Shown here one piece after another: positions 1-64,000 of a stretch of 64,000 nt of DNA. The translations under genes were made by a program, and so were the position numbers. Location: assembly GCA_021325675.1 (NCBI GenBank), contig JAJTCM010000008.1, forward strand, positions 62,001-126,000, given 5' to 3'. How positions within the stretch are numbered: the first letter of the stretch is position 1; the number at the start of each line of letters is the position of its first letter. The notes beneath the pieces were generated by a model that saw only the letters and a program-made list of their open reading frames with translations, ran no database searches and had not been told where the DNA came from. This DNA comes from Crocinitomicaceae bacterium (GTDB taxonomy: Bacteria > Bacteroidota > Bacteroidia > Flavobacteriales_D > Crocinitomicaceae).

Positions 1-1174
1 CACCGGCAAATAGTTTTGTTCCTTTCGAAACCAAGGTGTAAACAATGTCCCAGGAAGTATTCAGGGACGTCATCGGAAGCCCGCTATTGATCCGGTCCCA
101 GTTATTTCCGTTATCTGATGTGACAGCCAGGCCATTGGCAAAGGTCCCGGCGAATACTTTCCCGTTGACTGCCGCTAAAGAGAGGACATCACTGTGCGTC
201 AAACCGGTGTTTATCAGGTTCCAGCTTGAACCGCCATTGTTTGAAATATAGGCATTATTGTAGGCTGTTCCTGCATATAAATTGGTGCCGTCAGATCCCA
301 TACTTGTTACCCACAAGGTTTGCAAGCCGGTATTCATTTCAGCCCAGGTATCCCCGTTATCCGTTGAGCGGAAAATACCGCCACCGTAAATGGAACAGTA
401 GATATTATTTCCATGAACCAGCAAGCGGTCATTAACACTCCCCGATACGAGTATGTTTTCCCAGCTGGTACCTCCATTCGTTGAACGGAAAATTCCATAC
501 ATGGTGCTGGCGAAAATTGTTGTGCTGTTTTTTACCACAATAGAACCGATAGCGGTATCTGCGAGCGCCGACAAGGTCCACGACAAGCCTAAGTCTGACG
601 TAGAATAAATACCATAAGACGTTGCTGCAAAAATCGTAGATCCCAGAAAGTCAGTTGCGGCGAGCTCGTTTAAGCTGAACCCGCTTATATCCGTGCTCAG
701 GTCTATCCAGGTTGCGCCATTGTCGGAGGTCATTTCCATACCGGCAGCTGTTCCTGCAAAAATTCCGCTTTGCAATACAAGCAGGTCATTGATTTGCGGG
801 TTGACCATGTCGTTGGTGACGTTGGTCCAGTTCAGGCCGTTATCCGAAGACAAAAATGCCCCCGCGTTTGTACCAGCCATGAGCATCGTTCCTCCCACAC
901 CGAAAGTTGCAATGGAATTAACATAAGCTTCTTCGCCGTTTGGGTCTGAAGGGTCAATCATGCCGTTGTTCCTTTTATTCCAGTTTGTTCCGTTATCGGA
1001 AGATTGGAATAAACCACCGCCATTTGTTCCGGCATACACATTGGATGTCCCGAAAGCGAAACAGCGAATGGTGCTTCCTTCCGGGCCTTTGGTAAGCTCC
1101 CATTGGGCGTTCCCGGGGTTAAAACCTGTCCAAAGTGCAGCCAGCAGGCAACATAGTATAGTAATTTTTTTCAT
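1..1174 (-). CDS. Secreted BNR/sortilin-like beta-propeller protein (3' end outside window)
   Basis: Partial gene: the frame is open from the ATG at 1174 to the window edge, about 390 codons. The N-terminus is a signal peptide (MKKITILCCLLAALWTG, ending near an NAQ cleavage site). The rest is a chain of roughly 45-residue repeats with the pattern TSDNGxxW or STDNGxTW alternating with IFAGT or LYAGT strands, which is the BNR/sortilin propeller signature. Bacteroidota proteins of this type are usually exported and often end in a type IX sorting domain, but the C-terminus is not in the window. It is the fourth minus-strand gene after ompA-like, kinase and regulator, and has its own promoter with the shared palindrome at 1236. 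Substrate or partner cannot be read from the sequence. Confidence 0.85.
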   Translation of the reverse strand, partial: MKKITILCCLLAALWTGFNPGNAQWELTKGPEGSTIRCFAFGTSNVYAGTNGGGLFQSSDNGTNWNKRNNGMIDPSDPNGEEAYVNSIATFGVGGTMLMAGTNAGAFLSSDNGLNWTNVTNDMVNPQINDLLVLQSGIFAGTAAGMEMTSDNGATWIDLSTDISGFSLNELAATDFLGSTIFAATSYGIYSTSDLGLSWTLSALADTAIGSIVVKNSTTIFASTMYGIFRSTNGGTSWENILVSGSVNDRLLVHGNNIYCSIYGGGIFRSTDNGDTWAEMNTGLQTLWVTSMGSDGTNLYAGTAYNNAYISNNGGSSWNLINTGLTHSDVLSLAAVNGKVFAGTFANGLAVTSDNGNNWDRINSGLPMTSLNTSWDIVYTLVSKGTKLFAG

Positions 1175-1204
1175 GGTGAAATTATATTAACTTGTTTCTG
1201 GAAG

Positions 1205-1251
1205 CAAAGCTACAGCAAGCTAAAAGTTCACACAATAGAACAAAAGTTATA
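1205..1251 (-). promoter_or_regulatory. Promoter with TATAAC-N4-GTTATA-type palindrome
   Basis: On the minus strand a -7 element TAGCTTTG (1205-1212) is preceded by a TTG 20 nt upstream (-33 type). Directly before that is the palindrome TATAAC-TTTT-GTTCTA (1236-1251), one mismatch from perfect. The palindrome ends 23 nt from the -7 element. The same palindrome occurs before the response regulator and the ompA-like gene. Confidence 0.6.
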
Positions 1252-1308
1252 CCTGATCAGGGTCTGTAGGATCCACTCGGAAATCGCCCTGCAGACACTC
1301 TGATATTC

Positions 1309-1941
1309 TCAATTTTTATAGATTTTATTTAACGCTTCCGTACGGTTCTGAACATGGAGCTTTTCGTAGATGTTGTGAATGTGCTGCCGGACGGTACCGG
1401 TAGTAATGCTGAGCTTATCGGCCACTTCTTTGTAAAGGAAACCTTTGGCAAGCAATTCCATAATTTCTTTTTCGCGCTTGCTGAGCAGCTTGAAATCTTC
1501 GTTCACCTGGTGGTCTTTTTGCTGGAAGGTCGTTACGAGCTTGCGTGCGATCTGGGCGCTCATGGGTGAGCCTCCGTTATACAGCTCCACGATGGATTCG
1601 ATCATTTTCTGGCCCGGCGTATTTTTAAGCAGGTAACCCGAAGCGCCGGCCGCGAGGGCATCAAAAACCTGGTCGCTGTTTTCAAAAATGGTGAACATCA
1701 TAAACTGGGTTTGCGGACTGAGAGCCGAAGCCTGTTTTACACAGGAAATCCCGTCCATGCGCGGCAGGTTGATATCCATAATGACAATATCGGGCTGGAG
1801 GGCAGCAATGTCTTCGAGCGCATCTTCCGCACTTGAAAAGGAAGCCTGCAACTGCAATTCTGCCGATGAGCGAATGATGTTTTCCAGTTCCTGCCTGATC
1901 TCAGGCATGTCTTCCACGATACAAATGTTTATTTTCTTCAT
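1309..1941 (-). CDS. NarL/LuxR-family response regulator
   Basis: 210 aa. The receiver domain covers about residues 3-120 with acidic pair E10/D11, phospho-acceptor D56 (IVIMDINLP) and the conserved Lys near 105 (GYLLKN). A LuxR-type helix-turn-helix follows at about 148-205 (LSKREKEIMELLAKG, then VADKLSITTGTVRQHI). It is encoded just downstream of a HisKA_3 histidine kinase on the same strand, which is the usual partner arrangement, so it is probably phosphorylated by that kinase. The start is the ATG at 1941. A TAnnTTTG promoter and a perfect palindrome overlapping the kinase stop codon lie upstream, so it can be transcribed separately and may bind its own promoter. Confidence 0.92.
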   Translation of the reverse strand: MKKINICIVEDMPEIRQELENIIRSSAELQLQASFSSAEDALEDIAALQPDIVIMDINLPRMDGISCVKQASALSPQTQFMMFTIFENSDQVFDALAAGASGYLLKNTPGQKMIESIVELYNGGSPMSAQIARKLVTTFQQKDHQVNEDFKLLSKREKEIMELLAKGFLYKEVADKLSITTGTVRQHIHNIYEKLHVQNRTEALNKIYKN

Positions 1942-1961
1942 AGCTTCTTCCTTTTCGGGAA

Positions 1962-2008
1962 CAAAATTAAGCGAAGCCCGTCCTTCTTCCTATATAACCT
2001 TTGTTATA
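1962..2008 (-). promoter_or_regulatory. Response-regulator promoter with perfect TATAAC-N4-GTTATA palindrome
   Basis: The minus-strand -7 element TAATTTTG is at 1962-1969. The perfect palindrome TATAAC-AAAG-GTTATA is at 1993-2008, again exactly 23 nt from the -7 element, and overlaps the end of the kinase gene. The spacing would centre the site near -42 of the transcript, a classic activator position. Confidence 0.6.
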
Positions 2009-3944
2009 ACAGGCGTTCTTCCGCCAGGTGGATTTCGATTGTAAATGGTTTATAACTGCTGATTTTCCATTCGCCGCCAATTTCCTGCATGCGGTAAAGC
2101 ATATTTTTCATGCCGTTTCCGTAAGGGTTACCGTTGTTTTCCGGGATTCCGCGGCCATTGTCACTGATCGAAATTGCAATGCCTTTTTCAAAATTCATAC
2201 CCAGCTTCACCTGGCTGGCGCCGGAATGCTTGATGCAATTGTGCAGGGCTTCTTTTACCACCAGATATAAATTGCGGCGCTTAATACCTGAAATCGGCTG
2301 CTGCGGCACCTCATCCGGGATATCAAATACAAAATCGAGGTTAACGGAGCTGAGCAGTTGCCCCGATTGGTAACGAATGTAGCTGACAAAATCCTCGAGG
2401 TTGTCCTGTTCGAGGTTCATGGACCAGATAATTTCGTTCATCTGGTTGATCAGCAAACCCGATGTTTCGGCAACTTTGACCGTTTTTTCATTGCTGTAGC
2501 CGAGATTGTTGCTCAATAAATGGATCACGCTCAAACCTGAGCCGATTTCGTCGTGCATTTCCCGGGCGATGCGCTGCCGTTCTTTCTGCTGGCCTTCGAG
2601 CGTGGCTTTGAGCTCCCGCAATTCCCTGTCTTTTTCCAGGTCAAGCAATTTCTGCCGGTGCATTTTTTTGCGCTGCTTAGCCAGATAAAAAGCAAAAAGC
2701 AGGCATAAAACAAGGAAAACGACAATTCCCAGTGAAGCCAGGAGCCAGCTGTTTTTTTGGCGGATACTTTTTTCATTCAGCTCGATCTGCAGCTTGTTTT
2801 CAGCGATTTGCCTGTCCTTTTCGGCTGTTTTGTATTCTTTTTCAAGCCGGGCAACATGTTTCTTTTCCTCGATCCCGGACAATGAGTCGTTGAGGTGCAC
2901 GTATTTCTTCAAATACGTATAGGCCGAAGCATGCTTTCCTAATTTGGAGTGAATATCGGAAAGCAGCTTGTATTGCTGGCTGAGATTATTGTACACCTGG
3001 TACTGTTCGTTGATTTTCACGGCTTCGAGCGCATATCGGTTGGCTTCCGGGTAATTTTGTTTTTCGTAGTACACGACTGCCAGCGCATTCAGCGCATTTG
3101 CCAGGTTACTCGTAAAAGCAAAGCTTTCCGCATCTTTCCGGGCCTTTTCGAGCACGCGGACAGCATCATCGTATTTTTTCTGCTGGGTGTACACGTTCCC
3201 CAAACCAAGGTAAGCCAGGTTTTCCGTATAAATTTGGGGGTTAGTTTTGCAGATTTCCAGGCTTTGGCTGAAAGCGTCGTATGCTTTTTCGTATTTCCCA
3301 AGCGAAACGTAAGCACCGCCGAGGTTGGTCAATGTATAAGCAATGGCGCCCTGGTCGTTTTTTGTGCGGCTCAGGTCAATGGATTTCCGGAAATACTCAA
3401 TGGATTTGGGATAATCGCGCATGTTGAGATAAACCGTTCCCATATTCTGGTAGATCACATTCAGGTGCTCTTCCCGGCGGATCTTTTTAAAAATCCGGAC
3501 TGCCTGGAGAAAATAGACCATGGAAGAATCGAATTCCCCCATGTAATTGAACACATTCGCAATATTATTGCTGGTTTTGGCGCGCTCAAAGTCCAGGTGG
3601 TATTTTTCTGTCAGGACAAGCGCTTTACGGCTGAGCTCAAGGGATTCCTGCAGCTTGCCTTGTTCGTTGAGAATAGTGCCATACAGGCCGGCGTAGGTAA
3701 TCTGTCCTTTTATGTTGCCGGTTTTTTCGCTCAGCTTGCGTGCCTTTTTGTAGTAGAAGGCCGCACTGTCGGTATCGCTTTGTAATTTATACAGGCCATA
3801 ATCGTAATAAAGCCTGATTTTGGTGGTGTCTTCCTTTGTATTTCCGATTAACTGTAACAAGCTGTCCCCGACAGGGCCCTGCGCTGAAACAGGAAGAAAA
3901 AAAAGGCTGAAACTGAAAAATAATAAATAAATCTGCGCTTTCAT
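2004..3944 (-). CDS. TPR-containing sensor histidine kinase (HisKA_3 type)
   Basis: 646 aa. A signal peptide (about 1-21) is followed by a periplasmic TPR array (about 30-345, repeats of the form AxxYFxKALxL), a coiled region, one transmembrane helix near 400 (WLLASLGIVVFLVLCLLFAF) and a cytoplasmic kinase core. The dimerisation/phosphoacceptor segment reads RQRIAREMHDEIGSGLS (His near 462). The HATPase domain shows VVKEALHNCIKHS (N box) and ISDNGRGIPENN (G1 box). The HisKA_3 subtype pairs with NarL/LuxR regulators, and one follows immediately. The TPR array is the likely input domain; the stimulus is not evident. The ompA-like gene lies 45 bp upstream, so the three probably form a signalling locus. 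Confidence 0.92.
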   Translation of the reverse strand: MKAQIYLLFFSFSLFFLPVSAQGPVGDSLLQLIGNTKEDTTKIRLYYDYGLYKLQSDTDSAAFYYKKARKLSEKTGNIKGQITYAGLYGTILNEQGKLQESLELSRKALVLTEKYHLDFERAKTSNNIANVFNYMGEFDSSMVYFLQAVRIFKKIRREEHLNVIYQNMGTVYLNMRDYPKSIEYFRKSIDLSRTKNDQGAIAYTLTNLGGAYVSLGKYEKAYDAFSQSLEICKTNPQIYTENLAYLGLGNVYTQQKKYDDAVRVLEKARKDAESFAFTSNLANALNALAVVYYEKQNYPEANRYALEAVKINEQYQVYNNLSQQYKLLSDIHSKLGKHASAYTYLKKYVHLNDSLSGIEEKKHVARLEKEYKTAEKDRQIAENKLQIELNEKSIRQKNSWLLASLGIVVFLVLCLLFAFYLAKQRKKMHRQKLLDLEKDRELRELKATLEGQQKERQRIAREMHDEIGSGLSVIHLLSNNLGYSNEKTVKVAETSGLLINQMNEIIWSMNLEQDNLEDFVSYIRYQSGQLLSSVNLDFVFDIPDEVPQQPISGIKRRNLYLVVKEALHNCIKHSGASQVKLGMNFEKGIAISISDNGRGIPENNGNPYGNGMKNMLYRMQEIGGEWKISSYKPFTIEIHLAEERLL

Positions 3945-3989
3945 CAGAAGGCAAAATAAATACTATTTTTCAATTCAGCCTGAAGAAAG

Positions 3990-5063
3990 TTAAAGTTTGA
4001 TGAATTCTACGCGGCGGTTATTAGCCATTCCCTGGGAGCTTGTATTCGGGGAAAGCGGCTCACTTTCACCTTTTCCTTCCGGCTCCATGCGGGAAGCGTC
4101 AATCCCGAAATCCTTGGTGAGTGTTGCTTTTACGGAATTAGCCCTGCGCTTCGATAAATCCAGGTTGGCTTCGTCGGTTCCGTTGCTGTCTGTGTGGCCC
4201 ACGATTTTCACTTTTACATCCGGGTTATCTTTTAAAACCTGCGCAATTTCTTTCAGCGTCCCGTAAGATGTTGATTTGATTTTGTCGGAATTCACATCGA
4301 ACTGGATCCCGCGTGTAACGAGCTTTCCTTCTGTGATCAGCTTGCTGCGCATATCCGGCGCACCTACAGCCACCCGCAGGTTAGAAATGTAAATATTGTC
4401 CTCTTCGCTGTAAATTCCCGGGCTGATGCTCAAGGCATTGCACATTACACCGGACGGTATGAAAAGCGGAATGTCCACTACTTTTTCCTGGTCCATGTAC
4501 AAACGGCCGCGCTCTTTCTGTACCCAAAGCGCAAAATGGATCACTTTCCGGGCTTTGCCTGTGTACGTTTTTTTCTCAATCACGGATTCCAGGCCTGCCG
4601 GACCTGCATCAAGCCAGTTGTTGGCAACAATCGTGCTCGCCTGCACGCTGATCCCTGCACCGGAACCTTCCCGTCCGAAAAACTGGTAAGCGTTGCTTGC
4701 ATTGAAAACATCGAGCTCAATGTAATTAGTCGACTCGGTGTGATCTGTTGTAACAATAGCATCAAACTCAATCGTGTAATTCTCCGGGAAAGCTTTGATG
4801 TTTAATTGCGGACGATAACCGATTTCTGACGATAACCTCAGCCATTTGCCTTCTGTATTGCTCACTGTTACAAGCTCTCCGGAGCCGTTTGTGTTCCATG
4901 AAGCCGGGAAATCCCCTACTTCGCCCGAAGCAAAATTGTCATAAAAAAGCACTTCTTCGCCCGGGATGAAGTCGAATTTGGAATACGTTTTAAAGTCACT
5001 ATCGGTTTGGGCATTCAATCCCGCCATTGTCATTAAAAAAACTGCCGTACAGACTGGTTTCAT
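3990..5063 (-). CDS. OmpA-family outer-membrane protein with N-terminal lectin/LamG-like domain
   Basis: 357 aa with a signal peptide (about 1-19, ending LNAQ). Residues about 35-235 look like a beta-sandwich of lamin-G/lectin type (IEFDAIVTTD, IYISNLRVAV). The C-terminal 110 residues are an OmpA peptidoglycan-binding domain with IQFDVNSDKI, IVGHTDSNGT, LSKRRANSVK and MANNRRVEFIKL. It should sit in the outer membrane or periplasm and anchor to peptidoglycan. It is first in the minus-strand cluster with the TPR kinase and regulator and has the shared palindrome at 5123-5138. Ligand of the N-terminal domain unknown. Confidence 0.88.
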   Translation of the reverse strand: MKPVCTAVFLMTMAGLNAQTDSDFKTYSKFDFIPGEEVLFYDNFASGEVGDFPASWNTNGSGELVTVSNTEGKWLRLSSEIGYRPQLNIKAFPENYTIEFDAIVTTDHTESTNYIELDVFNASNAYQFFGREGSGAGISVQASTIVANNWLDAGPAGLESVIEKKTYTGKARKVIHFALWVQKERGRLYMDQEKVVDIPLFIPSGVMCNALSISPGIYSEEDNIYISNLRVAVGAPDMRSKLITEGKLVTRGIQFDVNSDKIKSTSYGTLKEIAQVLKDNPDVKVKIVGHTDSNGTDEANLDLSKRRANSVKATLTKDFGIDASRMEPEGKGESEPLSPNTSSQGMANNRRVEFIKL

Positions 5064-5086
5064 GGATTCAGATTTTAAATTTTAGG

Positions 5087-5138
5087 CGAAGATAAAAAGT
5101 TTTACAGACAGAAAAACGGAAGTATAACAAAAGTTATA
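5087..5138 (-). promoter_or_regulatory. ompA-like gene promoter region with perfect TATAAC-N4-GTTATA palindrome
   Basis: The palindrome TATAAC-TTTT-GTTATA (5123-5138, minus-strand reading) lies 60-75 nt before the ATG. The best -7 candidate is TATCTTCG (5087-5094), one mismatch from TAnnTTTG and 28 nt from the palindrome, so the spacing differs from the other two sites. Confidence 0.5.
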
Positions 5139-5278
5139 TGTGAATTGAAATTTGAAGTCCGGAATTTGAATGAAAATAATGAATAATGATCGGAACGCTG
5201 AATAGCAGCAACAGTTTTCGGGAAAATTGTAACGCTGTTTGGAGTGAATATTCTTAACTTGGGATAAAATTGAATGTC

Positions 5279-5422
5279 ATGGGAAAAAACAAAAAACCCG
5301 GCGAAGGACCGGACAAAACGGCCAAACCTGGAAAACAGGAAGGACTTCTTTCACGGGAAAACCCGGTAAAAGACGCATCCCGGGGGAGCAGCCCGGATTT
5401 GAGAAAGGGGTTTATTAAATAG
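5279..5422 (+). CDS. Small basic hypothetical protein (47 aa)
   Basis: An open frame ATG-TAG of 47 codons inside an otherwise empty gap. The product is Lys/Pro/Gly-rich (MGKNKKPGEGPDKTAKPGKQ, then GLLSRENPV...LRKGFIK), hydrophilic, with no signal peptide or domain. The G+C of the frame matches the core genome and the composition is not random, which is why I list it. No convincing TAnnTTTG promoter precedes it; the nearest upstream AT-rich motif is TAACTTGG. Function unknown. Confidence 0.4.
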   Translation: MGKNKKPGEGPDKTAKPGKQEGLLSRENPVKDASRGSSPDLRKGFIK

Positions 5423-5437
5423 GCACTTTTTCGAAAC

Positions 5438-6145
5438 TCATTTAACGCGCTTGTCTGAGACCGGCTCGAGCCATTTGTGCTTACCGCAAACTGTGCAGTT
5501 TTTTCCGGGGACTGCTTCTTCTACATTACCGCAATAAATGCAGGCATATTCCTTGCCCGTTTCTGTTTGCTCGACGGCGTTCCTCAGTAATTCGGGAAAA
5601 ATCGGTAACCCGGGACGCACCTGGCTGTCTTCAAAAAAATAAATGCTGATCTCACCGGATGTTTCGAGATAAGCCCGGCGTACCTGCCCTAAGTGATCAA
5701 CGCTTTTAAGACGCAATTCTGCAAAAAACTTATCGTCCGGCAGCCTTACGCGCCTGTAATTTTCATAATCAATGCGCCCGTCCATGATCATGCGTATGGC
5801 TTTTCCCTCCAGCAAAACCTCTATTTTGTCACTTTTAGACGTAAAGCTGGTAATCATCCTGTAAAAAAGGATTACCACAATGATAACGATGATCCCAAAG
5901 ACAAGCGGTACGTAGTCGTAAAACATCGGGTCACCGGTAGCTGATCCCAGCGCGATCAATATTGCAAGCTCGAAGACAGAAAGCTGCTTGACGCCCCTTT
6001 TGCTTAAAAACTTGAGGGCAATAATCAGTACGAGAAACATTATGAAGGTCCGGAGGGCAATTTCTCCCCAATAAGACACGGGAATGTCTTCCTGGTAAAA
6101 AATCCGTTCCCAGTCAAAAGGCCGGAGGTGTTCGGTATCTTTCAT
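5438..6145 (-). CDS. DUF421 (YetF-like) membrane protein with C-terminal zinc ribbon
   Basis: 235 aa. Three transmembrane helices lie in the first 105 residues (FIMFLVLIIALKFLSKRG; VFELAILIALGSATGD; VFGIIVIIVVILFYRMI). A cytoplasmic YetF/DUF421 domain follows with KSDKIEVLLEGKAIRMI and LRLKSVDHLGQVRRAYLE. The C-terminus carries C-x2-C-x10-C-x2-C (CIYCGNVEEAVPGKNCTVC), a rubredoxin-like zinc ribbon that goes beyond the basic DUF421 domain. The family role is poorly known; YetF proteins have been tied to spore and stress biology in Bacillus. Metal binding by the four Cys is inferred. Confidence 0.82.
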   Translation of the reverse strand: MKDTEHLRPFDWERIFYQEDIPVSYWGEIALRTFIMFLVLIIALKFLSKRGVKQLSVFELAILIALGSATGDPMFYDYVPLVFGIIVIIVVILFYRMITSFTSKSDKIEVLLEGKAIRMIMDGRIDYENYRRVRLPDDKFFAELRLKSVDHLGQVRRAYLETSGEISIYFFEDSQVRPGLPIFPELLRNAVEQTETGKEYACIYCGNVEEAVPGKNCTVCGKHKWLEPVSDKRVK

Positions 6146-6679
6146 TTCAGTAAATTATCTTATCAAATTTAAACAAATAAACAGTATAATCCTTACACGA
6201 AAAACGGCTTTGCTTTAACAAAAAAGACCCGCAACTTGTGCAGGCCCGTTTCTGTTTTTCTATTATTCCAGTTTGCTATCCCGGTAATTAATCATCCGGT
6301 TAATGCCATATGTATCCGGGAAAGGCCCGAAATAAGCCCTCAGCAATTATTCGGTTGCGAAAATTATTTTCATTTATTTCAAATTTATTCTGCTTTTTAT
6401 GCGTTATGATTATGTAGTGTTAACGGAAATTCAGGGTTTCGATCCTGCAAATAAATCAAGGCACCGTTGAAAAGCTGTGGAACCAATGTGCAGAATGTTT
6501 AGGTAGTAGTAGTTGTTGGTAAGGTTCCCGGATTTTTCACGGTGTTTTTTGTTCCTGTCAGCAAATTAACAATCACATGACGATAGCCAAAACAAAAAAA
6601 GAGCGCCCACTTGTGGTGGATCGCTCTCTTTGATTTTTGCAAGAATTGAATTTAAACCTGCATAAAATACTGTAACTTT
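6146..6679. other. 534-bp gap without intact gene
   Basis: No convincing reading frame. It holds two minus-strand terminator-like hairpins: 6220-6244 (stem CCCGCA/TGCAGG beside an A-run on the plus strand) and 6594-6626, listed separately. The stretch 6380-6500 has core-like composition and may be decayed coding DNA, but I cannot assign it. Confidence 0.5.
6594..6626 (-). terminator. Rho-independent terminator of the small lipoprotein gene
   Basis: Read on the minus strand: stem GAGCG/CGCTC (6622-6626 with 6601-6605), an inner CCA/TGG pair, then a run of seven T. It sits 54 nt after the stop codon of the lipoprotein gene. Confidence 0.7.
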
Positions 6680-6928
6680 TTAGTCATCAATTGTACAGTT
6701 AACTGTATATGTTCCTAAAAGGTCGCTATCCGTTTTTTCGTTTGCGTCACATTTGTCCTCTGCACCTACACGGTCATCTTTGTAGGTATATTTTGCGTAA
6801 TCTTCGGTTGTGCTTCCGCCTTCGCCTGTATACGTCTTAGAACACTCGCAAACGTACTCACGCTTACAAGACCCAAGGGTTACACCGGCTAACAGTAAAA
6901 CCCCTAATATTAAACTTGACTTTTTCAT
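6680..6928 (-). CDS. Small Cys-rich lipoprotein, hypothetical
   Basis: 82 aa with a lipoprotein signal: MKKSSLILGVLLLAGVTLGSC, lipid-modified Cys at 21. The mature part is acidic and has four more Cys (CEC near 27-29, one near 59, one near 78), so disulphides are possible. No known domain. Likely membrane-anchored in the periplasm or on the surface. Monocistronic, with a clear terminator downstream. Confidence 0.75.
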   Translation of the reverse strand: MKKSSLILGVLLLAGVTLGSCKREYVCECSKTYTGEGGSTTEDYAKYTYKDDRVGAEDKCDANEKTDSDLLGTYTVNCTIDD

Positions 6929-7154
6929 CGTATTTAGATTTAATTGTATTTAAGGTCAAAGATCAGCTTCTTTTTTTGTTGATGTGTTATAAAATTCCAC
7001 GTGTATCTTGCATCATTCTTAATAAATGCCCGATATTAACAAGTTTTGGGGAAATCGCCCTGGAAACGGAATATCCCGCTAAACAAAGGTTTACGTGTCT
7101 TTCCGCAGAGTTTATGGAGAAAAGAAATAAAATACTACTTTTAGTTGTCGAATA

Positions 7155-7231
7155 ACAACCATAAGTAGCGTGATTACAACCATAAGTGTTTGTTTTTTCT
7201 TGGATACGGGGAATGGATGCCGGTACCTTTG
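7155..7231 (+). promoter_or_regulatory. Promoter with two direct-repeat operators for the XRE-pentapeptide gene
   Basis: A -33 TTG (7200-7202) and -7 TACCTTTG (7224-7231) are 21 nt apart, matching the Bacteroidota consensus. Just upstream are two identical 12-mers ACAACCATAAGT at 7155-7166 and 7176-7187, 21 bp apart (two helical turns), so bound proteins would lie on one face of the DNA. Confidence 0.65.
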
Positions 7232-7260
7232 CAGCATCAAACAATTAAATAGATAGTCTC

Positions 7261-8157
7261 ATGTTAAACACGAAAATCATTGGCAATAAAATCGCCGAAG
7301 CAAGAAAGAAGGTAAACATTTCCCAGTCACAGCTTGCGCAAAGCCTGTTCATCAGCCCACAGGCCGTTGGAAAGTGGGAGCGCGGGGAATCCATGCCGGA
7401 TATTATCACGCTTAACCGCCTGGCCGAACTCCTGGGCGTCGACCTTAACTATTTTTCAGATAGCTTCCCTTCTGCAGCAGCTGAAAATGTACCCGCTGAC
7501 CCTATCGTCCGGAACCAGGCTGAATTATCTCCGGGAAAAGAGGAAAAGCTCGCCTGGGATATGTCCCGCGGTAATTGGTTGGACGCAGACTTTTCAGGCC
7601 TGAAAAACCTGAACGAAAAATTCAGCTCCTCTAATATGCAGCGCTGCCTGTTTACCGGTTCGGACCTGTCGGGGCTTCTCCTCAGCGGAAATAACGTGGA
7701 CCGCTGCGATTTTTCGGGATCCAACATCAGCAACAGCCACATAAAACGCTCCCATCTAGCCAATAACGTATTCAGGGACTGCTCACTGAATGCAGCTGAA
7801 TTTTCAGGCAGCTACGTTTACGCCTGTGATTTTACCGCTGCCGATTTTACAGGAATGACCCTTAAATCCGGTGGCTTCGAGAAAAATACGCTGACGAATA
7901 CTGTTTTAAACCGGACCTCTTTCATAGAATCGCACCTTGTCGACCTTGTTTTTGAAGGCACGGTCGAAAACTGTTATTTTGAAAATTGCTCCTTCAAGCG
8001 TGTGACATTCCGCAACGCGAAGCTGGTCAACACTTTCTTTAAAAACAAAAGCCTGAAACAGATCCGCTTCGTTGACTGCCAGGCCGACCGCATGACTTAC
8101 GAATTCCTCAAAAACGGGAAAGCCGATCTGAGCGGGTTGAGCCTGATAACGGAGTAA
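7261..8157 (+). CDS. XRE-family regulator fused to pentapeptide-repeat domain
   Basis: 298 aa. The N-terminal HTH_XRE domain (about 5-62) reads NKIAEARKKVNISQSQLAQ and ISPQAVGKWERGESMPDI. After an alanine-rich linker, residues about 100-295 are repeats of five with a central hydrophobic residue (CLFTGSDLSGLLLSG; CDFTAADFTGMTL), the right-handed beta-helix of pentapeptide proteins. The HTH should bind DNA, plausibly the twin 12-mers in its own promoter. The helix could be a protein-interaction surface. The fusion occurs elsewhere in Bacteroidota, but its target is not known to me. Single gene, with a terminator at 8178. Confidence 0.85.
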   Translation: MLNTKIIGNKIAEARKKVNISQSQLAQSLFISPQAVGKWERGESMPDIITLNRLAELLGVDLNYFSDSFPSAAAENVPADPIVRNQAELSPGKEEKLAWDMSRGNWLDADFSGLKNLNEKFSSSNMQRCLFTGSDLSGLLLSGNNVDRCDFSGSNISNSHIKRSHLANNVFRDCSLNAAEFSGSYVYACDFTAADFTGMTLKSGGFEKNTLTNTVLNRTSFIESHLVDLVFEGTVENCYFENCSFKRVTFRNAKLVNTFFKNKSLKQIRFVDCQADRMTYEFLKNGKADLSGLSLITE

Positions 8158-8177
8158 GAAAAATATAACACAATCGA

Positions 8178-8200
8178 AAGCTCATCGCAACGGTGGGCTT
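8178..8200 (+). terminator. Terminator of the XRE-pentapeptide gene
   Basis: Hairpin AAGCTCA/TGGGCTT with a nine-base loop followed by TTTTG, 21 nt after the stop codon. The 23-nt unit recurs with one mismatch in inverted orientation at 9165-9187. Confidence 0.65.
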
Positions 8201-8234
8201 TTGTCGTGAATTAATCCGGGTCAGAACCTTATTG

Positions 8235-8603
8235 CTACTGCCTTTCCACCCGGAGCTTCTCGCGGTGCATTTCGCCCCAGCTGACGAGCGAATCAAGCAC
8301 CTGTTCCAGGGTATCGCTGTAGCCTGTCAGCTCATATTCAATCACAACCGGGCTTTCGGTATACACCATTCGCCTGACGAAACCATTCAGCTCAAGCTCT
8401 TTAAGTTCATGGGATAAAACCCGGGCCGAGATTCCGGGAACTGTCCGCTGGATCTCATTGAAACGTTTTTTGCCGTCCTGCAAGGCAATGATAATACGGA
8501 GCTTCCATTTGCCGCCAATCACATAAAGGGCGTCGCCGAGCGCGTTGAGCTTGCCGTTGCATGCAGCCGGGGAGTGTACCTGTTTTGCTTCAATTGTATT
8601 CAT
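8235..8603 (-). CDS. HxlR-family winged-helix transcriptional regulator
   Basis: 122 aa with the HxlR signature: a Cys near the N-terminus (SPAACNGKLNALGDALYVIG), KWKLRIIIALQDGKKRFNEI, VPGISARVLSHELKELELNG and the wing YTESPVVIEYELTGYSDTL. Such proteins bind palindromic sites as dimers, and some sense electrophiles or redox state through the N-terminal Cys. It is divergent from a DoxX-type gene, with a GGTTAG-CA-CTAACC palindrome between them, so it probably controls that gene and itself. Confidence 0.9.
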   Translation of the reverse strand: MNTIEAKQVHSPAACNGKLNALGDALYVIGGKWKLRIIIALQDGKKRFNEIQRTVPGISARVLSHELKELELNGFVRRMVYTESPVVIEYELTGYSDTLEQVLDSLVSWGEMHREKLRVERQ

Positions 8604-8626
8604 AATCCGGGAGTTACTTACTTACA

Positions 8627-8685
8627 GGTTAGCACTAACCTTTTGTATACTGCTAACTTTTAATAAGCAAATGTACGTAATTTTG
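8627..8685 (+). promoter_or_regulatory. HxlR/DoxX divergent control region
   Basis: Palindrome GGTTAG-CA-CTAACC at 8627-8640, with a further half site GCTAAC at 8652. The -7 element TAATTTTG for the DoxX gene is at 8678-8685. The palindrome type matches sites bound by HxlR regulators. Confidence 0.55.
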
Positions 8686-8714
8686 CTTTATAAATTCACA
8701 AACACACATTAATA

Positions 8715-9086
8715 ATGAAAGCAACAAACATTACGTACTGGGCTTCGTCGTCAGTCGTGGCGCTGATGATGACATTTTCAGCTTACATGTATTTAACACA
8801 ACCAATGATGAAAGCCAATTTTGAGCTGATGGGCTTCAACGATTCCTTCCGCATTGAGCTGGCCATTGCCAAACTGATCGGAGCCGTTGTTCTCCTCGCC
8901 CCGGCCGGCGCCCGCCTGAAAGAATGGGCTTACGCAGGCTTCACGATCACCTTTATTTCAGCGATTGTGACCCACATCAGCTCCGGCCACCCGGTTCAAA
9001 CCGCAGTTATGCCGGCCATTTTCCTTGCGATCCTCGGAGTTTCCTGGTATACGAACCGGAAAAGACAAGTAAGCGTCGCTTTGTAA
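8715..9086 (+). CDS. DoxX-like integral membrane protein
   Basis: 123 aa and four predicted membrane segments: ASSSVVALMMTFSAYMYL, LAIAKLIGAVVLLAP, GFTITFISAIVTHISSG and AVMPAIFLAILGVSWY. The pattern FELMGFNDSFRIELAIAKLIG is typical of DoxX-like/DUF4383-type small membrane proteins that neighbour HxlR regulators. Biochemical role unresolved; family members are linked to redox stress and quinone chemistry. Probably repressed by the divergent HxlR. Confidence 0.8.
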   Translation: MKATNITYWASSSVVALMMTFSAYMYLTQPMMKANFELMGFNDSFRIELAIAKLIGAVVLLAPAGARLKEWAYAGFTITFISAIVTHISSGHPVQTAVMPAIFLAILGVSWYTNRKRQVSVAL

Positions 9087-9111
9087 TACCTTAGCCTATA
9101 TTTTCTTGAAG

Positions 9112-9136
9112 CCACTCCAATAGGGTGGTTTTTTTT
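9112..9136 (+). terminator. Terminator of the DoxX-like gene
   Basis: Stem CCACTC/GGGTGG (9112-9117 with 9123-9128), five-base loop, followed by eight T. Confidence 0.7.
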
Positions 9137-9164
9137 ATGTAGCCTGTCCCGCTCTGGAAACAAA

Positions 9165-9187
9165 AAGCCCACCATTGCGATGAGCTT
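9165..9187 (-). terminator. Terminator downstream of the restriction operon
   Basis: On the minus strand this is hairpin AAGCTCA/TGGGCTT followed by TTTTTG, about 100 nt after the mcrC-like stop. It is a near copy (22 of 23) of the terminator at 8178-8200 in the opposite orientation. Confidence 0.6.
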
Positions 9188-9289
9188 CTTTCCTGGGTCC
9201 GATAGGGAAAGTTCAAACCCATTAATCGAAGCAGATGAAAAGGAAATTTGAATGGGTCAAATTTCAAATCTGCTACCAAATGCGTTGGC

Positions 9290-10954
9290 TTAATTTAATG
9301 TGTATTCGGTTTTTTCTTCTAATTCAGTAGTAATTTGAGCCATTATGCTTTCTATATCATCAGAACCTTTTTCAAAAGCTAGTATCAATTCTTTTTCAAG
9401 TTGTGATGGTTTGTAAACTTTGCCATTTAACAACTTAAAATGTTTATTAAGAAAATCAATTTCATTCGGTTTAACTTTATAAAATTTATATTTTTCATTG
9501 ATAAAAGCTACTAGTTTTTCTCTGAATATTTTTTGCGTATCTTTTTTGAAATTGCCTTTCAATGTTGAATTTCTTGAGAGGTAAGCAGAAAGCACAAACA
9601 GAAAATTGATGTTGTACGATTGAACAAATAGTGTATCTCTGTCGAAAAGGCGGTTCTTAAAATGAAATTGCATTATCGGTTTTCCAGTCTCTCTCAAGTA
9701 CGATTTAGAAAAATCAAAATCTTTATTTACAAAAGCAGAAATAAAAAAATTCGGTGTAATGTTATAACCTTCCGTTTCATTTTCTCTGTATCTGATTCTT
9801 TGATCTAAATTTCCTGAATTAAATAAATCAATATTGTACTGAATTACATTCTTTGCATAAGTTAATTGTTTCGCTTTTGAATTTTTTCCTACGCTATTTT
9901 GAGGTCTGTAATATTTGCTATCACCAACAAAATAGATCTCATCTTCGATCAGAAGCGATTTGTATTTGTAAATATGGTCAACTTGTTTTCCGTCTGCATG
10001 ATTCTTTAGTTCAGGGAATAATGAACTGTCTCCGATTAAATCATCAATCATATCCTCAAACACAATATTGAAATCCTTGATTAAAAGAATCTCTTCTATT
10101 TGTTTCTTAGATTGAGTTCGTTCACTTCGCTCAAAATAAGTAAAAAGCAAGTTGTACAAACAAATCATTTTGTCTGAAAAATATTTGTATTTAATACTTT
10201 TTAGTAATCTGCATCCTCTTTTTAATGCCATTTCAAACTGGTGATCTTTTATCAGGTTGTAATTTTGAGGAATTTGAAAATTAAAGGCGTATTTTTCTCG
10301 AATGTGATTAAGCGTTGAATAAAAAAGTATCAATAATTCTTCATCATCATTTGCCCTCTTTCTTTTGGTTGCTAAATCGACATAAATTGGTTGATTATTT
10401 TGAATGATTGGCTGCTTCTTGTTGATCGTTTTGTGCCAACTGATTTTGTTTTGTTGAGAGTGAGCTGTTTTTGCAATGAACGTAAATAAGTCCTGATTTT
10501 CTTTATGAAATCTTAATAAACTTAAAATAATATCAAGTTCGGTACTTGAATTCTCATCCAAGTTGGTTACAATCTGATTAATAAATTGATTCTCTGAAAT
10601 CGAATTGTAAAAATGCCTTTTGTTAAATTGTTGAACTGCCCGATATAACCAAGTTGAAATTTCAAAAATTAGTTTGTCTTTGCCTGACTCTGATAACCTA
10701 CTTGTAGTTTCAAATGTTGGATTGATTAAGGATTCTGGAGTAAATTCGTCAAATGCTAAATTATTTTCGTTGATAAAAACTTTCGGAAATATAATTATAG
10801 CATCTCCCTTTCCGTCATTTATTTGTGGATTGAAATAATATCCAACAAAGTTGATTTTTGAGTAAATACCATTTACAGGAAAATAGTATCTTTCAGTTAA
10901 AACTTTTGAAAGGGCTTCCGTTGTGTAATGATATTCTTCAAATAATATTATCAT
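9290..10954 (-). CDS. McrC/LlaJI-type restriction nuclease subunit
   Basis: 554 aa, last gene of the restriction operon. The central part carries a PD-(D/E)XK-type nuclease motif: VDHIYK followed by IYFVGDSKYYR (D-S-K, residues about 341-343), as in the McrC family where the acidic-x-Lys motif cleaves DNA. The N-terminal 150 residues are rich in aromatic and charged residues and may contact the AAA+ partner. McrC proteins stimulate GTP hydrolysis by McrB and cut DNA after translocation. The start ATG overlaps the mcrB stop by 4 nt (ATGA), so the two are translationally coupled. Longer than E. coli McrC (about 350 aa). AT-rich, unlike the core genome. Confidence 0.82.
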   Translation of the reverse strand: MIILFEEYHYTTEALSKVLTERYYFPVNGIYSKINFVGYYFNPQINDGKGDAIIIFPKVFINENNLAFDEFTPESLINPTFETTSRLSESGKDKLIFEISTWLYRAVQQFNKRHFYNSISENQFINQIVTNLDENSSTELDIILSLLRFHKENQDLFTFIAKTAHSQQNKISWHKTINKKQPIIQNNQPIYVDLATKRKRANDDEELLILFYSTLNHIREKYAFNFQIPQNYNLIKDHQFEMALKRGCRLLKSIKYKYFSDKMICLYNLLFTYFERSERTQSKKQIEEILLIKDFNIVFEDMIDDLIGDSSLFPELKNHADGKQVDHIYKYKSLLIEDEIYFVGDSKYYRPQNSVGKNSKAKQLTYAKNVIQYNIDLFNSGNLDQRIRYRENETEGYNITPNFFISAFVNKDFDFSKSYLRETGKPIMQFHFKNRLFDRDTLFVQSYNINFLFVLSAYLSRNSTLKGNFKKDTQKIFREKLVAFINEKYKFYKVKPNEIDFLNKHFKLLNGKVYKPSQLEKELILAFEKGSDDIESIMAQITTELEEKTEYTLN

Positions 10955-12795
10955 TGCTCAGACTCTACTCCGTTGAATTTCAAAAATGCTTCTATAATGT
11001 CCGTTGCATTGTCGTTGTAAAGTTCTCCAAATTGAAAATCTATTGGATTATTTTCTTCAATTTCATATTTGAAAATTGAACTTTGAGTTCCAAATTCATC
11101 CTTGTAGACTTCTGACCATAAATAAAACAAAACCTTAGACCTAAATTGGTCAAACGTTATATTTCCGTCCTTGGGATTTACAAAGCGATTTCCAAGTTGC
11201 TTATCCTCGCTTCCCGTCAGCTCTTTTATTTTTGGATTGATGTTTTCTATGAATTTCCTCCAACTATATATACTTTCTCCAATTAAAACCTTAAATAAAT
11301 CTGCATCTCTATAATCGATAGGGACAAACTTCCAATCCCACCGTCTTTTGAATGCACTATCCATTGGGAATAAAGATTGGTCAGACGTGTTCATTGTTGC
11401 ATATATATACAGATTCTTGGGAAGCTTAATTGAGTTAAATTTTTCACTGATTGATTTCGTTTTTTCATTATAAAAACCAATATCAACCTTACCCAACAAT
11501 ACTGATTTAATATGTTCAGAAAGTTCTGTAGAAACTTCGACTTCATATTTAGAATAACCAGTTTCGTCTCGGTCTAGTGATTGAAATAAATCACCAAATA
11601 TTTGAGCGCAGTTACCCCTGTTAATCTCTTCAATTATTAAGAAGTATGGTTGTTCAGGATTTAACCAAGCATTACAATATGCTTTTGTAAATGCTTGTGG
11701 GATAAAATCGTATCTTATGTTGTCCCCATTCATTACAGGTCTGTAACTACCTACAAACGAGTGATAATCAGTTTCTGGATGAAATGTTACTCTTGTGCTT
11801 TTTTCTTTTTCCGTCTCATTATTTACTTCCCAACTTTTTCCAGTTCCAGGCGAGCCATAATAAATGATTTGATGAGGTATATTGTCCAGATTTTGAGGGT
11901 TGTTCGGTAGCTCATTCTCTTTTTCTACTTCAACAATCTCAATAGTTTTAGGTGTCAGGTCTAATTGATTGGCAACTTTACTTCTGTAATCTTTATAATC
12001 ACCTAACAAAGCCTGTTCCCTTAAACTAACATTATCACCATCAATTTTCAGATAAGGATGTAGATTATGAGAAAAGAGTGATTTTAAATTTCTTAAAGTT
12101 CCCTTAATCTCTTTTGCGCCTTTTAAATCTACAAAATCTGTGTCATTGTTTATTAAATCATAAATGCCTTCCTGTTGGAAAAAAACTTCTGTATTATCGT
12201 TTAACCAAGTTTTGTATAGAGTATCTTCCGTAAAGATTAATAAAGCTGACTTTAACTTAGCTTCCAAATTTTGACTTTCGGGCTCGATAGGCTCATTAAA
12301 AATCCAACGATATAAAACTGTTTTAGCTGACTCAGTTAAATCATGATTATCATCACTTAATATGGATTTTAATAAGATTAGATTTGATGTGAAATTTAGT
12401 GATTTAGGGACTCGAACTCCACCTGTTCTTTCCTGACTTGAGGAGCTGGAATTTATTGCTTTAACTTTCGCAAATTTCAAAACTATTTGAAGTGAAACCT
12501 GTAATGGTTCAAGCTGCATTGAAACTAAAGAATTATCCGTTCTTAATCTATCAATGTTTTGTTCATTATAATTATTGATGGAAGAAAAGTAACTCTTCAT
12601 CAAATCAATCAATTCGTCTTTGATTTGAATTGTATTCCCTGATTGAACAGAATAGTCAAGATATTCCTTTTCATCGTTCAAGAGATATAGCAAAAATGTC
12701 AAAGCAATCAGTTCTCTGGGATTAGGTAATGATGATCCAACAGCCAATTTTGGATCTATTGGAGTCCTTCTCTTGATATTATTTGGTAAACTCAT
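10951..12795 (-). CDS. McrB-like AAA+ NTPase of restriction system
   Basis: 614 aa. The N-terminal half (1 to about 300) is unlike known domains to my eye and is the probable DNA-recognition part. The AAA+ module follows: Walker A GSPGTGKS near 313, Walker B YFLIIEEINRGNCAQIFGDL near 387, and sensor MNTSDQSLFPMDSAFKRRWD near 467. This MNTSD/RRWD signature is specific to McrB-type GTPases. It should form a hexameric ring driving the McrC-like nuclease. It overlaps the upstream methyltransferase by 17 nt and the downstream nuclease gene by 4 nt, consistent with one operon. LlaJI R1 has the same design. Confidence 0.9.
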   Translation of the reverse strand: MSLPNNIKRRTPIDPKLAVGSSLPNPRELIALTFLLYLLNDEKEYLDYSVQSGNTIQIKDELIDLMKSYFSSINNYNEQNIDRLRTDNSLVSMQLEPLQVSLQIVLKFAKVKAINSSSSSQERTGGVRVPKSLNFTSNLILLKSILSDDNHDLTESAKTVLYRWIFNEPIEPESQNLEAKLKSALLIFTEDTLYKTWLNDNTEVFFQQEGIYDLINNDTDFVDLKGAKEIKGTLRNLKSLFSHNLHPYLKIDGDNVSLREQALLGDYKDYRSKVANQLDLTPKTIEIVEVEKENELPNNPQNLDNIPHQIIYYGSPGTGKSWEVNNETEKEKSTRVTFHPETDYHSFVGSYRPVMNGDNIRYDFIPQAFTKAYCNAWLNPEQPYFLIIEEINRGNCAQIFGDLFQSLDRDETGYSKYEVEVSTELSEHIKSVLLGKVDIGFYNEKTKSISEKFNSIKLPKNLYIYATMNTSDQSLFPMDSAFKRRWDWKFVPIDYRDADLFKVLIGESIYSWRKFIENINPKIKELTGSEDKQLGNRFVNPKDGNITFDQFRSKVLFYLWSEVYKDEFGTQSSIFKYEIEENNPIDFQFGELYNDNATDIIEAFLKFNGVESEQ

Positions 12796-13840
12796 TGTCG
12801 TTATCTCTTTTAATTATTTTAGCAATGGAATAAGCCAACAAAGGCGGGACGGCATTTCCAACCTGCTTTAGTTGAGATGATTTTGTGCCGTAAAAAATAA
12901 ATCTATCCGGAAAAGATTGCAATCTTGCACCTTCTCTAACTGTGATACATCTATCTAAAATAGGATGAGTAAACATACCCGATGACGGCGTGTCAAATCG
13001 TGTCGTTATTGTTGGAGCAAATTCATCTTCCTTTAATCTTGACCAAGTTCCTGAATAAATTGATTTTGTTCTATATTCTTCTGGTAAAACTTCTTTTCCT
13101 TTACCTTTCGGAATCATTGAAAGTTTTTTTAATGCTAATTCACTATGTTTAGTTGCTTGATGATTATAAATCCCTTTAGAACCTTTTCTCATTAATTTCT
13201 GATAATCAGATAAAGGTCCTAAAGGATAATTGTAAACTTCTTTTCCTTCGCCTGAATTGATTTTCGGCAAGTCATAAATTGCATCTGCAATACTTGTTTT
13301 TTTATTGTTTGTTTTAGGAAGTAGAAGTTTTTCAGTTCCTCTCTTTCCTAAAAAAAAAGCTCTTTTTCTATTTTGTGGAACACCAAAATTTGATGCTGTT
13401 AAAATATCGACATCAACTTCATAACCTAAATCATTGAATGCACAGATGATTTCATTTTTGAAGAAGCCATTTGACGTTGTGGTTATATTAGGTACATTTT
13501 CCAGCAAAAAATATTTAGGTTCGAAAGCCTTAACAAATTCAATAAAATATTTAAAAAGATAGTTTCGTTCATCGTCCAAACTTAACCTTTTTCCTTTTTG
13601 AGAAAAGCCTTGACAAGGCGGGCCTCCAATTACAACGTCAACATTCTTATACTTTTTGGCTAAATCATCAATGTTCAAGGTCTGTATATCAGTTGAAAAA
13701 ACATCTGTATTTGGATGATTCAATTTATATGTGCTTGCAATAGATTCATCGTGTTCAATTGCAAATACTGTTTCAAAGTTGGCCATTGCGAAACCAAAGG
13801 AAAGTCCGCCAACTCCTGCAAATAAGTCAACTACTCTCAT
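12779..13840 (-). CDS. DNA (cytosine-5)-methyltransferase
   Basis: 353 aa with the ordered C5-MTase motifs: I VDLFAGVGGLSFGF (AdoMet binding, about 4-17), IV GGPPCQGFSQKG with catalytic C76, VI YFLLENVPN, VIII QNRKRAFFLG, a short target-recognition region about 230-285, IX ARLQSFPDRF and X QVGNAVPPLL. It protects one strand or site class against the operon's McrBC-like restriction complex. Start ATG at 13840 overlaps the upstream methyltransferase gene by 4 nt. Target sequence cannot be deduced here. Confidence 0.93.
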   Translation of the reverse strand: MRVVDLFAGVGGLSFGFAMANFETVFAIEHDESIASTYKLNHPNTDVFSTDIQTLNIDDLAKKYKNVDVVIGGPPCQGFSQKGKRLSLDDERNYLFKYFIEFVKAFEPKYFLLENVPNITTTSNGFFKNEIICAFNDLGYEVDVDILTASNFGVPQNRKRAFFLGKRGTEKLLLPKTNNKKTSIADAIYDLPKINSGEGKEVYNYPLGPLSDYQKLMRKGSKGIYNHQATKHSELALKKLSMIPKGKGKEVLPEEYRTKSIYSGTWSRLKEDEFAPTITTRFDTPSSGMFTHPILDRCITVREGARLQSFPDRFIFYGTKSSQLKQVGNAVPPLLAYSIAKIIKRDNDNEFTK

Positions 13841-14712
13841 TTTATAGCAATATCTTGAATTCTATTTTTAGAAATATTGTAATATTCTTCATTTAGTTCG
13901 ATCCCAATAAATTGTCTGTTATTCATTTCACAACTTACACCAGTTGAACCACTCCCCATAAACGGGTCACATACTACATCGCCTTCATTTGAAAGAACAT
14001 TTGTAAAATGATTTAAAACGTCAATTGGTTTTTGAGTAGGGTGTTTCCCAAACTTTTTTTCGCTTTGAGTAGTTAAAGACGATTCTACAAAATCGTGAAG
14101 CACTTTATTTTCATTATTGAATGTACCAGTTGTTCCTTCATTAATGAAATAAACCCAAGCTTCAGTTGAGTTCACAAAATGCAAATTCATATTTCGTGGC
14201 ATTGGATTAGTTTTATGCCAAACTCCAACAGTTTTGTAATAGAAATTATTTTCTTCTGCAAGATTAATAATAGATTCGATTTTCATTAAAGACATAAATA
14301 GCAATAAGCTACCTTTTTTTCGTAAAATGCGATTACTTTCCTTAAAGAAAGCACTCATTTTCATTAACCATTCCTCGTATTCTAAATCATCCCAACCAGC
14401 ATAAGCAAATTGATTTTCCCTCATTTTGACTAGGTTTGTGCCTCGTTTATGCATAAAAGAACCTAAATTGAAAGGAGGGTCGGTAAGAATTAAATCAACG
14501 CTCCCACTTTCAATACTTGACATTAGTTCTTCACAATCTCCATTTGCAATTTTAGAATTAGTTGTAATTGATTCAAATTGAGTGTGTGTATTAGTAATTA
14601 CATTTTGATTGAACAAATTGTATCTTGGTGAATACAAACTATTAGGTTCTTCGAGAAAATTTTGTTTTATCGAAGGCTCACTTACAATATTTATATTCAA
14701 TGTGCTTTTCAT
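13837..14712 (-). CDS. Beta-class DNA amino-methyltransferase (probably N6-adenine)
   Basis: 291 aa. Motif IV LILTDPPFNLG (DPPF at 78-81) comes first and the AdoMet motif VVCDPFMGSGSTG comes near the C-terminus, followed by FIGIELNEEYY. That order defines the beta class. DPPF rather than SPPY favours N6-adenine over N4-cytosine, but this is not certain. Together with the C5 enzyme it forms a pair expected for an asymmetric recognition site whose two strands need separate methylation. In LlaJI, as I recall, both methylases are C5-type, so the mixed pair here is notable. Four nt separate it from the controller gene. Confidence 0.9.
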   Translation of the reverse strand: MKSTLNINIVSEPSIKQNFLEEPNSLYSPRYNLFNQNVITNTHTQFESITTNSKIANGDCEELMSSIESGSVDLILTDPPFNLGSFMHKRGTNLVKMRENQFAYAGWDDLEYEEWLMKMSAFFKESNRILRKKGSLLLFMSLMKIESIINLAEENNFYYKTVGVWHKTNPMPRNMNLHFVNSTEAWVYFINEGTTGTFNNENKVLHDFVESSLTTQSEKKFGKHPTQKPIDVLNHFTNVLSNEGDVVCDPFMGSGSTGVSCEMNNRQFIGIELNEEYYNISKNRIQDIAIK

Positions 14713-14716
14713 TATT

Positions 14717-15013
14717 TTATTTTTTAGAATATTTTACACTTTCTTCTGCAACCATCATTGCTAGTAAAGCATTTTCTTCATCTTTTACAACATCACATAT
14801 TTGGTCTGCCAACCAAAGTGTTAACAAATCATCAGATTTTACATTTAGTATTTGAGCGATTCTCAAAACAGTTTTTTTGTTCGCTTGTCTCTCTCCTCTT
14901 TCAATTTTACTTAATTGAGCAATGTCCATTTCAAGCAATGGAGCAATTTCTCTTAGAAGTAATTTTTGTTTACCTCTAATTGTTCTGATTTTATGTCCAA
15001 ATTTACTATTCAT
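14717..15013 (-). CDS. XRE-family controller (C-protein-like) of the restriction operon
   Basis: 98 aa from the ATG at 15013; an in-frame TTG two codons upstream is possible but less likely. Single HTH_XRE domain: KIRTIRGKQKLLLREIAPLL, MDIAQLSKIERGERQANKKT, followed by ILNVKSDDLLTLWLADQI. It is the first gene of the operon and is preceded by a palindrome that overlaps the start of the transcript, the arrangement of restriction-modification controller proteins that time nuclease expression. It is longer than classic C proteins (about 80 aa). Confidence 0.85.
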   Translation of the reverse strand: MNSKFGHKIRTIRGKQKLLLREIAPLLEMDIAQLSKIERGERQANKKTVLRIAQILNVKSDDLLTLWLADQICDVVKDEENALLAMMVAEESVKYSKK

Positions 15014-15023
15014 TTTCAAAATG

Positions 15024-15050
15024 ATGACTTGTCATATTTTGGCAAATATA
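15024..15050 (-). promoter_or_regulatory. Restriction-operon promoter with C-box-like palindrome
   Basis: Minus-strand -7 TATATTTG at 15043-15050. Immediately downstream, before the ATG, is the palindrome ATGAC-AA-GTCAT (15024-15035). An HTH dimer bound here would block transcription start, giving negative feedback. Confidence 0.6.
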
Positions 15051-15147
15051 TCGAAAACAATATAAGAAACCTATCAATTTTTAGTATTATTAGGAGATGA
15101 GTGGGCTAGGAGAGGAAATAAATGTGGTGGATAGTGGTGGCTACCTG

Positions 15148-15165
15148 TGTGACCCCGAGAGGATT
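15148..15165. repeat. Outer copy of the tRNA-Arg 3' end (att relic)
   Basis: TGTGACCCCGAGAGGATT, identical over 18 bp to 25252-25269, which covers the 3' end of tRNA-Arg. It lies 166 bp outside the better-supported left end at 15314. It may be the scar of another integration at the same tRNA. Confidence 0.6.
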
Positions 15166-15283
15166 TTTTCATATCCTTGCGCATGAGCTCAATCCTAGCA
15201 TAGCGTCCGCCATGTTTCACATAGCACGGACTTTTCAATTTCACGCTTTATGCTAACAAGTTAGCAACACCATGAAATAAAAA

Positions 15284-15305
15284 AGTCCGGCACTTTCGTG
15301 CCGGA
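15284..15305 (-). terminator. Probable original terminator of tRNA-Arg
   Basis: Perfect 9-bp stem GTCCGGCAC/GTGCCGGAC with a four-base loop; on the minus strand it ends in TTTTTT. It lies 8 nt beyond the left copy of the tRNA 3' end. If the element is excised in silico the tRNA runs straight into this hairpin. Next to it is a perfect palindrome GCTAAC-AA-GTTAGC (15251-15264). Confidence 0.65.
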
Positions 15306-15313
15306 CGCCTTTC

Positions 15314-15328
15314 GTGACCCCGAGAGGA
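15314..15328. repeat. Left attachment-site copy
   Basis: GTGACCCCGAGAGGA, 15 of 15 identical to the tRNA-Arg 3' end at 25253-25267. It defines the left boundary of the element and is followed 190 bp later by the integrase gene. Confidence 0.75.
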
Positions 15329-15466
15329 CTAAAACCTATCTAACTCGCTGACCTCATCCAGACCAAAAAACACACCGGATCACTAAAAAAACTTAACATT
15401 TACAAGTGTTTAAGCGGTTTAATCAAAATAAGGTACAATTAAATGAAATTCGGATAAATTAATAAT

Positions 15467-15501
15467 TTGTCGGAAAATTGTCGGAAAAACTATTATATTT
15501 G
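15467..15501 (+). promoter_or_regulatory. Left arm-type recombinase sites and integrase promoter
   Basis: Two perfect tandem 11-mers TTGTCGGAAAA (15467-15477, 15478-15488) abut a -7 element TATATTTG (15494-15501) for the integrase. The same tandem unit, in the same orientation, lies inside the right end at 25185-25206. A recombinase bound here could also repress its own promoter. Confidence 0.65.
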
Positions 15502-15518
15502 ATCGTTAAAAAACAAGA

Positions 15519-16883
15519 ATGGCTAAGATCAAATTCACCCTATTAGGAAAAAACGAGTTATCCAATATTTACGTCCGGCTTATCGACGGTCGGAAAACAG
15601 ATATTAAACTGAATACCGGCCTGGTAATTGAAAAGGAGTTTTGGAACGCAACAACCGGGGAGATTATAGACCTGGAAGCCGTGAAAGAACGGAAAACAAA
15701 AGTTGTCAAAGTTCTAAGCCCGGAAGAAAAGGAAAACGAATTGCAGCGCCTTTCTAAAGTGAAAGTTGTCCGCAAAGAATTGGAGCATTTGCAGAATGAA
15801 ATCAAAACCGAATTGAGAACCGGGAAAGCCCAGGGAACAGAAATAAATCGCGAATGGCTTGAAACCGTTATCCTGAAAGCGAAAGGATTAATAAAAGAAC
15901 AGGACACCTTATTTTATAACCTCATCGAAAGTTATAAGTTAAAGTTGCCGACAATGGTGCGAAACGGGAAAATCGGAGTTGCTCCAGGAACAATAAGAAA
16001 CTATAATACGACCCTGCAACGGTTGAAAAAGTATGAAGAAGCCAAAAACAAACAATTGCACATTACAGATATTGACTTTAATTTCCACACCGATTTTTTG
16101 AAGTTTGCACAAACTAAATTGAAGTTGTCCTTAAACAGCATCGGCAAAGACATTAAACAATTTAAAACGGTGATCCTGGACGCAAAGGAAAACGGATTAA
16201 AAGTAAACGACCAGGCGCTAACCCGGAAATTTAACGCTCCAAGTGAAAAGACTTTGTTCATTACCCTGAACGAAGATGAAATTTCAGACATTAAGAAATT
16301 CGAGGGTGCGAATCATTTAGAAAACGCAAAAGACTGGTTAATTATTGGTTGTTGGACGGGTTGCCGGGTAGGTGACTTAATGCAGCTTAGTGAAGATAAT
16401 GTTTTAATAACCCCCAAAGGACAAAAATTTATCCGCTACACACAAAGCAAAACAGAAAAGCAAGTTGATATTCCTTTGCATAATGACGTGTTGGAAATTA
16501 TTGATCGCCTGGGTGGTTTCCCGCGTCCGATTTCTGACCAAAAATTTAACGAATACATTAAAACCGTTTGCCAGGAAATAGGAATGACGGAACAAGTGTA
16601 CGGAACAAGACAAAACCCAGAAACACATTTGAAAGAAACGGGATATTTTGAAAAATGGCAATTGGTACGCTCCCACATTTGCAGACGTTCGTTTGCTACA
16701 AATCATTACAACAAACTGCCTAATAAATTGATTATGGCGGTTACAGGCCACTCAACCGAAAAAATGCTGTTAAACTATATCGGGGAAACCGAAAACGATC
16801 ATATCGACGACTTTTTAAGCGTTTGGAACGCAGCAAACATAAAAGATGAAAAGATTGTTGAATTAGCTGCTAAAACTTCATGA
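15519..16883 (+). CDS. Tyrosine recombinase (site-specific integrase)
   Basis: 454 aa. The N-terminal half carries an arm-binding region and a SAM-like core-binding domain (about 125-235). The catalytic domain has R283 (WTGCRVGDL), H386-x-x-R389 (SHICRRSF), H411 (VTGHSTEKM) and the nucleophile Y420 (LLNYIG). All catalytic positions are present, so it should be active. It is typical of Bacteroidota integrative elements that target tRNA 3' ends. Start ATG at 15519. It overlaps the next gene by 4 nt (ATGA), so the two are coupled. Confidence 0.93.
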   Translation: MAKIKFTLLGKNELSNIYVRLIDGRKTDIKLNTGLVIEKEFWNATTGEIIDLEAVKERKTKVVKVLSPEEKENELQRLSKVKVVRKELEHLQNEIKTELRTGKAQGTEINREWLETVILKAKGLIKEQDTLFYNLIESYKLKLPTMVRNGKIGVAPGTIRNYNTTLQRLKKYEEAKNKQLHITDIDFNFHTDFLKFAQTKLKLSLNSIGKDIKQFKTVILDAKENGLKVNDQALTRKFNAPSEKTLFITLNEDEISDIKKFEGANHLENAKDWLIIGCWTGCRVGDLMQLSEDNVLITPKGQKFIRYTQSKTEKQVDIPLHNDVLEIIDRLGGFPRPISDQKFNEYIKTVCQEIGMTEQVYGTRQNPETHLKETGYFEKWQLVRSHICRRSFATNHYNKLPNKLIMAVTGHSTEKMLLNYIGETENDHIDDFLSVWNAANIKDEKIVELAAKTS

Positions 16884-17944
16884 AATCTATTAAAATACTT
16901 GAAATGGAAAAAGATAATTCTGCCCGACACTTGCGATCAATAAGTCAAATTAATGACAGTAATGTTAATGAAATATATGTAAAAAACTATAACACCTTTC
17001 TGTATGATCATTCGGATGAGGTAATTATAAATGGCGAGGTAGTAACGGATAAGTTAAAAAGACAATTGCTTAGACTACCTGATTATGATGGAAACCCTAA
17101 CATCAAAGGAAAAATAATTCCAAACAATAAAAAGGATGGTTTTGATCTAACTGAATTAGATTTCGTAGAAATGGAAATCGAAAAATTTCAAGCCATAGAA
17201 CCCAAAAACTTTAAGGCCAAAAAGCAGTACAAAATTTACATAGATTATCTGACCAAAAGACAGGGACTATTAATGATCGAAGACAATTTAATTATAAAGG
17301 AACATCTAAAACCCGAAAGCCCTTGCAAAAAAAATTGCACTTCAAATTGTATTAAGACATATTCTGACCTATGCCGTTCCTGCGACATTAAAGTTAGAAT
17401 CGATGAAGAAGTTTCTTTATTTACTGACAAGTTATCTTTCATCCCGGATAAGAAAACTTTTCTGAAAAATCAATTAGCAAAATCAAACGAAAAAATCGAA
17501 TCATTACATAACGAATTGACCGAGCCGGGTCATAATGGAGTATTTAGTTATGGAAACTGGAATTATCTATTTATCTCTTGGCATAAAATTGGGCAAATTT
17601 GTCACGAAGAATTAGAAAGAAATCAATCTTCACAACCGATTCAATCTGAAGTAATGCCCGACGTACCTGAAATAGAGTTAAAAACTCAAAAAGAACAAAT
17701 CAGGTTATTATACGATTTAGGAGTTATTGACTTTTTGCAGAGTAAATTTCCATCCTTAAAGAATAATAATCAGGCTACCGCTCATTTACTAAGTCAGATT
17801 TTGAAAATGAAACCTGACAATAAATCGATCCAACCCAATTTAAATGCGCTACTTACTGAAAATTTTGCAAGTGATAAATACATTTCAGAATCCGCAAATA
17901 CTAAAGCTATTATAACCAGACTTAACGCGAATGAACTAAAATAG
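16880..17944 (+). CDS. Integrase-coupled hypothetical protein with Cys cluster
   Basis: 354 aa, hydrophilic, no membrane segment. A Cys-rich knot lies in the middle (SPCKKNCTSNCIKTYSDLCR, then SCD, about residues 150-175), which could bind zinc. The C-terminal 80 residues (LLYDLGVIDFLQSKF, then TAHLLSQILKM) resemble a helical domain I recognise from integrase neighbours in flavobacterial elements, without a known function. Translational coupling to the integrase suggests a role in recombination or element maintenance. Codon use is AT-rich. Confidence 0.75.
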   Translation: MKSIKILEMEKDNSARHLRSISQINDSNVNEIYVKNYNTFLYDHSDEVIINGEVVTDKLKRQLLRLPDYDGNPNIKGKIIPNNKKDGFDLTELDFVEMEIEKFQAIEPKNFKAKKQYKIYIDYLTKRQGLLMIEDNLIIKEHLKPESPCKKNCTSNCIKTYSDLCRSCDIKVRIDEEVSLFTDKLSFIPDKKTFLKNQLAKSNEKIESLHNELTEPGHNGVFSYGNWNYLFISWHKIGQICHEELERNQSSQPIQSEVMPDVPEIELKTQKEQIRLLYDLGVIDFLQSKFPSLKNNNQATAHLLSQILKMKPDNKSIQPNLNALLTENFASDKYISESANTKAIITRLNANELK

Positions 17945-17955
17945 GCAGTTTTAAT

Positions 17956-17977
17956 TTCCGCCTACGTTCCGCCTACA
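17956..17977 (+). repeat. Tandem 11-mer upstream of the excisionase-like gene
   Basis: TTCCGCCTACG followed directly by TTCCGCCTACA, 28 nt before the start codon at 18005, with an inverted half TAGGC at 17943. Likely a binding site for the small HTH protein or the recombinase. Confidence 0.5.
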
Positions 17978-18004
17978 CTCTCTTTGTTCCATTAATAATC
18001 AATA

Positions 18005-18292
18005 ATGATGGAACAGATACAATTAATTCAAGTCACGCCAAACGAACTGGCAGACATTATTTCTGAAAATGTCAAAACACAGATTCAGGAACTTGCAAAA
18101 GGTTTGAACAATTCAAACCAGGAATCACACAAAGAAATTTTAAGCAGAAAAGAAGTTGCCGAATTGTTCGGGGTGTCTTTGGTTACGATCCATGATTGGA
18201 TTAACACCGGAATTCTTGCACCTTATAAAATTGGTGGCAGAACCTTTTTTAAGCGCTCGGACTTAATGCAATTACTTATTTCCGCGAAATGA
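18005..18292 (+). CDS. Excisionase-like MerR/HTH_17 DNA-binding protein
   Basis: 95 aa. An N-terminal helical segment is followed by a winged-helix of the excisionase family: LSRKEVAELFGVSLVTIHDW and INTGILAPYKIGGRTFFKRS. In related elements this protein bends DNA at the element end for excision or regulates the rep gene. Its stop overlaps the start of the HUH rep gene by 4 nt (ATGA), so the two are co-translated. Confidence 0.85.
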   Translation: MMEQIQLIQVTPNELADIISENVKTQIQELAKGLNNSNQESHKEILSRKEVAELFGVSLVTIHDWINTGILAPYKIGGRTFFKRSDLMQLLISAK

Positions 18293-19344
18293 TGCTTAAC
18301 GATTTCAGCCCTCGTAAGAAAGGGCAAATCTATACATTAGCACAAAGTGGGACAAAAAAAGTCCGAAAGCCAGCAGTTACGGTACTTGGACGGGGTTCTG
18401 AAATGATCGATTCCGAAACCGCACAGAAAAAGGCAAAGCAAAAAATGATTGCTCAAACGTTAAGCCTTAACCTGGCCGACATAGCTGCGGAAAAGGGCAA
18501 AGCGTATTTAGTGAAGCAAGCCTGGAACACTTACTTTTGCATGAGTAACGTCACCTTTGCAGATGGCAAAATGTTTGGCTTCTATTGTAAGAACCGCTTT
18601 TGTCCGGTTTGTTCCAATATCCGCAAGGCGGAAGAAATCAAAAAATATCGATCCACGATTGAGAGCTGGCCGGAACCATATTTTGTTACACTTACCGTTA
18701 AAGCTTGTAAGAATAGAGGTCTAAAGGTAACCGTTAAGGCCATGTTCAAAGCTATGCGCAACATCCAGGACAGGCAAAAGAAAAACGAAGCCCGGAAAGG
18801 GGATTTTCATTTGATGGGTATTCGATCCCTGGAGTGTAATTTTAACCCGGTGAAGAATACCTACAACCCGCACTTTCATTTGATCGTACCGGACAAAAAA
18901 ACGGCTGAATTTCTAATTAATAACTGGCTGCAAAGAGTCGGCAAAAAACACACGAACCGGGACGGACAGGATATGCGCGAAATCAAAAACACAACCCGCG
19001 ACCTCATCGAAGTAATTAAATACGGTTTCAAAATTTTCACCGATCCGGAAATGAAGAAAAAAACCAAGGCCAGGAACCGGGCAGTTATTTACGCCAAAGC
19101 ACAAATGAATATTATAGATGCGTTTCACGGACACCGGATCTTTGAGCGCTTCGGGTTCAACCTACCGAAACAAGATCAGCAAACTGAACCACCTCAAAGG
19201 TTAAATGAATACGAAAGTTTAGAATACGACCTTAAACGCCATGATTGGGTAAATGTTCAAACGGATGAAGTATTAACCGAATACCTGCCGGATGAAAATT
19301 TAGTTCAGATTTTGGGTTTCCAGGTGGATAAAGAGAAAGAATAA
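18289..19344 (+). CDS. HUH-endonuclease replication initiator (rolling-circle Rep-like)
   Basis: 351 aa. A zinc-knuckle CKNRFCPVC (near 105) precedes the HUH motifs: motif 1 YFVTLTVK near 131, motif 2 NPHFHLIV with H195-F-H197, and motif 3 EVIKYGFK with catalytic Y245 and K248. Such proteins nick one strand at a double-strand origin and start rolling-circle replication. In integrative elements they may copy the excised circle and can act as relaxase when transfer is helped. No separate relaxase is present. The nick site is not identified. Confidence 0.83.
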   Translation: MMLNDFSPRKKGQIYTLAQSGTKKVRKPAVTVLGRGSEMIDSETAQKKAKQKMIAQTLSLNLADIAAEKGKAYLVKQAWNTYFCMSNVTFADGKMFGFYCKNRFCPVCSNIRKAEEIKKYRSTIESWPEPYFVTLTVKACKNRGLKVTVKAMFKAMRNIQDRQKKNEARKGDFHLMGIRSLECNFNPVKNTYNPHFHLIVPDKKTAEFLINNWLQRVGKKHTNRDGQDMREIKNTTRDLIEVIKYGFKIFTDPEMKKKTKARNRAVIYAKAQMNIIDAFHGHRIFERFGFNLPKQDQQTEPPQRLNEYESLEYDLKRHDWVNVQTDEVLTEYLPDENLVQILGFQVDKEKE

Positions 19345-19349
19345 TTTTT

Positions 19350-19357
19350 TATCTTTG
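19350..19357 (+). promoter_or_regulatory. -7 element of the cargo membrane gene pair
   Basis: TATCTTTG, a full match to TAnnTTTG, 17 nt before the ATG at 19375. It implies separate transcription from the rep operon and a very short leader. Confidence 0.5.
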
Positions 19358-19374
19358 GGATAAATACCACTATT

Positions 19375-20340
19375 ATGCTACAATCCTCAATTAATTCATT
19401 TAAAGACAGATATAAAGAAAAGAGCAATCCCTTTTTAGGAACTTATTTATTAGTGTGGATAATTAGAAATTGGAAATTAATTTTTTCTGTTTTTAATTTT
19501 GATAAGGGCATTAAGTTACATGATAAGCTAATAATAATACAAAAACATCTACCAAAGGATTTGACAGAATTGTTTGGAAATTTGTTTATCAATATTTTAT
19601 GGGCTTTAGGTATATTAGTTTTGTCTTATGCTTTGATTAACCTTTCACGATTTATTGTGTACACTTCCGAAAAAGTTATACGTCCATTTGTCAGTAAATT
19701 AACTGATAAAAATTCTGTCGTTCTTAAAACTACTTATGAGAAAATAAGAGTGGAAAGGGATGAGTTACAAAATGAGGTCTATGGTGAAAGGGAGTTAAAA
19801 TCAAAAATGGAACAACAAATCCAAGTATTACAACGCGAAAACTCCAGCCAATTTAGTCAAATTAAAGATTACAAGTCAAATATAGATCATCTTCAGCAAA
19901 CTTGTCAGAAATTAGAAGACGATTTGTTTAATTTAAAAACTGAAATTGATTCTGAAAACGCAAAGAAAATAACAGAATTGGAAATGACGATAGTTAATCT
20001 CACTCAAGAGATTGATACTTTGAGTTCAATTACATCAACTAAGCAATCATCTAAAAACAATATAGCACAAATCATAGATTCATTATTAACCGATAGAACT
20101 AAAACCATTAGAATTGAGAATGAACTAAAAGCAAATGGTTTGGATACTAAGTTTATTAAGGTTGCTCAATTCATTAAAAACAAGAATGGTTTTGTGTCTT
20201 TAAATAGTGATATTTCAATATTTATAAATTTACATCTTATTGATTCGCGGCAAGTTGAAACAAAGACCAATACTATATTTTCAATCCAATATTTTTTAAC
20301 TGATATTGGGGAATCAGTGTTTAACCGGTTATCGAAATAA
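19375..20340 (+). CDS. Membrane-anchored coiled-coil protein, unknown function
   Basis: 321 aa. The N-terminal 40 residues (FKDRYKEKSNPFLGTYLLVW, then RNWKLIFSVFNF) form a conserved-looking membrane-proximal block. A transmembrane helix follows at about 80-102 (LFINILWALGILVLSYALIN). Residues about 120-225 form a long coiled coil. The C-terminal 85 residues look like a small alpha/beta or winged-helix domain (LLTDRTKTIRIENELKANGL). It forms a two-gene unit with the membrane protein 10 bp downstream. It is element cargo; a defence or surface-exclusion role is only a guess. Confidence 0.75.
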   Translation: MLQSSINSFKDRYKEKSNPFLGTYLLVWIIRNWKLIFSVFNFDKGIKLHDKLIIIQKHLPKDLTELFGNLFINILWALGILVLSYALINLSRFIVYTSEKVIRPFVSKLTDKNSVVLKTTYEKIRVERDELQNEVYGERELKSKMEQQIQVLQRENSSQFSQIKDYKSNIDHLQQTCQKLEDDLFNLKTEIDSENAKKITELEMTIVNLTQEIDTLSSITSTKQSSKNNIAQIIDSLLTDRTKTIRIENELKANGLDTKFIKVAQFIKNKNGFVSLNSDISIFINLHLIDSRQVETKTNTIFSIQYFLTDIGESVFNRLSK

Positions 20341-20350
20341 AACAAATTCC

Positions 20351-21163
20351 ATGATACTTGGAAATTTTGACCCTCGCCAAAAGATTTCGCTTGAAACATT
20401 TAAATTTTCCGGCGATAATTTAGTCACCCTTTTGGCTATACCGACTATTATTGGAGGTTTTTGGCAAATTTTAGAATTAGCTTCAATTTCTCTATCCTAC
20501 ATTCGATTTTTTTCAGTTACTCAACTTGTTGCAGATGGTCTTCTTATCTTGTTCATGATCTTTCTAATTTTTGCCTGGATAACATTATATTACCAAGTTG
20601 ATCGATTGATAACCGAAAATGAATTTAAGTGGTATCAAACTTTCAAGTTAGACAAAAAGGACTTTAAAGTAGTATTTGCCTATGCCACCGCATTTATATT
20701 TCTAAGTCCAATATTTTATATTTTGAAGCAGTTAAGAGAAGGGGAGTGGAAAGAGTTTAAGCCGTTCTTTTATTTGATTTTAATATGGATAGGTATTTAT
20801 TTGATCTTTTATTCCAAAATTCTTAGAAAGGTGAAGTGTATTCGTTACATTAAATTCCATTTATATAAAACCTTTTCACGAAGTGAGGTATTTATGTTTC
20901 GGAGGGTGATGTTAGGTTTTTCGATATTCATTTGCATCGTTTTTTTTATAACCTTCCTTTCAGTATTTCACTCAATCTTTTCAATACCAAAAGACAACGT
21001 GAATTTTTCAATAATTGAAAAAAGAATCAACAAATCAAAGAAATATAAATCCATTCAGGTTCTTTATTTTAATGATAAATATCTGTTTATTGAATTAAGA
21101 AATTCTATCGAAGACAGAAAGATATTGATTCAACCAATTGAAGTTTTGGTTGAAACGGAATAA
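20351..21163 (+). CDS. Multi-pass membrane protein, unknown function
   Basis: 270 aa from the ATG at 20351; an upstream in-frame ATG at 20306 lies inside the preceding gene and is less likely. Five hydrophobic segments: about 22-43, 55-78, 100-120, 135-155 and 183-206. A C-terminal soluble tail of about 60 residues follows. No motif I recognise. It is 10 bp behind the coiled-coil gene and is convergent, with a 1-bp gap, with the nuclease-like gene. The pair probably acts together at the inner membrane. Confidence 0.72.
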   Translation: MILGNFDPRQKISLETFKFSGDNLVTLLAIPTIIGGFWQILELASISLSYIRFFSVTQLVADGLLILFMIFLIFAWITLYYQVDRLITENEFKWYQTFKLDKKDFKVVFAYATAFIFLSPIFYILKQLREGEWKEFKPFFYLILIWIGIYLIFYSKILRKVKCIRYIKFHLYKTFSRSEVFMFRRVMLGFSIFICIVFFITFLSVFHSIFSIPKDNVNFSIIEKRINKSKKYKSIQVLYFNDKYLFIELRNSIEDRKILIQPIEVLVETE

Positions 21164-21164
21164 G

Positions 21165-22748
21165 TTATTTATAAAATTTATCAATTACCGCTTTTAAAGA
21201 TTTGAAATCATTTTCATCCATAAGTTGTAATAATTTTTGTCTATCGTAAAATACATCCAATTGTTTTGACTTAAAATCTCCTTTATTATATTTTATAAGT
21301 CTTTCAAGAGCATCTTTTTCATATTTACCTGAAGTAATGTATGATGCTTTAAAACTATATTCGTCCGCAATATCTGAAGAAAATTTTTCTTTAATGAATG
21401 GAAGCGTTCTATTAAAAAACCAACTAATTGTGTTTTTAGTTTCAGAATTCCCCAGAGGGATTTCGTGATTTGCATGATTACCTTTTAACTCAATTATAAT
21501 AATTTCTTTTGGGTTATTTGATCTTATGACGTAATCATATTCATAGACAACTTTTGTTTCAACATCATCTTTATTAATAATCCTATAATAACGGTAATTT
21601 GGAGTAATGGCCGCATTAGGATAACAATTTTTTAAAAGTTGATAAATCATAACTTCAAACAAGATTCCTTTAATCGCCTTTAACTGCTCCTCTTGCCCTG
21701 ATAACTCAATAGAATTTAGAATTTCATCAACCTTCTGTTGAAAATCTCTTTTTTCAATGGATTGACTAGATTGAAGACTATTCAAATTATCAATTATTTC
21801 AAAAATTTTTGATCCATATATAGACCCAATATCGTAGCATAAAAACCCCAAACTTTTAGTCTTATTCAAAACGAACCTTGAGCATTCTTTATATACAATT
21901 ATCGGAAGTACCTTCCGTTGACCATTTTTTACAGAATTCAAATTAATTTGAATTCTGTTATAAAATCCGTCTAAATCAAAACTTTCATATTCCCTATTTA
22001 TAACAATGTCTAAAACGACTAAGGTCTGTTTATCAAAAGTCTTTGAGTTTTTAGCCGATCCCGGATTGATACCAGTAGTTTTCGTATAACCGATTGCATC
22101 CCAAACAAGATTATTATGTTTTGCTCCGCTCCAGGGTGTCTTTTTGTTTCTAAAAATTGCGCTATTATTATCAATTATATTCGATTTTTTGAACCATTGT
22201 ACAATATCATTTACCAGCATTGTATCGATAAGCATCTTAGAATAATGAATACTTACTAAATGTTCACAATCTCGTTCTTTGCTTTTTAATACGATATAGT
22301 TGATCCCGTTTCTATCCTTATACTCATAAACTATTTGTCGTTCTTTAAGGATAATTAGTAAATCGTCTAAATAATCTACTTTACTACTAGACTTTTCTAA
22401 TGGAGAAGATGAAATTTTTAATGCCTCATAATATGATAATATTCCTTCGTTTCTGTCTAACGCTTCCAATAATCTATATAGCGATGGTCTATACTTTTTG
22501 CTTATTTCCTTTATCCTATCTTTCGACAAAACTTGTCCCGGTAAAAAATATACAAATTGACCCTTGCTAAATGAAAGTGGTTTTGAAGAAATGATTATCT
22601 CCTTCGCCGCTGAACGTTCAATAATTTTACGAGCATTACTTTCTGTGATACCAAATTTGGAAATTAACTCTTTACACAATTCACTACTCACTAAGAATTT
22701 ACCTTTTCTAAGAGTTTTGATTAAAAAAGTATCGTATTTATTTTCCAT
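21165..22748 (-). CDS. Winged-helix protein with PD-(D/E)XK-like nuclease domain
   Basis: 527 aa. The N-terminus is winged-helix-like (LIKTLRKGKFLVSSELCKEL, then FGITESNARKIIERSAAKEI). The C-terminal third has the layout of a restriction-type nuclease: a helix with Glu (GILFEVMIYQLLKN), then YEYDYVIRS and IIIIELKGNH (Asp, then E-x-K about 13 residues on, near 405-420), then a Ser/Thr-rich helix. The middle is unassigned. No methyltransferase partner adjoins it. It fits a stand-alone DNA-targeting defence or repair nuclease, but that is inference. Confidence 0.75.
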   Translation of the reverse strand: MENKYDTFLIKTLRKGKFLVSSELCKELISKFGITESNARKIIERSAAKEIIISSKPLSFSKGQFVYFLPGQVLSKDRIKEISKKYRPSLYRLLEALDRNEGILSYYEALKISSSPLEKSSSKVDYLDDLLIILKERQIVYEYKDRNGINYIVLKSKERDCEHLVSIHYSKMLIDTMLVNDIVQWFKKSNIIDNNSAIFRNKKTPWSGAKHNNLVWDAIGYTKTTGINPGSAKNSKTFDKQTLVVLDIVINREYESFDLDGFYNRIQINLNSVKNGQRKVLPIIVYKECSRFVLNKTKSLGFLCYDIGSIYGSKIFEIIDNLNSLQSSQSIEKRDFQQKVDEILNSIELSGQEEQLKAIKGILFEVMIYQLLKNCYPNAAITPNYRYYRIINKDDVETKVVYEYDYVIRSNNPKEIIIIELKGNHANHEIPLGNSETKNTISWFFNRTLPFIKEKFSSDIADEYSFKASYITSGKYEKDALERLIKYNKGDFKSKQLDVFYDRQKLLQLMDENDFKSLKAVIDKFYK

Positions 22749-22940
22749 AAATTACGCGGTGTCACGCTGCCCTTATTAAACTTGCTTTTTATTTTTTTTA
22801 GTTCATCCGTAAAATTTGAATACCTAAATATTTAAAATACTGTAAATCAGCAAATAAATTCTTGATAAAATTTTAAAAATGACCCAAAAAATTCAGGATT
22901 TTTGTCACAAAGATTTAGCATTTTATCAATATATCCAATA

Positions 22941-23564
22941 TTATTTGATTTTAGATATTTCCTTTTCAGTCAACCCGGTATATTCACGGATGAGGTCTAA
23001 TGAATCACCTTTGTCAAGCATTTTCTTAGCAATATCAATCGCTAGGTCTTTTTTCCCTTTCTTTTCCGCAGATTTAATTTTTACTTCTTCAAATGCTGCT
23101 TCGAAGCGATCAACAATTTTATACGCCGTGCTTTTCCTTAGCTTCTCAATTATACCTTGTTGGTCAAAACTTGTGTAACTTTTTTCTGCAATAATTAAGT
23201 GGTCTATTACCTCTAAACCGAGCAGTTCACCCGACTTCATTAAAAAATTAGTATAGTCTATGTCCTCATTACTTGGTTTAAGCGATCCGGACGGATGGTT
23301 GTGTACAAAAATGACTTTATGAGCCAATTTGTATACACACATCCGGAATATATCGATGGCCTTAACTTTGACCATGTTATCTGCTCCCAGGGCAATTAAT
23401 TCAATAAATAGGATTTTATTTACTTTGCTTAAACCTACAATCCAAAAATGTTCTTGCCCCCTACGAATTTTGTTTTCGCGTAATAATATTTGCTGCATGA
23501 TATTATAAATATCATCAGTATTTATAATCTTTATTTTTTGGTCTTTGGTTAAGCGAACATTCAT
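22941..23564 (-). CDS. RadC-like JAB-domain protein
   Basis: 207 aa. The JAB/MPN fold of RadC is clear: HFWIVGLSKVNKILFIELIA, then HKVIFVHNHPSGSLKPSNED with the metal ligands H-x-H-P-x7-S-x2-D, here VHNHPSGSLKPSNED. The C-terminal 50 residues (AIDIAKKMLDKGDSLDLIRE, then TGLTEKEISKIK) resemble the tail of Rpn/PD-(D/E)XK transposase-like proteins, an uncommon addition. RadC-like proteins are frequent on integrative elements; their biochemical role is unsettled. The promoter lies 5 nt before the ATG, so the mRNA may be leaderless. Confidence 0.87.
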   Translation of the reverse strand: MNVRLTKDQKIKIINTDDIYNIMQQILLRENKIRRGQEHFWIVGLSKVNKILFIELIALGADNMVKVKAIDIFRMCVYKLAHKVIFVHNHPSGSLKPSNEDIDYTNFLMKSGELLGLEVIDHLIIAEKSYTSFDQQGIIEKLRKSTAYKIVDRFEAAFEEVKIKSAEKKGKKDLAIDIAKKMLDKGDSLDLIREYTGLTEKEISKIK

Positions 23565-23568
23565 AGTC

Positions 23569-23587
23569 CAAATATATTAATAAATAT
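23569..23587 (-). promoter_or_regulatory. RadC-like gene promoter with overlapping palindrome
   Basis: Minus-strand -7 TATATTTG (23569-23576) overlaps palindrome TATATT-TATT-AATATA (23572-23587). Transcription would start at or within one or two bases of the ATG. Confidence 0.45.
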
Positions 23588-23608
23588 ACTATGTCATTAT
23601 ACAGGGAA

Positions 23609-24868
23609 TTAATCTATAAAAAGAACCATGCAACTTATTATGAACATAGCCCCCGAAATAAGAACCTTTATTAAGATATCATCCCATGAATAATTATATT
23701 TTGAGATTTTTTTATCTTCTTTCGTTTTTAAATTGATCTTGTTTTCATCTATCTCGAGTTCTAAACTTGGATTGTTTTCGTTATTCTCGGAAGTCTTTTC
23801 AGATGCTTGATCTTCAGTTTCGGAAGGCATAAATAAAGTTAATATTTGTAGAATAGTAAAGCCAAATACGAACCTACTAAACCAGTTTTCATCTTTAACA
23901 AAATCAGTTATTAATGGAAAAATGTCCTTGAACGATTTTGTATTAATAAACACCAAATAAATTATGACTAAAAGCCCAAGGGAAAGCCCACAATAAAAGA
24001 TGACTTCTTTTATTTTTTCCCACAATTTAATTGCTTCGATCTTTGGTGTTTCTGTTGGTAAAAAGGTCAAATTAATATTTAGAATTTTATCAGCTTGAAG
24101 TATAAAAACATTCCCCTTAATTGGAACCTTCACCCTACTTCCTCTAACCTCTAGACCAGTCAAATTCTCACCTTCTCTTTTTTCTCTGTAACGGCTAGCT
24201 CCAATCAAATATATTTTGTCAAGATTGTTAAGGTTTTCATAATCCAAATCATAATCAATAATAAAACCTGTATACAATACTTGCTGACCAGCATTTTCAA
24301 CTAAAATATCTCCGTAAGGCGGGAAATGTGTTTGACTCTTTTTTTTCTGCTCCTCAATGCCATCAACTGTCCCTAAAATTTGTTTGGAGTTTTTAAATTT
24401 TTTAAACGTTCTGATTTCCCCGCTAAAAATGTAATACCATTGGTTTTGAAAACGGAAAATCTTAAATTTAATATCCCATTTAAAATATCTTATGAGCCTG
24501 GCAAAAGTCAGTCCTAATACTCCCGCCAAAATAAACACATTGAATTCATGAATTAAAAATAGACTAACTCCCTTATTAAAAAATCTGTTTGTTGCGTCAG
24601 AGTATGAAACTTTTTGGCTAAATAATTCTTTGAAGATCGTTATTACATCTTGATCAGAAAATTCAACATTCCTGATGGAAGTATAACATAGGTATGCAAA
24701 AAGCTGAATGATTATTCCAGGAATAATACTATAAAAGATCGATTTATAAATTGATTCCTTTGTAGTATACTGTTTAGAAAACTCCCCAAAAAAGAAAAAT
24801 CGTTTAAACAATAATCCAGGAATGACTACAAGAATAAACAGAAGGATAAAGTCAGCAGTAAAACTCAC
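23609..24868 (-). CDS. Membrane protein, DUF6338-like
   Basis: 419 aa, starting at GTG 24868 with a purine-rich AAGGAGAG just upstream. Membrane segments lie at about 5-22 (ADFILLFILVVIPGLLF), 45-65, 105-125, 290-310, 330-350 and at the C-terminus (WDDILIKVLISGAMFIISCM). A soluble middle part of about 150 residues contains YIFSGEIRTFKKFKNS and YDLDYENLNNLDKIYLIG. The N-terminus resembles DUF6338 proteins often found on mobile DNA. Function unknown. It follows the 71-aa gene by 13 bp and probably shares its transcript. Confidence 0.7.
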   Translation of the reverse strand: MSFTADFILLFILVVIPGLLFKRFFFFGEFSKQYTTKESIYKSIFYSIIPGIIIQLFAYLCYTSIRNVEFSDQDVITIFKELFSQKVSYSDATNRFFNKGVSLFLIHEFNVFILAGVLGLTFARLIRYFKWDIKFKIFRFQNQWYYIFSGEIRTFKKFKNSKQILGTVDGIEEQKKKSQTHFPPYGDILVENAGQQVLYTGFIIDYDLDYENLNNLDKIYLIGASRYREKREGENLTGLEVRGSRVKVPIKGNVFILQADKILNINLTFLPTETPKIEAIKLWEKIKEVIFYCGLSLGLLVIIYLVFINTKSFKDIFPLITDFVKDENWFSRFVFGFTILQILTLFMPSETEDQASEKTSENNENNPSLELEIDENKINLKTKEDKKISKYNYSWDDILIKVLISGAMFIISCMVLFID

Positions 24869-24881
24869 CTCTCCTTAGTAG

Positions 24882-25097
24882 TTAATTAATAGTCGCTTTT
24901 TTCCACTTACCACTATTATGATAACTGGAAACCGCTTTATCCAACTCTTTTAATTTGTCGCTATCTTGCAGGGCTGCATAAGCATCTTCGGAATACAATT
25001 TTGTTTCGGTTTTTTTATTAATGGATCGAATTATTAATAAAATCAAACCAAAAACCAATAAAATTCCAATCGCATTAAGGACTTTCTTATCAGACAT
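24882..25097 (-). CDS. Small single-pass membrane protein
   Basis: 71 aa with one helix near the N-terminus (VLNAIGILLVFGLILLIIRS) and a basic, hydrophilic C-terminus (LDKAVSSYHNSGKWKKATIN). A minus-strand -7 element TACCTTTG lies at 25126-25133, 29 nt before the ATG. First gene of a two-gene membrane operon next to the right end of the element. No family recognised. Confidence 0.65.
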   Translation of the reverse strand: MSDKKVLNAIGILLVFGLILLIIRSINKKTETKLYSEDAYAALQDSDKLKELDKAVSSYHNSGKWKKATIN

Positions 25098-25184
25098 CGT
25101 TATATATTAATTGGATTGTATTTTACAAAGGTAAGACAAAAATTATTATGAAAATGTTAAAATTTTTTATCCACAAATTTATAT

Positions 25185-25206
25185 TTGTCGGACAAATGTC
25201 GGAAAA
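25185..25206 (+). repeat. Right arm-type recombinase sites
   Basis: Tandem 11-mers TTGTCGGACAA and ATGTCGGAAAA, 46 bp inside the right attachment copy. They match the perfect tandem pair at 15467-15488 with two mismatches in 22. Confidence 0.65.
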
Positions 25207-25251
25207 CAAAAAGTCCAATTAATTGAAAATCAACCAACTGGACTTTAGATT

Positions 25252-25269
25252 TGTGACCCCGAGAGGATT
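25252..25269. repeat. Right attachment-site copy within tRNA-Arg
   Basis: TGTGACCCCGAGAGGATT, the acceptor and T-arm 3' strand of tRNA-Arg plus two flanking bases. Shared over 18 bp with 15148-15165 and over 15 bp with 15314-15328. Confidence 0.75.
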
Positions 25270-25327
25270 CGAACCTCCAACCAACAGAACCGGAATCTGT
25301 CATTCTATCCAATTGAACTACGGAGCC
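25254..25327 (-). tRNA. tRNA-Arg(CCG)
   Basis: 74 nt, folded by eye. Acceptor GGCTCCG with CGGGGTC, D-stem GTTC/GAAT, anticodon stem ACAGA/TCTGT, loop TTCCGGT giving anticodon CCG, five-base variable loop, T-arm GGAGG-TTCGAAT-CCTCT, discriminator A. No encoded CCA. It reads CGG codons. The element sits at its 3' end and leaves the tRNA intact. Confidence 0.93.
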
Positions 25328-25386
25328 GTGGACGGCAAAATTACGTTTTTTTTAGGATTAACCCAAGGCTATCCGGAAAAATCAAA

Positions 25387-25394
25387 TATTTTTG
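25387..25394 (+). promoter_or_regulatory. -7 element of porZ
   Basis: TATTTTTG matches TAnnTTTG, 22 nt before the porZ ATG. No clear -33 TTG. Confidence 0.4.
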
Positions 25395-25416
25395 TAACTC
25401 ATTCGTTATTTGTAGC

Positions 25417-27741
25417 ATGTTTAAAGTCTTTACCGTACTTTTTGCCCTCGCGGCCTTTCAATTGGGCGCCCAGCCTGCTACCGGCGGGTGGCGGATGCAC
25501 ATTGCCAGCAAGGCAGTTGACGTGGCCGCCGGGAATAACCGTGTATTTGCCGCGCTCGAAACCGGCTTGCTTGAATACGACATTGAGGCCAATGAAACAT
25601 CGCTCTGGACTGATGTAAACAGCCTTTCGGATATTGAGCTCTCCTGCATTTATTATCATCCGGGTTCGGGCGATTTTTTTGCAGGCTATAAAAACGGCAA
25701 CATCGACCGCATTTCCGGAAATACCGTAAGCAATATCCCGGCGATTAAACTGGCTGAAATCCAGGGGAATAAGACCGTCAATGCATTTATTGCTTCAGGC
25801 GACTATATTTACGCTTCAACGGGCGTGGGAATTGTCGTGATCAACCCGGAAAATAACGAAATCAAAGACACGTATTACCCGGGCGGTAGCGATGAGCCTA
25901 TTTTAGAAGTAGCTTTCCTGAACGATTCGATTTATGCCATAACGAAATCCCTGATCTGGAAAAGCAACCGGAACAGCACCGCCCTTGCAGATCCCGGCCA
26001 GTGGACCTCCCTGCCAAACGTACAGCTTTACGATCCTGAAGTTGAGTCGTTCGGGAACCTGTTTACTAGCAATAATAAGCTTTATGTCCTTAAGCAGCAT
26101 TCCGCATTTAACGGCGATACAATTTTTAATGTAACTGCCAGCGGCCTGCATGATGCGCTTAACCTGACATTTGACATTGAAATTACCAGCGCCCGTGCTG
26201 ACCAGAACCAGGTGCTCGTAACGCTTTACGATGGTGTTTACCTGCTCGACAATAACTTCGGTTTACAAGCCGTAATTAACGATTTTGCAGCCTTCGGACC
26301 GGTAAAAACGATGAATTCCTGCCTGCTCAATAACAAAATGTACATTGCCGATTTCAACAGCGGGATCCTGGAAATGTCCGGTACAGGAAACAGGCGCATT
26401 GCAGAAACAGGGCCTTTGCACAACAGCTTTTATGCGCTGAGCGGGGCGAAAGACAAAATCGCAGTAGCCGGCGGGGTGATTGAGAAAACCTCGTTTCAGT
26501 ACAACGTTTCCGGGGCTTACGTATTTGAGGATGAAACCTGGCGATCCTACAACCGGACGAATGAGCCGCTGTGGGACAATAAAAACGTGTTCGATATTTC
26601 GAGTGTTGCCGTCAACCCGTCCAATACGGACCAGGTAGCGATCGGTTCCTACAGCGAAATCCCCCTTTCCATTTCTGAAAACGGCGGCGAGCTGACCCAA
26701 ACTTTCAACCAGGACAATTCACCTTTAGCTAAGCATGCTGTCGGGATCCACGATAATATCTGCGTTTCGGATGTTGAATATGACAGCAAAGGCAATTTGT
26801 GGGTTGTGCAGTGTTTCTCGCTTAACCCGCTGAAAGTGTACACCAAAGAAAAGCAGTGGTACGAATTCCCGGTATCCAGCAGCATTCAAAATAAATATAC
26901 AGGCCGCATGATCGTCGACCAGAACAACCACAAGTGGGTTTCCATTAACGAAGTAGGACTGGCAGGATACAACGACAACAATACCATTTCCGATCCATCG
27001 GATGACCAGTACGTGCTGCTGAACGAAGGCGCTAACACAGGAGCTTTGCCCGACAGGAACATCAGCGCCCTGGCCGTCGATCACGACAATGAGCTTTGGA
27101 TCGGAACACCGAACGGATTTGCGGTTTTGTACAGCAGTGAAAGCGCTTTCGGGGCATCTCCCGGTGATTACAATGCCCAGCGGATCAAGATCGATTTTGA
27201 AGGCAACGTGGAATACGTTTTAGGGAACACCAGCATCACCGATATCGAAGTTGACGGCGGAAACCGCAAATGGATGGGAACGGCCAATGCCGGGATTTTC
27301 CTGCTTTCGCCTGACGGACTGGAAGTGTTAGCCAGCTATACGAAGGAAAACAGCTCGCTGATCTCCAACAATATCATTGACATGGAATTCAACGATAAAA
27401 CCGGCGAATTGTTCATTATCACGGATGCAGGCATGGTTTCCCTGCGCACAGACGCATCGCAGGGCGACGACAAATACGAAGACGTTGTTGTTTTCCCGAA
27501 CCCGGTGAAACCTGAATTCAACGGTCTTATAACGATCCAGGGGATCAAAGAGGATTCAGACGTAAAATTCACGGATGCAGCCGGAAACCTCGTTTTTCGC
27601 ACCACATCCCATGGCGGAACAGCTACCTGGGACGGAAAAACCCTCGAAGGGAAAAAAGCCACAGCCGGCGTTTACCTCATCTGGACGGCTTCCAATACGG
27701 AAAAGGGACGTAAAGTAGGGAAAGTTGTTATTCTGAATTAA
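25417..27741 (+). CDS. porZ: PorZ-like type IX secretion protein
   Basis: 774 aa. Signal peptide (1 to about 18, LAAFQLGAQP). Two beta-propeller domains of the two-component-regulator type follow: first blades WRMHIASKAVDVAAGNNRVF and LLEYDIEANET...LSDIELSCIYYH...GDFFAGYKNGNIDRIS, later blades WVVQCFSLNPLKVYTKEKQW and ISALAVDHDNELWIGTPNGF. The C-terminal 80 residues are a type IX sorting-domain fold (VVVFPNPVKPEF, TAGVYLIW, GKVVILN). This architecture and the N-terminal pattern match PorZ, the surface partner of the PorU sortase that helps attach LPS to secreted cargo. A general propeller protein with sorting domain is the alternative. Confidence 0.8.
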   Translation: MFKVFTVLFALAAFQLGAQPATGGWRMHIASKAVDVAAGNNRVFAALETGLLEYDIEANETSLWTDVNSLSDIELSCIYYHPGSGDFFAGYKNGNIDRISGNTVSNIPAIKLAEIQGNKTVNAFIASGDYIYASTGVGIVVINPENNEIKDTYYPGGSDEPILEVAFLNDSIYAITKSLIWKSNRNSTALADPGQWTSLPNVQLYDPEVESFGNLFTSNNKLYVLKQHSAFNGDTIFNVTASGLHDALNLTFDIEITSARADQNQVLVTLYDGVYLLDNNFGLQAVINDFAAFGPVKTMNSCLLNNKMYIADFNSGILEMSGTGNRRIAETGPLHNSFYALSGAKDKIAVAGGVIEKTSFQYNVSGAYVFEDETWRSYNRTNEPLWDNKNVFDISSVAVNPSNTDQVAIGSYSEIPLSISENGGELTQTFNQDNSPLAKHAVGIHDNICVSDVEYDSKGNLWVVQCFSLNPLKVYTKEKQWYEFPVSSSIQNKYTGRMIVDQNNHKWVSINEVGLAGYNDNNTISDPSDDQYVLLNEGANTGALPDRNISALAVDHDNELWIGTPNGFAVLYSSESAFGASPGDYNAQRIKIDFEGNVEYVLGNTSITDIEVDGGNRKWMGTANAGIFLLSPDGLEVLASYTKENSSLISNNIIDMEFNDKTGELFIITDAGMVSLRTDASQGDDKYEDVVVFPNPVKPEFNGLITIQGIKEDSDVKFTDAAGNLVFRTTSHGGTATWDGKTLEGKKATAGVYLIWTASNTEKGRKVGKVVILN

Positions 27742-27749
27742 TTTTTTGG

Positions 27750-27828
27750 ATCGCAGAGTTTACAAGTTTACGTAAAGGAGCGCCAAGAAAACTTTGTGAA
27801 ATCTGCGTGACCTTGCGGTCTTTGCGAT
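27750..27828. repeat. Imperfect inverted repeat (CTTTGCG words)
   Basis: ATCGCAGAG (27750-27758) against CTTTGCGAT (27820-27828), with partly matching inner arms. It fills the gap between convergent genes and could terminate both. Confidence 0.5.
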
Positions 27829-27833
27829 ACGAA

Positions 27834-29177
27834 TCACCAAGGGTTCATCAGCGCCCGGCTCTTGCGCAGCAAGCTCATTCCGGGGAAATTCACTGAGAAG
27901 AACAATTCCTTCGAATTCAGGGAATCCACTTTAAAATTGTACGGGATATTGTCTTTTTCCCAGTAAGCGCGGTTTTCACCGTTCGCCAGGATTTTAGGCG
28001 CATGATTGGACGAATGCAGCATCAGGTATTCGGTATTCTGGTTGATTTTCAGGGGCGGTGAAGTCAGGATATGAAACCGGTTTCCTTCCTTGCGCATAAT
28101 CCCTTTCGCAAAGAGCTTCGTGACAAATTCTTTCTGGAACTCATTCATTGATAAGATCACCGCGTAGCCGGGAACGAGCACTTCTTTTTCTTTCTTCACT
28201 TCCACCGAGTTGAACTCTTCATCAAATTCGGTCTCAATGTACGTTTCCTTGATTTTCTGCACGCCGCCCTCCTGGAACGAAATATCGCCCTCCCAGGCAT
28301 TGAAAAACTCCGTTACCGGGAAGCTGATGCGCTTAGAAAGATCAGCCAGCCACAATTTGAGCGGGGCTTCCGGGTTTTCGCGGATTTTATCAATGTTGAA
28401 ATGAAAGGTCAGTGCCTTGTCGAATTTCCCTTCGTGGGATAAAGCCAGGCCTTTTTCTTTGAGACTGAAATCAAATTCACCCTTTGCTTTGAAATAAGAA
28501 CGGACCGTAAATTGGATGGAATCGCTGCGATGGGTAAAGATCGCTTTTTCCACGCCGTATTTTTTGAGCTTGGCCGAGCTGGAATAAAACGCCAGGCTTT
28601 GCTTATCAGCCAGCTTTTGTTGGAGGAAATCTTTCCACATCGGGTGGATCTCCCCTTTTTTGGAGTAGATCACGTGATACATGCGCTTCGGAAGCTGGTC
28701 TCCGCGGTACATGAAAAGCCAGGTTTTCCCATACGTCATGTAAATATTTTCCTTCGGAAGCTTGTAAACCCTTTGTCCGCCTACGATCGTGTCTTCCACG
28801 CTCATATTTTGTCTCAGACGCACAACCCCGGACATGATTTTGCTGCTGTCTTTCACCGGGACAACCGAGCCCCACTCCCCGCTTTCGTTGGCGAAAAAAT
28901 AAACCGGTTTCTGGATATCGAGTCCGTAGCTTTTGCCTTGCGCCAGTAAAAACTCATAGGTCAAAAAATCCCGGAAAGGAAGCTTGTTGTAATACAAAAA
29001 GGAGTTGGTTTCGCGCGCCAGGTCGAGCAGCAGGATTTTCCCGATGAAATCCCCCGGGGGGAGCCTGTCCGTGATGTTGGGTTCTTCCACTTGCCCCCGG
29101 AAATAGGGACGGAAGTAAAAATAGCCGGCAATCAGGGAAATGAGAAGTACAATGACAAGTCCTTTGCGTGCTAACAT
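27834..29177 (-). CDS. Membrane-anchored hypothetical protein of the DUF4836 operon
   Basis: 447 aa with one N-terminal membrane anchor (about 5-22, LVIVLLISLIAGYFYF) and a large periplasmic part. Features such as LPPGDFIGKILLLDLARETN and FFANESGEWGSVVPVKDSSK recall the DUF4836 style of the upstream neighbour, suggesting divergent paralogues, but I do not recognise a named family. Four nt separate it from the DUF4836 gene, so it is the last gene of a three-gene operon. Function unknown. Confidence 0.75.
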   Translation of the reverse strand: MLARKGLVIVLLISLIAGYFYFRPYFRGQVEEPNITDRLPPGDFIGKILLLDLARETNSFLYYNKLPFRDFLTYEFLLAQGKSYGLDIQKPVYFFANESGEWGSVVPVKDSSKIMSGVVRLRQNMSVEDTIVGGQRVYKLPKENIYMTYGKTWLFMYRGDQLPKRMYHVIYSKKGEIHPMWKDFLQQKLADKQSLAFYSSSAKLKKYGVEKAIFTHRSDSIQFTVRSYFKAKGEFDFSLKEKGLALSHEGKFDKALTFHFNIDKIRENPEAPLKLWLADLSKRISFPVTEFFNAWEGDISFQEGGVQKIKETYIETEFDEEFNSVEVKKEKEVLVPGYAVILSMNEFQKEFVTKLFAKGIMRKEGNRFHILTSPPLKINQNTEYLMLHSSNHAPKILANGENRAYWEKDNIPYNFKVDSLNSKELFFSVNFPGMSLLRKSRALMNPW

Positions 29178-29181
29178 ACTT

Positions 29182-31062
29182 TTATTTAGATAAGACGTAA
29201 ACCGTATTTACCATGTCCAGCAGGTATTTGCCGGAATTTTCATAGTCCCCTTCAAAGCGGTAAGAAATATCAAAAGATGTTTTTTCCTTGGTTGTTTTGG
29301 ATGAAGTCAGTTCGATCACGCCGGTACGCCCGCGCATGGCGTCCAGGATTTCATTCTGCTGCGTGGTGAACATTTCACGCGGAAGCTTGCTCAGGGCAAG
29401 GCCCCAGTCGAAATAAGCGTACATGAACTTGCTTTTCTTCGCAGCGGAAGCTTTTTTGCCTTTCAGGGATTGTGAGCCGTAGCCATCGCTGTGGTTTTTT
29501 GCCAGGTCTTCGTCGTTGGTGAAGATCATCAGCTTGTTTTTATTGATGATATAGAGTGGAACGGAATTGAAGATCGCATCGTCCACCACCCAATAATCGC
29601 CCATGTCCCTGAAACGGGAAGTCATGCGCCCGAAATGCTTGAGCACTTTCTCCGGGATATCGCTGCGGTTGGTCGAAAAGCCCATCGTGAAAATCGGCAT
29701 GTCTTCCTCTCCTTCGATTTCCTTTTCCCCGTATTCAAACGTTTCTTCGTCGTAGTAAAACTCGATTTTTGTAGTTTTCACCTTTTTGATGCCGTTGAAG
29801 CTTCCGAACATGCTTCCTTTGTAGGTATCAAAAATCGCGTCGGTATTTACAAATTCGTTGATCAGCTCGGCCATCAGCACATTGCTTGAAATCCGCGGGT
29901 CTTTTTCCTGGCTCAGGATCGGGATAATGATATCGTAGGCCTTGTTGTAGCCTTCCTTCAGGTTGACGTTATAGGTGAAAAAACCGGTCGTGTTCTGGTG
30001 AATGTATTTCAACACGTTATTATCGAACTTGCTGCCGTTGAGCTTTTCGTAAATCGCCCCGAGCGCTTCTCCGTAATTGGCCTCGAAGTGGATATCCACC
30101 GAATTTTCGTTGAGGATGATGTCACCCAGCATGACGTTACCGGTATACAGCTGCTGCAAATCGGTGTACAATTCCGGGAACATCGTCTGAAAATACCACA
30201 GTCCGCGGGCATTTCGGAAATTCCGTGAGTTATCCAGGTAAAAAATCCCGTCCGAATCGTGGGTCAGCTGCAGGGCAAATTTAGCGTCGTGGTTTTTAAG
30301 ATGAATGTTTTTCACGTACATCTGGTCGACGATCCCGCTGAAATATTTGAACTGGAGCTCGTTGGTGATGCTGTCGCGCATCTCCCAGTAATTTTTATTC
30401 ATCAGGTCGAAATCGCTCATCGGCTCCTGAACCGAATCCTGCTCGGGAATCTCTTCGTCGAAAATTTCCTCCGGGTTGTAAGGCACTTCGATATCGCTTT
30501 CTTCCTCGCTGTATTCCGGGTCTTCGGAAAAAGAATTGTCAAAACCATCGTAAAAATACCCGAAGCCGCGCGCCATCCACACGGAATCCGTCACGGTTGA
30601 GATTTTTTCGTAGGTCGGGTCAACCCGCAGCACCATTCCTGTATTTCCCTTGATGATGAGGTGGTTGAAATAGCTGGAGTACATTTCTATGCCCGGGATA
30701 TCCGTAGCCTGCGGCTCAAAATCATCGAATACCGAAAAGAGCTTCTTTTTGTCGAGGATCCCGAAAGAAAAACCTGCCACTTCGTAATCCTGGTTTTGTC
30801 CGTAAAATACATTGAGCTTCTGGTCGAAATCGATCCCGGAATCCTTCAGGCTTTTCCCGCTTGTTGAGCCGTCAAAAAGCTCCGCCTGGACTTCAGCCAT
30901 GAATTCATACTGAACAAGCTCATCCATGGAAACTTTTTTCAGCAGGTTGATGTTATTGATACTTAATACGGTAACCGCATCTTTCGGAATAAAATCTTCT
31001 GAGAGCTGTGCAAAGGCTTTTGTAGTAGCGAGAATTAATGCGGTTAAAATTATTTTCTTCAT
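29182..31062 (-). CDS. DUF4836-family periplasmic/outer-membrane protein
   Basis: 626 aa with a signal peptide (1 to about 18, ending AFAQ). The start IPKDAVTVLSINNINLLKK is characteristic of DUF4836. The body has alternating short strands and an acidic stretch near 195-225 (EEESDIEVPYNPEEIFDEEI). DUF4836 proteins are found in Bacteroidota envelopes; function undetermined. Middle gene of the operon, preceded by a lipoprotein gene. Confidence 0.8.
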   Translation of the reverse strand: MKKIILTALILATTKAFAQLSEDFIPKDAVTVLSINNINLLKKVSMDELVQYEFMAEVQAELFDGSTSGKSLKDSGIDFDQKLNVFYGQNQDYEVAGFSFGILDKKKLFSVFDDFEPQATDIPGIEMYSSYFNHLIIKGNTGMVLRVDPTYEKISTVTDSVWMARGFGYFYDGFDNSFSEDPEYSEEESDIEVPYNPEEIFDEEIPEQDSVQEPMSDFDLMNKNYWEMRDSITNELQFKYFSGIVDQMYVKNIHLKNHDAKFALQLTHDSDGIFYLDNSRNFRNARGLWYFQTMFPELYTDLQQLYTGNVMLGDIILNENSVDIHFEANYGEALGAIYEKLNGSKFDNNVLKYIHQNTTGFFTYNVNLKEGYNKAYDIIIPILSQEKDPRISSNVLMAELINEFVNTDAIFDTYKGSMFGSFNGIKKVKTTKIEFYYDEETFEYGEKEIEGEEDMPIFTMGFSTNRSDIPEKVLKHFGRMTSRFRDMGDYWVVDDAIFNSVPLYIINKNKLMIFTNDEDLAKNHSDGYGSQSLKGKKASAAKKSKFMYAYFDWGLALSKLPREMFTTQQNEILDAMRGRTGVIELTSSKTTKEKTSFDISYRFEGDYENSGKYLLDMVNTVYVLSK

Positions 31063-31127
31063 ATTGAACTAAATGCGATCGTATCGTATGGCTAATGTAC
31101 TGCTTTTTTGGATTGGTTTCGACGAAC

Positions 31128-31808
31128 TCAGGGTGATTTTTTTATGTTCGTCAGGTAAATGGTGTTTTCCAGCAATTTGATGTTTTGCACCAGGGCGTAA
31201 GGATTTGTCATAATGGCGCACACCGTCTTGCTCTGCGGGATTTTTGCCTGCGGGTTTTCGCAGTAATCGATCAGGCGGTCGAAGCGGGTAATGGACGTGT
31301 ATTTTCCTTTTTTCATCGCTTCGGCATCTTCCTGTTTCAGGCGCCGGGTGAGCTGGGCGGGCAGCGTGGGCACGGACCGAACGAGTTTGCTTCCGTCCCA
31401 TTCCAGCCAGGTGTGGTTCAACTCTTTATATTCACCTTTTTTATCCTGCTCCTGGGCCAGCTCCCGGATGGCTTTCTGGAGGTTTTGCACCGTGGTAAAA
31501 TCACACTGGAATTTCAGGATGAAAAAAGAAAAATCGGTTTCCACCTTCACATTGGAAATTCCTTCTTTTTCTTCCAGCTTATGCTTGTATTCGTTAATCG
31601 TTTCTTTGATTTCCTCAATACTCGGCACTTTTCTGCCATCCAGGCTATCGAGCGCCAGGATTGAATTTACTTTCAGCTTGCTCTGGCTTAAATTCAAAAC
31701 GTATTTGAACGTCCCGGATCCGTCGCTGTTCAAAATCAGCTCATCGCTCATATCCACGCAAGATAGCAAGCTCAGCAAAGGAATCACTATTAAAAGTACT
31801 TTTTTCAT
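31128..31808 (-). CDS. Lipoprotein, first gene of the DUF4836 operon
   Basis: 226 aa with lipobox LLSLLSC (Cys17). Mature part: LILNSDGSGTFKYVLNLSQS, a charged helical middle, and a C-terminus with VCAIMTNPYALVQNIKLLEN. The ELxxNxDGSG opening is common in small Bacteroidota lipoproteins that share operons with DUF4836 proteins. It would sit in the inner leaflet of the outer membrane. The 65-bp gap to the next gene and same orientation support one operon. Function unknown. Confidence 0.78.
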   Translation of the reverse strand: MKKVLLIVIPLLSLLSCVDMSDELILNSDGSGTFKYVLNLSQSKLKVNSILALDSLDGRKVPSIEEIKETINEYKHKLEEKEGISNVKVETDFSFFILKFQCDFTTVQNLQKAIRELAQEQDKKGEYKELNHTWLEWDGSKLVRSVPTLPAQLTRRLKQEDAEAMKKGKYTSITRFDRLIDYCENPQAKIPQSKTVCAIMTNPYALVQNIKLLENTIYLTNIKKSP

Positions 31809-32001
31809 CTATAAATGCCCTGCAAAGTTATTAAAATTTAGCAAGGAACGCTATTACATATTCCCGCTTTTAAATTGCAATATCACTGCTTTCAAAAACA
31901 ATACCATTCTTTGGGAATGATAGATGTTGAATTTGATTGATCATTTTTCCACTCCTCAAATTATCCTCTTCAATCCAACACGCATCATTCATAATTTTTT
32001 A

Positions 32002-32009
32002 TACATTTG
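32002..32009 (+). promoter_or_regulatory. -7 element of acs
   Basis: TACATTTG, a full TAnnTTTG match 17 nt before the acs ATG at 32027. Confidence 0.5.
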
Positions 32010-32026
32010 TTCAAACCCTTAAAACT

Positions 32027-33919
32027 ATGGCGTTACAAATTAAATCTTTCGAGGAATACGAGGAAAAATACAGGAAGAGCGTGGAAAACCCGGAAGCTTT
32101 CTGGGCGGATATTGCAGAGTATTTCTACTGGCAGAAAAAGTGGGACAAAGTGCTCGAATGGAATTTCTCCGAACCGAAGATCGAATGGTTCAAGGGCGCT
32201 AAACTCAACATTACAGAAAATATTTTCGACCGGCAGCTGAGTAAAATCGGTGATAAAAAAGCAATTATCTGGGAGCCTAACAACCCGGGTGAGCAGGAAA
32301 AAAACTATACTTACCGCGAGCTGTATGAAAAAGTATGCGAATTCGCTAACGGCCTGAGAGCCTTGGGAATTCAAAAAGGCGACCGCGTATGCATTTATCT
32401 CCCGATGATCCCTGAGCTCGCAGTTGCAGTTTTGGCCTGTGCACGGATCGGGGCTGTACATTCCGTTGTTTTTGCAGGATTTTCCGCCACTGCCCTTTCC
32501 GACAGGGTGAACGATGCGCAGGCAAAGTTAGTCATTACGGCCGACGGACTCAACCGGGGAGCGAAGCAAATTCCACTGAAAAGCGTGGTCGATGACGCCC
32601 TGAAAAATTGTACTTCTGTAGCCCATGTGATCGTTTACGATTGTTTGGGTTCAGCAATAAATAAAACAGATAAAGATCTTTCCTGGGAAGAAGTAATTCA
32701 AGGGCAGCCGAAAGAATGCCCTGCTGAAAGCATGGATGCGGAAGATATGCTTTTCATCCTGTATACTTCCGGCTCAACCGGCAAACCGAAAGGCGTGGTC
32801 CACACCTGCGGCGGCTACATGGTTTACACTGCTTATTCCTTTCAAAACGTTTACCAGTACGAACCTGAAGACGTGTATTGGTGCACTGCAGATATCGGCT
32901 GGATTACGGGCCATTCGTATATTTTGTACGGACCATTGCTGAGCGGGGCAACAAGCGTCATGTTTGAAGGCATCCCGACTTATCCCGACGCAGGCCGCTT
33001 CTGGCAGGTCATTGATAAATACAAAGTGAACCAGTTCCTGACTGCACCAACTGCTATCCGTTCGTTAATGGCGTATGGAGAAGACTACGTAAAGCCTTAC
33101 GATCTGACTTCCCTGAAAGTAATCGGAACAGTGGGCGAGCCGATCAATTCCGAAGCCTGGCATTGGTACCACGAGCTGATCGGAAAAGGCAATTGCCCGG
33201 TTGTCGACAACTGGTGGCAAACTGAAACCGGCGGAATTATGATTTCCGGGTTGGGGAATTTTTCACCCTTAAAACCGACTTTTGCAGGTTACCCGCTTCC
33301 GGGCATTCAGCCGGCGCTGCTCAACCAGGACGGAAGCGAAATCACGGAAGCCGATATCGAAGGTTACCTGTGCATCAAAGCTCCGTGGCCGTCCATGCTC
33401 CGCACAACGTATGGCGATCACGAGCGCTGCCGGGTGACTTATTTTTCACATTACGACGGATATTATTTCACGGGTGACGGTGCCAAACGCGATAAAAACG
33501 GGATGTACCGGATCATTGGCCGCATCGACGATGTGATCAACGTTTCCGGTCACCGCTTCGGAACGGCTGAAATCGAAAATGCGATTAACGAAGATGAGCT
33601 CGTAATCGAATCCGCAGTTGTAGGTTATCCGCACCCGGTAAAAGGACAATCGATTTATGCTTTTGTTGTCTGCGAGCACGAAGTGACGGAAACCACAGAC
33701 GCCCGGAAACGCATCCTGGAAACAGTAACACGTGAAATCGGGAAAATTGCCCTGCCAGACAAAATCCAGTTCGTCAGCGGGCTTCCAAAAACGCGCTCCG
33801 GTAAAATTATGCGCCGGATTTTGCGCAAAGTGGCTGAAGGCGACACAGCCAACCTGGGAGATACCTCAACGCTGCTCGACCCGGCGGTGGTTGATGAGAT
33901 CGTGAAAAATGCGTTGTAA
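32027..33919 (+). CDS. acs: Acetyl-CoA synthetase
   Basis: 630 aa. AMP-forming ligase making acetyl-CoA from acetate, ATP and CoA. Motifs: A3 loop YTSGSTGKPKGVVHT near 245-260, WCTADIGWITGHSYILYGPL, VDNWWQTETGG (A5), YYFTGDGAKRDKNGMYRIIG (A8), and the C-terminal catalytic/acetylatable Lys in LPKTRSGKIMRRIL near 590. Length matches the family (about 630-650). The ATG at 32027 was chosen over an upstream in-frame ATG at 31937 because it follows the -7 element and gives the usual N-terminus. Apparently monocistronic. Confidence 0.95.
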   Translation: MALQIKSFEEYEEKYRKSVENPEAFWADIAEYFYWQKKWDKVLEWNFSEPKIEWFKGAKLNITENIFDRQLSKIGDKKAIIWEPNNPGEQEKNYTYRELYEKVCEFANGLRALGIQKGDRVCIYLPMIPELAVAVLACARIGAVHSVVFAGFSATALSDRVNDAQAKLVITADGLNRGAKQIPLKSVVDDALKNCTSVAHVIVYDCLGSAINKTDKDLSWEEVIQGQPKECPAESMDAEDMLFILYTSGSTGKPKGVVHTCGGYMVYTAYSFQNVYQYEPEDVYWCTADIGWITGHSYILYGPLLSGATSVMFEGIPTYPDAGRFWQVIDKYKVNQFLTAPTAIRSLMAYGEDYVKPYDLTSLKVIGTVGEPINSEAWHWYHELIGKGNCPVVDNWWQTETGGIMISGLGNFSPLKPTFAGYPLPGIQPALLNQDGSEITEADIEGYLCIKAPWPSMLRTTYGDHERCRVTYFSHYDGYYFTGDGAKRDKNGMYRIIGRIDDVINVSGHRFGTAEIENAINEDELVIESAVVGYPHPVKGQSIYAFVVCEHEVTETTDARKRILETVTREIGKIALPDKIQFVSGLPKTRSGKIMRRILRKVAEGDTANLGDTSTLLDPAVVDEIVKNAL

Positions 33920-34006
33920 TTTTGCTGAGACGGACCGGAAAGATCTTATAAGTTTAAGATTACTTATGAAATGCATCTAATATTGAACTTATATGGTTCA
34001 AAAAAT

Positions 34007-34435
34007 ATGACACACATTCGCACAGCAGAAAACTCCGATCTTGACTTCATCCGTCAATGCATGGAGGAATTGAAAGGTTTTGCATTTGAGCCGGAGAACT
34101 TTACGTCTGTTTATGATTCCCTTATGGAAACCGGGACTTATTTTCCTTTTATTATTTCTTCGAATGAAGAACGTTGCGGTTTCCTGGGAATAAGTATTTT
34201 ACCGCAGCTGCACCACAACGGAAAAGTTGCTGAAATCCTGGAGCTTGTCGTTTTACCGGAATTCCGGAACAGGCAGATCGGCCAGGCAGCGTTGGGTTTT
34301 GCCCGCGAACTGACCCAGAAAGAAAATTGTTTGGTGCTGGAGCTGGCTACCAGTCAAAAACGAACAGACGCCCGGCGCTTTTATCTCGCTAACGGTTTCC
34401 AGAATTCACATTTTAAACTGACGATGGAGCTTTAA
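34007..34435 (+). CDS. GNAT-family N-acetyltransferase
   Basis: 142 aa from the ATG at 34007 (an in-frame ATG at 33971 is upstream). GNAT pattern: THIRTAENSDLDFIRQCMEE at the start, acetyl-CoA-binding strand VAEILELVVLPEFRNRQIGQ (the R/Q-x-x-G-x-A loop, here RQIGQAAL), and FYLANGFQNSHFKLTMEL at the end. Substrate not predictable. Confidence 0.85.
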   Translation: MTHIRTAENSDLDFIRQCMEELKGFAFEPENFTSVYDSLMETGTYFPFIISSNEERCGFLGISILPQLHHNGKVAEILELVVLPEFRNRQIGQAALGFARELTQKENCLVLELATSQKRTDARRFYLANGFQNSHFKLTMEL

Positions 34436-34440
34436 GGATC

Positions 34441-34533
34441 GATCGCAAAGGGAAAGGATCCGCTACGAACGCTAAGAAAAATTAAACTTTACCAGCCTGA
34501 AGCTTTTGTATCCTTTGCGAACACTTTGCGTCC
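34441..34533. repeat. Imperfect inverted repeat (CTTTGCG words)
   Basis: GATCGCAAAGGGAAAGGATC at 34441 against TATCCTTTGCGAACACTTTG near 34509, between convergent genes. Same word family as 27750-27828. Confidence 0.45.
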
Positions 34534-34549
34534 CAAAAAATTTCTGCTT

Positions 34550-35104
34550 TTACTTCACTTCTTTCCCGTCACGGTCAATCGTCATCCATTTATCGCTGAG
34601 CCAGATGGTGTTTTCGCCGTCCTGCTCTTTTTTGCAATCCATGCTGACCCTGGCTACACCGTTTTCAAAAGGCCAGGCGCAGGCATAGGTAGCATCAATC
34701 ACGATTTTTCCGGTTTTTTCATCGGCATACCCGATTTTTTCGCCTTTCATGAAGCGGAATAATCCTTCTGACGGGTAATCAGGGCCGTTATCGTATACAA
34801 AAACATCGTAAAGCTTCTTTTCATTGCGGTCAATGGCAATCATACCGCCATCGCCAGTAACAACTACTGCGTAAGCCCGCAGCGTATCGGTAAAACACAT
34901 TTCATATTTCCCGAAAGGGATCACCATTTTGCCTTCGCTGTCTTTGTAGCCATATTGGTGTTTGGATTCGTCATAAACCATAACGAGGTAATCTTCAGCT
35001 GGAGCTGTATTGTCTTCTTTAGCCAGCTCTGTTGACTGCGAACAGCCGCTTGCGAAGAGATAAATGCCTAAAATCAGGATGAATCTGAAATGTTGAGGTT
35101 TCAT
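34550..35104 (-). CDS. WG-repeat lipoprotein
   Basis: 184 aa with lipobox LFASGCS (Cys21). WG-type repeats follow: YGYKDSEGKMVIPFGKYEMC near 52, then IGYADEKTGKIVIDATYACA near 122, and WMTIDRDGKEVK at the end. WG repeats form a beta-rich fold and occur in many Bacteroidota surface proteins; the ligand is unknown. Monocistronic, minus strand. Confidence 0.82.
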   Translation of the reverse strand: MKPQHFRFILILGIYLFASGCSQSTELAKEDNTAPAEDYLVMVYDESKHQYGYKDSEGKMVIPFGKYEMCFTDTLRAYAVVVTGDGGMIAIDRNEKKLYDVFVYDNGPDYPSEGLFRFMKGEKIGYADEKTGKIVIDATYACAWPFENGVARVSMDCKKEQDGENTIWLSDKWMTIDRDGKEVK

Positions 35105-35167
35105 AGTATGTTTTCTTTAGAATTAAGCAAATCTAAAAAAAATAACATACAATGTGCGCGCCGGAAT

Positions 35168-35653
35168 TTATTTTATGACTGAGGGCAGGTTTTTGACTTC
35201 AGCAGCCGGGTAAAATACGATAGAGCTGGTATTCACGCAATAACGGGTATTTTTTTCAGTGAAGCCTTCACCTGCAAAGACGTGGCCGAGGTGTCCCTCG
35301 CAATTGTTGCAAATGATCTCCACCCGTTCCCCGTCAGCATCCGGTACGTTTTTCACGGCGCCCGGAATAGCAGCGTCAAAGCTCGGCCAGCCGCAATGTG
35401 CCTCAAATTTATCTTCAGATGTATAAAGCGGGTTGTTGCACTGCCGGCAAATGTAAACGCCCTTGTCATTTTTGAGGTAATAATCGCCGGTAAACGGGCG
35501 GTCAGTGGCTTTTTCAAGGATCACCTTTTTTTGCTGATCGGTCAGCTCGTTGTATTTCGGTTTCATAGCTTTGGTATTGGTTTCCTGCTGGGCCTGGCAC
35601 GAAGACAAGGCAAGTACTGAACACAACAGGCTGTTTATCACATAATTTTTCAT
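35168..35653 (-). CDS. msrB: Peptide-methionine (R)-S-oxide reductase, exported
   Basis: 161 aa. Lipoprotein-type signal VLALSSCQAQ (Cys19), so it acts in the periplasm. The MsrB domain has two zinc-binding CxxC pairs (CRQCNN, CNNCEG), HCGWPSFDAAIPGAV, GHLGHVFAGEG and the catalytic Cys in TRYCVNTSSIVF. It reduces methionine-R-sulfoxide in oxidised envelope proteins. Start ATG at 35653. Followed by a separately spaced WG lipoprotein gene. Confidence 0.93.
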   Translation of the reverse strand: MKNYVINSLLCSVLALSSCQAQQETNTKAMKPKYNELTDQQKKVILEKATDRPFTGDYYLKNDKGVYICRQCNNPLYTSEDKFEAHCGWPSFDAAIPGAVKNVPDADGERVEIICNNCEGHLGHVFAGEGFTEKNTRYCVNTSSIVFYPAAEVKNLPSVIK

Positions 35654-35704
35654 ACCTTTAAATTTACGTCATATACGCTTAAAAAACAAAAGCGGATTGC
35701 CGAT

Positions 35705-36229
35705 TTAGGATTTTTTCACAGCTTCGATCTCAAAAAGCATCAATTCTTCATGCGGATCACCGAAAAAAACTTGCTTTTTGTACTGTAATCCCAGCTTTTT
35801 GAGCAGCTTGATGGACAATTGGTTTTCCGCGAGGGTAATGGCGCAAATCCGTTCCTTTTTAAGTGTTTGCAAAGCGTAATCCAGCACTGCTTTTGAGCTC
35901 TCGTACGCATAACCTAAGCCGAAATAAGCCGGCAAAAAAGCAAAGCCAATGTCGATGTCTTCGAGCTCATCGCGTTTAACAAGGCCACACATACCGATGG
36001 TTTTTTTCTCACTTTTCAGGTCGACAGCGTAAAAACCAAAGCCTTTTGTCTCATAAGGCGGGATCAGGTGGCTCACGAGATAATGCCGTGCATCTGCCAG
36101 GTCATACACTTTCCGGTCGCCGATAAAACGCAGCCACTCATCGCTTGTCACCTGTTCAAGAATATAATGGGTATCGTCCGGTGTGAATTCACGGATCAGA
36201 AGGCGTTCTGTTTCAAGTATTTGTTTCAT
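35705..36229 (-). CDS. GNAT-family acetyltransferase (RimJ/RimL-like)
   Basis: 174 aa. Pattern of ribosomal-protein-type acetyltransferases: LETERLLIREFTPDDTHYIL at the start, IGMCGLVKRDELEDIDIGFA in the middle, AYESSKAVLDYALQTLKKER and ENQLSIKLLKKLGLQYKKQV at the end. Substrate unknown. Single gene on the minus strand. Confidence 0.87.
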   Translation of the reverse strand: MKQILETERLLIREFTPDDTHYILEQVTSDEWLRFIGDRKVYDLADARHYLVSHLIPPYETKGFGFYAVDLKSEKKTIGMCGLVKRDELEDIDIGFAFLPAYFGLGYAYESSKAVLDYALQTLKKERICAITLAENQLSIKLLKKLGLQYKKQVFFGDPHEELMLFEIEAVKKS

Positions 36230-36288
36230 GGTTTACGAAAATACTATTATTAAATCAAAAATACTGTTTTACGATAGAGGGGAATTTT

Positions 36289-36490
36289 AACCACATAGGC
36301 ACATAGGGAGTATAGAAAATGTTTGATGTGTATGGGTAAAAGAAAATTTAGAGGTGACTCCTTCGGCAATCATTAAAGGAGATTAGAATACAGAAAGATT
36401 TTTTGCTCTTATTTGAATTAAAACTATGCTTTCTATTTATCCTAAAAACAATACCACCAAACCTATGTCTCCTATGTGCCTATGTGGTTT
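36289..36490. repeat. Inverted repeat pair (CACATAGG words)
   Basis: AACCACATAGGCACATAGGG at 36289-36308 (arm to 36310) against its complement at 36469-36490; 21 of 22 pair with one missing base. The arms are 158 bp apart in the gap between gcvP and the acetyltransferase gene (332 bp, no gene). Confidence 0.65.
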
Positions 36491-36514
36491 ATAATACACC
36501 GTCAGAAACAACAA

Positions 36515-36541
36515 AAAGCCACCCGCAAAACGAATGGCTTT
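36515..36541 (-). terminator. gcvP terminator
   Basis: Minus-strand stem AAAGCCA/TGGCTTT followed by TTG-rich sequence, about 20 nt after the gcvP stop codon. Confidence 0.6.
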
Positions 36542-36561
36542 CCTGTTTATTCGGGTAAATA

Positions 36562-39432
36562 TTATGCTTCTGTTGTCATGTAGCTTTCAATTCCCGGGCA
36601 GGAACAAACGAGGTTCCTGTCACCAAAAGCATTGTCTACGCGGCGCACAGGCACCCAGTATTTGAATTCTTTGAGGTATTCAACCGGGTAAGCCGCTTCT
36701 CTCGGGGAGTACGGGTACGTCCATTCGCGGTTGATGATACAATCTGCGGTATGCGGTGCATTTTTCAGCAGGTTGTTCACCTTGTCAGCCTGTCCGTTTT
36801 CAATTTGTGCAATTTCTTTGCGGATCTGGATCATCGCTTCAATGAACCGGTCGAGCTCTGCCTTGTCTTCACTTTCTGTCGGTTCGATCATGAGCGTTCC
36901 GGCAACCGGGAAGGAAACCGTCGGTGCATGGAAACCGAAGTCAATCAGGCGTTTTGCCATGTCGGCCACCTCTACTTCTGCGTTTTTCTTGAATTCGCGG
37001 CAGTCGAGGATAAGCTCGTGGGCTACCGTTCCGTTTTTACCGGTATACAAAATATCGTAATGTCCTTTCAGGGAAGAAGCAATGTAATTGGCGTTCAAAA
37101 TCGCGTTTTCAGTAGATTCACGCAATCCTTTTGCACCGAGCATTTTGATGTAGCCATAAGAAATCAGCAGGATCAGCGCACTTCCGTAAGGAGCCGCAGA
37201 AACAGCATGGATCGCTTTTTCACCGCCGGCTTTGATCAGCTCGCTTCCAGGCAGGAAAGGGGCAAGGTGCTCGCCAACGCCGATCGGGCCCATTCCAGGT
37301 CCGCCGCCGCCATGTGGGATAGCAAATGTTTTATGTAAATTCAGGTGACAAACGTCAGCGCCGATGTTGCCCGGGTTGGTCAAACCTACCTGTGCGTTCA
37401 TGTTCGCGCCGTCCATGTATACCTGGCCGCCGTTTTCGTGGATAATTGATGTGATTTCGCGGATACCTTCCTCAAACACACCGTGCGTGGACGGGTAAGT
37501 AACCATCAAACCTCCCAGCGTATCTTTCAGCTCGATTGCTTTGGCACGCAGCTCGTCGATGTTCACGTTTCCGTTTTCGTCGCAGCCCGTTACCACCACT
37601 TCAAAACCAGCCATAACAGCCGAAGCCGGGTTGGTGCCGTGGGCAGAGGAAGGAATGATCATGTGCCTGCGGTTGAAATCGCCCCGGGATTCGTGGTAAG
37701 CCTTAATCACCATCAAACCGGCATATTCTCCTTGCGCACCTGAGTTTGGCTGCAGGGAAACTGCTGCAAAGCCTGTTGATTCGCAGAGGTCTTTTTCCAA
37801 TTGGCGGAACATCGCATGGTAACCTTCAGCTTGCTCAACCGGTGCAAACGGGTGCATGTTGGCAAACTGCGGGTTCGTGATCGGGATTAATTCGGAAGCC
37901 GCATTGAGCTTCATTGTACAGGAACCGAGCGGGATCATACTGTGAACCAGTGAAAGGTCTTTGTTCTCCAGGCGCTTCAGGTAACGCATCATTTGCGATT
38001 CTGAATGGTGCGTATTGAAAGTCGCGTGGGTCAGGACCGGATCCGTACGCAAGTCGGCTGCGGCAATGGAAATTTCACTTGAAATGTTTACTTCAACACT
38101 TGCTTTACCGGCCGCTTTGGCGAAAACATCCACCAGGTTCTGAACGTCTGTTGCTGTAATTGATTCCCCGAAGCTGATGCTCAGCTGGCTGTCGTTGATG
38201 TAACGGAAATTCATTTCACGCGCTTCTGCTTCTTTACGGAAAGCAACCATGGAAACCCCGGATGGAAGCCCAACCCAGATTGTATCGAAAAAGTTATTGT
38301 GCTTGATCGTATAGCCTAATTCTGTCAGCGCTTTGGCCGTAGTGTTTGCTTTGGCGTGAATTTGCGAAGCGATTTCTTTCAGGCCGTCCGGACCGTGATA
38401 AACGGCATACATGCTTGCCATAACAGCCAGCAAAGCCTGGGCGGTACAGATATTGGACGTTGCCTTGTCGCGCTTGATATGCTGCTCGCGGGTTTGCAAA
38501 GCCATGCGCAGGGCCATGTTGTCGTCCGAATCTTTGGAAACACCGATGATACGTCCCGGAATTGTACGTTTGTAATCTTCCTTACAGGCAAAGAAAGCTG
38601 CGTGAGGACCGCCGTATCCCATCGGAACGCCGAAACGCTGGGAAGAGCCGAAAACGACATCTGCACCCAGGGAGCCCGGTGATTTCAATAAAACCAGCGA
38701 AAGGATATCTGCAGCAACCGCTACCTGGATCCCGTCAGCTTTTGCCTTCTGGATAAAGCCGCTGATATCGGTAATGCGCCCGTAAGCGTCCGGGTATTGC
38801 AGCAATGCCCCGAAATAGCTGTTATCCATGTGGAAAGTTTCCGGGTTGCCAACGATCAGCTCAATGCCGAGATTGGCTGCACGGCCTTTCACTACGTCAA
38901 TTGTTTGCGGAAATGCGTATTCGGAGATGAAAAATTTAGAAATATTGTCTTTTACCTGCTGGCGGGAGCGCGAATTGAAGAACATGATCATGGCTTCGGA
39001 AGCGGCTGTTCCTTCGTCGAGCAGGGAAGCGTTTGCAATTTCCATTCCCGTCAGGTCAAGGATCATTGTCTGGAAGTTAAGCAAAGCTTCAAGGCGTCCT
39101 TGTGAAATCTCAGCCTGGTAAGGCGTGTAAGCCGTATACCATCCCGGGTTTTCGAGCACATTGCGTAAAATCACCGATGGAACGATCGTATCGTTGTAGC
39201 CCAGGCCAATGAAGGATTTGAATACGCGGTTCAGGTTTCCAAGCTCACTCACGTGTGCCAGGTATTCCTGCTCGCTCATTGCGGCATCGATATTCAATTC
39301 GCCCTTCAGGCGGATATGTGACGGAATTGTTTTGTCAATCAGCTCGTTGATGGAAGAAACTCCTACCTTAGCGAGCATCGCTTGTTTTTCACGGGTGTTT
39401 GACCCAATGTGTCTTTCAGAAAATGCGCTCAT
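36562..39432 (-). CDS. gcvP: Glycine dehydrogenase (decarboxylating), P protein
   Basis: 956 aa, the long single-chain form. PLP enzyme of the glycine cleavage system: it decarboxylates glycine and passes the aminomethyl group to lipoylated GcvH. Seen: start FSERHIGSNTREKQAMLAKV, PLP-binding Lys in LNLHKTFAIPHGGGGPG (near 699), TYPSTHGVFEEGIREI, and the family C-terminus YPYSPREAAYPVEYLKEFKY with NLVCSCPG. gcvT and gcvH are not adjacent. Start ATG at 39432 is 20 nt from the -7 element TAACTTTG. A candidate structured RNA and a terminator-like hairpin lie further upstream. Confidence 0.97.
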   Translation of the reverse strand: MSAFSERHIGSNTREKQAMLAKVGVSSINELIDKTIPSHIRLKGELNIDAAMSEQEYLAHVSELGNLNRVFKSFIGLGYNDTIVPSVILRNVLENPGWYTAYTPYQAEISQGRLEALLNFQTMILDLTGMEIANASLLDEGTAASEAMIMFFNSRSRQQVKDNISKFFISEYAFPQTIDVVKGRAANLGIELIVGNPETFHMDNSYFGALLQYPDAYGRITDISGFIQKAKADGIQVAVAADILSLVLLKSPGSLGADVVFGSSQRFGVPMGYGGPHAAFFACKEDYKRTIPGRIIGVSKDSDDNMALRMALQTREQHIKRDKATSNICTAQALLAVMASMYAVYHGPDGLKEIASQIHAKANTTAKALTELGYTIKHNNFFDTIWVGLPSGVSMVAFRKEAEAREMNFRYINDSQLSISFGESITATDVQNLVDVFAKAAGKASVEVNISSEISIAAADLRTDPVLTHATFNTHHSESQMMRYLKRLENKDLSLVHSMIPLGSCTMKLNAASELIPITNPQFANMHPFAPVEQAEGYHAMFRQLEKDLCESTGFAAVSLQPNSGAQGEYAGLMVIKAYHESRGDFNRRHMIIPSSAHGTNPASAVMAGFEVVVTGCDENGNVNIDELRAKAIELKDTLGGLMVTYPSTHGVFEEGIREITSIIHENGGQVYMDGANMNAQVGLTNPGNIGADVCHLNLHKTFAIPHGGGGPGMGPIGVGEHLAPFLPGSELIKAGGEKAIHAVSAAPYGSALILLISYGYIKMLGAKGLRESTENAILNANYIASSLKGHYDILYTGKNGTVAHELILDCREFKKNAEVEVADMAKRLIDFGFHAPTVSFPVAGTLMIEPTESEDKAELDRFIEAMIQIRKEIAQIENGQADKVNNLLKNAPHTADCIINREWTYPYSPREAAYPVEYLKEFKYWVPVRRVDNAFGDRNLVCSCPGIESYMTTEA

Positions 39433-39452
39433 TTCTTATCAAAAATTTTCTG

Positions 39453-39460
39453 CAAAGTTA
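39453..39460 (-). promoter_or_regulatory. -7 element of gcvP
   Basis: Minus-strand TAACTTTG, a full consensus match 20 nt before the ATG. It lies downstream of the hairpin at 39488-39524, so gcvP need not be read through that hairpin. Confidence 0.5.
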
Positions 39461-39487
39461 CTTAAAAAAATAGACATACTAAACAGC

Positions 39488-39524
39488 AAAAAAAAGACCA
39501 AAGCTTGAATTTTTAGCCTTGGTC
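39488..39524 (-). terminator. Terminator-like hairpin upstream of gcvP
   Basis: Minus-strand stem GACCAAGGC/GCTTTGGTC (one G-T pair) followed by eight T. It would end transcripts coming from the right, for example from the structured region at 39563-39626. Confidence 0.6.
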
Positions 39525-39562
39525 CTTATATATTTTTAATGAACGAAAATCAAAAGAAAAAA

Positions 39563-39626
39563 GGGAGGTTGCCGCAAAAACTTATGAAAACCTAAACTCA
39601 TCTTTAGCGATAGCCTCTCCTTTTTT
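39563..39626. ncRNA. Candidate structured RNA or bidirectional terminator
   Basis: GGGAGG (39563-39568) pairs with CCTCTCC (39614-39620). Inside, GCCGC/GCGAT-type and ATGA/TCAT pairs continue the rod, and both strands end in T-runs. On the plus strand a TTG (39505) and TATATTTTT stand upstream; on the minus strand a 21-codon frame starts with MSLGFHKFLRQ. No known riboswitch pattern fits. The rest of the 476-bp gap has no gene. Confidence 0.35.
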
Positions 39627-39855
39627 GTTTTTCAGTGAATGTGCTTAGTAATATTTTATAAAAATCAGATTGTATCCGAATTACTAACAGCACAAAGGTA
39701 TACTAAAGCGGTTCAGCCATAGCAGAAAAAATGACGGATGAGAGGTTTCAGTTAGTAAATGAACTTTTTTGATGAGTTTTTGAATGCAAATTGTTTAAAA
39801 CCTATTCCTTTTGTTAATAGAAATATTCCGGAAATAAGGCTGGATTTGTATCCTA

Positions 39856-39883
39856 TTTGAACCATATGAGCCTATGATTCAAA
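39856..39883. repeat. 28-bp palindrome (CATATGG/CCTATG words)
   Basis: TTTGAACCATA and TATGATTCAAA flank a six-base centre; one mismatch in eleven. Related in word content to the repeats at 44639 and 44747. Confidence 0.5.
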
Positions 39884-39908
39884 TACAACCGATATCCTTT
39901 TAGTGCAA

Positions 39909-40361
39909 TCAGATGAGACCGAACTGGGTAAAATGGTGGGTGAGGTGCTTGGAGTTTAAACGCTGCCACTGGTCGTAATTCAAGGGGCCGTAATAAGGAT
40001 GAGCTTCTTTATGATCAGGATTTTCCTCGTATAATTCTTCAAAATGCAGCCAGGCATCCACGAATTCATCCACGGCAAGCTCCAGCTCTTCGTGACGCAG
40101 CTCCATGTCCGTGGTAGCAAAAGGCACTTCGATATTCTGCGCCATCGGCTTGTCAGAATCCAGGAAACCCAGCATCCGCTCAATCCTGTCCTCGGGAATT
40201 TCCATCTTTTGCGGGTTTTCTCCCGTGGCAATCCTCAGTGTATCAGTCAGGTGTTCCACCATACGCTGGGCGGACATACTTCCCCACAAAGCTTTGGTTT
40301 CCGGGGTGAGTTTTTCTAAATACGGGAGAATATTCTCCAGGTTTGGCTCTATAAATTCCAT
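39909..40361 (-). CDS. DinB-like/DUF1569-type hypothetical protein
   Basis: 150 aa from the ATG at 40361 (MEFIEPNLENILPYLEKLTP). The ORF extends 20 codons further up, through AT-rich repeat sequence, which is unlikely to be translated. Conserved-looking His residues (MVEHLTDTLRI near 36, LNSKHLTHHFTQFGL at the end) fit the metal-binding pattern of four-helix DinB-like proteins. Close relatives in Bacteroidota are usually annotated as hypothetical or DUF1569. Function unknown. Confidence 0.75.
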   Translation of the reverse strand: MEFIEPNLENILPYLEKLTPETKALWGSMSAQRMVEHLTDTLRIATGENPQKMEIPEDRIERMLGFLDSDKPMAQNIEVPFATTDMELRHEELELAVDEFVDAWLHFEELYEENPDHKEAHPYYGPLNYDQWQRLNSKHLTHHFTQFGLI

Positions 40362-40370
40362 GCTTATTCT

Positions 40371-40444
40371 TGATGATAAATATTGAATGATGCTTGTTGA
40401 ATGAATGTGCCAATTCAACACTTATTATTCATTGTTCATCATTT
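40371..40444. repeat. Imperfect inverted repeat (TGATGAATAA words)
   Basis: TGATGATAAATATTGAATGA from 40371 against the complement ending at 40444, which overlaps the stop codon of the lipid kinase gene. Likely hairpin in the transcript. Confidence 0.5.
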
Positions 40445-41326
40445 ATTATAATTTTTGCCGACTAAAATACGCAAACTTTTTGGTTTGACTTCTACGTTGA
40501 GCTCCCTTCTTACTTTAAAAGGCTCGCCGTCGTAATGTGCGAAGTTGTTTTCCACGTAGATACGTACTTTGGAAAAAGGAATAATTTCCACGATCGGGGA
40601 TTTGTGTGTCGTTTTTTTGAAAAACCTATAAATCAGGAAAGGCAGACGCCAGATCGAAAAGGGGCGGATCACGCAAAGCTCCATTTTTCCGTCACTCACA
40701 TCGGATAAAGGTGACACGGAAAACCCGTTACCGAATTCGGAGGAATTGGCAAGCGAGCATAGCACCACGGGGAATTCACGCCTGAGGTGCGGAAATTCGA
40801 TTGTTACCTTGACCGGCTTGTATTTCAGGTATTCTTTCACAACCAGTTTGGCGTATCCCATGAAACCACGCTTGTTCGTAAGGTCGAATTTTTTTGCAAT
40901 CAAAGCATCAAACCCGTAACCGCCCGTGCCTAAAAAAGGCTTGTCGTTTACGAGCCCTGTATCCATTTGGATCTCCCGTCCTTCGTTGATGGTTTTAATC
41001 GCGTCTTCCACCTGCAGTGGAATTTTCAGGTGCCGCGCCAGGCCGTTTCCGGAGCCAACGGGAATAATTGCCATACGGGTCGCGCTGTTGATCAGGGCTG
41101 TGCCTACTTCATGCACCGAACCGTCGCCGCCGACAGCACACACGATATCAATGTTTTCTTTTGCTGCTTCTTCCGCGAGCTTTTTAGCGTGTTTGCGGTA
41201 TTGGGTATACGAAATTTCGTATTCGAATTTGCTGTGGTCTAAGTGCTCATCGATCAACGCCGGCAACTGCTCCTTTCGTCCTACCCCCGATCTCGGGTTG
41301 ATGATAAACCTTATTTTTTGTTTCAT
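40439..41326 (-). CDS. Diacylglycerol/lipid kinase family protein (YegS/BmrU-like)
   Basis: 295 aa. Diacylglycerol-kinase catalytic domain: FIINPRSGVGRKEQLPALID at the start, the ATP-binding AVGGDGSVHEVGTALIN near 64-80, IPVGSGNGLARHLKIP near 92-107, and the C-terminal lobe VEVKPKSLRILVGKNY. It phosphorylates a lipid or sphingoid base at the inner membrane. Its start overlaps the stop of the LTA-synthase-like gene by 4 nt, so the two are coupled and may act on the same lipid pathway. Confidence 0.9.
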   Translation of the reverse strand: MKQKIRFIINPRSGVGRKEQLPALIDEHLDHSKFEYEISYTQYRKHAKKLAEEAAKENIDIVCAVGGDGSVHEVGTALINSATRMAIIPVGSGNGLARHLKIPLQVEDAIKTINEGREIQMDTGLVNDKPFLGTGGYGFDALIAKKFDLTNKRGFMGYAKLVVKEYLKYKPVKVTIEFPHLRREFPVVLCSLANSSEFGNGFSVSPLSDVSDGKMELCVIRPFSIWRLPFLIYRFFKKTTHKSPIVEIIPFSKVRIYVENNFAHYDGEPFKVRRELNVEVKPKSLRILVGKNYNK

Positions 41327-43203
41327 TCCGCTTTTGTTTGATTCAGAATTAAATCCCGGTTATAGCGCTGAATCATCGCTTTTAACCTCTTTTCATAACG
41401 TCTGACTTCCTTCTGGTAAAAGGAAATGGAGTCCGGCGTGTCTTTTCTCAAAAGCGAGATATTGTACAAATTTCGTGCCTTTTCATTGGAAAAGGTCATC
41501 ATGTGCATGTTTTTGTAATAGTGGAAAGTCCCTTCAATGTAAGTAAGCGCTTCAGGCTCGTGTTCCTGGTAATAGGATTGCCCATAGGAATAATACTTCG
41601 TTTTGATGTTCAGGAGATCGAGCACAGTCGGCATGATATCAATGTGCTGGAACACGCGCAATTCTTTTTTAGGCTTAATCCTTCCCTGCGGGTCGAAGAT
41701 CAGGATCGGGATTTTGTACATTTCGGTGCGCTGGTTGTACAGCTCGCTGTTCGTTGCGGAAGTGTGATCGGCGCAGAGCACAAAAATTGTATTGTTGTAC
41801 CACGGCTGCTTTTTAGCTTCGTCGAAAAACTTCGCCAGGCTATAATCGCCGTAATGAATGGATTCACAAATCTGCTGCGGGCCTTTGCGCAATTTCCCGC
41901 GCATGTGTTTCGGAATGAAATACGGGTGGTGGGACGAAAGCGTAAAAAGTGTAGCGAAGAACGGTTGCTTGAAAGCCGTCAGCTTGCGGGCAGTCCAGGG
42001 ATTGAAATATTCATCCAGGATCCCCCAGCTCTGGTCAAAATGGTCGTCATTATTATATTCCTTCCGCCCGAAATAGTGATCGAAGCCAGCCTGGGCCGCA
42101 AAGCCGTCGAAACGCATAGAACCGTTTGTCGCCCCGTGGAAAAAGCCTGATTCATAGCCGCGCTCACCTAAAATAGAAGCGATGGACTCCAGCTTGTTGT
42201 TGCCGTACGTCGAAGAAATGTAAGGATTATCGAGGAGCGAAGGCAGCGAGGAAACAATCGAAGGTACGGCTTCAATGGATTTTTTCCCGTTGGAAATACC
42301 GTTTTTGAAGTAAAGGCTGACTTTCGTAAGCGAATCCAGGAAAGGCGTGAAGGATTTTTTGGCCCCGGCCGCACCAACCCATTCGTTTCCGAAGCTTTCC
42401 AGCATAATGATAACGACGTTGGTTTTGTCAGGCAAAATTCCGGCCGGCCGCGATTCATGGATCGGGTTGAAGAGCTTCATTTCTTCAGCAATGGGCATGT
42501 AATTTTTTTCTTCAAGGCCCGCCTGGTTGTATGATTTCACCATAGTAAACGGCGTATTCAAAACTAAGGCTGCATTTTCTACCCGGGTAAAACGCGCCGC
42601 ATCAATCGGGCTGACCGGTTTGAGAATGAGGCCTCCCCTTCCGATAAAAATCGCAAGCGCTATGGTGACAACAAACCACGCCGTGTCACGCAGCCAGGAG
42701 AACTGTGCCGGTTTTTTGGGAATCCGCCTGTTGAGAAAGCGTGCCAGCAGGATAAATCCGATTAAAAAGAGCAGCAAAGCCCAGAAATCCTTAAAAAAAG
42801 ATGCTAATTGCTGTGAAAAATCATCGCCCGCGCCAAGGATTGTAAACAAATCAATTGTCGAGCGTTTCTGTGTATAGCTGAAATATTCTACGTCGATAAG
42901 GTTCAGCGCCGTGAACAGGATCAATACCAGGTAGAACAAAAAGCTCACGAACCGGCGGTAGAAATTCCGCTCGCGGAAAGGAAAAGGCAGCATGCTCAAT
43001 ACGATCAGCGGAAAGCCAAGCAGGCAAACGGTAATGAGGTCAAACCAAATGGAAACCCATAAGTCCGTAAAACCGACGTGTAAAAAATTCGACCAGTTGT
43101 AGACCAGGAAAATCACCCGGCAGAGCTGCATGCAAAGCAGTAAAATTCCAATGCGCTTGATTAAAACGCGGAAATGATTGGGGATTTGAATAAAGCTGAG
43201 CAT
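41323..43203 (-). CDS. LTA-synthase-family sulfatase-fold membrane protein
   Basis: 626 aa from the ATG at 43203. Five N-terminal membrane helices (within 1-190) and a periplasmic sulfatase-type domain: VVIIMLESFGNEWVG near 252, the nucleophile region ISNGKKSIEAVPSIVSSLPS near 285-300 (Ser where LtaS has Thr), FTLSSHHPYFIPKHM, and the metal site LCADHTSATNSELYNQ. Family members transfer phosphoglycerol or phosphoethanolamine to envelope glycolipids. Gram-negative substrates are not well defined. Coupled to the lipid kinase gene downstream. Confidence 0.9.
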   Translation of the reverse strand: MLSFIQIPNHFRVLIKRIGILLLCMQLCRVIFLVYNWSNFLHVGFTDLWVSIWFDLITVCLLGFPLIVLSMLPFPFRERNFYRRFVSFLFYLVLILFTALNLIDVEYFSYTQKRSTIDLFTILGAGDDFSQQLASFFKDFWALLLFLIGFILLARFLNRRIPKKPAQFSWLRDTAWFVVTIALAIFIGRGGLILKPVSPIDAARFTRVENAALVLNTPFTMVKSYNQAGLEEKNYMPIAEEMKLFNPIHESRPAGILPDKTNVVIIMLESFGNEWVGAAGAKKSFTPFLDSLTKVSLYFKNGISNGKKSIEAVPSIVSSLPSLLDNPYISSTYGNNKLESIASILGERGYESGFFHGATNGSMRFDGFAAQAGFDHYFGRKEYNNDDHFDQSWGILDEYFNPWTARKLTAFKQPFFATLFTLSSHHPYFIPKHMRGKLRKGPQQICESIHYGDYSLAKFFDEAKKQPWYNNTIFVLCADHTSATNSELYNQRTEMYKIPILIFDPQGRIKPKKELRVFQHIDIMPTVLDLLNIKTKYYSYGQSYYQEHEPEALTYIEGTFHYYKNMHMMTFSNEKARNLYNISLLRKDTPDSISFYQKEVRRYEKRLKAMIQRYNRDLILNQTKAE

Positions 43204-43212
43204 GTCCGGAAG

Positions 43213-43220
43213 CAAAATTA
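43213..43220 (-). promoter_or_regulatory. -7 element of the LTA-synthase-like gene
   Basis: Minus-strand TAATTTTG, 9 nt before the ATG; the leader would be very short. Confidence 0.45.
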
Positions 43221-43232
43221 GGAATTTATTAC

Positions 43233-43323
43233 GAGACAGAAGACATTAGATGAAAGACAGAAGACTTTCTTCCGGTGGCCTTTGGTCTATGTCTATTGTC
43301 TTTTATCTTTAGTCTTAAAGTCT
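43233..43323. repeat. Imperfect inverted repeat (AAGACAGAAGAC words)
   Basis: A purine-rich arm of repeated AGACAGAAGAC-like words (43233-43266) faces a pyrimidine-rich arm of GTCTTTTATCTTTAGTCTT-like words (43284-43323) in the divergent gap before engB. Confidence 0.55.
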
Positions 43324-43330
43324 TTATTCG

Positions 43331-43338
43331 TACTTTTG
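43331..43338 (+). promoter_or_regulatory. -7 element of engB
   Basis: TACTTTTG, full consensus match, 15 nt before the engB ATG at 43354. Confidence 0.5.
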
Positions 43339-43353
43339 CCTAAAATTAAATGT

Positions 43354-43944
43354 ATGTTGATCAAAACCGCGACTTTTGTTGTCAGTAACACCAATCACAA
43401 AGATTGTCCGAAGGACGGGAAACCGGAATTTGCTTTTATCGGGCGCTCAAATGTCGGGAAATCTTCACTGATCAATATGCTGACGGGCAATAAAAAGCTC
43501 GCCAAAACCTCATCCACACCCGGAAAAACACAGCTGATCAACCATTTTGAGATCAATGAACAGTGGTATCTTGTTGATTTACCCGGATTCGGGTATGCGA
43601 AAGTTTCGAAGGTGGCGCGCCTGAAATTTGAGAAGTTCATTTCGGAGTACTTACTGGAGCGAAGCACTTTGATAAATACCTTTGTTCTGCTGGATTCGCG
43701 TTTGGAGCCTCAGAAAATCGACCTGGAATTCATGAATTGGTGCGGCGAAAAAGGAATTCCCTTCTCCATGGTTTTTACAAAAATCGATAAGATTTCGTCT
43801 TCCGCTTTGCAGAAAAACCTCGCCGCTTATAAAAAAGAAATGCTGAAATCCTGGGAAGAGCTCCCGCCGGTGTTTACAACTTCCAGCGAATCACATTTCG
43901 GTAAGGAAAAAATATTGAATTACATCGGGCAAATGCTCAAGTAA
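43354..43944 (+). CDS. engB: Ribosome biogenesis GTP-binding protein EngB (YihA/YsxC)
   Basis: 196 aa. GTPase with G1 [13 protein letters not shown]2 SSTPGKTQ, G3 [13 protein letters not shown]4 TKID and G5 TTSS. It acts in late 50S subunit assembly in the cytoplasm. The ATG at 43354 was chosen over an in-frame ATG at 43282 because it follows the -7 element and gives the normal EngB start ([17 protein letters not shown]). Single gene. Confidence 0.95.
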
Positions 43945-44003
43945 TATGCTAATTAAACCGCGATCCAATTAGCATATTGACTTAAAATATTAGCACATTC
44001 ATA

Positions 44004-44537
44004 TTAAACTTTCATTCCCTTCACAATCCGGTCTTTGCGTTTTACTTTCTTGAGCTTTTTTGTTATAACAAGCAAGTAAGCCGAGCCCGAATCGGTTGTG
44101 GCGTAATATGTCAGGTTACCGTAATTGATTTCCCCTCCTTTATTAGCATCCCAGCTGTTGGCCAGCAGATAATAACGTCCGTTGGTTTGTCCTTTACGGA
44201 TCGCAAAGCGCAGGGTTTTGTTCTGGCCCACCTCGAAACGCACGTGGATATCGCCGTTGGCTTCAAACTTTTCAAAAACGCAACGTGTATTTACCGGGAT
44301 AATGATGCGGTTTTCAACACTGTTTTCGTTGGTTACCAAAGCCCCGCCATCAGTGGTTTCCTGGTTCTCCACTGCATTTTTACGCTGCAGGATGATCGTT
44401 GCGGAAGTAAAAAACTGGACTTTGCGGATATTTTCTTCACTTAAGCTGTATTGTTCTTTAATCTGTTCTGTATAAGGCACTTTCACGCCACATCCAGCCA
44501 ATAAAGCAAACAAAGCGACAACAGTAATCAATCTCAT
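44004..44537 (-). CDS. Hypothetical lipoprotein
   Basis: 177 aa with lipobox LFALLAGC (Cys16). Mature part begins VPYTEQIKEQYSLSEENIRK, then strand-rich sequence (FFTSATIILQRKNA, ENRIIIPVNTRCVFEKF, LRFAIRKGQTNGRYYLLANS) and a basic tail KKLKKVKRKDRIVKGMKV. I recognise no family. Probably envelope-anchored. Monocistronic. Confidence 0.75.
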   Translation of the reverse strand: MRLITVVALFALLAGCGVKVPYTEQIKEQYSLSEENIRKVQFFTSATIILQRKNAVENQETTDGGALVTNENSVENRIIIPVNTRCVFEKFEANGDIHVRFEVGQNKTLRFAIRKGQTNGRYYLLANSWDANKGGEINYGNLTYYATTDSGSAYLLVITKKLKKVKRKDRIVKGMKV

Positions 44538-44638
44538 AAATGGAATTTTTTTATTGCAAAAATATAATTTCTTGGCAACAAAAAATATACCAAAGGAAAA
44601 ATAGCGAGTGGAACCGTACAGGAAGATCCTTTACTTTG

Positions 44639-44719
44639 AACCATATAAGGCATATAAGGGCCTTTTAGATGAATTTCTTCAAAAGAGCATATAAGTTGTT
44701 TCTTAAACCTTATATGGTT
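44639..44719. repeat. Inverted repeat (CATATAAGG words)
   Basis: AACCATATAAGG from 44639 and its complement CCTTATATGGTT ending 44719. First of three successive inverted repeats in the 383-bp gap 44538-44920, which contains no gene. Confidence 0.6.
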
Positions 44720-44746
44720 TAAAAAATTGTCGCACACTAAGTTTAA

Positions 44747-44850
44747 AACCTCATAGGACGCATAGCTTAATATTACTCAACGCTTATTTACAAACCTAAC
44801 TCAACTTAAACTATACTTATGAACGATATTCCCTATGCGCCTATGTGGTT
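44747..44850. repeat. Inverted repeat (CATAGGACG words)
   Basis: AACCTCATAGGACGCATAG (44747-44765) against CTATGCGCCTATGTGGTT (44833-44850), with one gap and one mismatch. Close in sequence to the arms at 36289 and 36469. Confidence 0.6.
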
Positions 44851-44853
44851 TAT

Positions 44854-44919
44854 CAGAGCGAGAATGAGAACGAGAGCGGAGGATAAATTATAACATTCTC
44901 ATTCTCCGCTCTGGCTCTG
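44854..44919. repeat. Inverted repeat (GAGAATGAGAACGAGAGC words)
   Basis: Purine arm CAGAGCGAGAATGAGAACGA (44854-44881) and pyrimidine arm CATTCTCATTCTCCGCTCTG (44894-44919). Ends 2 nt before the PspC gene's stop. Confidence 0.6.
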
Positions 44920-44920
44920 A

Positions 44921-46450
44921 TTAATCCCAGCGCTCGTATTCGCCGTTGTGCTGCATGTAGCCCATTTTTTCCTCTTCATCATATGCGGCCGGCTCGTCCA
45001 CGCTGATGCGCTCATCGTCGATCTTCACCCATTTATTATGCGGGATTTCGATGATGATGAATACTTCCTGTCCTCGGATCTTGTCTTTTTTAGGAAAGCT
45101 GAATTCCGGGTCAATATGCAGTACATTGGAGTCCAGCTGGATTTTGTGCTCAATATTCCGGGCTTTCGCTGTGGCATTGCGGTATGAAAAACCGTTGGCG
45201 CCCATATTCTGATAAATGTGGTACAAACTGTCTTTCGAAGGACGGTACAAAAACTTAATCCCGTGATCATAAATCCGGTTGCCTTTCACGAGGATCGGGT
45301 TAAAACCACCGTTCCCGTGGCGTGCAAAACCATCAACGCCGGGATCACCTTCCAGGCTCTCAATTACGAGCTCCGGGGCATTCAGGCTGGCGATCTTCTT
45401 CACCACTTCGGCTTCAGAAACCACATCGCCCGCACTTTTCGTTCCGAGGTAGATACACAAAACAGTACCGATGATGCCCAAACCGACAAGGGAAAGAGAA
45501 GAGATCTTTGCCCACCTGGATTTCAGGCGCAGTAAGAGATATGTTCCGTTGGAAAGCATAAACAGGATCACGGAGAAAACCACCAGGAACGTGCCCAGCC
45601 ACCAAAGAAATACGTCTCCGGAATCACTGAGGAGCAATTCGCCGAGCTCACTGAAAGACAGGAAGCCGTTTTCACCGTGGATCGGGATAAAGCGCAGTCC
45701 GCCAAAAAACAGTACGAGGAAAATAACGAGGAAAAACACCCCTGTTACTATCAGCCCGAGCCCGAAAACAGAAGTAATCAAGCGGCCGATGCTGCTAAAA
45801 CGCCGGGTCAGGTTATCGTCCTTGCGCAGCTTATCCGCAAAGGATTTGGAGCTGGATGTCAACCTGTCCGTCGCCTGCCCGATTTCTTCCTTAACACTAT
45901 CGACCGTAATAGGCTTTCCCTGCATGCGCAGCCTGTCAATGCTGGACGAAGCTTTTGGGATAACAATCCACAGGATCACGTAGAGCGGGAAACCAAAGCC
46001 CCCGAAAAAGAGGAAAACCAGGAAAATCACGCGAACAACGATCACATCGATGTTGAAATAATTTGACAAGCCGGCACAAACCCCTGCAATTTTAGCATTT
46101 TCAACGTCCCGGTACAGGCGTTTATCTTTTGGCACGCTTTGCTGCTGCTGGGTGTAAGCGCGGTTTTGTGCATCTGCGGCTTCTTCTTCATCGAGAAAAT
46201 CTTCCGGCTGGCCCAAAGCCGCAATAATAGCTTCGATGTCTTCCTTTTCAATAACCTGTTTTTTCTCTGAAAGATAGCCCTGGCACAATTCCGCTATGCG
46301 CAGCTCAATGTCTTCAACAATATCTTTCCCGCCCTTTTGTCCCGCGAAACTGTTTTCGAGGCGGAGCATATAGTGATGCAACAATTCATAAGCATCTTCT
46401 TCAATCATGAAGTTCAAGCCTTTGATGTTTACTGAAACTGTCTTTTTCAT
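44921..46450 (-). CDS. PspC-domain membrane protein
   Basis: 509 aa. The N-terminal 90 residues are cytoplasmic (VNIKGLNFMIEEDAYELLHH...EDIEAIIAALGQPEDFLDEE). The PspC domain covers about 105-165: KRLYRDVENAKIAGVCAGLS, NYFNIDVIVVRVIFLVFLFF, YVILWIVIPKA. Further helices lie at about 225-255, 285-310 and 325-345, followed by a periplasmic part of 150 residues. PspC proteins sense envelope stress. The PadR gene 5 bp upstream is the usual partner and regulator in Bacteroidota, so the two form an operon. Confidence 0.9.
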   Translation of the reverse strand: MKKTVSVNIKGLNFMIEEDAYELLHHYMLRLENSFAGQKGGKDIVEDIELRIAELCQGYLSEKKQVIEKEDIEAIIAALGQPEDFLDEEEAADAQNRAYTQQQQSVPKDKRLYRDVENAKIAGVCAGLSNYFNIDVIVVRVIFLVFLFFGGFGFPLYVILWIVIPKASSSIDRLRMQGKPITVDSVKEEIGQATDRLTSSSKSFADKLRKDDNLTRRFSSIGRLITSVFGLGLIVTGVFFLVIFLVLFFGGLRFIPIHGENGFLSFSELGELLLSDSGDVFLWWLGTFLVVFSVILFMLSNGTYLLLRLKSRWAKISSLSLVGLGIIGTVLCIYLGTKSAGDVVSEAEVVKKIASLNAPELVIESLEGDPGVDGFARHGNGGFNPILVKGNRIYDHGIKFLYRPSKDSLYHIYQNMGANGFSYRNATAKARNIEHKIQLDSNVLHIDPEFSFPKKDKIRGQEVFIIIEIPHNKWVKIDDERISVDEPAAYDEEEKMGYMQHNGEYERWD

Positions 46451-46455
46451 AATTT

Positions 46456-46785
46456 TTAGTTTTTGTTGGTGATCTTTTCTACCGCGTAATTTAATTCCTG
46501 CCAGGTGCTGGCTAATTCTTCAAGGAAAGCCTTGCCCATTTTCGTAATGGAGAAGTATTTCCGGGGCGGACCGGCATTGGATTCTTCCCAACGGTAAGTG
46601 AGAAGCTCCATGTTCTTGAGCCGGGTCAGCAAAGGATACAGTGTACCTTCAACGACGATCAGCTTGGCTTCTTTGAGCTTTTCGAGAATTTCGGACGGAT
46701 AGGCTTCCTGCTGGTTGAGGATCGACAGGATGCAATACTCCAGGATTCCTTTTCTCATCTGAGCCTGTGTATTTTCTAAACTCAT
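46456..46785 (-). CDS. PadR-family transcriptional regulator
   Basis: 109 aa. PadR winged helix: MRKGILEYCILSILNQQEAY, LKEAKLIVVEGTLYPLLTRL, WEESNAGPPRKYFSITKMGK, with a C-terminal dimerisation helix. It represses from palindromic sites. Here a palindrome overlaps the -33 region of its own promoter. Operon with the PspC gene. Confidence 0.93.
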   Translation of the reverse strand: MSLENTQAQMRKGILEYCILSILNQQEAYPSEILEKLKEAKLIVVEGTLYPLLTRLKNMELLTYRWEESNAGPPRKYFSITKMGKAFLEELASTWQELNYAVEKITNKN

Positions 46786-46825
46786 AATTGCTGCTTTTTA
46801 ATGAAACAAATTGTTCTTGTCTTTG

Positions 46826-46861
46826 CAAAGATATGTACAAAACATTGTATTATGCAATACA
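46826..46861 (-). promoter_or_regulatory. padR-pspC promoter with operator palindrome
   Basis: Minus-strand -33 TTG (46855-46857), 21-nt spacer and -7 TATCTTTG (46826-46833). The perfect palindrome TGTATT-GCAT-AATACA (46846-46861) overlaps the -33 element, as expected for PadR autorepression. Confidence 0.65.
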
Positions 46862-46973
46862 TAGTACTAAAAATATTTTAGATTTAACATATTTTCAGAA
46901 ATAAATTTTAGTTATGGTACTGTTTATCAATCAATTATCTATTTTAGAAAATCGTCTCCCCCGGGTGAAAAAT

Positions 46974-46999
46974 AAAAAAGCCGGGATCTCTCCCGGCTT
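46974..46999 (-). terminator. pgk terminator
   Basis: Minus-strand stem AAGCCGGGA/TCCCGGCTT with four-base loop (46978-46999) followed by T-run, 28 nt after the pgk stop codon. Confidence 0.85.
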
Positions 47000-47026
47000 C
47001 GATTATCTAAAATATTGAAAACCTAT

Positions 47027-48220
47027 TTATTCCCGGATCGCTTTGATGCCCGGCAATTCAATTCCTTCCAGGTATTCGAGCATTGCGCCGCCGCCCGTGG
47101 AAACGTAGCTCACATCGTCTGCGAGACCGAACTGGTTGATCGCTGCAACGGAGTCACCGCCGCCAATCAATGAAAAAGCGCCGTTTTTGGTCGCGTCAAC
47201 AATCGCCGTAGCGACGTCTTTTGTTCCTTTGGCGAAGTTCGGCATTTCAAATACGCCCATTGGCCCGTTCCAGAGAATCACTTTGGATTTCAGGAGTGTT
47301 TCACGGCACATTTCAGACGTTTTGGAGCCTGTATCCAAACCGAGCCATCCGTCAGGGATTTCGTTGATTGCTACTTCTTTGCGGTTAGCGTCGTTATCAA
47401 ATTTATCCGCAATTACGGTATCAACCGGGATTACGAGCGTAACGTTTTTAGCTTTCGCTTTTTCTATAATGTGCAGCGCCGTATCGAGATAATCGTCTTC
47501 CACGAGGGAATTTCCGATTTTTCCGCCTTGTGCTTTCACGAAAGTATACGCCATTCCACCGCCGATAATGATGTTGTCGACTTTATCCAGCAAACGCTCG
47601 ATGATGGTGATTTTAGAGGAAACTTTCGCTCCGCCAACGATCGCCGTTACCGGTTTTTCGGTACTGTTCAGGACGCGGTCAACGCTTTTGATCTCCGCTT
47701 CAAGAAGCAATCCGAACATTTTATCCTCCGGGAAAAACTGTGCAATAACTGCGGTGCTCGCATGGGCGCGGTGAGCTGTTCCGAAAGCATCGTTAACGTA
47801 AACATCCCCGTGTTTCGCGAGGTCTTTGGCAAAATTCACGTCCCCTTTTTCTTCTTCCTTGTAAAAACGCAGGTTTTCGAGCAGCAAAATTTCACCCGGC
47901 TTCAGGGCAGCGCTCATTTCAAACGCTTCTTCGCTGATGCAATCGGAAGCAAACCGGATTTCTTCGTTCAGCAGCTTACCTGTCTGGTGAAGGATATGTT
48001 TCAGGGAATATTTTTCCTCCGGGCCATCTTTCGGGCGTCCGAGGTGCGACATTAAGATCACGCTTCCGCCTTGTTTCAGAATATGTTGGATCGTTGGGAT
48101 CGCAGCGCGGATGCGGGTATCGTCCGTCACTTCAAAGGTTTCTTTGTCTAAAGGAACATTGAAATCCACGCGGATCAACGCTTTTTTCCCCTTGAAATCA
48201 TATGTTTCGATTGTTGCCAT
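47027..48220 (-). CDS. pgk: Phosphoglycerate kinase
   Basis: 397 aa. Glycolytic and gluconeogenic enzyme transferring phosphate between 1,3-bisphosphoglycerate and ADP. Seen: RVDFNVPL near 17, [20 protein letters not shown] near 55, [61 protein letters not shown], and GGGDSVAA near 355. Length normal. Own promoter (TATTTTTG at 48237-48244) and terminator, so monocistronic. Confidence 0.97.
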
Positions 48221-48236
48221 GCTTGGTTTTTTGTTG

Positions 48237-48244
48237 CAAAAATA
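48237..48244 (-). promoter_or_regulatory. -7 element of pgk
   Basis: Minus-strand TATTTTTG, 16 nt before the pgk ATG. Confidence 0.5.
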
Positions 48245-48390
48245 GGAATTCTGCTTAATACGAAGAAGCTTTCCCTCAGATAAGCACAGATTTGTTACGC
48301 TGATTTAACCGGGTTGTTGCTTCCCGGTCGCATTGGTTAAAACTATTGAACGTATTTGGAACATAACTGTATCAACCTAAAATTTCGACC

Positions 48391-48951
48391 ATGAAAACAA
48401 CTCTTTTTATTTTCGCGGCTTTCTGCTTCCTGTCTTTGGGGGCTTCCGCACAAGAATCTTTGAAACCAACGCAACCGTCATTAGTTGATTTTGATGCGTA
48501 TGAAAAATTATTGCTTGAGGTGAAGGAACACCGCAAAACACACCTGGTAACGCTGGATGAATTCCTGAAAATGAGCAAGGAGGCCAACGTTATTATTCTC
48601 GACACCCGTTCGGATTCGATGTATGCGGCCAAACACGTTGCGGGGGCTGTTCACCTGAACTTTTCGGATTTCACGCAGGCCACCCTCGCTCAAATCATTC
48701 CTTCACAGGACACGAAAATCCTGATCTACTGCAATAATAATTTTGAGAACGATATCCTTTATTTTCCCACCAAGTCAGCAACGCCCAAAGTAAGCCTCAG
48801 CACTAAAAAAGCGCTGACCCTGGCGCTGAATATCCCCACTTATATCAATTTGTACGGTTACGGCTATAAAAATATCTACGAGCTTTCCGAGCTAATCCCG
48901 GTTTATTCTAACCCAACTCTGTTTGAAGGAACTGCCGTCGAAAAATTTTGA
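48391..48951 (+). CDS. Exported rhodanese-like protein
   Basis: 186 aa with a signal peptide (1-20, LGASAQ). Rhodanese fold: VIILDTRSDSMYAAKHVAGA, VHLNFSDFTQATLAQIIP and the active-site loop ILIYCNNNFENDI with Cys near 115. The loop NNNFEND is atypical, so sulfur-transfer activity is uncertain. The C-terminus YINLYGYGYKNIYELSELIP is typical of Bacteroidota periplasmic rhodanese-domain proteins. Followed 4 nt later by a small secreted protein gene. Confidence 0.85.
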   Translation: MKTTLFIFAAFCFLSLGASAQESLKPTQPSLVDFDAYEKLLLEVKEHRKTHLVTLDEFLKMSKEANVIILDTRSDSMYAAKHVAGAVHLNFSDFTQATLAQIIPSQDTKILIYCNNNFENDILYFPTKSATPKVSLSTKKALTLALNIPTYINLYGYGYKNIYELSELIPVYSNPTLFEGTAVEKF

Positions 48952-48955
48952 GGGG

Positions 48956-49204
48956 ATGAAAATAGTAGTTATATTTTTCTTCCTTATTTCCTGTTTGAGC
49001 TTAACTGCCCAAAAAGTGGTCAAATACGAATTGGATTCCCTCGAAAAGCTTGACAGGATTACAGCTATGCTTAATGGATTGAAAAACGAAAAAACAGCCT
49101 TGTCTTCACAAATCCAGGCAGAATTGAGTGGCGGCGCCTATAAAAGACCAGCGCCAACTTTTGCATTCAACGGGATTAACGGATTAAGCAAATTCAGATC
49201 ATAA
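48956..49204 (+). CDS. Small secreted hypothetical protein
   Basis: 82 aa from the ATG at 48956. Signal peptide MKIVVIFFFLISCLSLTAQ, then a helical stretch YELDSLEKLDRITAMLNGLK. It has a run of AGGGG before the ATG and lies 4 nt behind the rhodanese gene, so it is probably co-transcribed. Its end overlaps the convergent DedA-type gene by 11 nt. No family recognised. Confidence 0.65.
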   Translation: MKIVVIFFFLISCLSLTAQKVVKYELDSLEKLDRITAMLNGLKNEKTALSSQIQAELSGGAYKRPAPTFAFNGINGLSKFRS

Positions 49205-49613
49205 GAAAAACGCTATACCGCAAAATTTTCCCGGCACACATCAGCAGCATTGTTCTCCAGAATGGGGAGCGCAAATAACCCAAGGCTACCAGCATGGGAT
49301 CGCCAATAAAAGGAAGCCAGGAGAAAAAAGCGGCAAGAAATCCATATTTCCGGGCAAACAGTAAGGCTTTACTTTCGGGTTTCGGTTTGAAAAGCCGGTT
49401 TCCTACAAAACCCAACAGGTAATTCGTGAACCCGCCCAGGCAGTTTCCGGCGCTTGCCGCCAACCAGATTTCTATTGGGGAGTAGGTTCCGGAGCTTAGA
49501 AAGAAGAGGAAAACGATTTCCGAGCTCAGGGGCAGGATTGTAGCTGCTAAAAAGCAAACGAGAAAAAGTCCCGGCAAGCCGTAATTTTCCCAGCCAAGGA
49601 AAAAATCAGGCAT
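49194..49613 (-). CDS. YqaA/DedA-family (SNARE-associated) membrane protein
   Basis: 139 aa with four hydrophobic segments: LPGLFLVCFLAATILPLSSE, LAASAGNCLGGFTNYLLGF, FLAAFFSWLPFIGDPMLVAL and TMLLMCAGKILRYSVFLMI. The motif LPFIGDPM and the glycine-rich re-entrant AGNCLGG are typical of YqaA proteins, small DedA relatives implicated in lipid flipping or ion transport. Start overlaps the end of the upstream amidase gene by 8 nt. Confidence 0.85.
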   Translation of the reverse strand: MPDFFLGWENYGLPGLFLVCFLAATILPLSSEIVFLFFLSSGTYSPIEIWLAASAGNCLGGFTNYLLGFVGNRLFKPKPESKALLFARKYGFLAAFFSWLPFIGDPMLVALGYLRSPFWRTMLLMCAGKILRYSVFLMI

Positions 49614-50382
49614 CTTTGAGGAAGTTCAGGTTTTGGCGCACCTGCAGCAAATCAGTTTTCGAAAGCAAAGCTGTGATAATCTCCTCTTTTCCCGGGGCGT
49701 CAGCCGCCAGCTTTTCGCCCAGCGCGTTGTATACATTCGAATCGCCGGAATAAGTGAGCTGTTTGCCGTCCTCCCCTACCCGGTTCAGTCCAGCGACATA
49801 GCATTGGTTTTCGATAGCACGGGCCGCCAAAAGCGATTTCCAGTGATGCGCGCGGCGCTCCGGCCAGTTTGCTACATAGAGGCACAAATCATATTCTGCT
49901 TCGCCGGTTGCGGTCAGCCGGTTGCGGGAAATTTCAGGAAAACGCAAATCGTAGCAAATCTGCAGGTTGATGCTCCAGTCTTTCCATCGGACAATTACCT
50001 GTTCGTTTCCGGGCGTATATGTTTCTTCCTCTTTGGCGAGGGTGAATAATTTGCGTTTGTTATAAAACACCGTTTTTCCATCCGGGTAAACAAAAATGCC
50101 GCGATTGAAATAGTTACCCTCTTCTTCAGCGATAAAAGAAGTGTAAATAGCTGCGTTTTTAATCGCCGCTTGCTGCTTCAACCAGACAATAGCCCCGGAA
50201 TTTTCGCAATTTTCAGCCAAATCCTGCGCATTCATTGAAAAAGCAGTATGGAACATTTCGGGCAGCAGGATCAGATCCGTTTCTTCTATCCCGGATAAAA
50301 GAATTTCCATGTGACCCAGGTTTTGGGCTTTGTCTTCCCAATACTGGGAACATTGAACGAGGCTTAATTTCAGATCCTGCAT
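49606..50382 (-). CDS. Nitrilase-superfamily amidohydrolase (omega-amidase-like)
   Basis: 258 aa. Catalytic triad in order: Glu in LILLPEMFHTAFS, Lys in FYNKRKLFTLAKEEE, Cys in INLQICYDLRFPEISRN. The closest known type is YafV/omega-amidase, which hydrolyses alpha-ketoglutaramate and alpha-ketosuccinamate. It overlaps a methionine aminotransferase gene by 13 nt; together they form the methionine-salvage transamination plus omega-amidase pair. Cytoplasmic. Confidence 0.88.
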   Translation of the reverse strand: MQDLKLSLVQCSQYWEDKAQNLGHMEILLSGIEETDLILLPEMFHTAFSMNAQDLAENCENSGAIVWLKQQAAIKNAAIYTSFIAEEEGNYFNRGIFVYPDGKTVFYNKRKLFTLAKEEETYTPGNEQVIVRWKDWSINLQICYDLRFPEISRNRLTATGEAEYDLCLYVANWPERRAHHWKSLLAARAIENQCYVAGLNRVGEDGKQLTYSGDSNVYNALGEKLAADAPGKEEIITALLSKTDLLQVRQNLNFLKDA

Positions 50383-51497
50383 AATTTCTCTGCGGCGTTT
50401 TCAAGGGTTTGATCGTCTTTGGCAAAACAAAAACGAATGACTTTACGATCCAGCTTATCTGCGTAAAACACGGACATGGGAATAGCGGCAACGCCAAACT
50501 CTTTCACCATATTTTCGCAAAATTCAACGTCATTCTGCGAAGAAATACCTGAAAAATCTACTGCCTGGAAATAGCTTCCTTCGGACGGCAGGATGTTGAA
50601 ACGGCTGTCACGGATCAGCGTCCGGAAATAATCGCGCTTGTTTTTATAAAAATCCCCCAGCTGGAAAACGTCAACCTGCGTGAGGTATTCCGCCAGGCTT
50701 TGCTGGGCTACGCTGTTCACACAGAAAACCAGAAACTGGTGCACTTTCTTCAATTCGGCCATGATCGCTTTCGGTGCGACGATATACCCGATTTTCCAGC
50801 CGGTGATATGAAATGTTTTCCCGAAAGAGGAAATAAGAATGCTCCGTTCCAGCAATTCAGGCACCGTATTGATCGAAATGTGCTTTTGCTCAAAGCTGAT
50901 GTATTCGTACACTTCATCGGACAACAAATACAGGCTTTCGTTTTTTAGCATGATCTGTTTCAGGCTTTCGATATCGTTTGCTGTAAACACTTTCCCTGAA
51001 GGATTGTGCGGGTTATTGATGATCAGTAATTTTGTTTTGGGGCCAACCGCTGCTTCAACTTTGTTCCAGTCCACGGTAAAACCTGCTTCCATGGCAATGT
51101 GGACGCATTTACCACCCGTCAATTCAACAGCCGGCGCATAGCAATCGTAAGCCGGGTCGATAATAATAACCTCATCGCCCGGAAAAACCAGGGCCTGAAT
51201 TGCCGTAAAAATCGCTTGTGTTGCCCCGGCAGTCACCAGGATTTCTTCGCTGCCTGCCATTCTTCCGTAAGCTTTGTGTGTCAGCTTAGCGATTTGCTCC
51301 ACTAAAGCGGGGTTCCCGGCCATTGGCGCGTACTGGTGAACATTGGCGCGGGTGTTTTTCTCCAAAATCGCCAACAGCTTTTCATCCACCGGGAAGTTCG
51401 GAAAACCCTGCGCCAGGTTAATCGCCTGGTGATCCATCGCCATTTTGGACATGGTGGTGAAAATTGTTGTTCCTACGCCGGGAAGTTTGGATTGCAT
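50370..51497 (-). CDS. ybdL: Methionine aminotransferase (class I/II PLP enzyme)
   Basis: 375 aa. Aminotransferase fold type I: NLAQGFPNFPVDEKLLAILE, HQYAPMAGNPALVEQIAKLT, NNPHNPSGKVFT, DEVYEYISFE, PLP Lys in SFGKTFHITGWKIGY near 235, and an Arg near 360 (KVIRFCFAKDD). It matches the YbdL/KAT subgroup, which transaminates methionine and aromatic amino acids with glutamine as donor. Translationally coupled to the omega-amidase-like gene. Own -7 element TACCTTTG at 51514-51521. Confidence 0.87.
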   Translation of the reverse strand: MQSKLPGVGTTIFTTMSKMAMDHQAINLAQGFPNFPVDEKLLAILEKNTRANVHQYAPMAGNPALVEQIAKLTHKAYGRMAGSEEILVTAGATQAIFTAIQALVFPGDEVIIIDPAYDCYAPAVELTGGKCVHIAMEAGFTVDWNKVEAAVGPKTKLLIINNPHNPSGKVFTANDIESLKQIMLKNESLYLLSDEVYEYISFEQKHISINTVPELLERSILISSFGKTFHITGWKIGYIVAPKAIMAELKKVHQFLVFCVNSVAQQSLAEYLTQVDVFQLGDFYKNKRDYFRTLIRDSRFNILPSEGSYFQAVDFSGISSQNDVEFCENMVKEFGVAAIPMSVFYADKLDRKVIRFCFAKDDQTLENAAEKLCRI

Positions 51498-51513
51498 GTG
51501 TGTTGTTTTGCTG

Positions 51514-51521
51514 CAAAGGTA
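51514..51521 (-). promoter_or_regulatory. -7 element of the methionine aminotransferase operon
   Basis: Minus-strand TACCTTTG, 16 nt before the ATG. Confidence 0.5.
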
Positions 51522-51526
51522 AGGAT

Positions 51527-51616
51527 GAATTCGAAGATTTCCCGCTTAGGCGGATTCGAAAATTCGAAGAAAAATTTTGAATCTTTGAATCTTCTAATTC
51601 TGAATCTTTGAATTTT
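51527..51616. repeat. Inverted repeat of GATTCGAA/AATCTTTG words
   Basis: Purine-rich GAATTCGAAGATTT and GATTCGAAAATTCGAAGA face several GAATCTTTGAATC units. Directly upstream of the aminotransferase promoter. Confidence 0.5.
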
Positions 51617-51688
51617 TCCCTATTTTATTTGTTTTTTAAAATATTTAACTAATTTTACGGCACAAAGCGAACTACAAAAAATAAGATT

Positions 51689-51844
51689 ATGATTAGTGGA
51701 TTAGGCCTTACAATATTTATTTTGATCGGTGGAATGGCATTTTGGTTATTGTTCTTCCTGCTCGGTTTCATCGTTCCCTTCTGGATTTCATTGGGAGTGT
51801 TTGCCAAAGTTCGCCCGAAAAGAATTTTTGACGAAGAAAAATAA
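51689..51844 (+). CDS. Small membrane protein (51 aa)
   Basis: ATG-TAA frame of 51 codons. Two merged hydrophobic stretches (LGLTIFILIGGMAFWLLFFL then LGFIVPFWISLGVFAKV) and a charged tail RPKRIFDEEK. Its own Rho-independent terminator follows 30 nt later, which supports it as a real gene. No family recognised. Confidence 0.65.
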   Translation: MISGLGLTIFILIGGMAFWLLFFLLGFIVPFWISLGVFAKVRPKRIFDEEK

Positions 51845-51873
51845 AAGTTTTTACTTTAAACTATATTAGAGAG

Positions 51874-51903
51874 CTGCGCGTCCTTTGGGTGCGCAGTTTT
51901 TTT
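51874..51903 (+). terminator. Terminator of the 51-aa membrane protein gene
   Basis: Stem CTGCGC/GCGCAG (51874-51879 with 51891-51896), inner TCC/GGG pairs, then seven T. The rest of the 287-bp gap to 52131 shows no gene. Confidence 0.75.
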
Positions 51904-52107
51904 ATGCTATTTTTTGTCACCAAGATCCTAAGGCACCAGGATTCACGAACTTTCAATATAACTGTTATTTATTTCTAAGGGAAAAAAGTGTAATCCAAAT
52001 AACATTTGGCCTTGCTTTTCCTGGTGGTAAAAAACACGACCATGTCAGGCTAAAAATCATATAATTCTTTCAGAAAATGATATAATATTTTTCACTCATC
52101 CGCTGGT

Positions 52108-52115
52108 TAAATTTG
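52108..52115 (+). promoter_or_regulatory. -7 element of the DUF6496 gene
   Basis: TAAATTTG, full consensus match 16 nt before the ATG at 52132. Confidence 0.5.
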
Positions 52116-52131
52116 CAGAAACCAGACGATT

Positions 52132-52371
52132 ATGGCAAAGTATTCAAAAAAAGCAGGAGAAAAAGTGGAGGAGGTAATGCACGAATTCAAAGAAGGAAAA
52201 CTGAAGTCGGGCAGCGGAGCCAAAGTCACCAGCCGGAAGCAGGCAGTTGCAATCGGCCTGAGCGAAGCACGGGAATCCGGTGCTAAAGTCCCTAAAAATA
52301 AAAAGGAAAGTGATAAGGAGTCTGACGAGGAGTCTCCCACGGTTAGAAAACGAAAAACATCTGAATCCTGA
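52132..52371 (+). CDS. DUF6496-type small basic protein
   Basis: 79 aa. The pattern VTSRKQAVAIGLSEARESGA is the DUF6496 hallmark. N-terminus MAKYSKKAGEKVEEVMHEFK, C-terminus an acidic/basic tail rich in Ser, Asp and Lys. These proteins are small, charged and common in Bacteroidota and soil bacteria; a nucleic-acid or stress role is plausible but unproven. Single gene. Confidence 0.82.
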   Translation: MAKYSKKAGEKVEEVMHEFKEGKLKSGSGAKVTSRKQAVAIGLSEARESGAKVPKNKKESDKESDEESPTVRKRKTSES

Positions 52372-52444
52372 AGATTACGGTAAAAAAACAGATGAGGTTA
52401 CACCTCAGGCCGGGCATTTGCTTAGCTTTCTGCCTTTTTGGTAG

Positions 52445-53593
52445 TTAAACCGTTTTATTTTTTACCAAACGTTTGAGCAAGACATTCGGGCGGTAACGGT
52501 CTTCACCGTAAGTTTCAAACAAACCTTCCAGGACGGAAAGCACCTTTTCCAAACCGATTTCTTCCGACCATTCCAACAAGCCTTTCGGGTAATTCACCCC
52601 GTTTTTCATAGCGAGGTCGATATCCTTGCGGGAAGCAACACCCAGGTAAAGCGCATCATAAGCTTCATTGATCAGCATGGCGAGGATCCGCATGAAGATT
52701 TCCGTGCCTAAAGCGGCATCTTCCTTCGGCTCAGGCACCGCAGCGCCTTCCTGGTAGGAATAGAAGCCGCGACCCGTTTTACGGCCGTAGAAGCCCGCTT
52801 CCTTATGCCGTTTCTGTGTGAAGGAAGGCTTAAAGCGCGGATCGTAATAAAAAGCTTCGAAAACGGTTTCGGTGACCGTGTAATTCACGTCATTCCCGAT
52901 ATAATCCATGAGGGTAAACGGTCCCATGCGGAAACCGCCGATGTGGGTCATTGCCCAGTCGATTGTTGCAAAATCAGCTATGCCTTCTTCGTAAATGCGC
53001 AGCGCTTCACCGTAAAAAGGACGGGCAACGCGGTTTACGATAAAACCGGGCGTATCCTTGCAAACCACCGTGATTTTTTTCCAGGAATCAATGATTTCTT
53101 TGGATTTCTTTAAGGTTTCTTCAGAAGTCTGGACTGCCGGAATAATCTCCACTAAAGGCATGAGCGGCGCGGGGTTGAAGAAATGGATCCCGATAATGCG
53201 GTCGGAGAATTTGAGAACGGAACCAATTGATGCGATGGAAAGGGAAGATGTATTGGACGCAAGGATGCAATTCGGCGAAACAATGCTTTCGAGCTCACTG
53301 AAAACCTGGTGTTTGATGTCAAGGTTTTCGATAATGGCCTCGATGATCATCCCGCAGTCGTGAAAAGCTTTTTTATCGGCGGTAAACAAAACCCGGCCCA
53401 GCAGCGCTTCCCCTTCTTCAGCGGTAAATTTTTGCTTCTCAACCAGTTTGGCAACCGTAACCTTTAAGCTGTTTTGTGCTTTTTCGAGCGCTGCCGTATT
53501 GCTGTCGGCCAAAACCACTTCGTGACCGGATTGGGCCGCTACCTGCGCAATTCCGGTTCCCATAGTCCCGGATCCTAAAACGCCAATTTTCAT
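52445..53593 (-). CDS. 3-hydroxyacyl-CoA dehydrogenase
   Basis: 382 aa. NAD-binding Rossmann start IGVLGSGTMGTGIAQVAAQS, catalytic His in IIGIHFFNPAPLMPLVEI near 140, FIVNRVARPFYGEALRIYEE near 188, and a duplicated C-terminal helical domain. It oxidises 3-hydroxyacyl-CoA in beta-oxidation or phenylacetate-type pathways (PaaH/Hbd-like). Last gene of an operon with a histidine kinase and an enoyl-CoA hydratase upstream. Confidence 0.93.
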   Translation of the reverse strand: MKIGVLGSGTMGTGIAQVAAQSGHEVVLADSNTAALEKAQNSLKVTVAKLVEKQKFTAEEGEALLGRVLFTADKKAFHDCGMIIEAIIENLDIKHQVFSELESIVSPNCILASNTSSLSIASIGSVLKFSDRIIGIHFFNPAPLMPLVEIIPAVQTSEETLKKSKEIIDSWKKITVVCKDTPGFIVNRVARPFYGEALRIYEEGIADFATIDWAMTHIGGFRMGPFTLMDYIGNDVNYTVTETVFEAFYYDPRFKPSFTQKRHKEAGFYGRKTGRGFYSYQEGAAVPEPKEDAALGTEIFMRILAMLINEAYDALYLGVASRKDIDLAMKNGVNYPKGLLEWSEEIGLEKVLSVLEGLFETYGEDRYRPNVLLKRLVKNKTV

Positions 53594-53599
53594 GTAAGT

Positions 53600-55405
53600 T
53601 TAGTTTTTTGTTTCTTTAAATTTGATCTTGATGGCTGTTCCGTTGTCATCGGATTTGTACGTAATCTCGCCATCGAGCTGCTCTGTGAGCGCCGTAACGA
53701 TTTCCACGCCGAGGGTTTTGGATTCCAGGAAATTGAAATTCTCCTTCATGCCAATGCCGTTGTCTTTCACGTTCAGCACATAATACCCGTTTTCTGCATG
53801 GTTGATCTCAATTTTCAGCCTGCCTTCCGATTTATTGTCAAAGGCATACTTGAACGCGTTGGTTGCGAGCTCACAAATAATCAGTCCAAGCGGAACAACC
53901 GTATCGATATTCAGGACAATCCCGTTTGTTTTGAGCGAAATCCTGATCTTTTCGGATTCCTCGTTGTACGAATTTCCGAGCTGCTTGATCAGATCGCCCA
54001 GGTATTCGTCCATTTCGATAGTAGCGAAAGAATTATCGAGGTACAGCTTCTGGTGGATCAAAGCAATGGCCTGGATACGCTCTTTTCCTTCGAGAATGGC
54101 AATTTTCGCCTTTTCATCGTCAATGTTTTTCGTTTGAAGGCTCAGCAAGCTGGAAATAATCTGCAGGTTGTTTTTCACCCGGTGGTGGATTTCTTTCAGC
54201 AGGAGCTCTTTTTCCTTCAGGGCTTCGTCAATGATCTTGTTTTTAAGACTGATCTCATCGTTCTGTTCGGAAAGTGTTTTGTTCAGCCTTCCTTTTTCAT
54301 TGAGCAGGAACCAGAAAACGAGGATCACCAGGATCAGGAAAACCCCGCAGAAAGCAAAGATAATCTTCAGCAATTCCTGGTATTTGCCTTCATCCTGCAG
54401 TTTGCGCTGGTCTTCCAGCTTGCGGTAAAGCATATCGATTTCCGCATTGATTTTGCTGCGGCGCGCTTCTTTGATCTCCGTGTCGATCTCGTAAGCCAGC
54501 TTGAGGTAATGATAGGCCGAATCGTTGTTATTGTGCTGGATATAAAACTCCTCCAGGCTCCAGTAGCAATTGAAAATATCGCGCACATCGGCCTTGTCTT
54601 TGTAGCTGAGAAAGGTATTGAAGTAATATTTGGCGCTGTCCTGGTTATCTTCAATAAAAAGATGGGCTTCGGCCAGGTTCAGCAGGGAATGTGCATAGCA
54701 TTTGGTATAGTTGTTCTTTTCTGCAAATTCCCTCGTTTGATGAAAATACCGGAGTGATTTCTCATATTCTTCCATCCAGTAGGACGTGATCCCACGGCTG
54801 ATATTGGTTTCGAAATACTTGACATTGTAGCCTTCTTCCCGGAAGATTTTTCCCGCCTTTTCGAGGTGTGCCATCGCTTTTTTATAATCCGCGACATTGA
54901 TGTAATATTTACCTAAGGAGTAATTGGTTTTGGCCTCCAGGAATTTAAAATTCTTTTTGCGGGCTTTTTCCATCACCCGGATAATCATGCGTTTTTGCTT
55001 TTCCGCATTTCCTTTCACACCCTCGTTGATTGCCCCGATATGCTCGAGCAATAATTTCTGGTATTCCGATGTTTCCTCATTTTTAAAGGAAAGCGCCTGG
55101 TAATAGGCCAGTTTCATGTGGACGTAATCCCCGGTAGAGCGATAGAGCTCGGCTTCCAGGTTCAGCACTTCAATATTTATGTTGGAGCTGCTGTTGCCTT
55201 CGATTTCTTTTTTGAGCTTCCAGATTTTCTGCTCAGCCGAATCCACATCAATAACGATCAGCTCATGAAGCCGGGAAATTTGCAGCTGTCTCGTTTTGGA
55301 AATCCCGTCGTTTCGCTCCTCGTAGCGGATTTGCGCAAACAAATTCCCTCCTGCAAGCAAAAGCAGGAAGAGCAAATAAAACCGGGATAAAACGTTATGT
55401 TTCAT
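53600..55405 (-). CDS. TPR sensor histidine kinase (HisKA_2 type)
   Basis: 601 aa. Signal peptide (1-25), TPR-like repeats about 50-315 ([18 protein letters not shown]; [20 protein letters not shown]), a membrane helix near 347 ([20 protein letters not shown]), coiled coil, then HisKA_2 phosphoacceptor [20 protein letters not shown] near 405 and HATPase boxes [17 protein letters not shown] and [14 protein letters not shown]. No response regulator adjoins it. It lies 6 nt before the dehydrogenase gene and directly abuts the hydratase gene, so it is part of their operon. Confidence 0.92.
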
Positions 55406-56179
55406 CTAATGTCCTTTAAATTCGGGTTTACGTTTTTCGAGAAAAGCCTGAACGCCTTCTTTGAAATCATGTGTTGTGCCTGCTTCGGTTTGCAATGCTT
55501 CTTCCAAAGCCAGCTGCTCGGTCAGGTTATGCTGAAAAGTACGGTTCACGGCGCGCTTGGTTAAACCGAGCCCTTTTGTTGGCATGGCCGCCACTGTTTC
55601 TGCAAAAAGCAGAACGGAAGCTTCAAAATCGTCGTCAGAAACCGCTTTGTAAATCATGTTCATCGCTTCAGCTTCTTTCGCCGTTACTTTGTCACCGGTC
55701 ATCATCAGCGCCAAAGCTTTCTGTGTACCGATCAAACGCGGCAGGAAATAAGTTCCCCCTGAATCCGGGATCAGCCCGATTTTCGAAAATGCCTGGATGA
55801 AGCTCGCGGATTCTTTGGCGATCGTGATATCACAAGCGAGGGCGATGTTTGCCCCTGCTCCGGCTGCTACGCCGTTTACTGCCGCAATAACCGGTTTTTC
55901 AATGTTCCGGATCAGCTCAATAATCGGGTTATAATGTTTTTTGACGATATCCTGCAAAGCCGGTCCGTTTGGGTCAACCGCCTCTGCGAGGTCCTGGCCG
56001 GCGCAAAAAGCCTTGCCTGTCCCGCTGATCACAATTGCCCTCACCTGGCTGTCCTTAGACGCAAAGATCAGCTCTTCCTGTAACAAAAGAGCCATTTTAG
56101 CGTTGAAAGAGTTAAAAACCTCCGGCCTGTTCAGATTGAGGTAGCAAACGCCCTTCTCGATTTTTTTTAGGATCTCCAT
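55406..56179 (-). CDS. Enoyl-CoA hydratase/isomerase (PaaG-like)
   Basis: 257 aa from the ATG at 56179. Crotonase fold: LNRPEVFNSFNAKMALLLQE, oxyanion-hole segments GTGKAFCAGQDLAEAVDPNG and AAVNGVAAGAGANIALACDI, active-site region FSKIGLIPDSGGTYFLPRLI. The DLAEAVDPNGP pattern resembles PaaG, the ring 1,2-epoxyphenylacetyl-CoA isomerase, but no other paa genes are in the window, so a general beta-oxidation role is equally possible. First gene of the operon. Confidence 0.88.
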   Translation of the reverse strand: MEILKKIEKGVCYLNLNRPEVFNSFNAKMALLLQEELIFASKDSQVRAIVISGTGKAFCAGQDLAEAVDPNGPALQDIVKKHYNPIIELIRNIEKPVIAAVNGVAAGAGANIALACDITIAKESASFIQAFSKIGLIPDSGGTYFLPRLIGTQKALALMMTGDKVTAKEAEAMNMIYKAVSDDDFEASVLLFAETVAAMPTKGLGLTKRAVNRTFQHNLTEQLALEEALQTEAGTTHDFKEGVQAFLEKRKPEFKGH

Positions 56180-56218
56180 GTGCAAAATTTTATGCGAATA
56201 TAGTAAATAGAATTTTAA

Positions 56219-56314
56219 AATTGAGAATGGAAAATGGAGAATTGTTTTGATCCTAACTTGTTAATTTTGTGCTAAAAGCCCTCATTTTTCATTCTCCATT
56301 TTCAATTTTCAATT
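56219..56314. repeat. Inverted repeat (GAGAATGGAAAATGGAG words)
   Basis: Purine arm AATTGAGAATGGAAAATGGA (56219-56244) against pyrimidine arm CATTCTCCATTTTCAATTTT (56290-56314), between divergent genes. Confidence 0.6.
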
Positions 56315-56350
56315 CATAATGACTATTTTTGACACCCAAATCGGATAACT

Positions 56351-57031
56351 ATGAGAACATTAGCGCTTAGTTTGGTCCTGGTTTTTTCGAAAACAGCTTT
56401 CACGCAGCTTTCAGCGGTGTATGGCAAAGCGGATTACAATTTCTGGATCAATCTCCCGGCTGACAGCATCCTGGATTCCAAGCCCCCGGTACTGATTTTT
56501 TTACACGGCAAAAGCCTTTCGGGAACAGACCTGAACCGCGTTCGCAAATACGGTGTGATCCACGAAATGGACAAGGGACGCAAAATTCCCGCTATCGTTG
56601 TTGCACCACAGGTTGCAAGCGGTCATTGGGTACCTGAAAAAGTACTTTCCGTTTTGGATTACGTGCAAAAGAATTACAACACGGATTCGTCCCGCGTATA
56701 CGTTTGCGGTATGAGCCTGGGCGGTTACGGCACGATGCATTTTGCGGGAAAATACCCGGAACGGATCACAGCAGCTGTAGCCTTATGCGGCGGCGGTAAC
56801 GTGAAAGATGCCTGTAACCTGTCAACCATTCCTTTGTGGATCCAGCACGGAAACAAAGACGCTGCCGTTCCGATCTCCGAATCTGAAAAAATGGTGGACG
56901 CCATCAAGCAATTTGACGCTTCCAAGCTTTTGTATACCGTTCATCCCGGCGCCGACCACGGTGACCTGGAGCGTGTTTTCCGCACAGATGAAATGTACGA
57001 CTGGCTGTTTAAGCAGAGAAAGAAGATTTAA
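56351..57031 (+). CDS. Exported alpha/beta-hydrolase (dienelactone hydrolase/esterase type)
   Basis: 226 aa with signal peptide (1-19, AFTQ). Oxyanion motif LIFLHGKSLSG, nucleophile elbow VCGMSLGGYGTM (Ser near 122), acid in IQHGNKDAAVPISE (Asp near 177) and His in HPGADHGDLER near 205. The triad is complete. Similar proteins are phospholipase/carboxylesterase or esterase D-like; the substrate is not predictable. Periplasmic or secreted. Confidence 0.85.
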   Translation: MRTLALSLVLVFSKTAFTQLSAVYGKADYNFWINLPADSILDSKPPVLIFLHGKSLSGTDLNRVRKYGVIHEMDKGRKIPAIVVAPQVASGHWVPEKVLSVLDYVQKNYNTDSSRVYVCGMSLGGYGTMHFAGKYPERITAAVALCGGGNVKDACNLSTIPLWIQHGNKDAAVPISESEKMVDAIKQFDASKLLYTVHPGADHGDLERVFRTDEMYDWLFKQRKKI

Positions 57032-57051
57032 TTCGAATCTTCGAATTTTCC

Positions 57052-59034
57052 TTATATCTTAATCCCGATAATACAAATATCATCCACCTGGTCAAGGCTG
57101 CCTTTCCATTGGTGGAACTCGTCTTCAAGGATCGTTTTTTGCTCAGCGGTATCGAGCTCAGCGATTGCTGAAAGCAGGGTTTTGAGCCTTCTCGACTTGA
57201 ATTTTTTGCCGTTTACCGGGCTTGTGCCGCCGAACTGGTCAATATAACCGTCGGAAAAGAGGTAAATCACATCGTCTTTTTGCAGCTGGAACTCATGGAG
57301 ACTGAAGGATTTCGAAAAGGAATAATTCCCGATGGGCTGCTTATCGCCTTTAAATTCGATCAATTCTTTGTTGCGGATAATGCACAGCGGGTTATTTGCC
57401 CCGGCCCAGGTGATTTTCATGCTTACCAGGTCCAGGCAGCAAAGCGAAATATCCATGCCGTCTTTTACTTCTTCGCGCGATTTTTCGAATTCGTGAATGA
57501 TGATTTCACGGGTTTTGTTCAGGATCTCATTCGGTTTGGTCAGGTTAAACTCGCGGATGCAGCGGTTGAGCGCATTGTGGCAAACTACGGAAACCATTGC
57601 TCCGGGAACGCCATGGCCGGTGCAGTCTGCCACTGCGAACAAAATCTGTCCTCCCCGTTCTTCGAGCCAGTAAAAATCGCCGGCAACAATGTCTTTCGGC
57701 ATGTAGAGAATGAATGACTGCTTAAACTTGGATTTGAAATAAGAATCAGGCGGCAAAATAGCTGTTTGGATGCGTTTGGCGTAGGAAATGGAGTCCAGGA
57801 TCTCCCGGTTTTTATGCTCAACCTCCTTTTTCTGCATCTCGATGATCTGGTTCATCTTTTTCGTGCGCCGGTAAGATTTCACGACAAAAAAGACGAAAAT
57901 CAGCATACCAAGGAAAAACACCAGCACAGAAATCAGGACGATACGCTGCCGTTTGTTCTTTTCGGATGCCACTTCCAGCTGCTTTTTATGCCTGGCGGCG
58001 GCCAGCTCTTCCTTGTTCTGGTATTCGTAATAGAATTGCTTGCGGAGCAGCTCCTCGCGGTTGGTTTGCTTCGTATACTGGTCAACGTAAGTGTTATACA
58101 GCTCGTAATAATACAAGGCGCTGTCAAGGTGTTTTTGCTCCTTGTGAATATTGTAAAGCGAACGCGAAGTTTCCTGCAGGTTGTATAACAAATCGTTTTT
58201 CTTCGCAATGGAATAGCCTTTTCGGGCAGCGAGCAGGGCTTCGGCGTATTTTTTCTCCCGGCGCAGCAGGTTCGAGATCCGGCAATAAGAATAGGAAACG
58301 CCGTGCGGGTTATCAATCTTCTCGTTGGTTTCCAGCGCCTGGCTGAAGTAATGCATGGCATTCCCGTGGTCTTTCTTCTCAAAGTACAGATCCGCCAGGT
58401 TGAGCAGCGTATTCGCTTTGTTCAGCTGGTGATCGGGACTATTTGAAAACTTCAGGCTCAGCTCGAAATAACGCATCGCTTTGTCTTTTTCGCCCAAATC
58501 CGAATAGCACAATCCGATGTTGTTAAACGTTTCGGGGGCCGCAGCAGAGTCTTTGAATATGGCGAAGCTTTTTTCGTAAAAACGGATGGCTTTTTTGTAT
58601 TCTTTCAGCGAGCGGTAAATCGTTCCGATATTGTTTGTGGCGTGGCTTTCCGTCAGCTTAATCTTATATTTCCGGGCAATCTCGTAGCTTTCATGCAACA
58701 TGATAAGCGATTCGTCGAGCCGGTTTTTTTCGCTGAGCGCCAGGCCTTTGTTGTTGAGCGCCCGTGCCAGGGAACTGGCATAAAACAGCTCTTCTTTTTT
58801 GCGGATATTTTTACGCGCTAGCTGCCGCCGGCAAATATCGATAACCTGGGTATTGAGCTGGATGTCTAAGGCGCTGTTTTGCAGGTAGATCTTATCATCC
58901 CAATCAAATAATAAACGGACCTTGACGGAATCTTCCGAAGCTTCTTTCACCTGCTGAGCAAAGGAATTCCCGCCGTCTTTCGCCAGGCAGAAAAACAGGG
59001 AGAGTGAAAAAAACAAGGTGAAAATCCCCTTCAT
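57052..59034 (-). CDS. TPR-coupled SpoIIE/PP2C-type protein phosphatase
   Basis: 660 aa from the ATG at 59034. Signal peptide, TPR array about 80-330 (LKEYKKAIRFYEKSFAIFKD, GEKDKAMRYFELSLKF), a membrane helix near 375 (IVLISVLVFFLGMLIFVFFV), coiled coil, then the SpoIIE domain: DSISYAKRIQTAILPPDSYF, MPKDIVAGDFYWLEERG (metal Asp), VADCTGHGVPGAMVSV and DVIYLFSDGYIDQFGG. It should dephosphorylate a partner-switch protein in response to periplasmic input. No anti-sigma or STAS partner adjoins it. Confidence 0.92.
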   Translation of the reverse strand: MKGIFTLFFSLSLFFCLAKDGGNSFAQQVKEASEDSVKVRLLFDWDDKIYLQNSALDIQLNTQVIDICRRQLARKNIRKKEELFYASSLARALNNKGLALSEKNRLDESLIMLHESYEIARKYKIKLTESHATNNIGTIYRSLKEYKKAIRFYEKSFAIFKDSAAAPETFNNIGLCYSDLGEKDKAMRYFELSLKFSNSPDHQLNKANTLLNLADLYFEKKDHGNAMHYFSQALETNEKIDNPHGVSYSYCRISNLLRREKKYAEALLAARKGYSIAKKNDLLYNLQETSRSLYNIHKEQKHLDSALYYYELYNTYVDQYTKQTNREELLRKQFYYEYQNKEELAAARHKKQLEVASEKNKRQRIVLISVLVFFLGMLIFVFFVVKSYRRTKKMNQIIEMQKKEVEHKNREILDSISYAKRIQTAILPPDSYFKSKFKQSFILYMPKDIVAGDFYWLEERGGQILFAVADCTGHGVPGAMVSVVCHNALNRCIREFNLTKPNEILNKTREIIIHEFEKSREEVKDGMDISLCCLDLVSMKITWAGANNPLCIIRNKELIEFKGDKQPIGNYSFSKSFSLHEFQLQKDDVIYLFSDGYIDQFGGTSPVNGKKFKSRRLKTLLSAIAELDTAEQKTILEDEFHQWKGSLDQVDDICIIGIKI

Positions 59035-59064
59035 GACCTGTAAATATAGCAAAAAATCCGCCGC

Positions 59065-59712
59065 TTAAAACGACAGGATGTAATTGCTTGTCTTTTCCTC
59101 GCCGATGGTCGTTGCCGGACCGTGACCGGGATAAACGATTGTTTCTGAGGGCAATGTAAACATGCGTTCGTGAATGGTTTTCTTCAGCGTTTCCATATCA
59201 CCGCCCGGTAAATCCACGCGGCCAAAGCTGCCCTTGAAAAGGATATCACCGCCAAGGAGGATGTTATTTTCAGCATTGTAAAAAGCAATATGGCCGGGAG
59301 AATGACCGGGGCCAAAAATCACCTGAAAGCTGATGCCGCCAAAGCTGATTTCCTGGCCGTCTTCGAGAAAATGATCCGGCTGGGGCGAAAGCTCGTAACC
59401 TTCAAAACCATACAAGTGCGCATAATTCGGAACGGCATCCAATACCGTGAGCTCATTTTTGTGCATGTAAAATTCTACCTGGTATTCGCGCTTAACAAAA
59501 GCATTCCCTAGCACGTGGTCGATGTGGCAATGTGTATTCAGAAGCGCCAGGACCTTCAGGCCGAGCTGCTCAATCGTTTCTTTCAAATGGTTTTTTTCTT
59601 CGGAAGTGTAACATCCCGGATCGATAATGACGCAGTTGTTTTGCTCATCCGAAACGACATAGCTGTTTTCCTGGAAAGGATTGTAAGGTAAAGTATGTAC
59701 GCGAAGCTTCAT
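59065..59712 (-). CDS. MBL-fold hydrolase (glyoxalase II-like)
   Basis: 215 aa. Metal site LLNTHCHIDHVLGN (HxHxDH near 62), later GPGHSPGHIAFY, LLGGDILFKGSFGRVDLPGG and YPGHGPATTIGEEK. The GDILF.GS.GR.DLPGG signature is shared by hydroxyacylglutathione-hydrolase-like enzymes in Bacteroidota. It is cytoplasmic and hydrolyses a thioester; which thiol it uses is unknown. Own promoter at 59730. Confidence 0.9.
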   Translation of the reverse strand: MKLRVHTLPYNPFQENSYVVSDEQNNCVIIDPGCYTSEEKNHLKETIEQLGLKVLALLNTHCHIDHVLGNAFVKREYQVEFYMHKNELTVLDAVPNYAHLYGFEGYELSPQPDHFLEDGQEISFGGISFQVIFGPGHSPGHIAFYNAENNILLGGDILFKGSFGRVDLPGGDMETLKKTIHERMFTLPSETIVYPGHGPATTIGEEKTSNYILSF

Positions 59713-59729
59713 AAAGTAGTTTTAGGCTT

Positions 59730-59737
59730 CAAAAATA
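59730..59737 (-). promoter_or_regulatory. -7 element of the MBL-fold gene
   Basis: Minus-strand TATTTTTG, 17 nt before the ATG. Confidence 0.5.
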
Positions 59738-59845
59738 CTGATTTTTTAGTTCCCTCAAGTATTCGCACATTAATGGACTTTGACCTGGTTTTCCTGGCCG
59801 CGAATAACAAAGGTTCACTAATTATTTTTCTCTGAGCATCTTTTA

Positions 59846-60142
59846 CTAGCGCCCTTCACGGATGCGCCTTTCGAGCGTTGAGCCATCCATCCCGCCGCTT
59901 TGTCGCCAGAGGATTTCGCCTTTTTTAAACAAAACGAAGGTTGGTACTCCGCGAACTTTAAACTTTTCGGCAATGTCCGGGTTTTTATCTACGTCGATTT
60001 TCAAAATCCGTACGGCATTTCCCAGCTTATTTTTTACCTGGTCAAGAATCGGCATCATCGTTTGACACGGCCCGCACCAGGTGGCGTAAAAGTCAACCAA
60101 AGTGGGCGTTTCGGAACTGATTATTTCTCTGAACTTACTCAT
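59846..60142 (-). CDS. trxA: Thioredoxin
   Basis: 98 aa. Thioredoxin fold with the redox motif FYATWCGPCQTMMP (CGPC near 22-25), the partner strand IDVDKNPDIAEKFKVRGVPT with cis-Pro, and FKKGEILWRQSGGMDGSTLE. Slightly shorter than E. coli TrxA (109 aa). Cytoplasmic disulphide reductant. It overlaps the upstream DUF983 gene by 8 nt, so they are one operon. Confidence 0.93.
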   Translation of the reverse strand: MSKFREIISSETPTLVDFYATWCGPCQTMMPILDQVKNKLGNAVRILKIDVDKNPDIAEKFKVRGVPTFVLFKKGEILWRQSGGMDGSTLERRIREGR

Positions 60143-60518
60143 GTTTTTTGGCTTTTTCGGGATCGTAATGACTAAAAAAATTCATCCAGACCATGCGGCT
60201 GATACGAAAAGTTACCGGGGCAAGAATGAAAATCACCGCCACGATCATACCAATATGGAACCAGGAGCTTTGATCGGGAAACAGCCAATAGCTCAGTACA
60301 AAAGTTGCTACTGAAGCGGCTACCGTAATCCCATAGCTGACATACATCGCGCCATAGAAAAACCCGTTCTCTATTTCGTACTTATGACCGCAATGCGGAC
60401 AGTTCGTATGCATTTTCCCCAGTTTACGGAGATTGTAAGTGCGGCCTTCGAACACTTCGCCCTCCTGGCAAACCGGGCATTTCTCTTTGAAAATACTATA
60501 CAGGCGTGTACCTTTCAT
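60135..60518 (-). CDS. DUF983-family membrane protein
   Basis: 127 aa. N-terminal zinc-ribbon-like pair CPVCQEG near 14 and CPHCGHKYEIENGFFYGAMY near 40, then two membrane helices (YGITVAASVATFVLSYWLF; WFHIGMIVAVIFILAPVTF). This is the DUF983 layout; in some bacteria the family lies near cytochrome oxidase genes, here it is paired with thioredoxin. Metal binding by the four Cys is likely. Confidence 0.88.
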   Translation of the reverse strand: MKGTRLYSIFKEKCPVCQEGEVFEGRTYNLRKLGKMHTNCPHCGHKYEIENGFFYGAMYVSYGITVAASVATFVLSYWLFPDQSSWFHIGMIVAVIFILAPVTFRISRMVWMNFFSHYDPEKAKKHE

Positions 60519-60522
60519 CCTG

Positions 60523-60530
60523 CAAAATTA
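60523..60530 (-). promoter_or_regulatory. -7 element of the DUF983-trxA operon
   Basis: Minus-strand TAATTTTG, 4 nt before the ATG, implying a nearly leaderless mRNA. Confidence 0.5.
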
Positions 60531-60682
60531 GCAAAGTCCGGCGCATAAAAAGTATGATTTTTCTCAGTTATTTTTTAAAATTTCACAGGAAACGGAACCA
60601 AAAAAGAAATTATTCTGCTTTTCGTTTGTGTAAGTGCTTCGTTTTTTGTAACTTACTTAGGCAATTCCTAAAAAAATCAGTT

Positions 60683-61105
60683 ATGAAAACGGTAGATAAA
60701 CTGAATAAATGGGCAAATGCCAAAACAAATCTTGCTTTTGACATCCTCAGGATCGCGCTTGGAGTGTTCTTTTTCATCAAAGGGATCCAGTTTGCCGATC
60801 AAACCGAAATGCTGCTTGATCTCATCCAGCCGAGAAACCCGAATGCCGTAGGCCTTTTAATTGTTCACTATGTTGCCATGGTGCACTTTGCGGGGGGCTT
60901 ACTGATCGCTTTCGGCTTACTGACACGCCTTTCCTGCCTGCTGCAAATGCCGGTGGTAATCGGGGCGGTAATCGTCAACTTTGCTGTCGTGATGGATCCT
61001 TTAAACCTGGTCCAGGCTTTGCTTGCCTTGGGACTTACGAGCTTTTTCCTGGTATACGGTTCCGGAAAACATTCCGTGGATTACGCCATGAAGCTGCATT
61101 TGTAA
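60683..61105 (+). CDS. DoxX-family membrane protein
   Basis: 140 aa from the ATG at 60683; the ORF extends 59 codons upstream through AT-rich non-coding-looking sequence. Four membrane helices: FDILRIALGVFFFIKGIQFA, LIVHYVAMVHFAGGLLIAFG, MPVVIGAVIVNFAVVMD and ALLALGLTSFFLVYGSG. The RIALGVFFFIKGIQF start is the DoxX pattern. Function in redox homeostasis suspected for the family. Different subgroup from the DoxX-like gene at 8715. Confidence 0.85.
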   Translation: MKTVDKLNKWANAKTNLAFDILRIALGVFFFIKGIQFADQTEMLLDLIQPRNPNAVGLLIVHYVAMVHFAGGLLIAFGLLTRLSCLLQMPVVIGAVIVNFAVVMDPLNLVQALLALGLTSFFLVYGSGKHSVDYAMKLHL

Positions 61106-61156
61106 GAGCTTTTTAGCCGGGGCTTTGCCTGCCGTTTCCAATGGCCGGGCCTGAAA

Positions 61157-61507
61157 TTATTGGGGGTTTGCTTCCCGGACTTTCTTCGGAAGACTGGCGT
61201 AAATCAAGTCGTAAGAATGTGTTGTCAGCTCAAAGATCAACTCGTCATCAACATCAAAACCGAGATTGACGGTGTTCCAATGCGTTTTGCTCATGTGATA
61301 TCCGGGGATGATAGCTTCGTAACGCTCACGCAATTCTACAGCGCGTTCCGGGTCACATTTGAGATTGATTCCTGTGAAGTCTTCCACATCGAACAAGGCG
61401 AACATTTTGCCGTATACTTTGAACACAAGTGTTTTCTCATCGAAAGGGAAGTGTTCGGTAACTCCGGGAAATTTCAGGCAAAAATTGCGAAAATCTTCTA
61501 TGTTCAC
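61157..61507 (-). CDS. MmcQ/YjbR-family protein
   Basis: 116 aa starting at GTG 61507; the start codon fits the family N-terminus (NIEDFRNFCLKFPGVTEHFP). Other family motifs: FDEKTLVFKVYGKMFALFDV, LKCDPERAVELRERYEAIIP, HMSKTHWNTVNL and DLIYASLPKKVR. CyaY-like fold, possibly DNA-binding; role unknown. Downstream of the desaturase gene, separated by an inverted repeat. Confidence 0.9.
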   Translation of the reverse strand: MNIEDFRNFCLKFPGVTEHFPFDEKTLVFKVYGKMFALFDVEDFTGINLKCDPERAVELRERYEAIIPGYHMSKTHWNTVNLGFDVDDELIFELTTHSYDLIYASLPKKVREANPQ

Positions 61508-61525
61508 TTGAAAGGATAATGAATC

Positions 61526-61572
61526 GGGAGTGATAAATGTTGAATGGTTTCAGCACTCAACATTCACCTCCC
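61526..61572. repeat. Inverted repeat (GTTGAATG words)
   Basis: GGGAGTGATAAATGTTGA (61526-61543) against TCAACATTCACCTCCC (61557-61572). A hairpin between two minus-strand genes, possibly the desaturase terminator. Confidence 0.5.
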
Positions 61573-61583
61573 ATCATTTAATA

Positions 61584-62687
61584 TTAGTGGATTGCCGGCG
61601 CAAAATCGTTTCTGCCCAGGTCTTTCAACATGCGTGTATGCTCTCTTAAAGCATCCAGGAACGTTTTCTGGGAGAAATACGGAAGATTGTATTCTTCTGT
61701 TGTTTCGCGTACAATTTTAGACAATTTGCGGTAGTGTACGTGGCAAATGTTCGGGAACAAATGGTGCTCAATCTGGTAGTTCAAACCACCGACATACCAG
61801 GAAAAGATACGTGCTCCGGGAGCAAAGTTCGCCGTGTTGTACAGTTGGTTAACCGCCCAGTCAGCTTCGATGTTCCCGCTTTCATCCGGAACAGGATAGT
61901 TGGATGTAGGAACCACGTGAGCAGGCTGGAAAATCATTGCCAGCACAACACCTGCGATGAAGTGCATCAACAGGAAACAAACCACGGTCAGCCACCATGA
62001 CATTGGTGTGAACATAATCGGTAATACGAGGAATACGCTGAAATAAACGAGCTTGGTTACCGCGATTTCAACCATCAGTCTGAAGAAGGAGATGTTTTGC
62101 GTTTTCATCAGGTCCAAACGGTTATAACGGATTGCCTGGCGATAGTCTTTTACAGTACACCACATCAAGGTCATAAGACCGTAGAAGAACCAAGCGTATA
62201 CATGCTGGTACCTGTGCATTTTCAAACGTTCTTCGTGTGGAGAAAAACGCATTACTTTGCCCGGGTTAATATCTTCGTCCATACCGGTAACATTGGTATA
62301 CGTGTGGTGAAGTACGTTGTGCTGGATTCTCCAGTTTACATCGCTTCCGCCCAACGTATTGAGCAAAAGGCCGAGCAAACGGTTAACCACATTGTTTTTG
62401 GAGTAAGCCCCATGGTTGGCGTCGTGCATAACAGACAAACCTACACCTGCCATTCCGAAGCCCATGATAACCCACATCAGGAAAATCAGCCAGGGATTTT
62501 CAAAAACGGATAGCATAAGGATGAACGGAACCGCGTAAAGGGAAACCATGAAAATAGTCTTGAGGACCATGTTCAGGTTAGCGAAACGGGATTTGTTATT
62601 TTCTTTGAAATACTCTCTTACACGTTGTTGGAGAGTTTTGTAAAAATCAGCATTGTGTGATTTTGAGAAGGTGATGTTCTTTAGCAT
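61584..62687 (-). CDS. Membrane fatty-acid (acyl-lipid/acyl-CoA) desaturase
   Basis: 367 aa. Three histidine boxes that bind the di-iron centre: HDANHGAYS (near 88), HNVLHHTYTNV (near 124) and QIEHHLFPNICHVHY (near 303). Four membrane helices (about 45-80 and 205-250). The QIEHH box marks the front-end/linoleoyl-CoA desaturase-like group, but here without a cytochrome b5 domain. It puts double bonds into membrane fatty acids with an external electron donor. Own promoter TAACTTTG at 62707-62714, divergent from ispG. Confidence 0.93.
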   Translation of the reverse strand: MLKNITFSKSHNADFYKTLQQRVREYFKENNKSRFANLNMVLKTIFMVSLYAVPFILMLSVFENPWLIFLMWVIMGFGMAGVGLSVMHDANHGAYSKNNVVNRLLGLLLNTLGGSDVNWRIQHNVLHHTYTNVTGMDEDINPGKVMRFSPHEERLKMHRYQHVYAWFFYGLMTLMWCTVKDYRQAIRYNRLDLMKTQNISFFRLMVEIAVTKLVYFSVFLVLPIMFTPMSWWLTVVCFLLMHFIAGVVLAMIFQPAHVVPTSNYPVPDESGNIEADWAVNQLYNTANFAPGARIFSWYVGGLNYQIEHHLFPNICHVHYRKLSKIVRETTEEYNLPYFSQKTFLDALREHTRMLKDLGRNDFAPAIH

Positions 62688-62706
62688 GTTTTAATTTAAA
62701 GATATG

Positions 62707-62714
62707 CAAAGTTA
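62707..62714 (-). promoter_or_regulatory. -7 element of the desaturase gene
   Basis: Minus-strand TAACTTTG, 19 nt before the ATG. Confidence 0.5.
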
Positions 62715-62788
62715 AAAAATATTTATCAAAGAGTTTGTTAATTTAACACAAAAGCTTGCTTTCCTACTTTCAATAAGCAGAATATCCT

Positions 62789-62796
62789 TACTTTTG
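62789..62796 (+). promoter_or_regulatory. -7 element of ispG
   Basis: TACTTTTG, full consensus match 15 nt before the ispG ATG at 62812. Confidence 0.5.
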
Positions 62797-62811
62797 TTAG
62801 CAAAAAAACGC

Positions 62812-64000
62812 ATGAAAAGCAAGGTTTCCCATCCCTATTGTGAAGATTTTTTTGTCCGGGAACGGAATAAAACGATTGAAGTTCATGTAGGGAACCTGAA
62901 GCTTGGCGCTGAAAACCCAATCCGCGTCCAGTCTATGACAACTACGGACACGATGGATACCGAAGCTTCCGTTGCCCAATCGATCCGGATGATTGACGCC
63001 GGCTGCGAGCTCGTCCGACTGACCGCTCCCAGCAAAAACGAAGCGGAAAACATGGGCGAGATCAAACGCATCCTGAACGAAAAAGGATACCACGCCCCGC
63101 TCGTTGCTGATATTCACTTTACCCCGAACGCTGCCGAAATTGCTGCACGCCTGATCGAAAAGGTGCGTGTAAACCCGGGCAACTATGCTGATAAAAAGAA
63201 ATTCGAAGAAATCGAATACACGGACGAAAGCTACCGGCAAGAGCTTCTGCGCATTGAGCAAAAATTCACACCGCTGATAAAAATCTGCAAGGAAAACCGA
63301 ACCGCGATGCGCATCGGCACAAACCACGGGTCGCTTTCCGACAGGATCCTGAGCCGTTTCGGTGACACGCCTGAAGGCATGGTGGAATCGGCCATGGAGT
63401 TTTTACGGATTTGTGTTAAAAACGATTTCCATGAACTGGTTATCTCCATGAAAGCCAGCAATACACTGGTTATGGTGCAAGCTTACCGCCTGCTGATCAG
63501 CACAATGAAGGCCGAAAACATGTATTTCCCGCTGCATCTCGGTGTAACGGAAGCTGGTGACGGTGAAGACGGACGGATTAAATCCGCAGTTGGGATAGGT
63601 GCGCTGCTCGAAGACGGGATTGGCGACACTATTCGCGTGTCACTCACGGAAGATCCTGAATTCGAAATTCCCGTAGCTAAAAAATTAGTTGAAAAATTTG
63701 AAAATCAATCTAATATAAAATTAGTTCAAAAAGGGCTGAATATTAGCTATAACCCTTTTGAATACAAGAAAAGGGAAACAAGTTCCGTGCACAATATCGG
63801 TGGTAAAAACCATCCTATTGTCTTTGCTGACCTCTCACAGAAAAATGAAATAAAAGCCGCCAATTTTTTTGGTTTCGGATATAATTATTCCATGCAGCTC
63901 GACAAATGGAACCTGCGTGACCAGGCTGCCGATTACCTTTACTTAGGAAACAACGAGCTTGATTTCGAAATTCCGGGAACGCTCGGCGCAGTTTTTAACG
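62812..64000 (+). CDS. ispG: 4-hydroxy-3-methylbut-2-enyl diphosphate synthase, 5' part
   Basis: 396 codons to the window edge. IspG/GcpE converts MEcPP to HMBPP in the MEP isoprenoid pathway. Seen: VHVGNLKLGAENPIRVQSMT, TTDTMDTEASVAQSIRMIDA, CELVRLTAPSKNEAEN, LVADIHFTPNAAEIAARLIE, VRVNPGNYADKKK, MRIGTNHGSLSDRIL, LGVTEAGDGEDGRIKSAVGI. The sequence after about 300 departs from the short E. coli form, as in the large-insert IspG of Bacteroidota and plants. The C-terminal Fe-S cysteines lie outside the window. Confidence 0.95.
   Translation, partial: MKSKVSHPYCEDFFVRERNKTIEVHVGNLKLGAENPIRVQSMTTTDTMDTEASVAQSIRMIDAGCELVRLTAPSKNEAENMGEIKRILNEKGYHAPLVADIHFTPNAAEIAARLIEKVRVNPGNYADKKKFEEIEYTDESYRQELLRIEQKFTPLIKICKENRTAMRIGTNHGSLSDRILSRFGDTPEGMVESAMEFLRICVKNDFHELVISMKASNTLVMVQAYRLLISTMKAENMYFPLHLGVTEAGDGEDGRIKSAVGIGALLEDGIGDTIRVSLTEDPEFEIPVAKKLVEKFENQSNIKLVQKGLNISYNPFEYKKRETSSVHNIGGKNHPIVFADLSQKNEIKAANFFGFGYNYSMQLDKWNLRDQAADYLYLGNNELDFEIPGTLGAVFN

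Follow-up and report, generated by a model that had tools for sequence, protein, structure and literature searches.

Bacteroidota encode many pairs of a kinase and a LuxR-type response regulator, the targets of which are, to our knowledge, mostly unknown. For NarL, after which the NarL/FixJ (LuxR-type) regulators are named, the heptamer of the operator has the consensus TACYYMT. In Bacteroides, two-component control of adjacent surface genes is exerted by the HTCS, whose motifs were obtained by comparative genomics; these are one-piece proteins that carry an AraC-type domain and are associated with direct-repeat motifs with a long spacer, and the words LuxR and NarL are absent from the main text of that report (PMC3878776). 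The sigma-A promoters of Flavobacterium contain a TAnnTTTG box at -12 to -5, according to a mapping of start sites and sigma motifs in the main text of which the word LuxR does not occur (PMC9723704).

The locus described here lies in a window of 64,000 nucleotides of DNA from a Crocinitomicaceae bacterium, and it resembles class-II systems of the NarL/FixJ type in its receiver and GerE domains, its 16-bp inverted repeat centered near -43.5 and its predicted autoregulation. It differs from them in that its promoters are of the Bacteroidota TAnnTTTG type and its predicted regulon consists of envelope and secreted proteins. The sites read TATAAC-N4-GTTATA or GTTCTA and not TACYYMT, which sets the locus apart from the NarL/NarP regulon. 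It shares with the HTCS the control of neighboring surface genes, but it employs a separate kinase and LuxR-type regulator and a short inverted repeat. In minus-strand order, the features are as follows.

5123..5138 (-), putative operator before the ompA-like gene, TATAAC-TTTT-GTTATA, a perfect palindrome
5087..5094 (-), best-matching TAnnTTTG-like box before the ompA-like gene, TATCTTCG, 28 nt after the operator
3990..5063 (-), gene for an OmpA-family envelope protein (Pfam scan), separated by 45 nt from the kinase gene that follows it
2004..3944 (-), gene for a TPR-HisKA_3 histidine kinase (Pfam scan), adjoining the regulator gene
1993..2008 (-), putative operator before the response regulator gene, TATAAC-AAAG-GTTATA, with the kinase stop codon (2004-2006) inside it
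1962..1969 (-), TAnnTTTG box TAATTTTG, 23 nt after the regulator operator
1309..1941 (-), gene for a NarL/FixJ-type response regulator (Pfam Response_reg and GerE) with the recognition helix GTVRQHIHNIYEKL, letters QHIH
1236..1251 (-), putative operator before the propeller gene, TATAAC-TTTT-GTTCTA, followed by TTG; the top-scoring copy in the window
1205..1212 (-), TAnnTTTG box TAGCTTTG, 23 nt after the propeller operator
1..1174 (-), gene for a secreted beta-propeller protein of 703 aa, running leftwards from 1174 and 938 bases past the left edge of the window
outside the window (-), second gene for a protein with a type IX secretion tail (273 aa), 25 nt downstream of the propeller gene

By Pfam scan, the regulator comprises an N-terminal receiver domain (PF00072, E 5.3e-23) and a C-terminal GerE/LuxR helix-turn-helix (PF00196, E 4.6e-17), the kinase comprises PF07730 (HisKA_3) and HATPase_c, and the propeller protein combines Sortilin-Vps10/BNR matches with the type IX secretion tail Por_Secre_tail (PF18962, E 6.4e-12). 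The palindromes had been noticed in a preliminary description of this DNA as perfect copies at 1993-2008 and 5123-5138 and a copy with one mismatch at 1236-1251, and both coordinates and letters proved exact. They had been placed 50-80 nt ahead of start codons, which agrees with gaps of 51 nt for the regulator, 61 nt for the propeller and 59 nt for the ompA-like gene, and the 23-nt distance to a TAnnTTTG element, claimed for two cases, is found at the propeller and regulator genes. The ompA-like gene is the exception; its 28-nt gap is about half a helical turn off. If the box occupies -12 to -5, as in Flavobacterium (PMC9723704), a gap of 23 nt puts the operator at about -51 to -36, with its center at -43.5, and the consensus TTG then covers about -35 to -33. 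Bacteroides fragilis has a -33 TTTG at the corresponding place, while Flavobacterium johnsoniae yielded no such -33 motif (PMC7366714). The regulator's own promoter in the window has no TTG. The center had previously been put near -42, as an activator position; this estimate was close, while activation is still something that we infer from position.

Orthologous regulators were collected from three samples: the family (11 of 240 genomes at E <= 1e-50, own genome included), the order (21 of 399 at E <= 1e-52, own genome included) and titled species genomes, from which 55 of the best 80 of 418 loci were used after 24 loci outside Bacteroidota or titled just "bacterium" and the truncated locus L079 had been dropped. 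With 23 loci from the genome searches, the analysed set came to 78 (L024-L027 excluded), forming 58 clusters at 80% identity, or 82 once a phylum-wide search was added, in which 83 of 395 genomes matched and 28 new loci were read. A position weight matrix was trained on the upstream regions of the 13 clusters of QHIH regulators, excluding the genome under study. The motif found, ATAACtTTtGTTCTATTG, lies 49-55 nt upstream of the start codon in 12 of these 13 clusters; in the thirteenth, L106, neither the motif search nor the leave-one-out test found a good operator site. The consensus from the other species is ATAAC-TTTT-GTTCTATTG. Thus the motif first written as TATAAC-N4-GTTATA is real, but its true form is ATAAC-N4-GTTCTATTG, and the supposedly mismatched propeller copy is the best one.

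When the matrix was run over both strands of the window, the propeller site ranked first (26.7 of a possible 26.9), the ompA site second (15.1) and the regulator site third (12.5), all three on the strand of their genes. In 3.58 Mb of simulated sequence the maximum was 17.9, and it is very unlikely that the propeller site is a chance match. About 75 places in such a simulated genome reach a score of 12, and an unrelated place in the window, at 22150, scores 12.0, a small margin below the regulator site; the latter is therefore convincing solely in combination with its perfect palindrome, its position and its spacing.

The presence of the site before orthologous regulators, on which the preliminary description had staked its proposal, follows the recognition helix. 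In leave-one-out tests, an operator was predicted 49-66 nt before the regulator's own start in 14 of 15 QHIH clusters, as is expected of autoregulation, and in 0 of 67 clusters with other helices; the QHIH grouping was post hoc, chosen once the data were in view. Among the 28 phylum-wide loci, the sole QHIH regulator, L171, scores 19.7 and the other 27 score at most 9.1; since L171 is a near relative of the training row L057, this is a modest test for the QHIH group and a better one for the 27 others. On a receiver-domain tree built from few columns, the QHIH rows are clustered, with three label changes and a possible single origin, so that the 15 clusters are not fully independent. Outside the operator and the -7 box, the aligned promoters show almost no conservation.

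Further copies surround the QHIH regulators of other genomes. In 13 QHIH loci (128,199 bases), 22 sites reach a score of at least 14, where simulations give 0.85; 12 are in the regulators' own promoters, which served for training, and 10, outside the training set, precede neighboring genes in seven loci. A TAnnTTTG box (match of at least 5/6) stands exactly 23 nt away in 15 of the 22, and among the other gaps from 8 to 44 nt, only 22, 25 and 29 nt occur, at one site each. The neighboring genes begin mostly with signal-peptide-like or lipoprotein starts, judged by eye, and most have no Pfam family, but their products include an outer-membrane barrel and an OmpA protein. The latter is encoded in L063 (a Chitinophagaceae MAG) by an ompA-like gene that follows the QHIH regulator and has an operator of its own scoring 16.9; its product is 43% identical to the OmpA protein of the window over 369 columns, which backs the window's ompA site despite its odd spacing. 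A general linkage of this type of ompA gene to such regulators was also considered. Homologs at E <= 1e-40 occur in 29 of 296 genomes of the phylum (own genome included), and in 30 ompA loci with 1.5-kb flanks, a LuxR-type helix was found nearby in one (L211); the claim of general linkage was dropped. A rough operator scan of the 29 foreign ompA loci gave no convincing site, but the scan is weak, as it fails to pick up even the operator and regulator of the window itself.

Two other arrangements were observed in these genomes. In Mucilaginibacter pankratovii (L065), operators at L065:3042 and L065:5618 flank the kinase and regulator genes and point outward, one preceding a 203-aa lipoprotein-like gene and the other sitting after the regulator. 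Two Flavobacteriales MAGs (L089 and L095) have what looks like a doubled cassette, in which the QHIH regulator gene, a 612-aa ORF and the gene for another, related regulator come one after the other.

The same geometry recurs with other letters where the helix is different. Eight genomes of two sister genera encode regulators that are 53-56% identical to this one and carry the helix STVKRHLN. There, TSAACC-N4-GGTTSA (at most one mismatch) precedes the regulator in 7/8 and the next gene, for a predicted lipoprotein, in 8/8 (seven exact); before the lipoprotein gene it is always 23 nt ahead of a perfect TAnnTTTG, and in the regulator promoter the box at 23 nt is weaker, of the GTAATTTG or TTAATTTG kind. 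A single kinase of this group, that of L042, was scanned and is of the propeller-Y_Y_Y type, which implies that sensor and target can vary while the layout persists. In leave-one-out tests, KRHLN regulators have their own motif in 4/5 clusters and RTHIR regulators have TACTACTTTNRTGTGA in 12/19, and matches of one group's matrix to other helices are rare (QHIH 0/67, RTHIR 3/63, KRHLN 4/77, three of the last on QHIH rows). The regulator L182 is preceded by TCACAC-TTTT-ATGCGA and its neighbor, a further ompA copy in genome G454, by the perfect 6-4-6 operator TCGCAT-TTTA-ATGCGA; both lie 23 nt ahead of the box, which reads TAGCTTAG at the ompA gene. For the helix groups RTHIY, RKHVY and RKHVQ (4-5 clusters each), motif searches gave no convincing result; the search by helix took in the named groups, leaving aside 10 "other" clusters and two with RSHAR. 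A generic scan of the 58 clusters for any palindrome (at least 5/6 pairs) with a box (at least 5/6) yielded six sequences at 23 nt, against a null mean of 0.56 per gap and a maximum of 4 at any gap in 40 shuffles; with palindromes of at least 4 pairs, it yielded 16, against 3.65 and a maximum of 11. It returned the right position with a modest statistic and was superseded by the helix-wise motifs.

It is tempting to propose a rule for this clade of separate kinase/LuxR-type pairs throughout Bacteroidota, to which we give an even chance: the promoters of the regulator and of the envelope genes that it controls would each bear a 16-bp palindrome of 6-4-6 form, set exactly 23 nt ahead of TAnnTTTG, and the letters alone would vary with the helix. 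Under the same odds, taken jointly with the rule, the pairs would be QHIH with TATAAC/GTTCTA, KRHLN with TSAACC/GGTTSA, RTHIR with a TACTAC/GTNGTA-like form and the L182 type with TCGCAT/ATGCGA.

In the genome itself (3,574,664 bases), the only two perfect palindromes are both in this locus, 3.1 kb apart, where base composition predicts 0.63. With at most one mismatch, the palindrome occurs at 15 places (the two perfect ones and 13 others, one of which is in the locus), against 31 for a reversed control pattern, so that one-mismatch matches as such are not enriched; eight of the 12 places elsewhere fall within mechanically called ORFs of more than 400 aa. The expectation that hits would not be random was accordingly borne out for the perfect sites and not for the one-mismatch sites. 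The composite TATAACN4GTTNTA-N23-TANNTTTG has three perfect matches, where base composition predicts 0.002, followed by 0 with one, 5 with two and 26 with three mismatches; the total of 34 compares with 33 for the reversed control, and the perfect matches alone stand out. Two of them, both in the window, shaped the pattern, leaving the third as the sole independent match. It lies on another contig (C4:238438-238484, minus strand, inside L005), upstream of a gene for a 230-aa protein without a Pfam match, called a lipoprotein by eye. This gene is a predicted fourth member of the regulon, which, judged from the DNA, would extend beyond what had been described to this lipoprotein and possibly the kinase gene. 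Among the 39 other relatives searched, neither this protein (E <= 1e-15) nor the propeller protein (E <= 1e-60) has a match. The exact palindrome was also sought in four congeners and is perfect in none (0/4), a result that is uninformative because the regulator has a match at E <= 1e-40 in one of the four only, G003, with 45% identity and the helix DTVRTHIY instead of QHIH.

Several other readings of the three sites may be weighed against these observations. The window contains four copies of TATAAC-N4-GTTATA with at most two mismatches against 2.5 expected, an ordinary count, and together with the commoner reversed control this is what chance AT-rich palindromes would look like; but a matrix built without this genome ranks the same three sites first, and the motif is conserved in other genera, which makes chance a barely credible explanation. 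That a paralogous regulator or some other DNA-binding protein of the genome uses the sites is hardly probable. About ten more LuxR-type regulators are encoded in the genome (ten of the paralogous loci read are of this type and one is of another), but the QHIH helix is found in none of the 11 loci read, of 16 listed, the other five being weaker matches, and in other genomes the operator tracks QHIH regulators and sits in their own promoters. The motif usually stands at a fixed spacing ahead of TAnnTTTG and includes a TTG at the -33 place, as would an extended promoter element for a particular sigma factor (TATAAC...TATTG plus TAnnTTTG). Such an element is very improbable, since the letters vary with the recognition helix of the neighboring regulator while the box stays the same, the motif is near to a two-fold palindrome, and just three perfect composites exist in this genome.

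A more serious rival, albeit an unlikely one, is that the regulator binds these same sites as a repressor, covering the -33 region and blocking polymerase in negative autoregulation. At about -35 to -33, the TTG directly adjoins the operator, and position alone would suit either sign of control. A repressor that blocks polymerase would presumably accept varied positions, whereas the box stands precisely 23 nt away at 15 of the 22 sites around QHIH regulators and likewise ahead of the second gene in 8/8 STVKRHLN-type loci; in addition, the missing TTG in the regulator's promoter is as expected of a promoter that depends on an activator. The fixed distance between operator and box favors a class-II activator, and abutment on the -35/-33 element at this spacing is found at two of the three window sites and at 15 of 22 elsewhere.

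The reading that we prefer, with a probability of about 0.86, is that the three sites are operators of the regulator encoded at 1309-1941, which would act as a class-II activator of its own gene and of envelope genes. The identity of the sites, their conservation in orthologous promoters, their geometry and their association with the recognition helix are all features of the sequences compared. The adjacent response regulator very probably recognizes the palindrome as its address on the DNA, and the earlier attribution to this NarL/LuxR regulator is, short of proof, strongly supported by the matrix from other species and the QHIH association. Autoregulation together with control of the T9SS-tailed propeller protein and the OmpA-like protein, as proposed at the outset, appears to be the best reading, with the regulator most likely activating its own gene along with cell-surface genes in the neighborhood.

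A feasible model, in which direct binding and phosphorylation dependence are what we infer, may be that the TPR kinase (2004-3944) feeds phosphate to the regulator and that the phosphorylated dimer binds the 16-bp inverted repeat, with TAAC in the left arm, GTTCTA or GTTATA as the right arm and a 4-bp spacer. With the operator centered near -43.5, where it abuts the -33 element and leaves 23 nt to the TAnnTTTG box, the bound regulator would most likely act as a class-II activator. The genes driven would be those for the regulator, the propeller protein and the type IX cargo protein that follows it, the ompA-like protein and the C4 lipoprotein. The ompA-like gene is just 45 nt from the kinase gene, so that the kinase may be co-regulated; perhaps the ompA operator drives it too, and a weak promoter of the kinase's own is conceivable.

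Elsewhere in the window, an LlaJI-like restriction-modification island occupies 9290-14712, with genes for RE_LlaJI, an AAA protein with matches to type II restriction enzymes, a C5 methylase and an N6/N4 methylase. Two direct copies of ACAACCATAAGT, recognized by eye, lie 21 nt apart at 7155-7166 and 7176-7187, and an inverted, imperfect one lies at 7137-7148; these repeats precede a gene for an HTH and pentapeptide-repeat protein (7261-8157) and are possibly the operator of that regulator itself. The palindrome AGGTTAGCACTAACCT at 8626-8641, between an HxlR regulator gene (8235-8603, minus strand) and a divergent ORF at 8715, is a possible HxlR operator. The DUF421/YetF protein encoded at 5438-6145 has two C-terminal CxxC pairs, zinc-ribbon-like, beyond its Pfam domain.

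Systems of this general kind, in which a two-component pair regulates itself and a local envelope regulon, are known. No earlier description of the operator was found in the open-licence literature on Bacteroidetes LuxR/NarL regulators, which is weak evidence of absence; within the literature searched, what is new is the family of operators, the constant position that they take on Bacteroidota promoters and an apparent correspondence between helix and operator. In this locus, the prediction is a regulon of envelope and secreted proteins. An operator of the regulator's own that keeps a constant distance to the -7 box offers a direct and checkable path from a regulator to its targets, and the pairs of helix and operator letters are open to testing through helix swaps. 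If the proposed rule is true, one would find the address of a whole regulon in the promoter of its regulator gene, and the regulons of many uncharacterised two-component systems would become readable from sequence.
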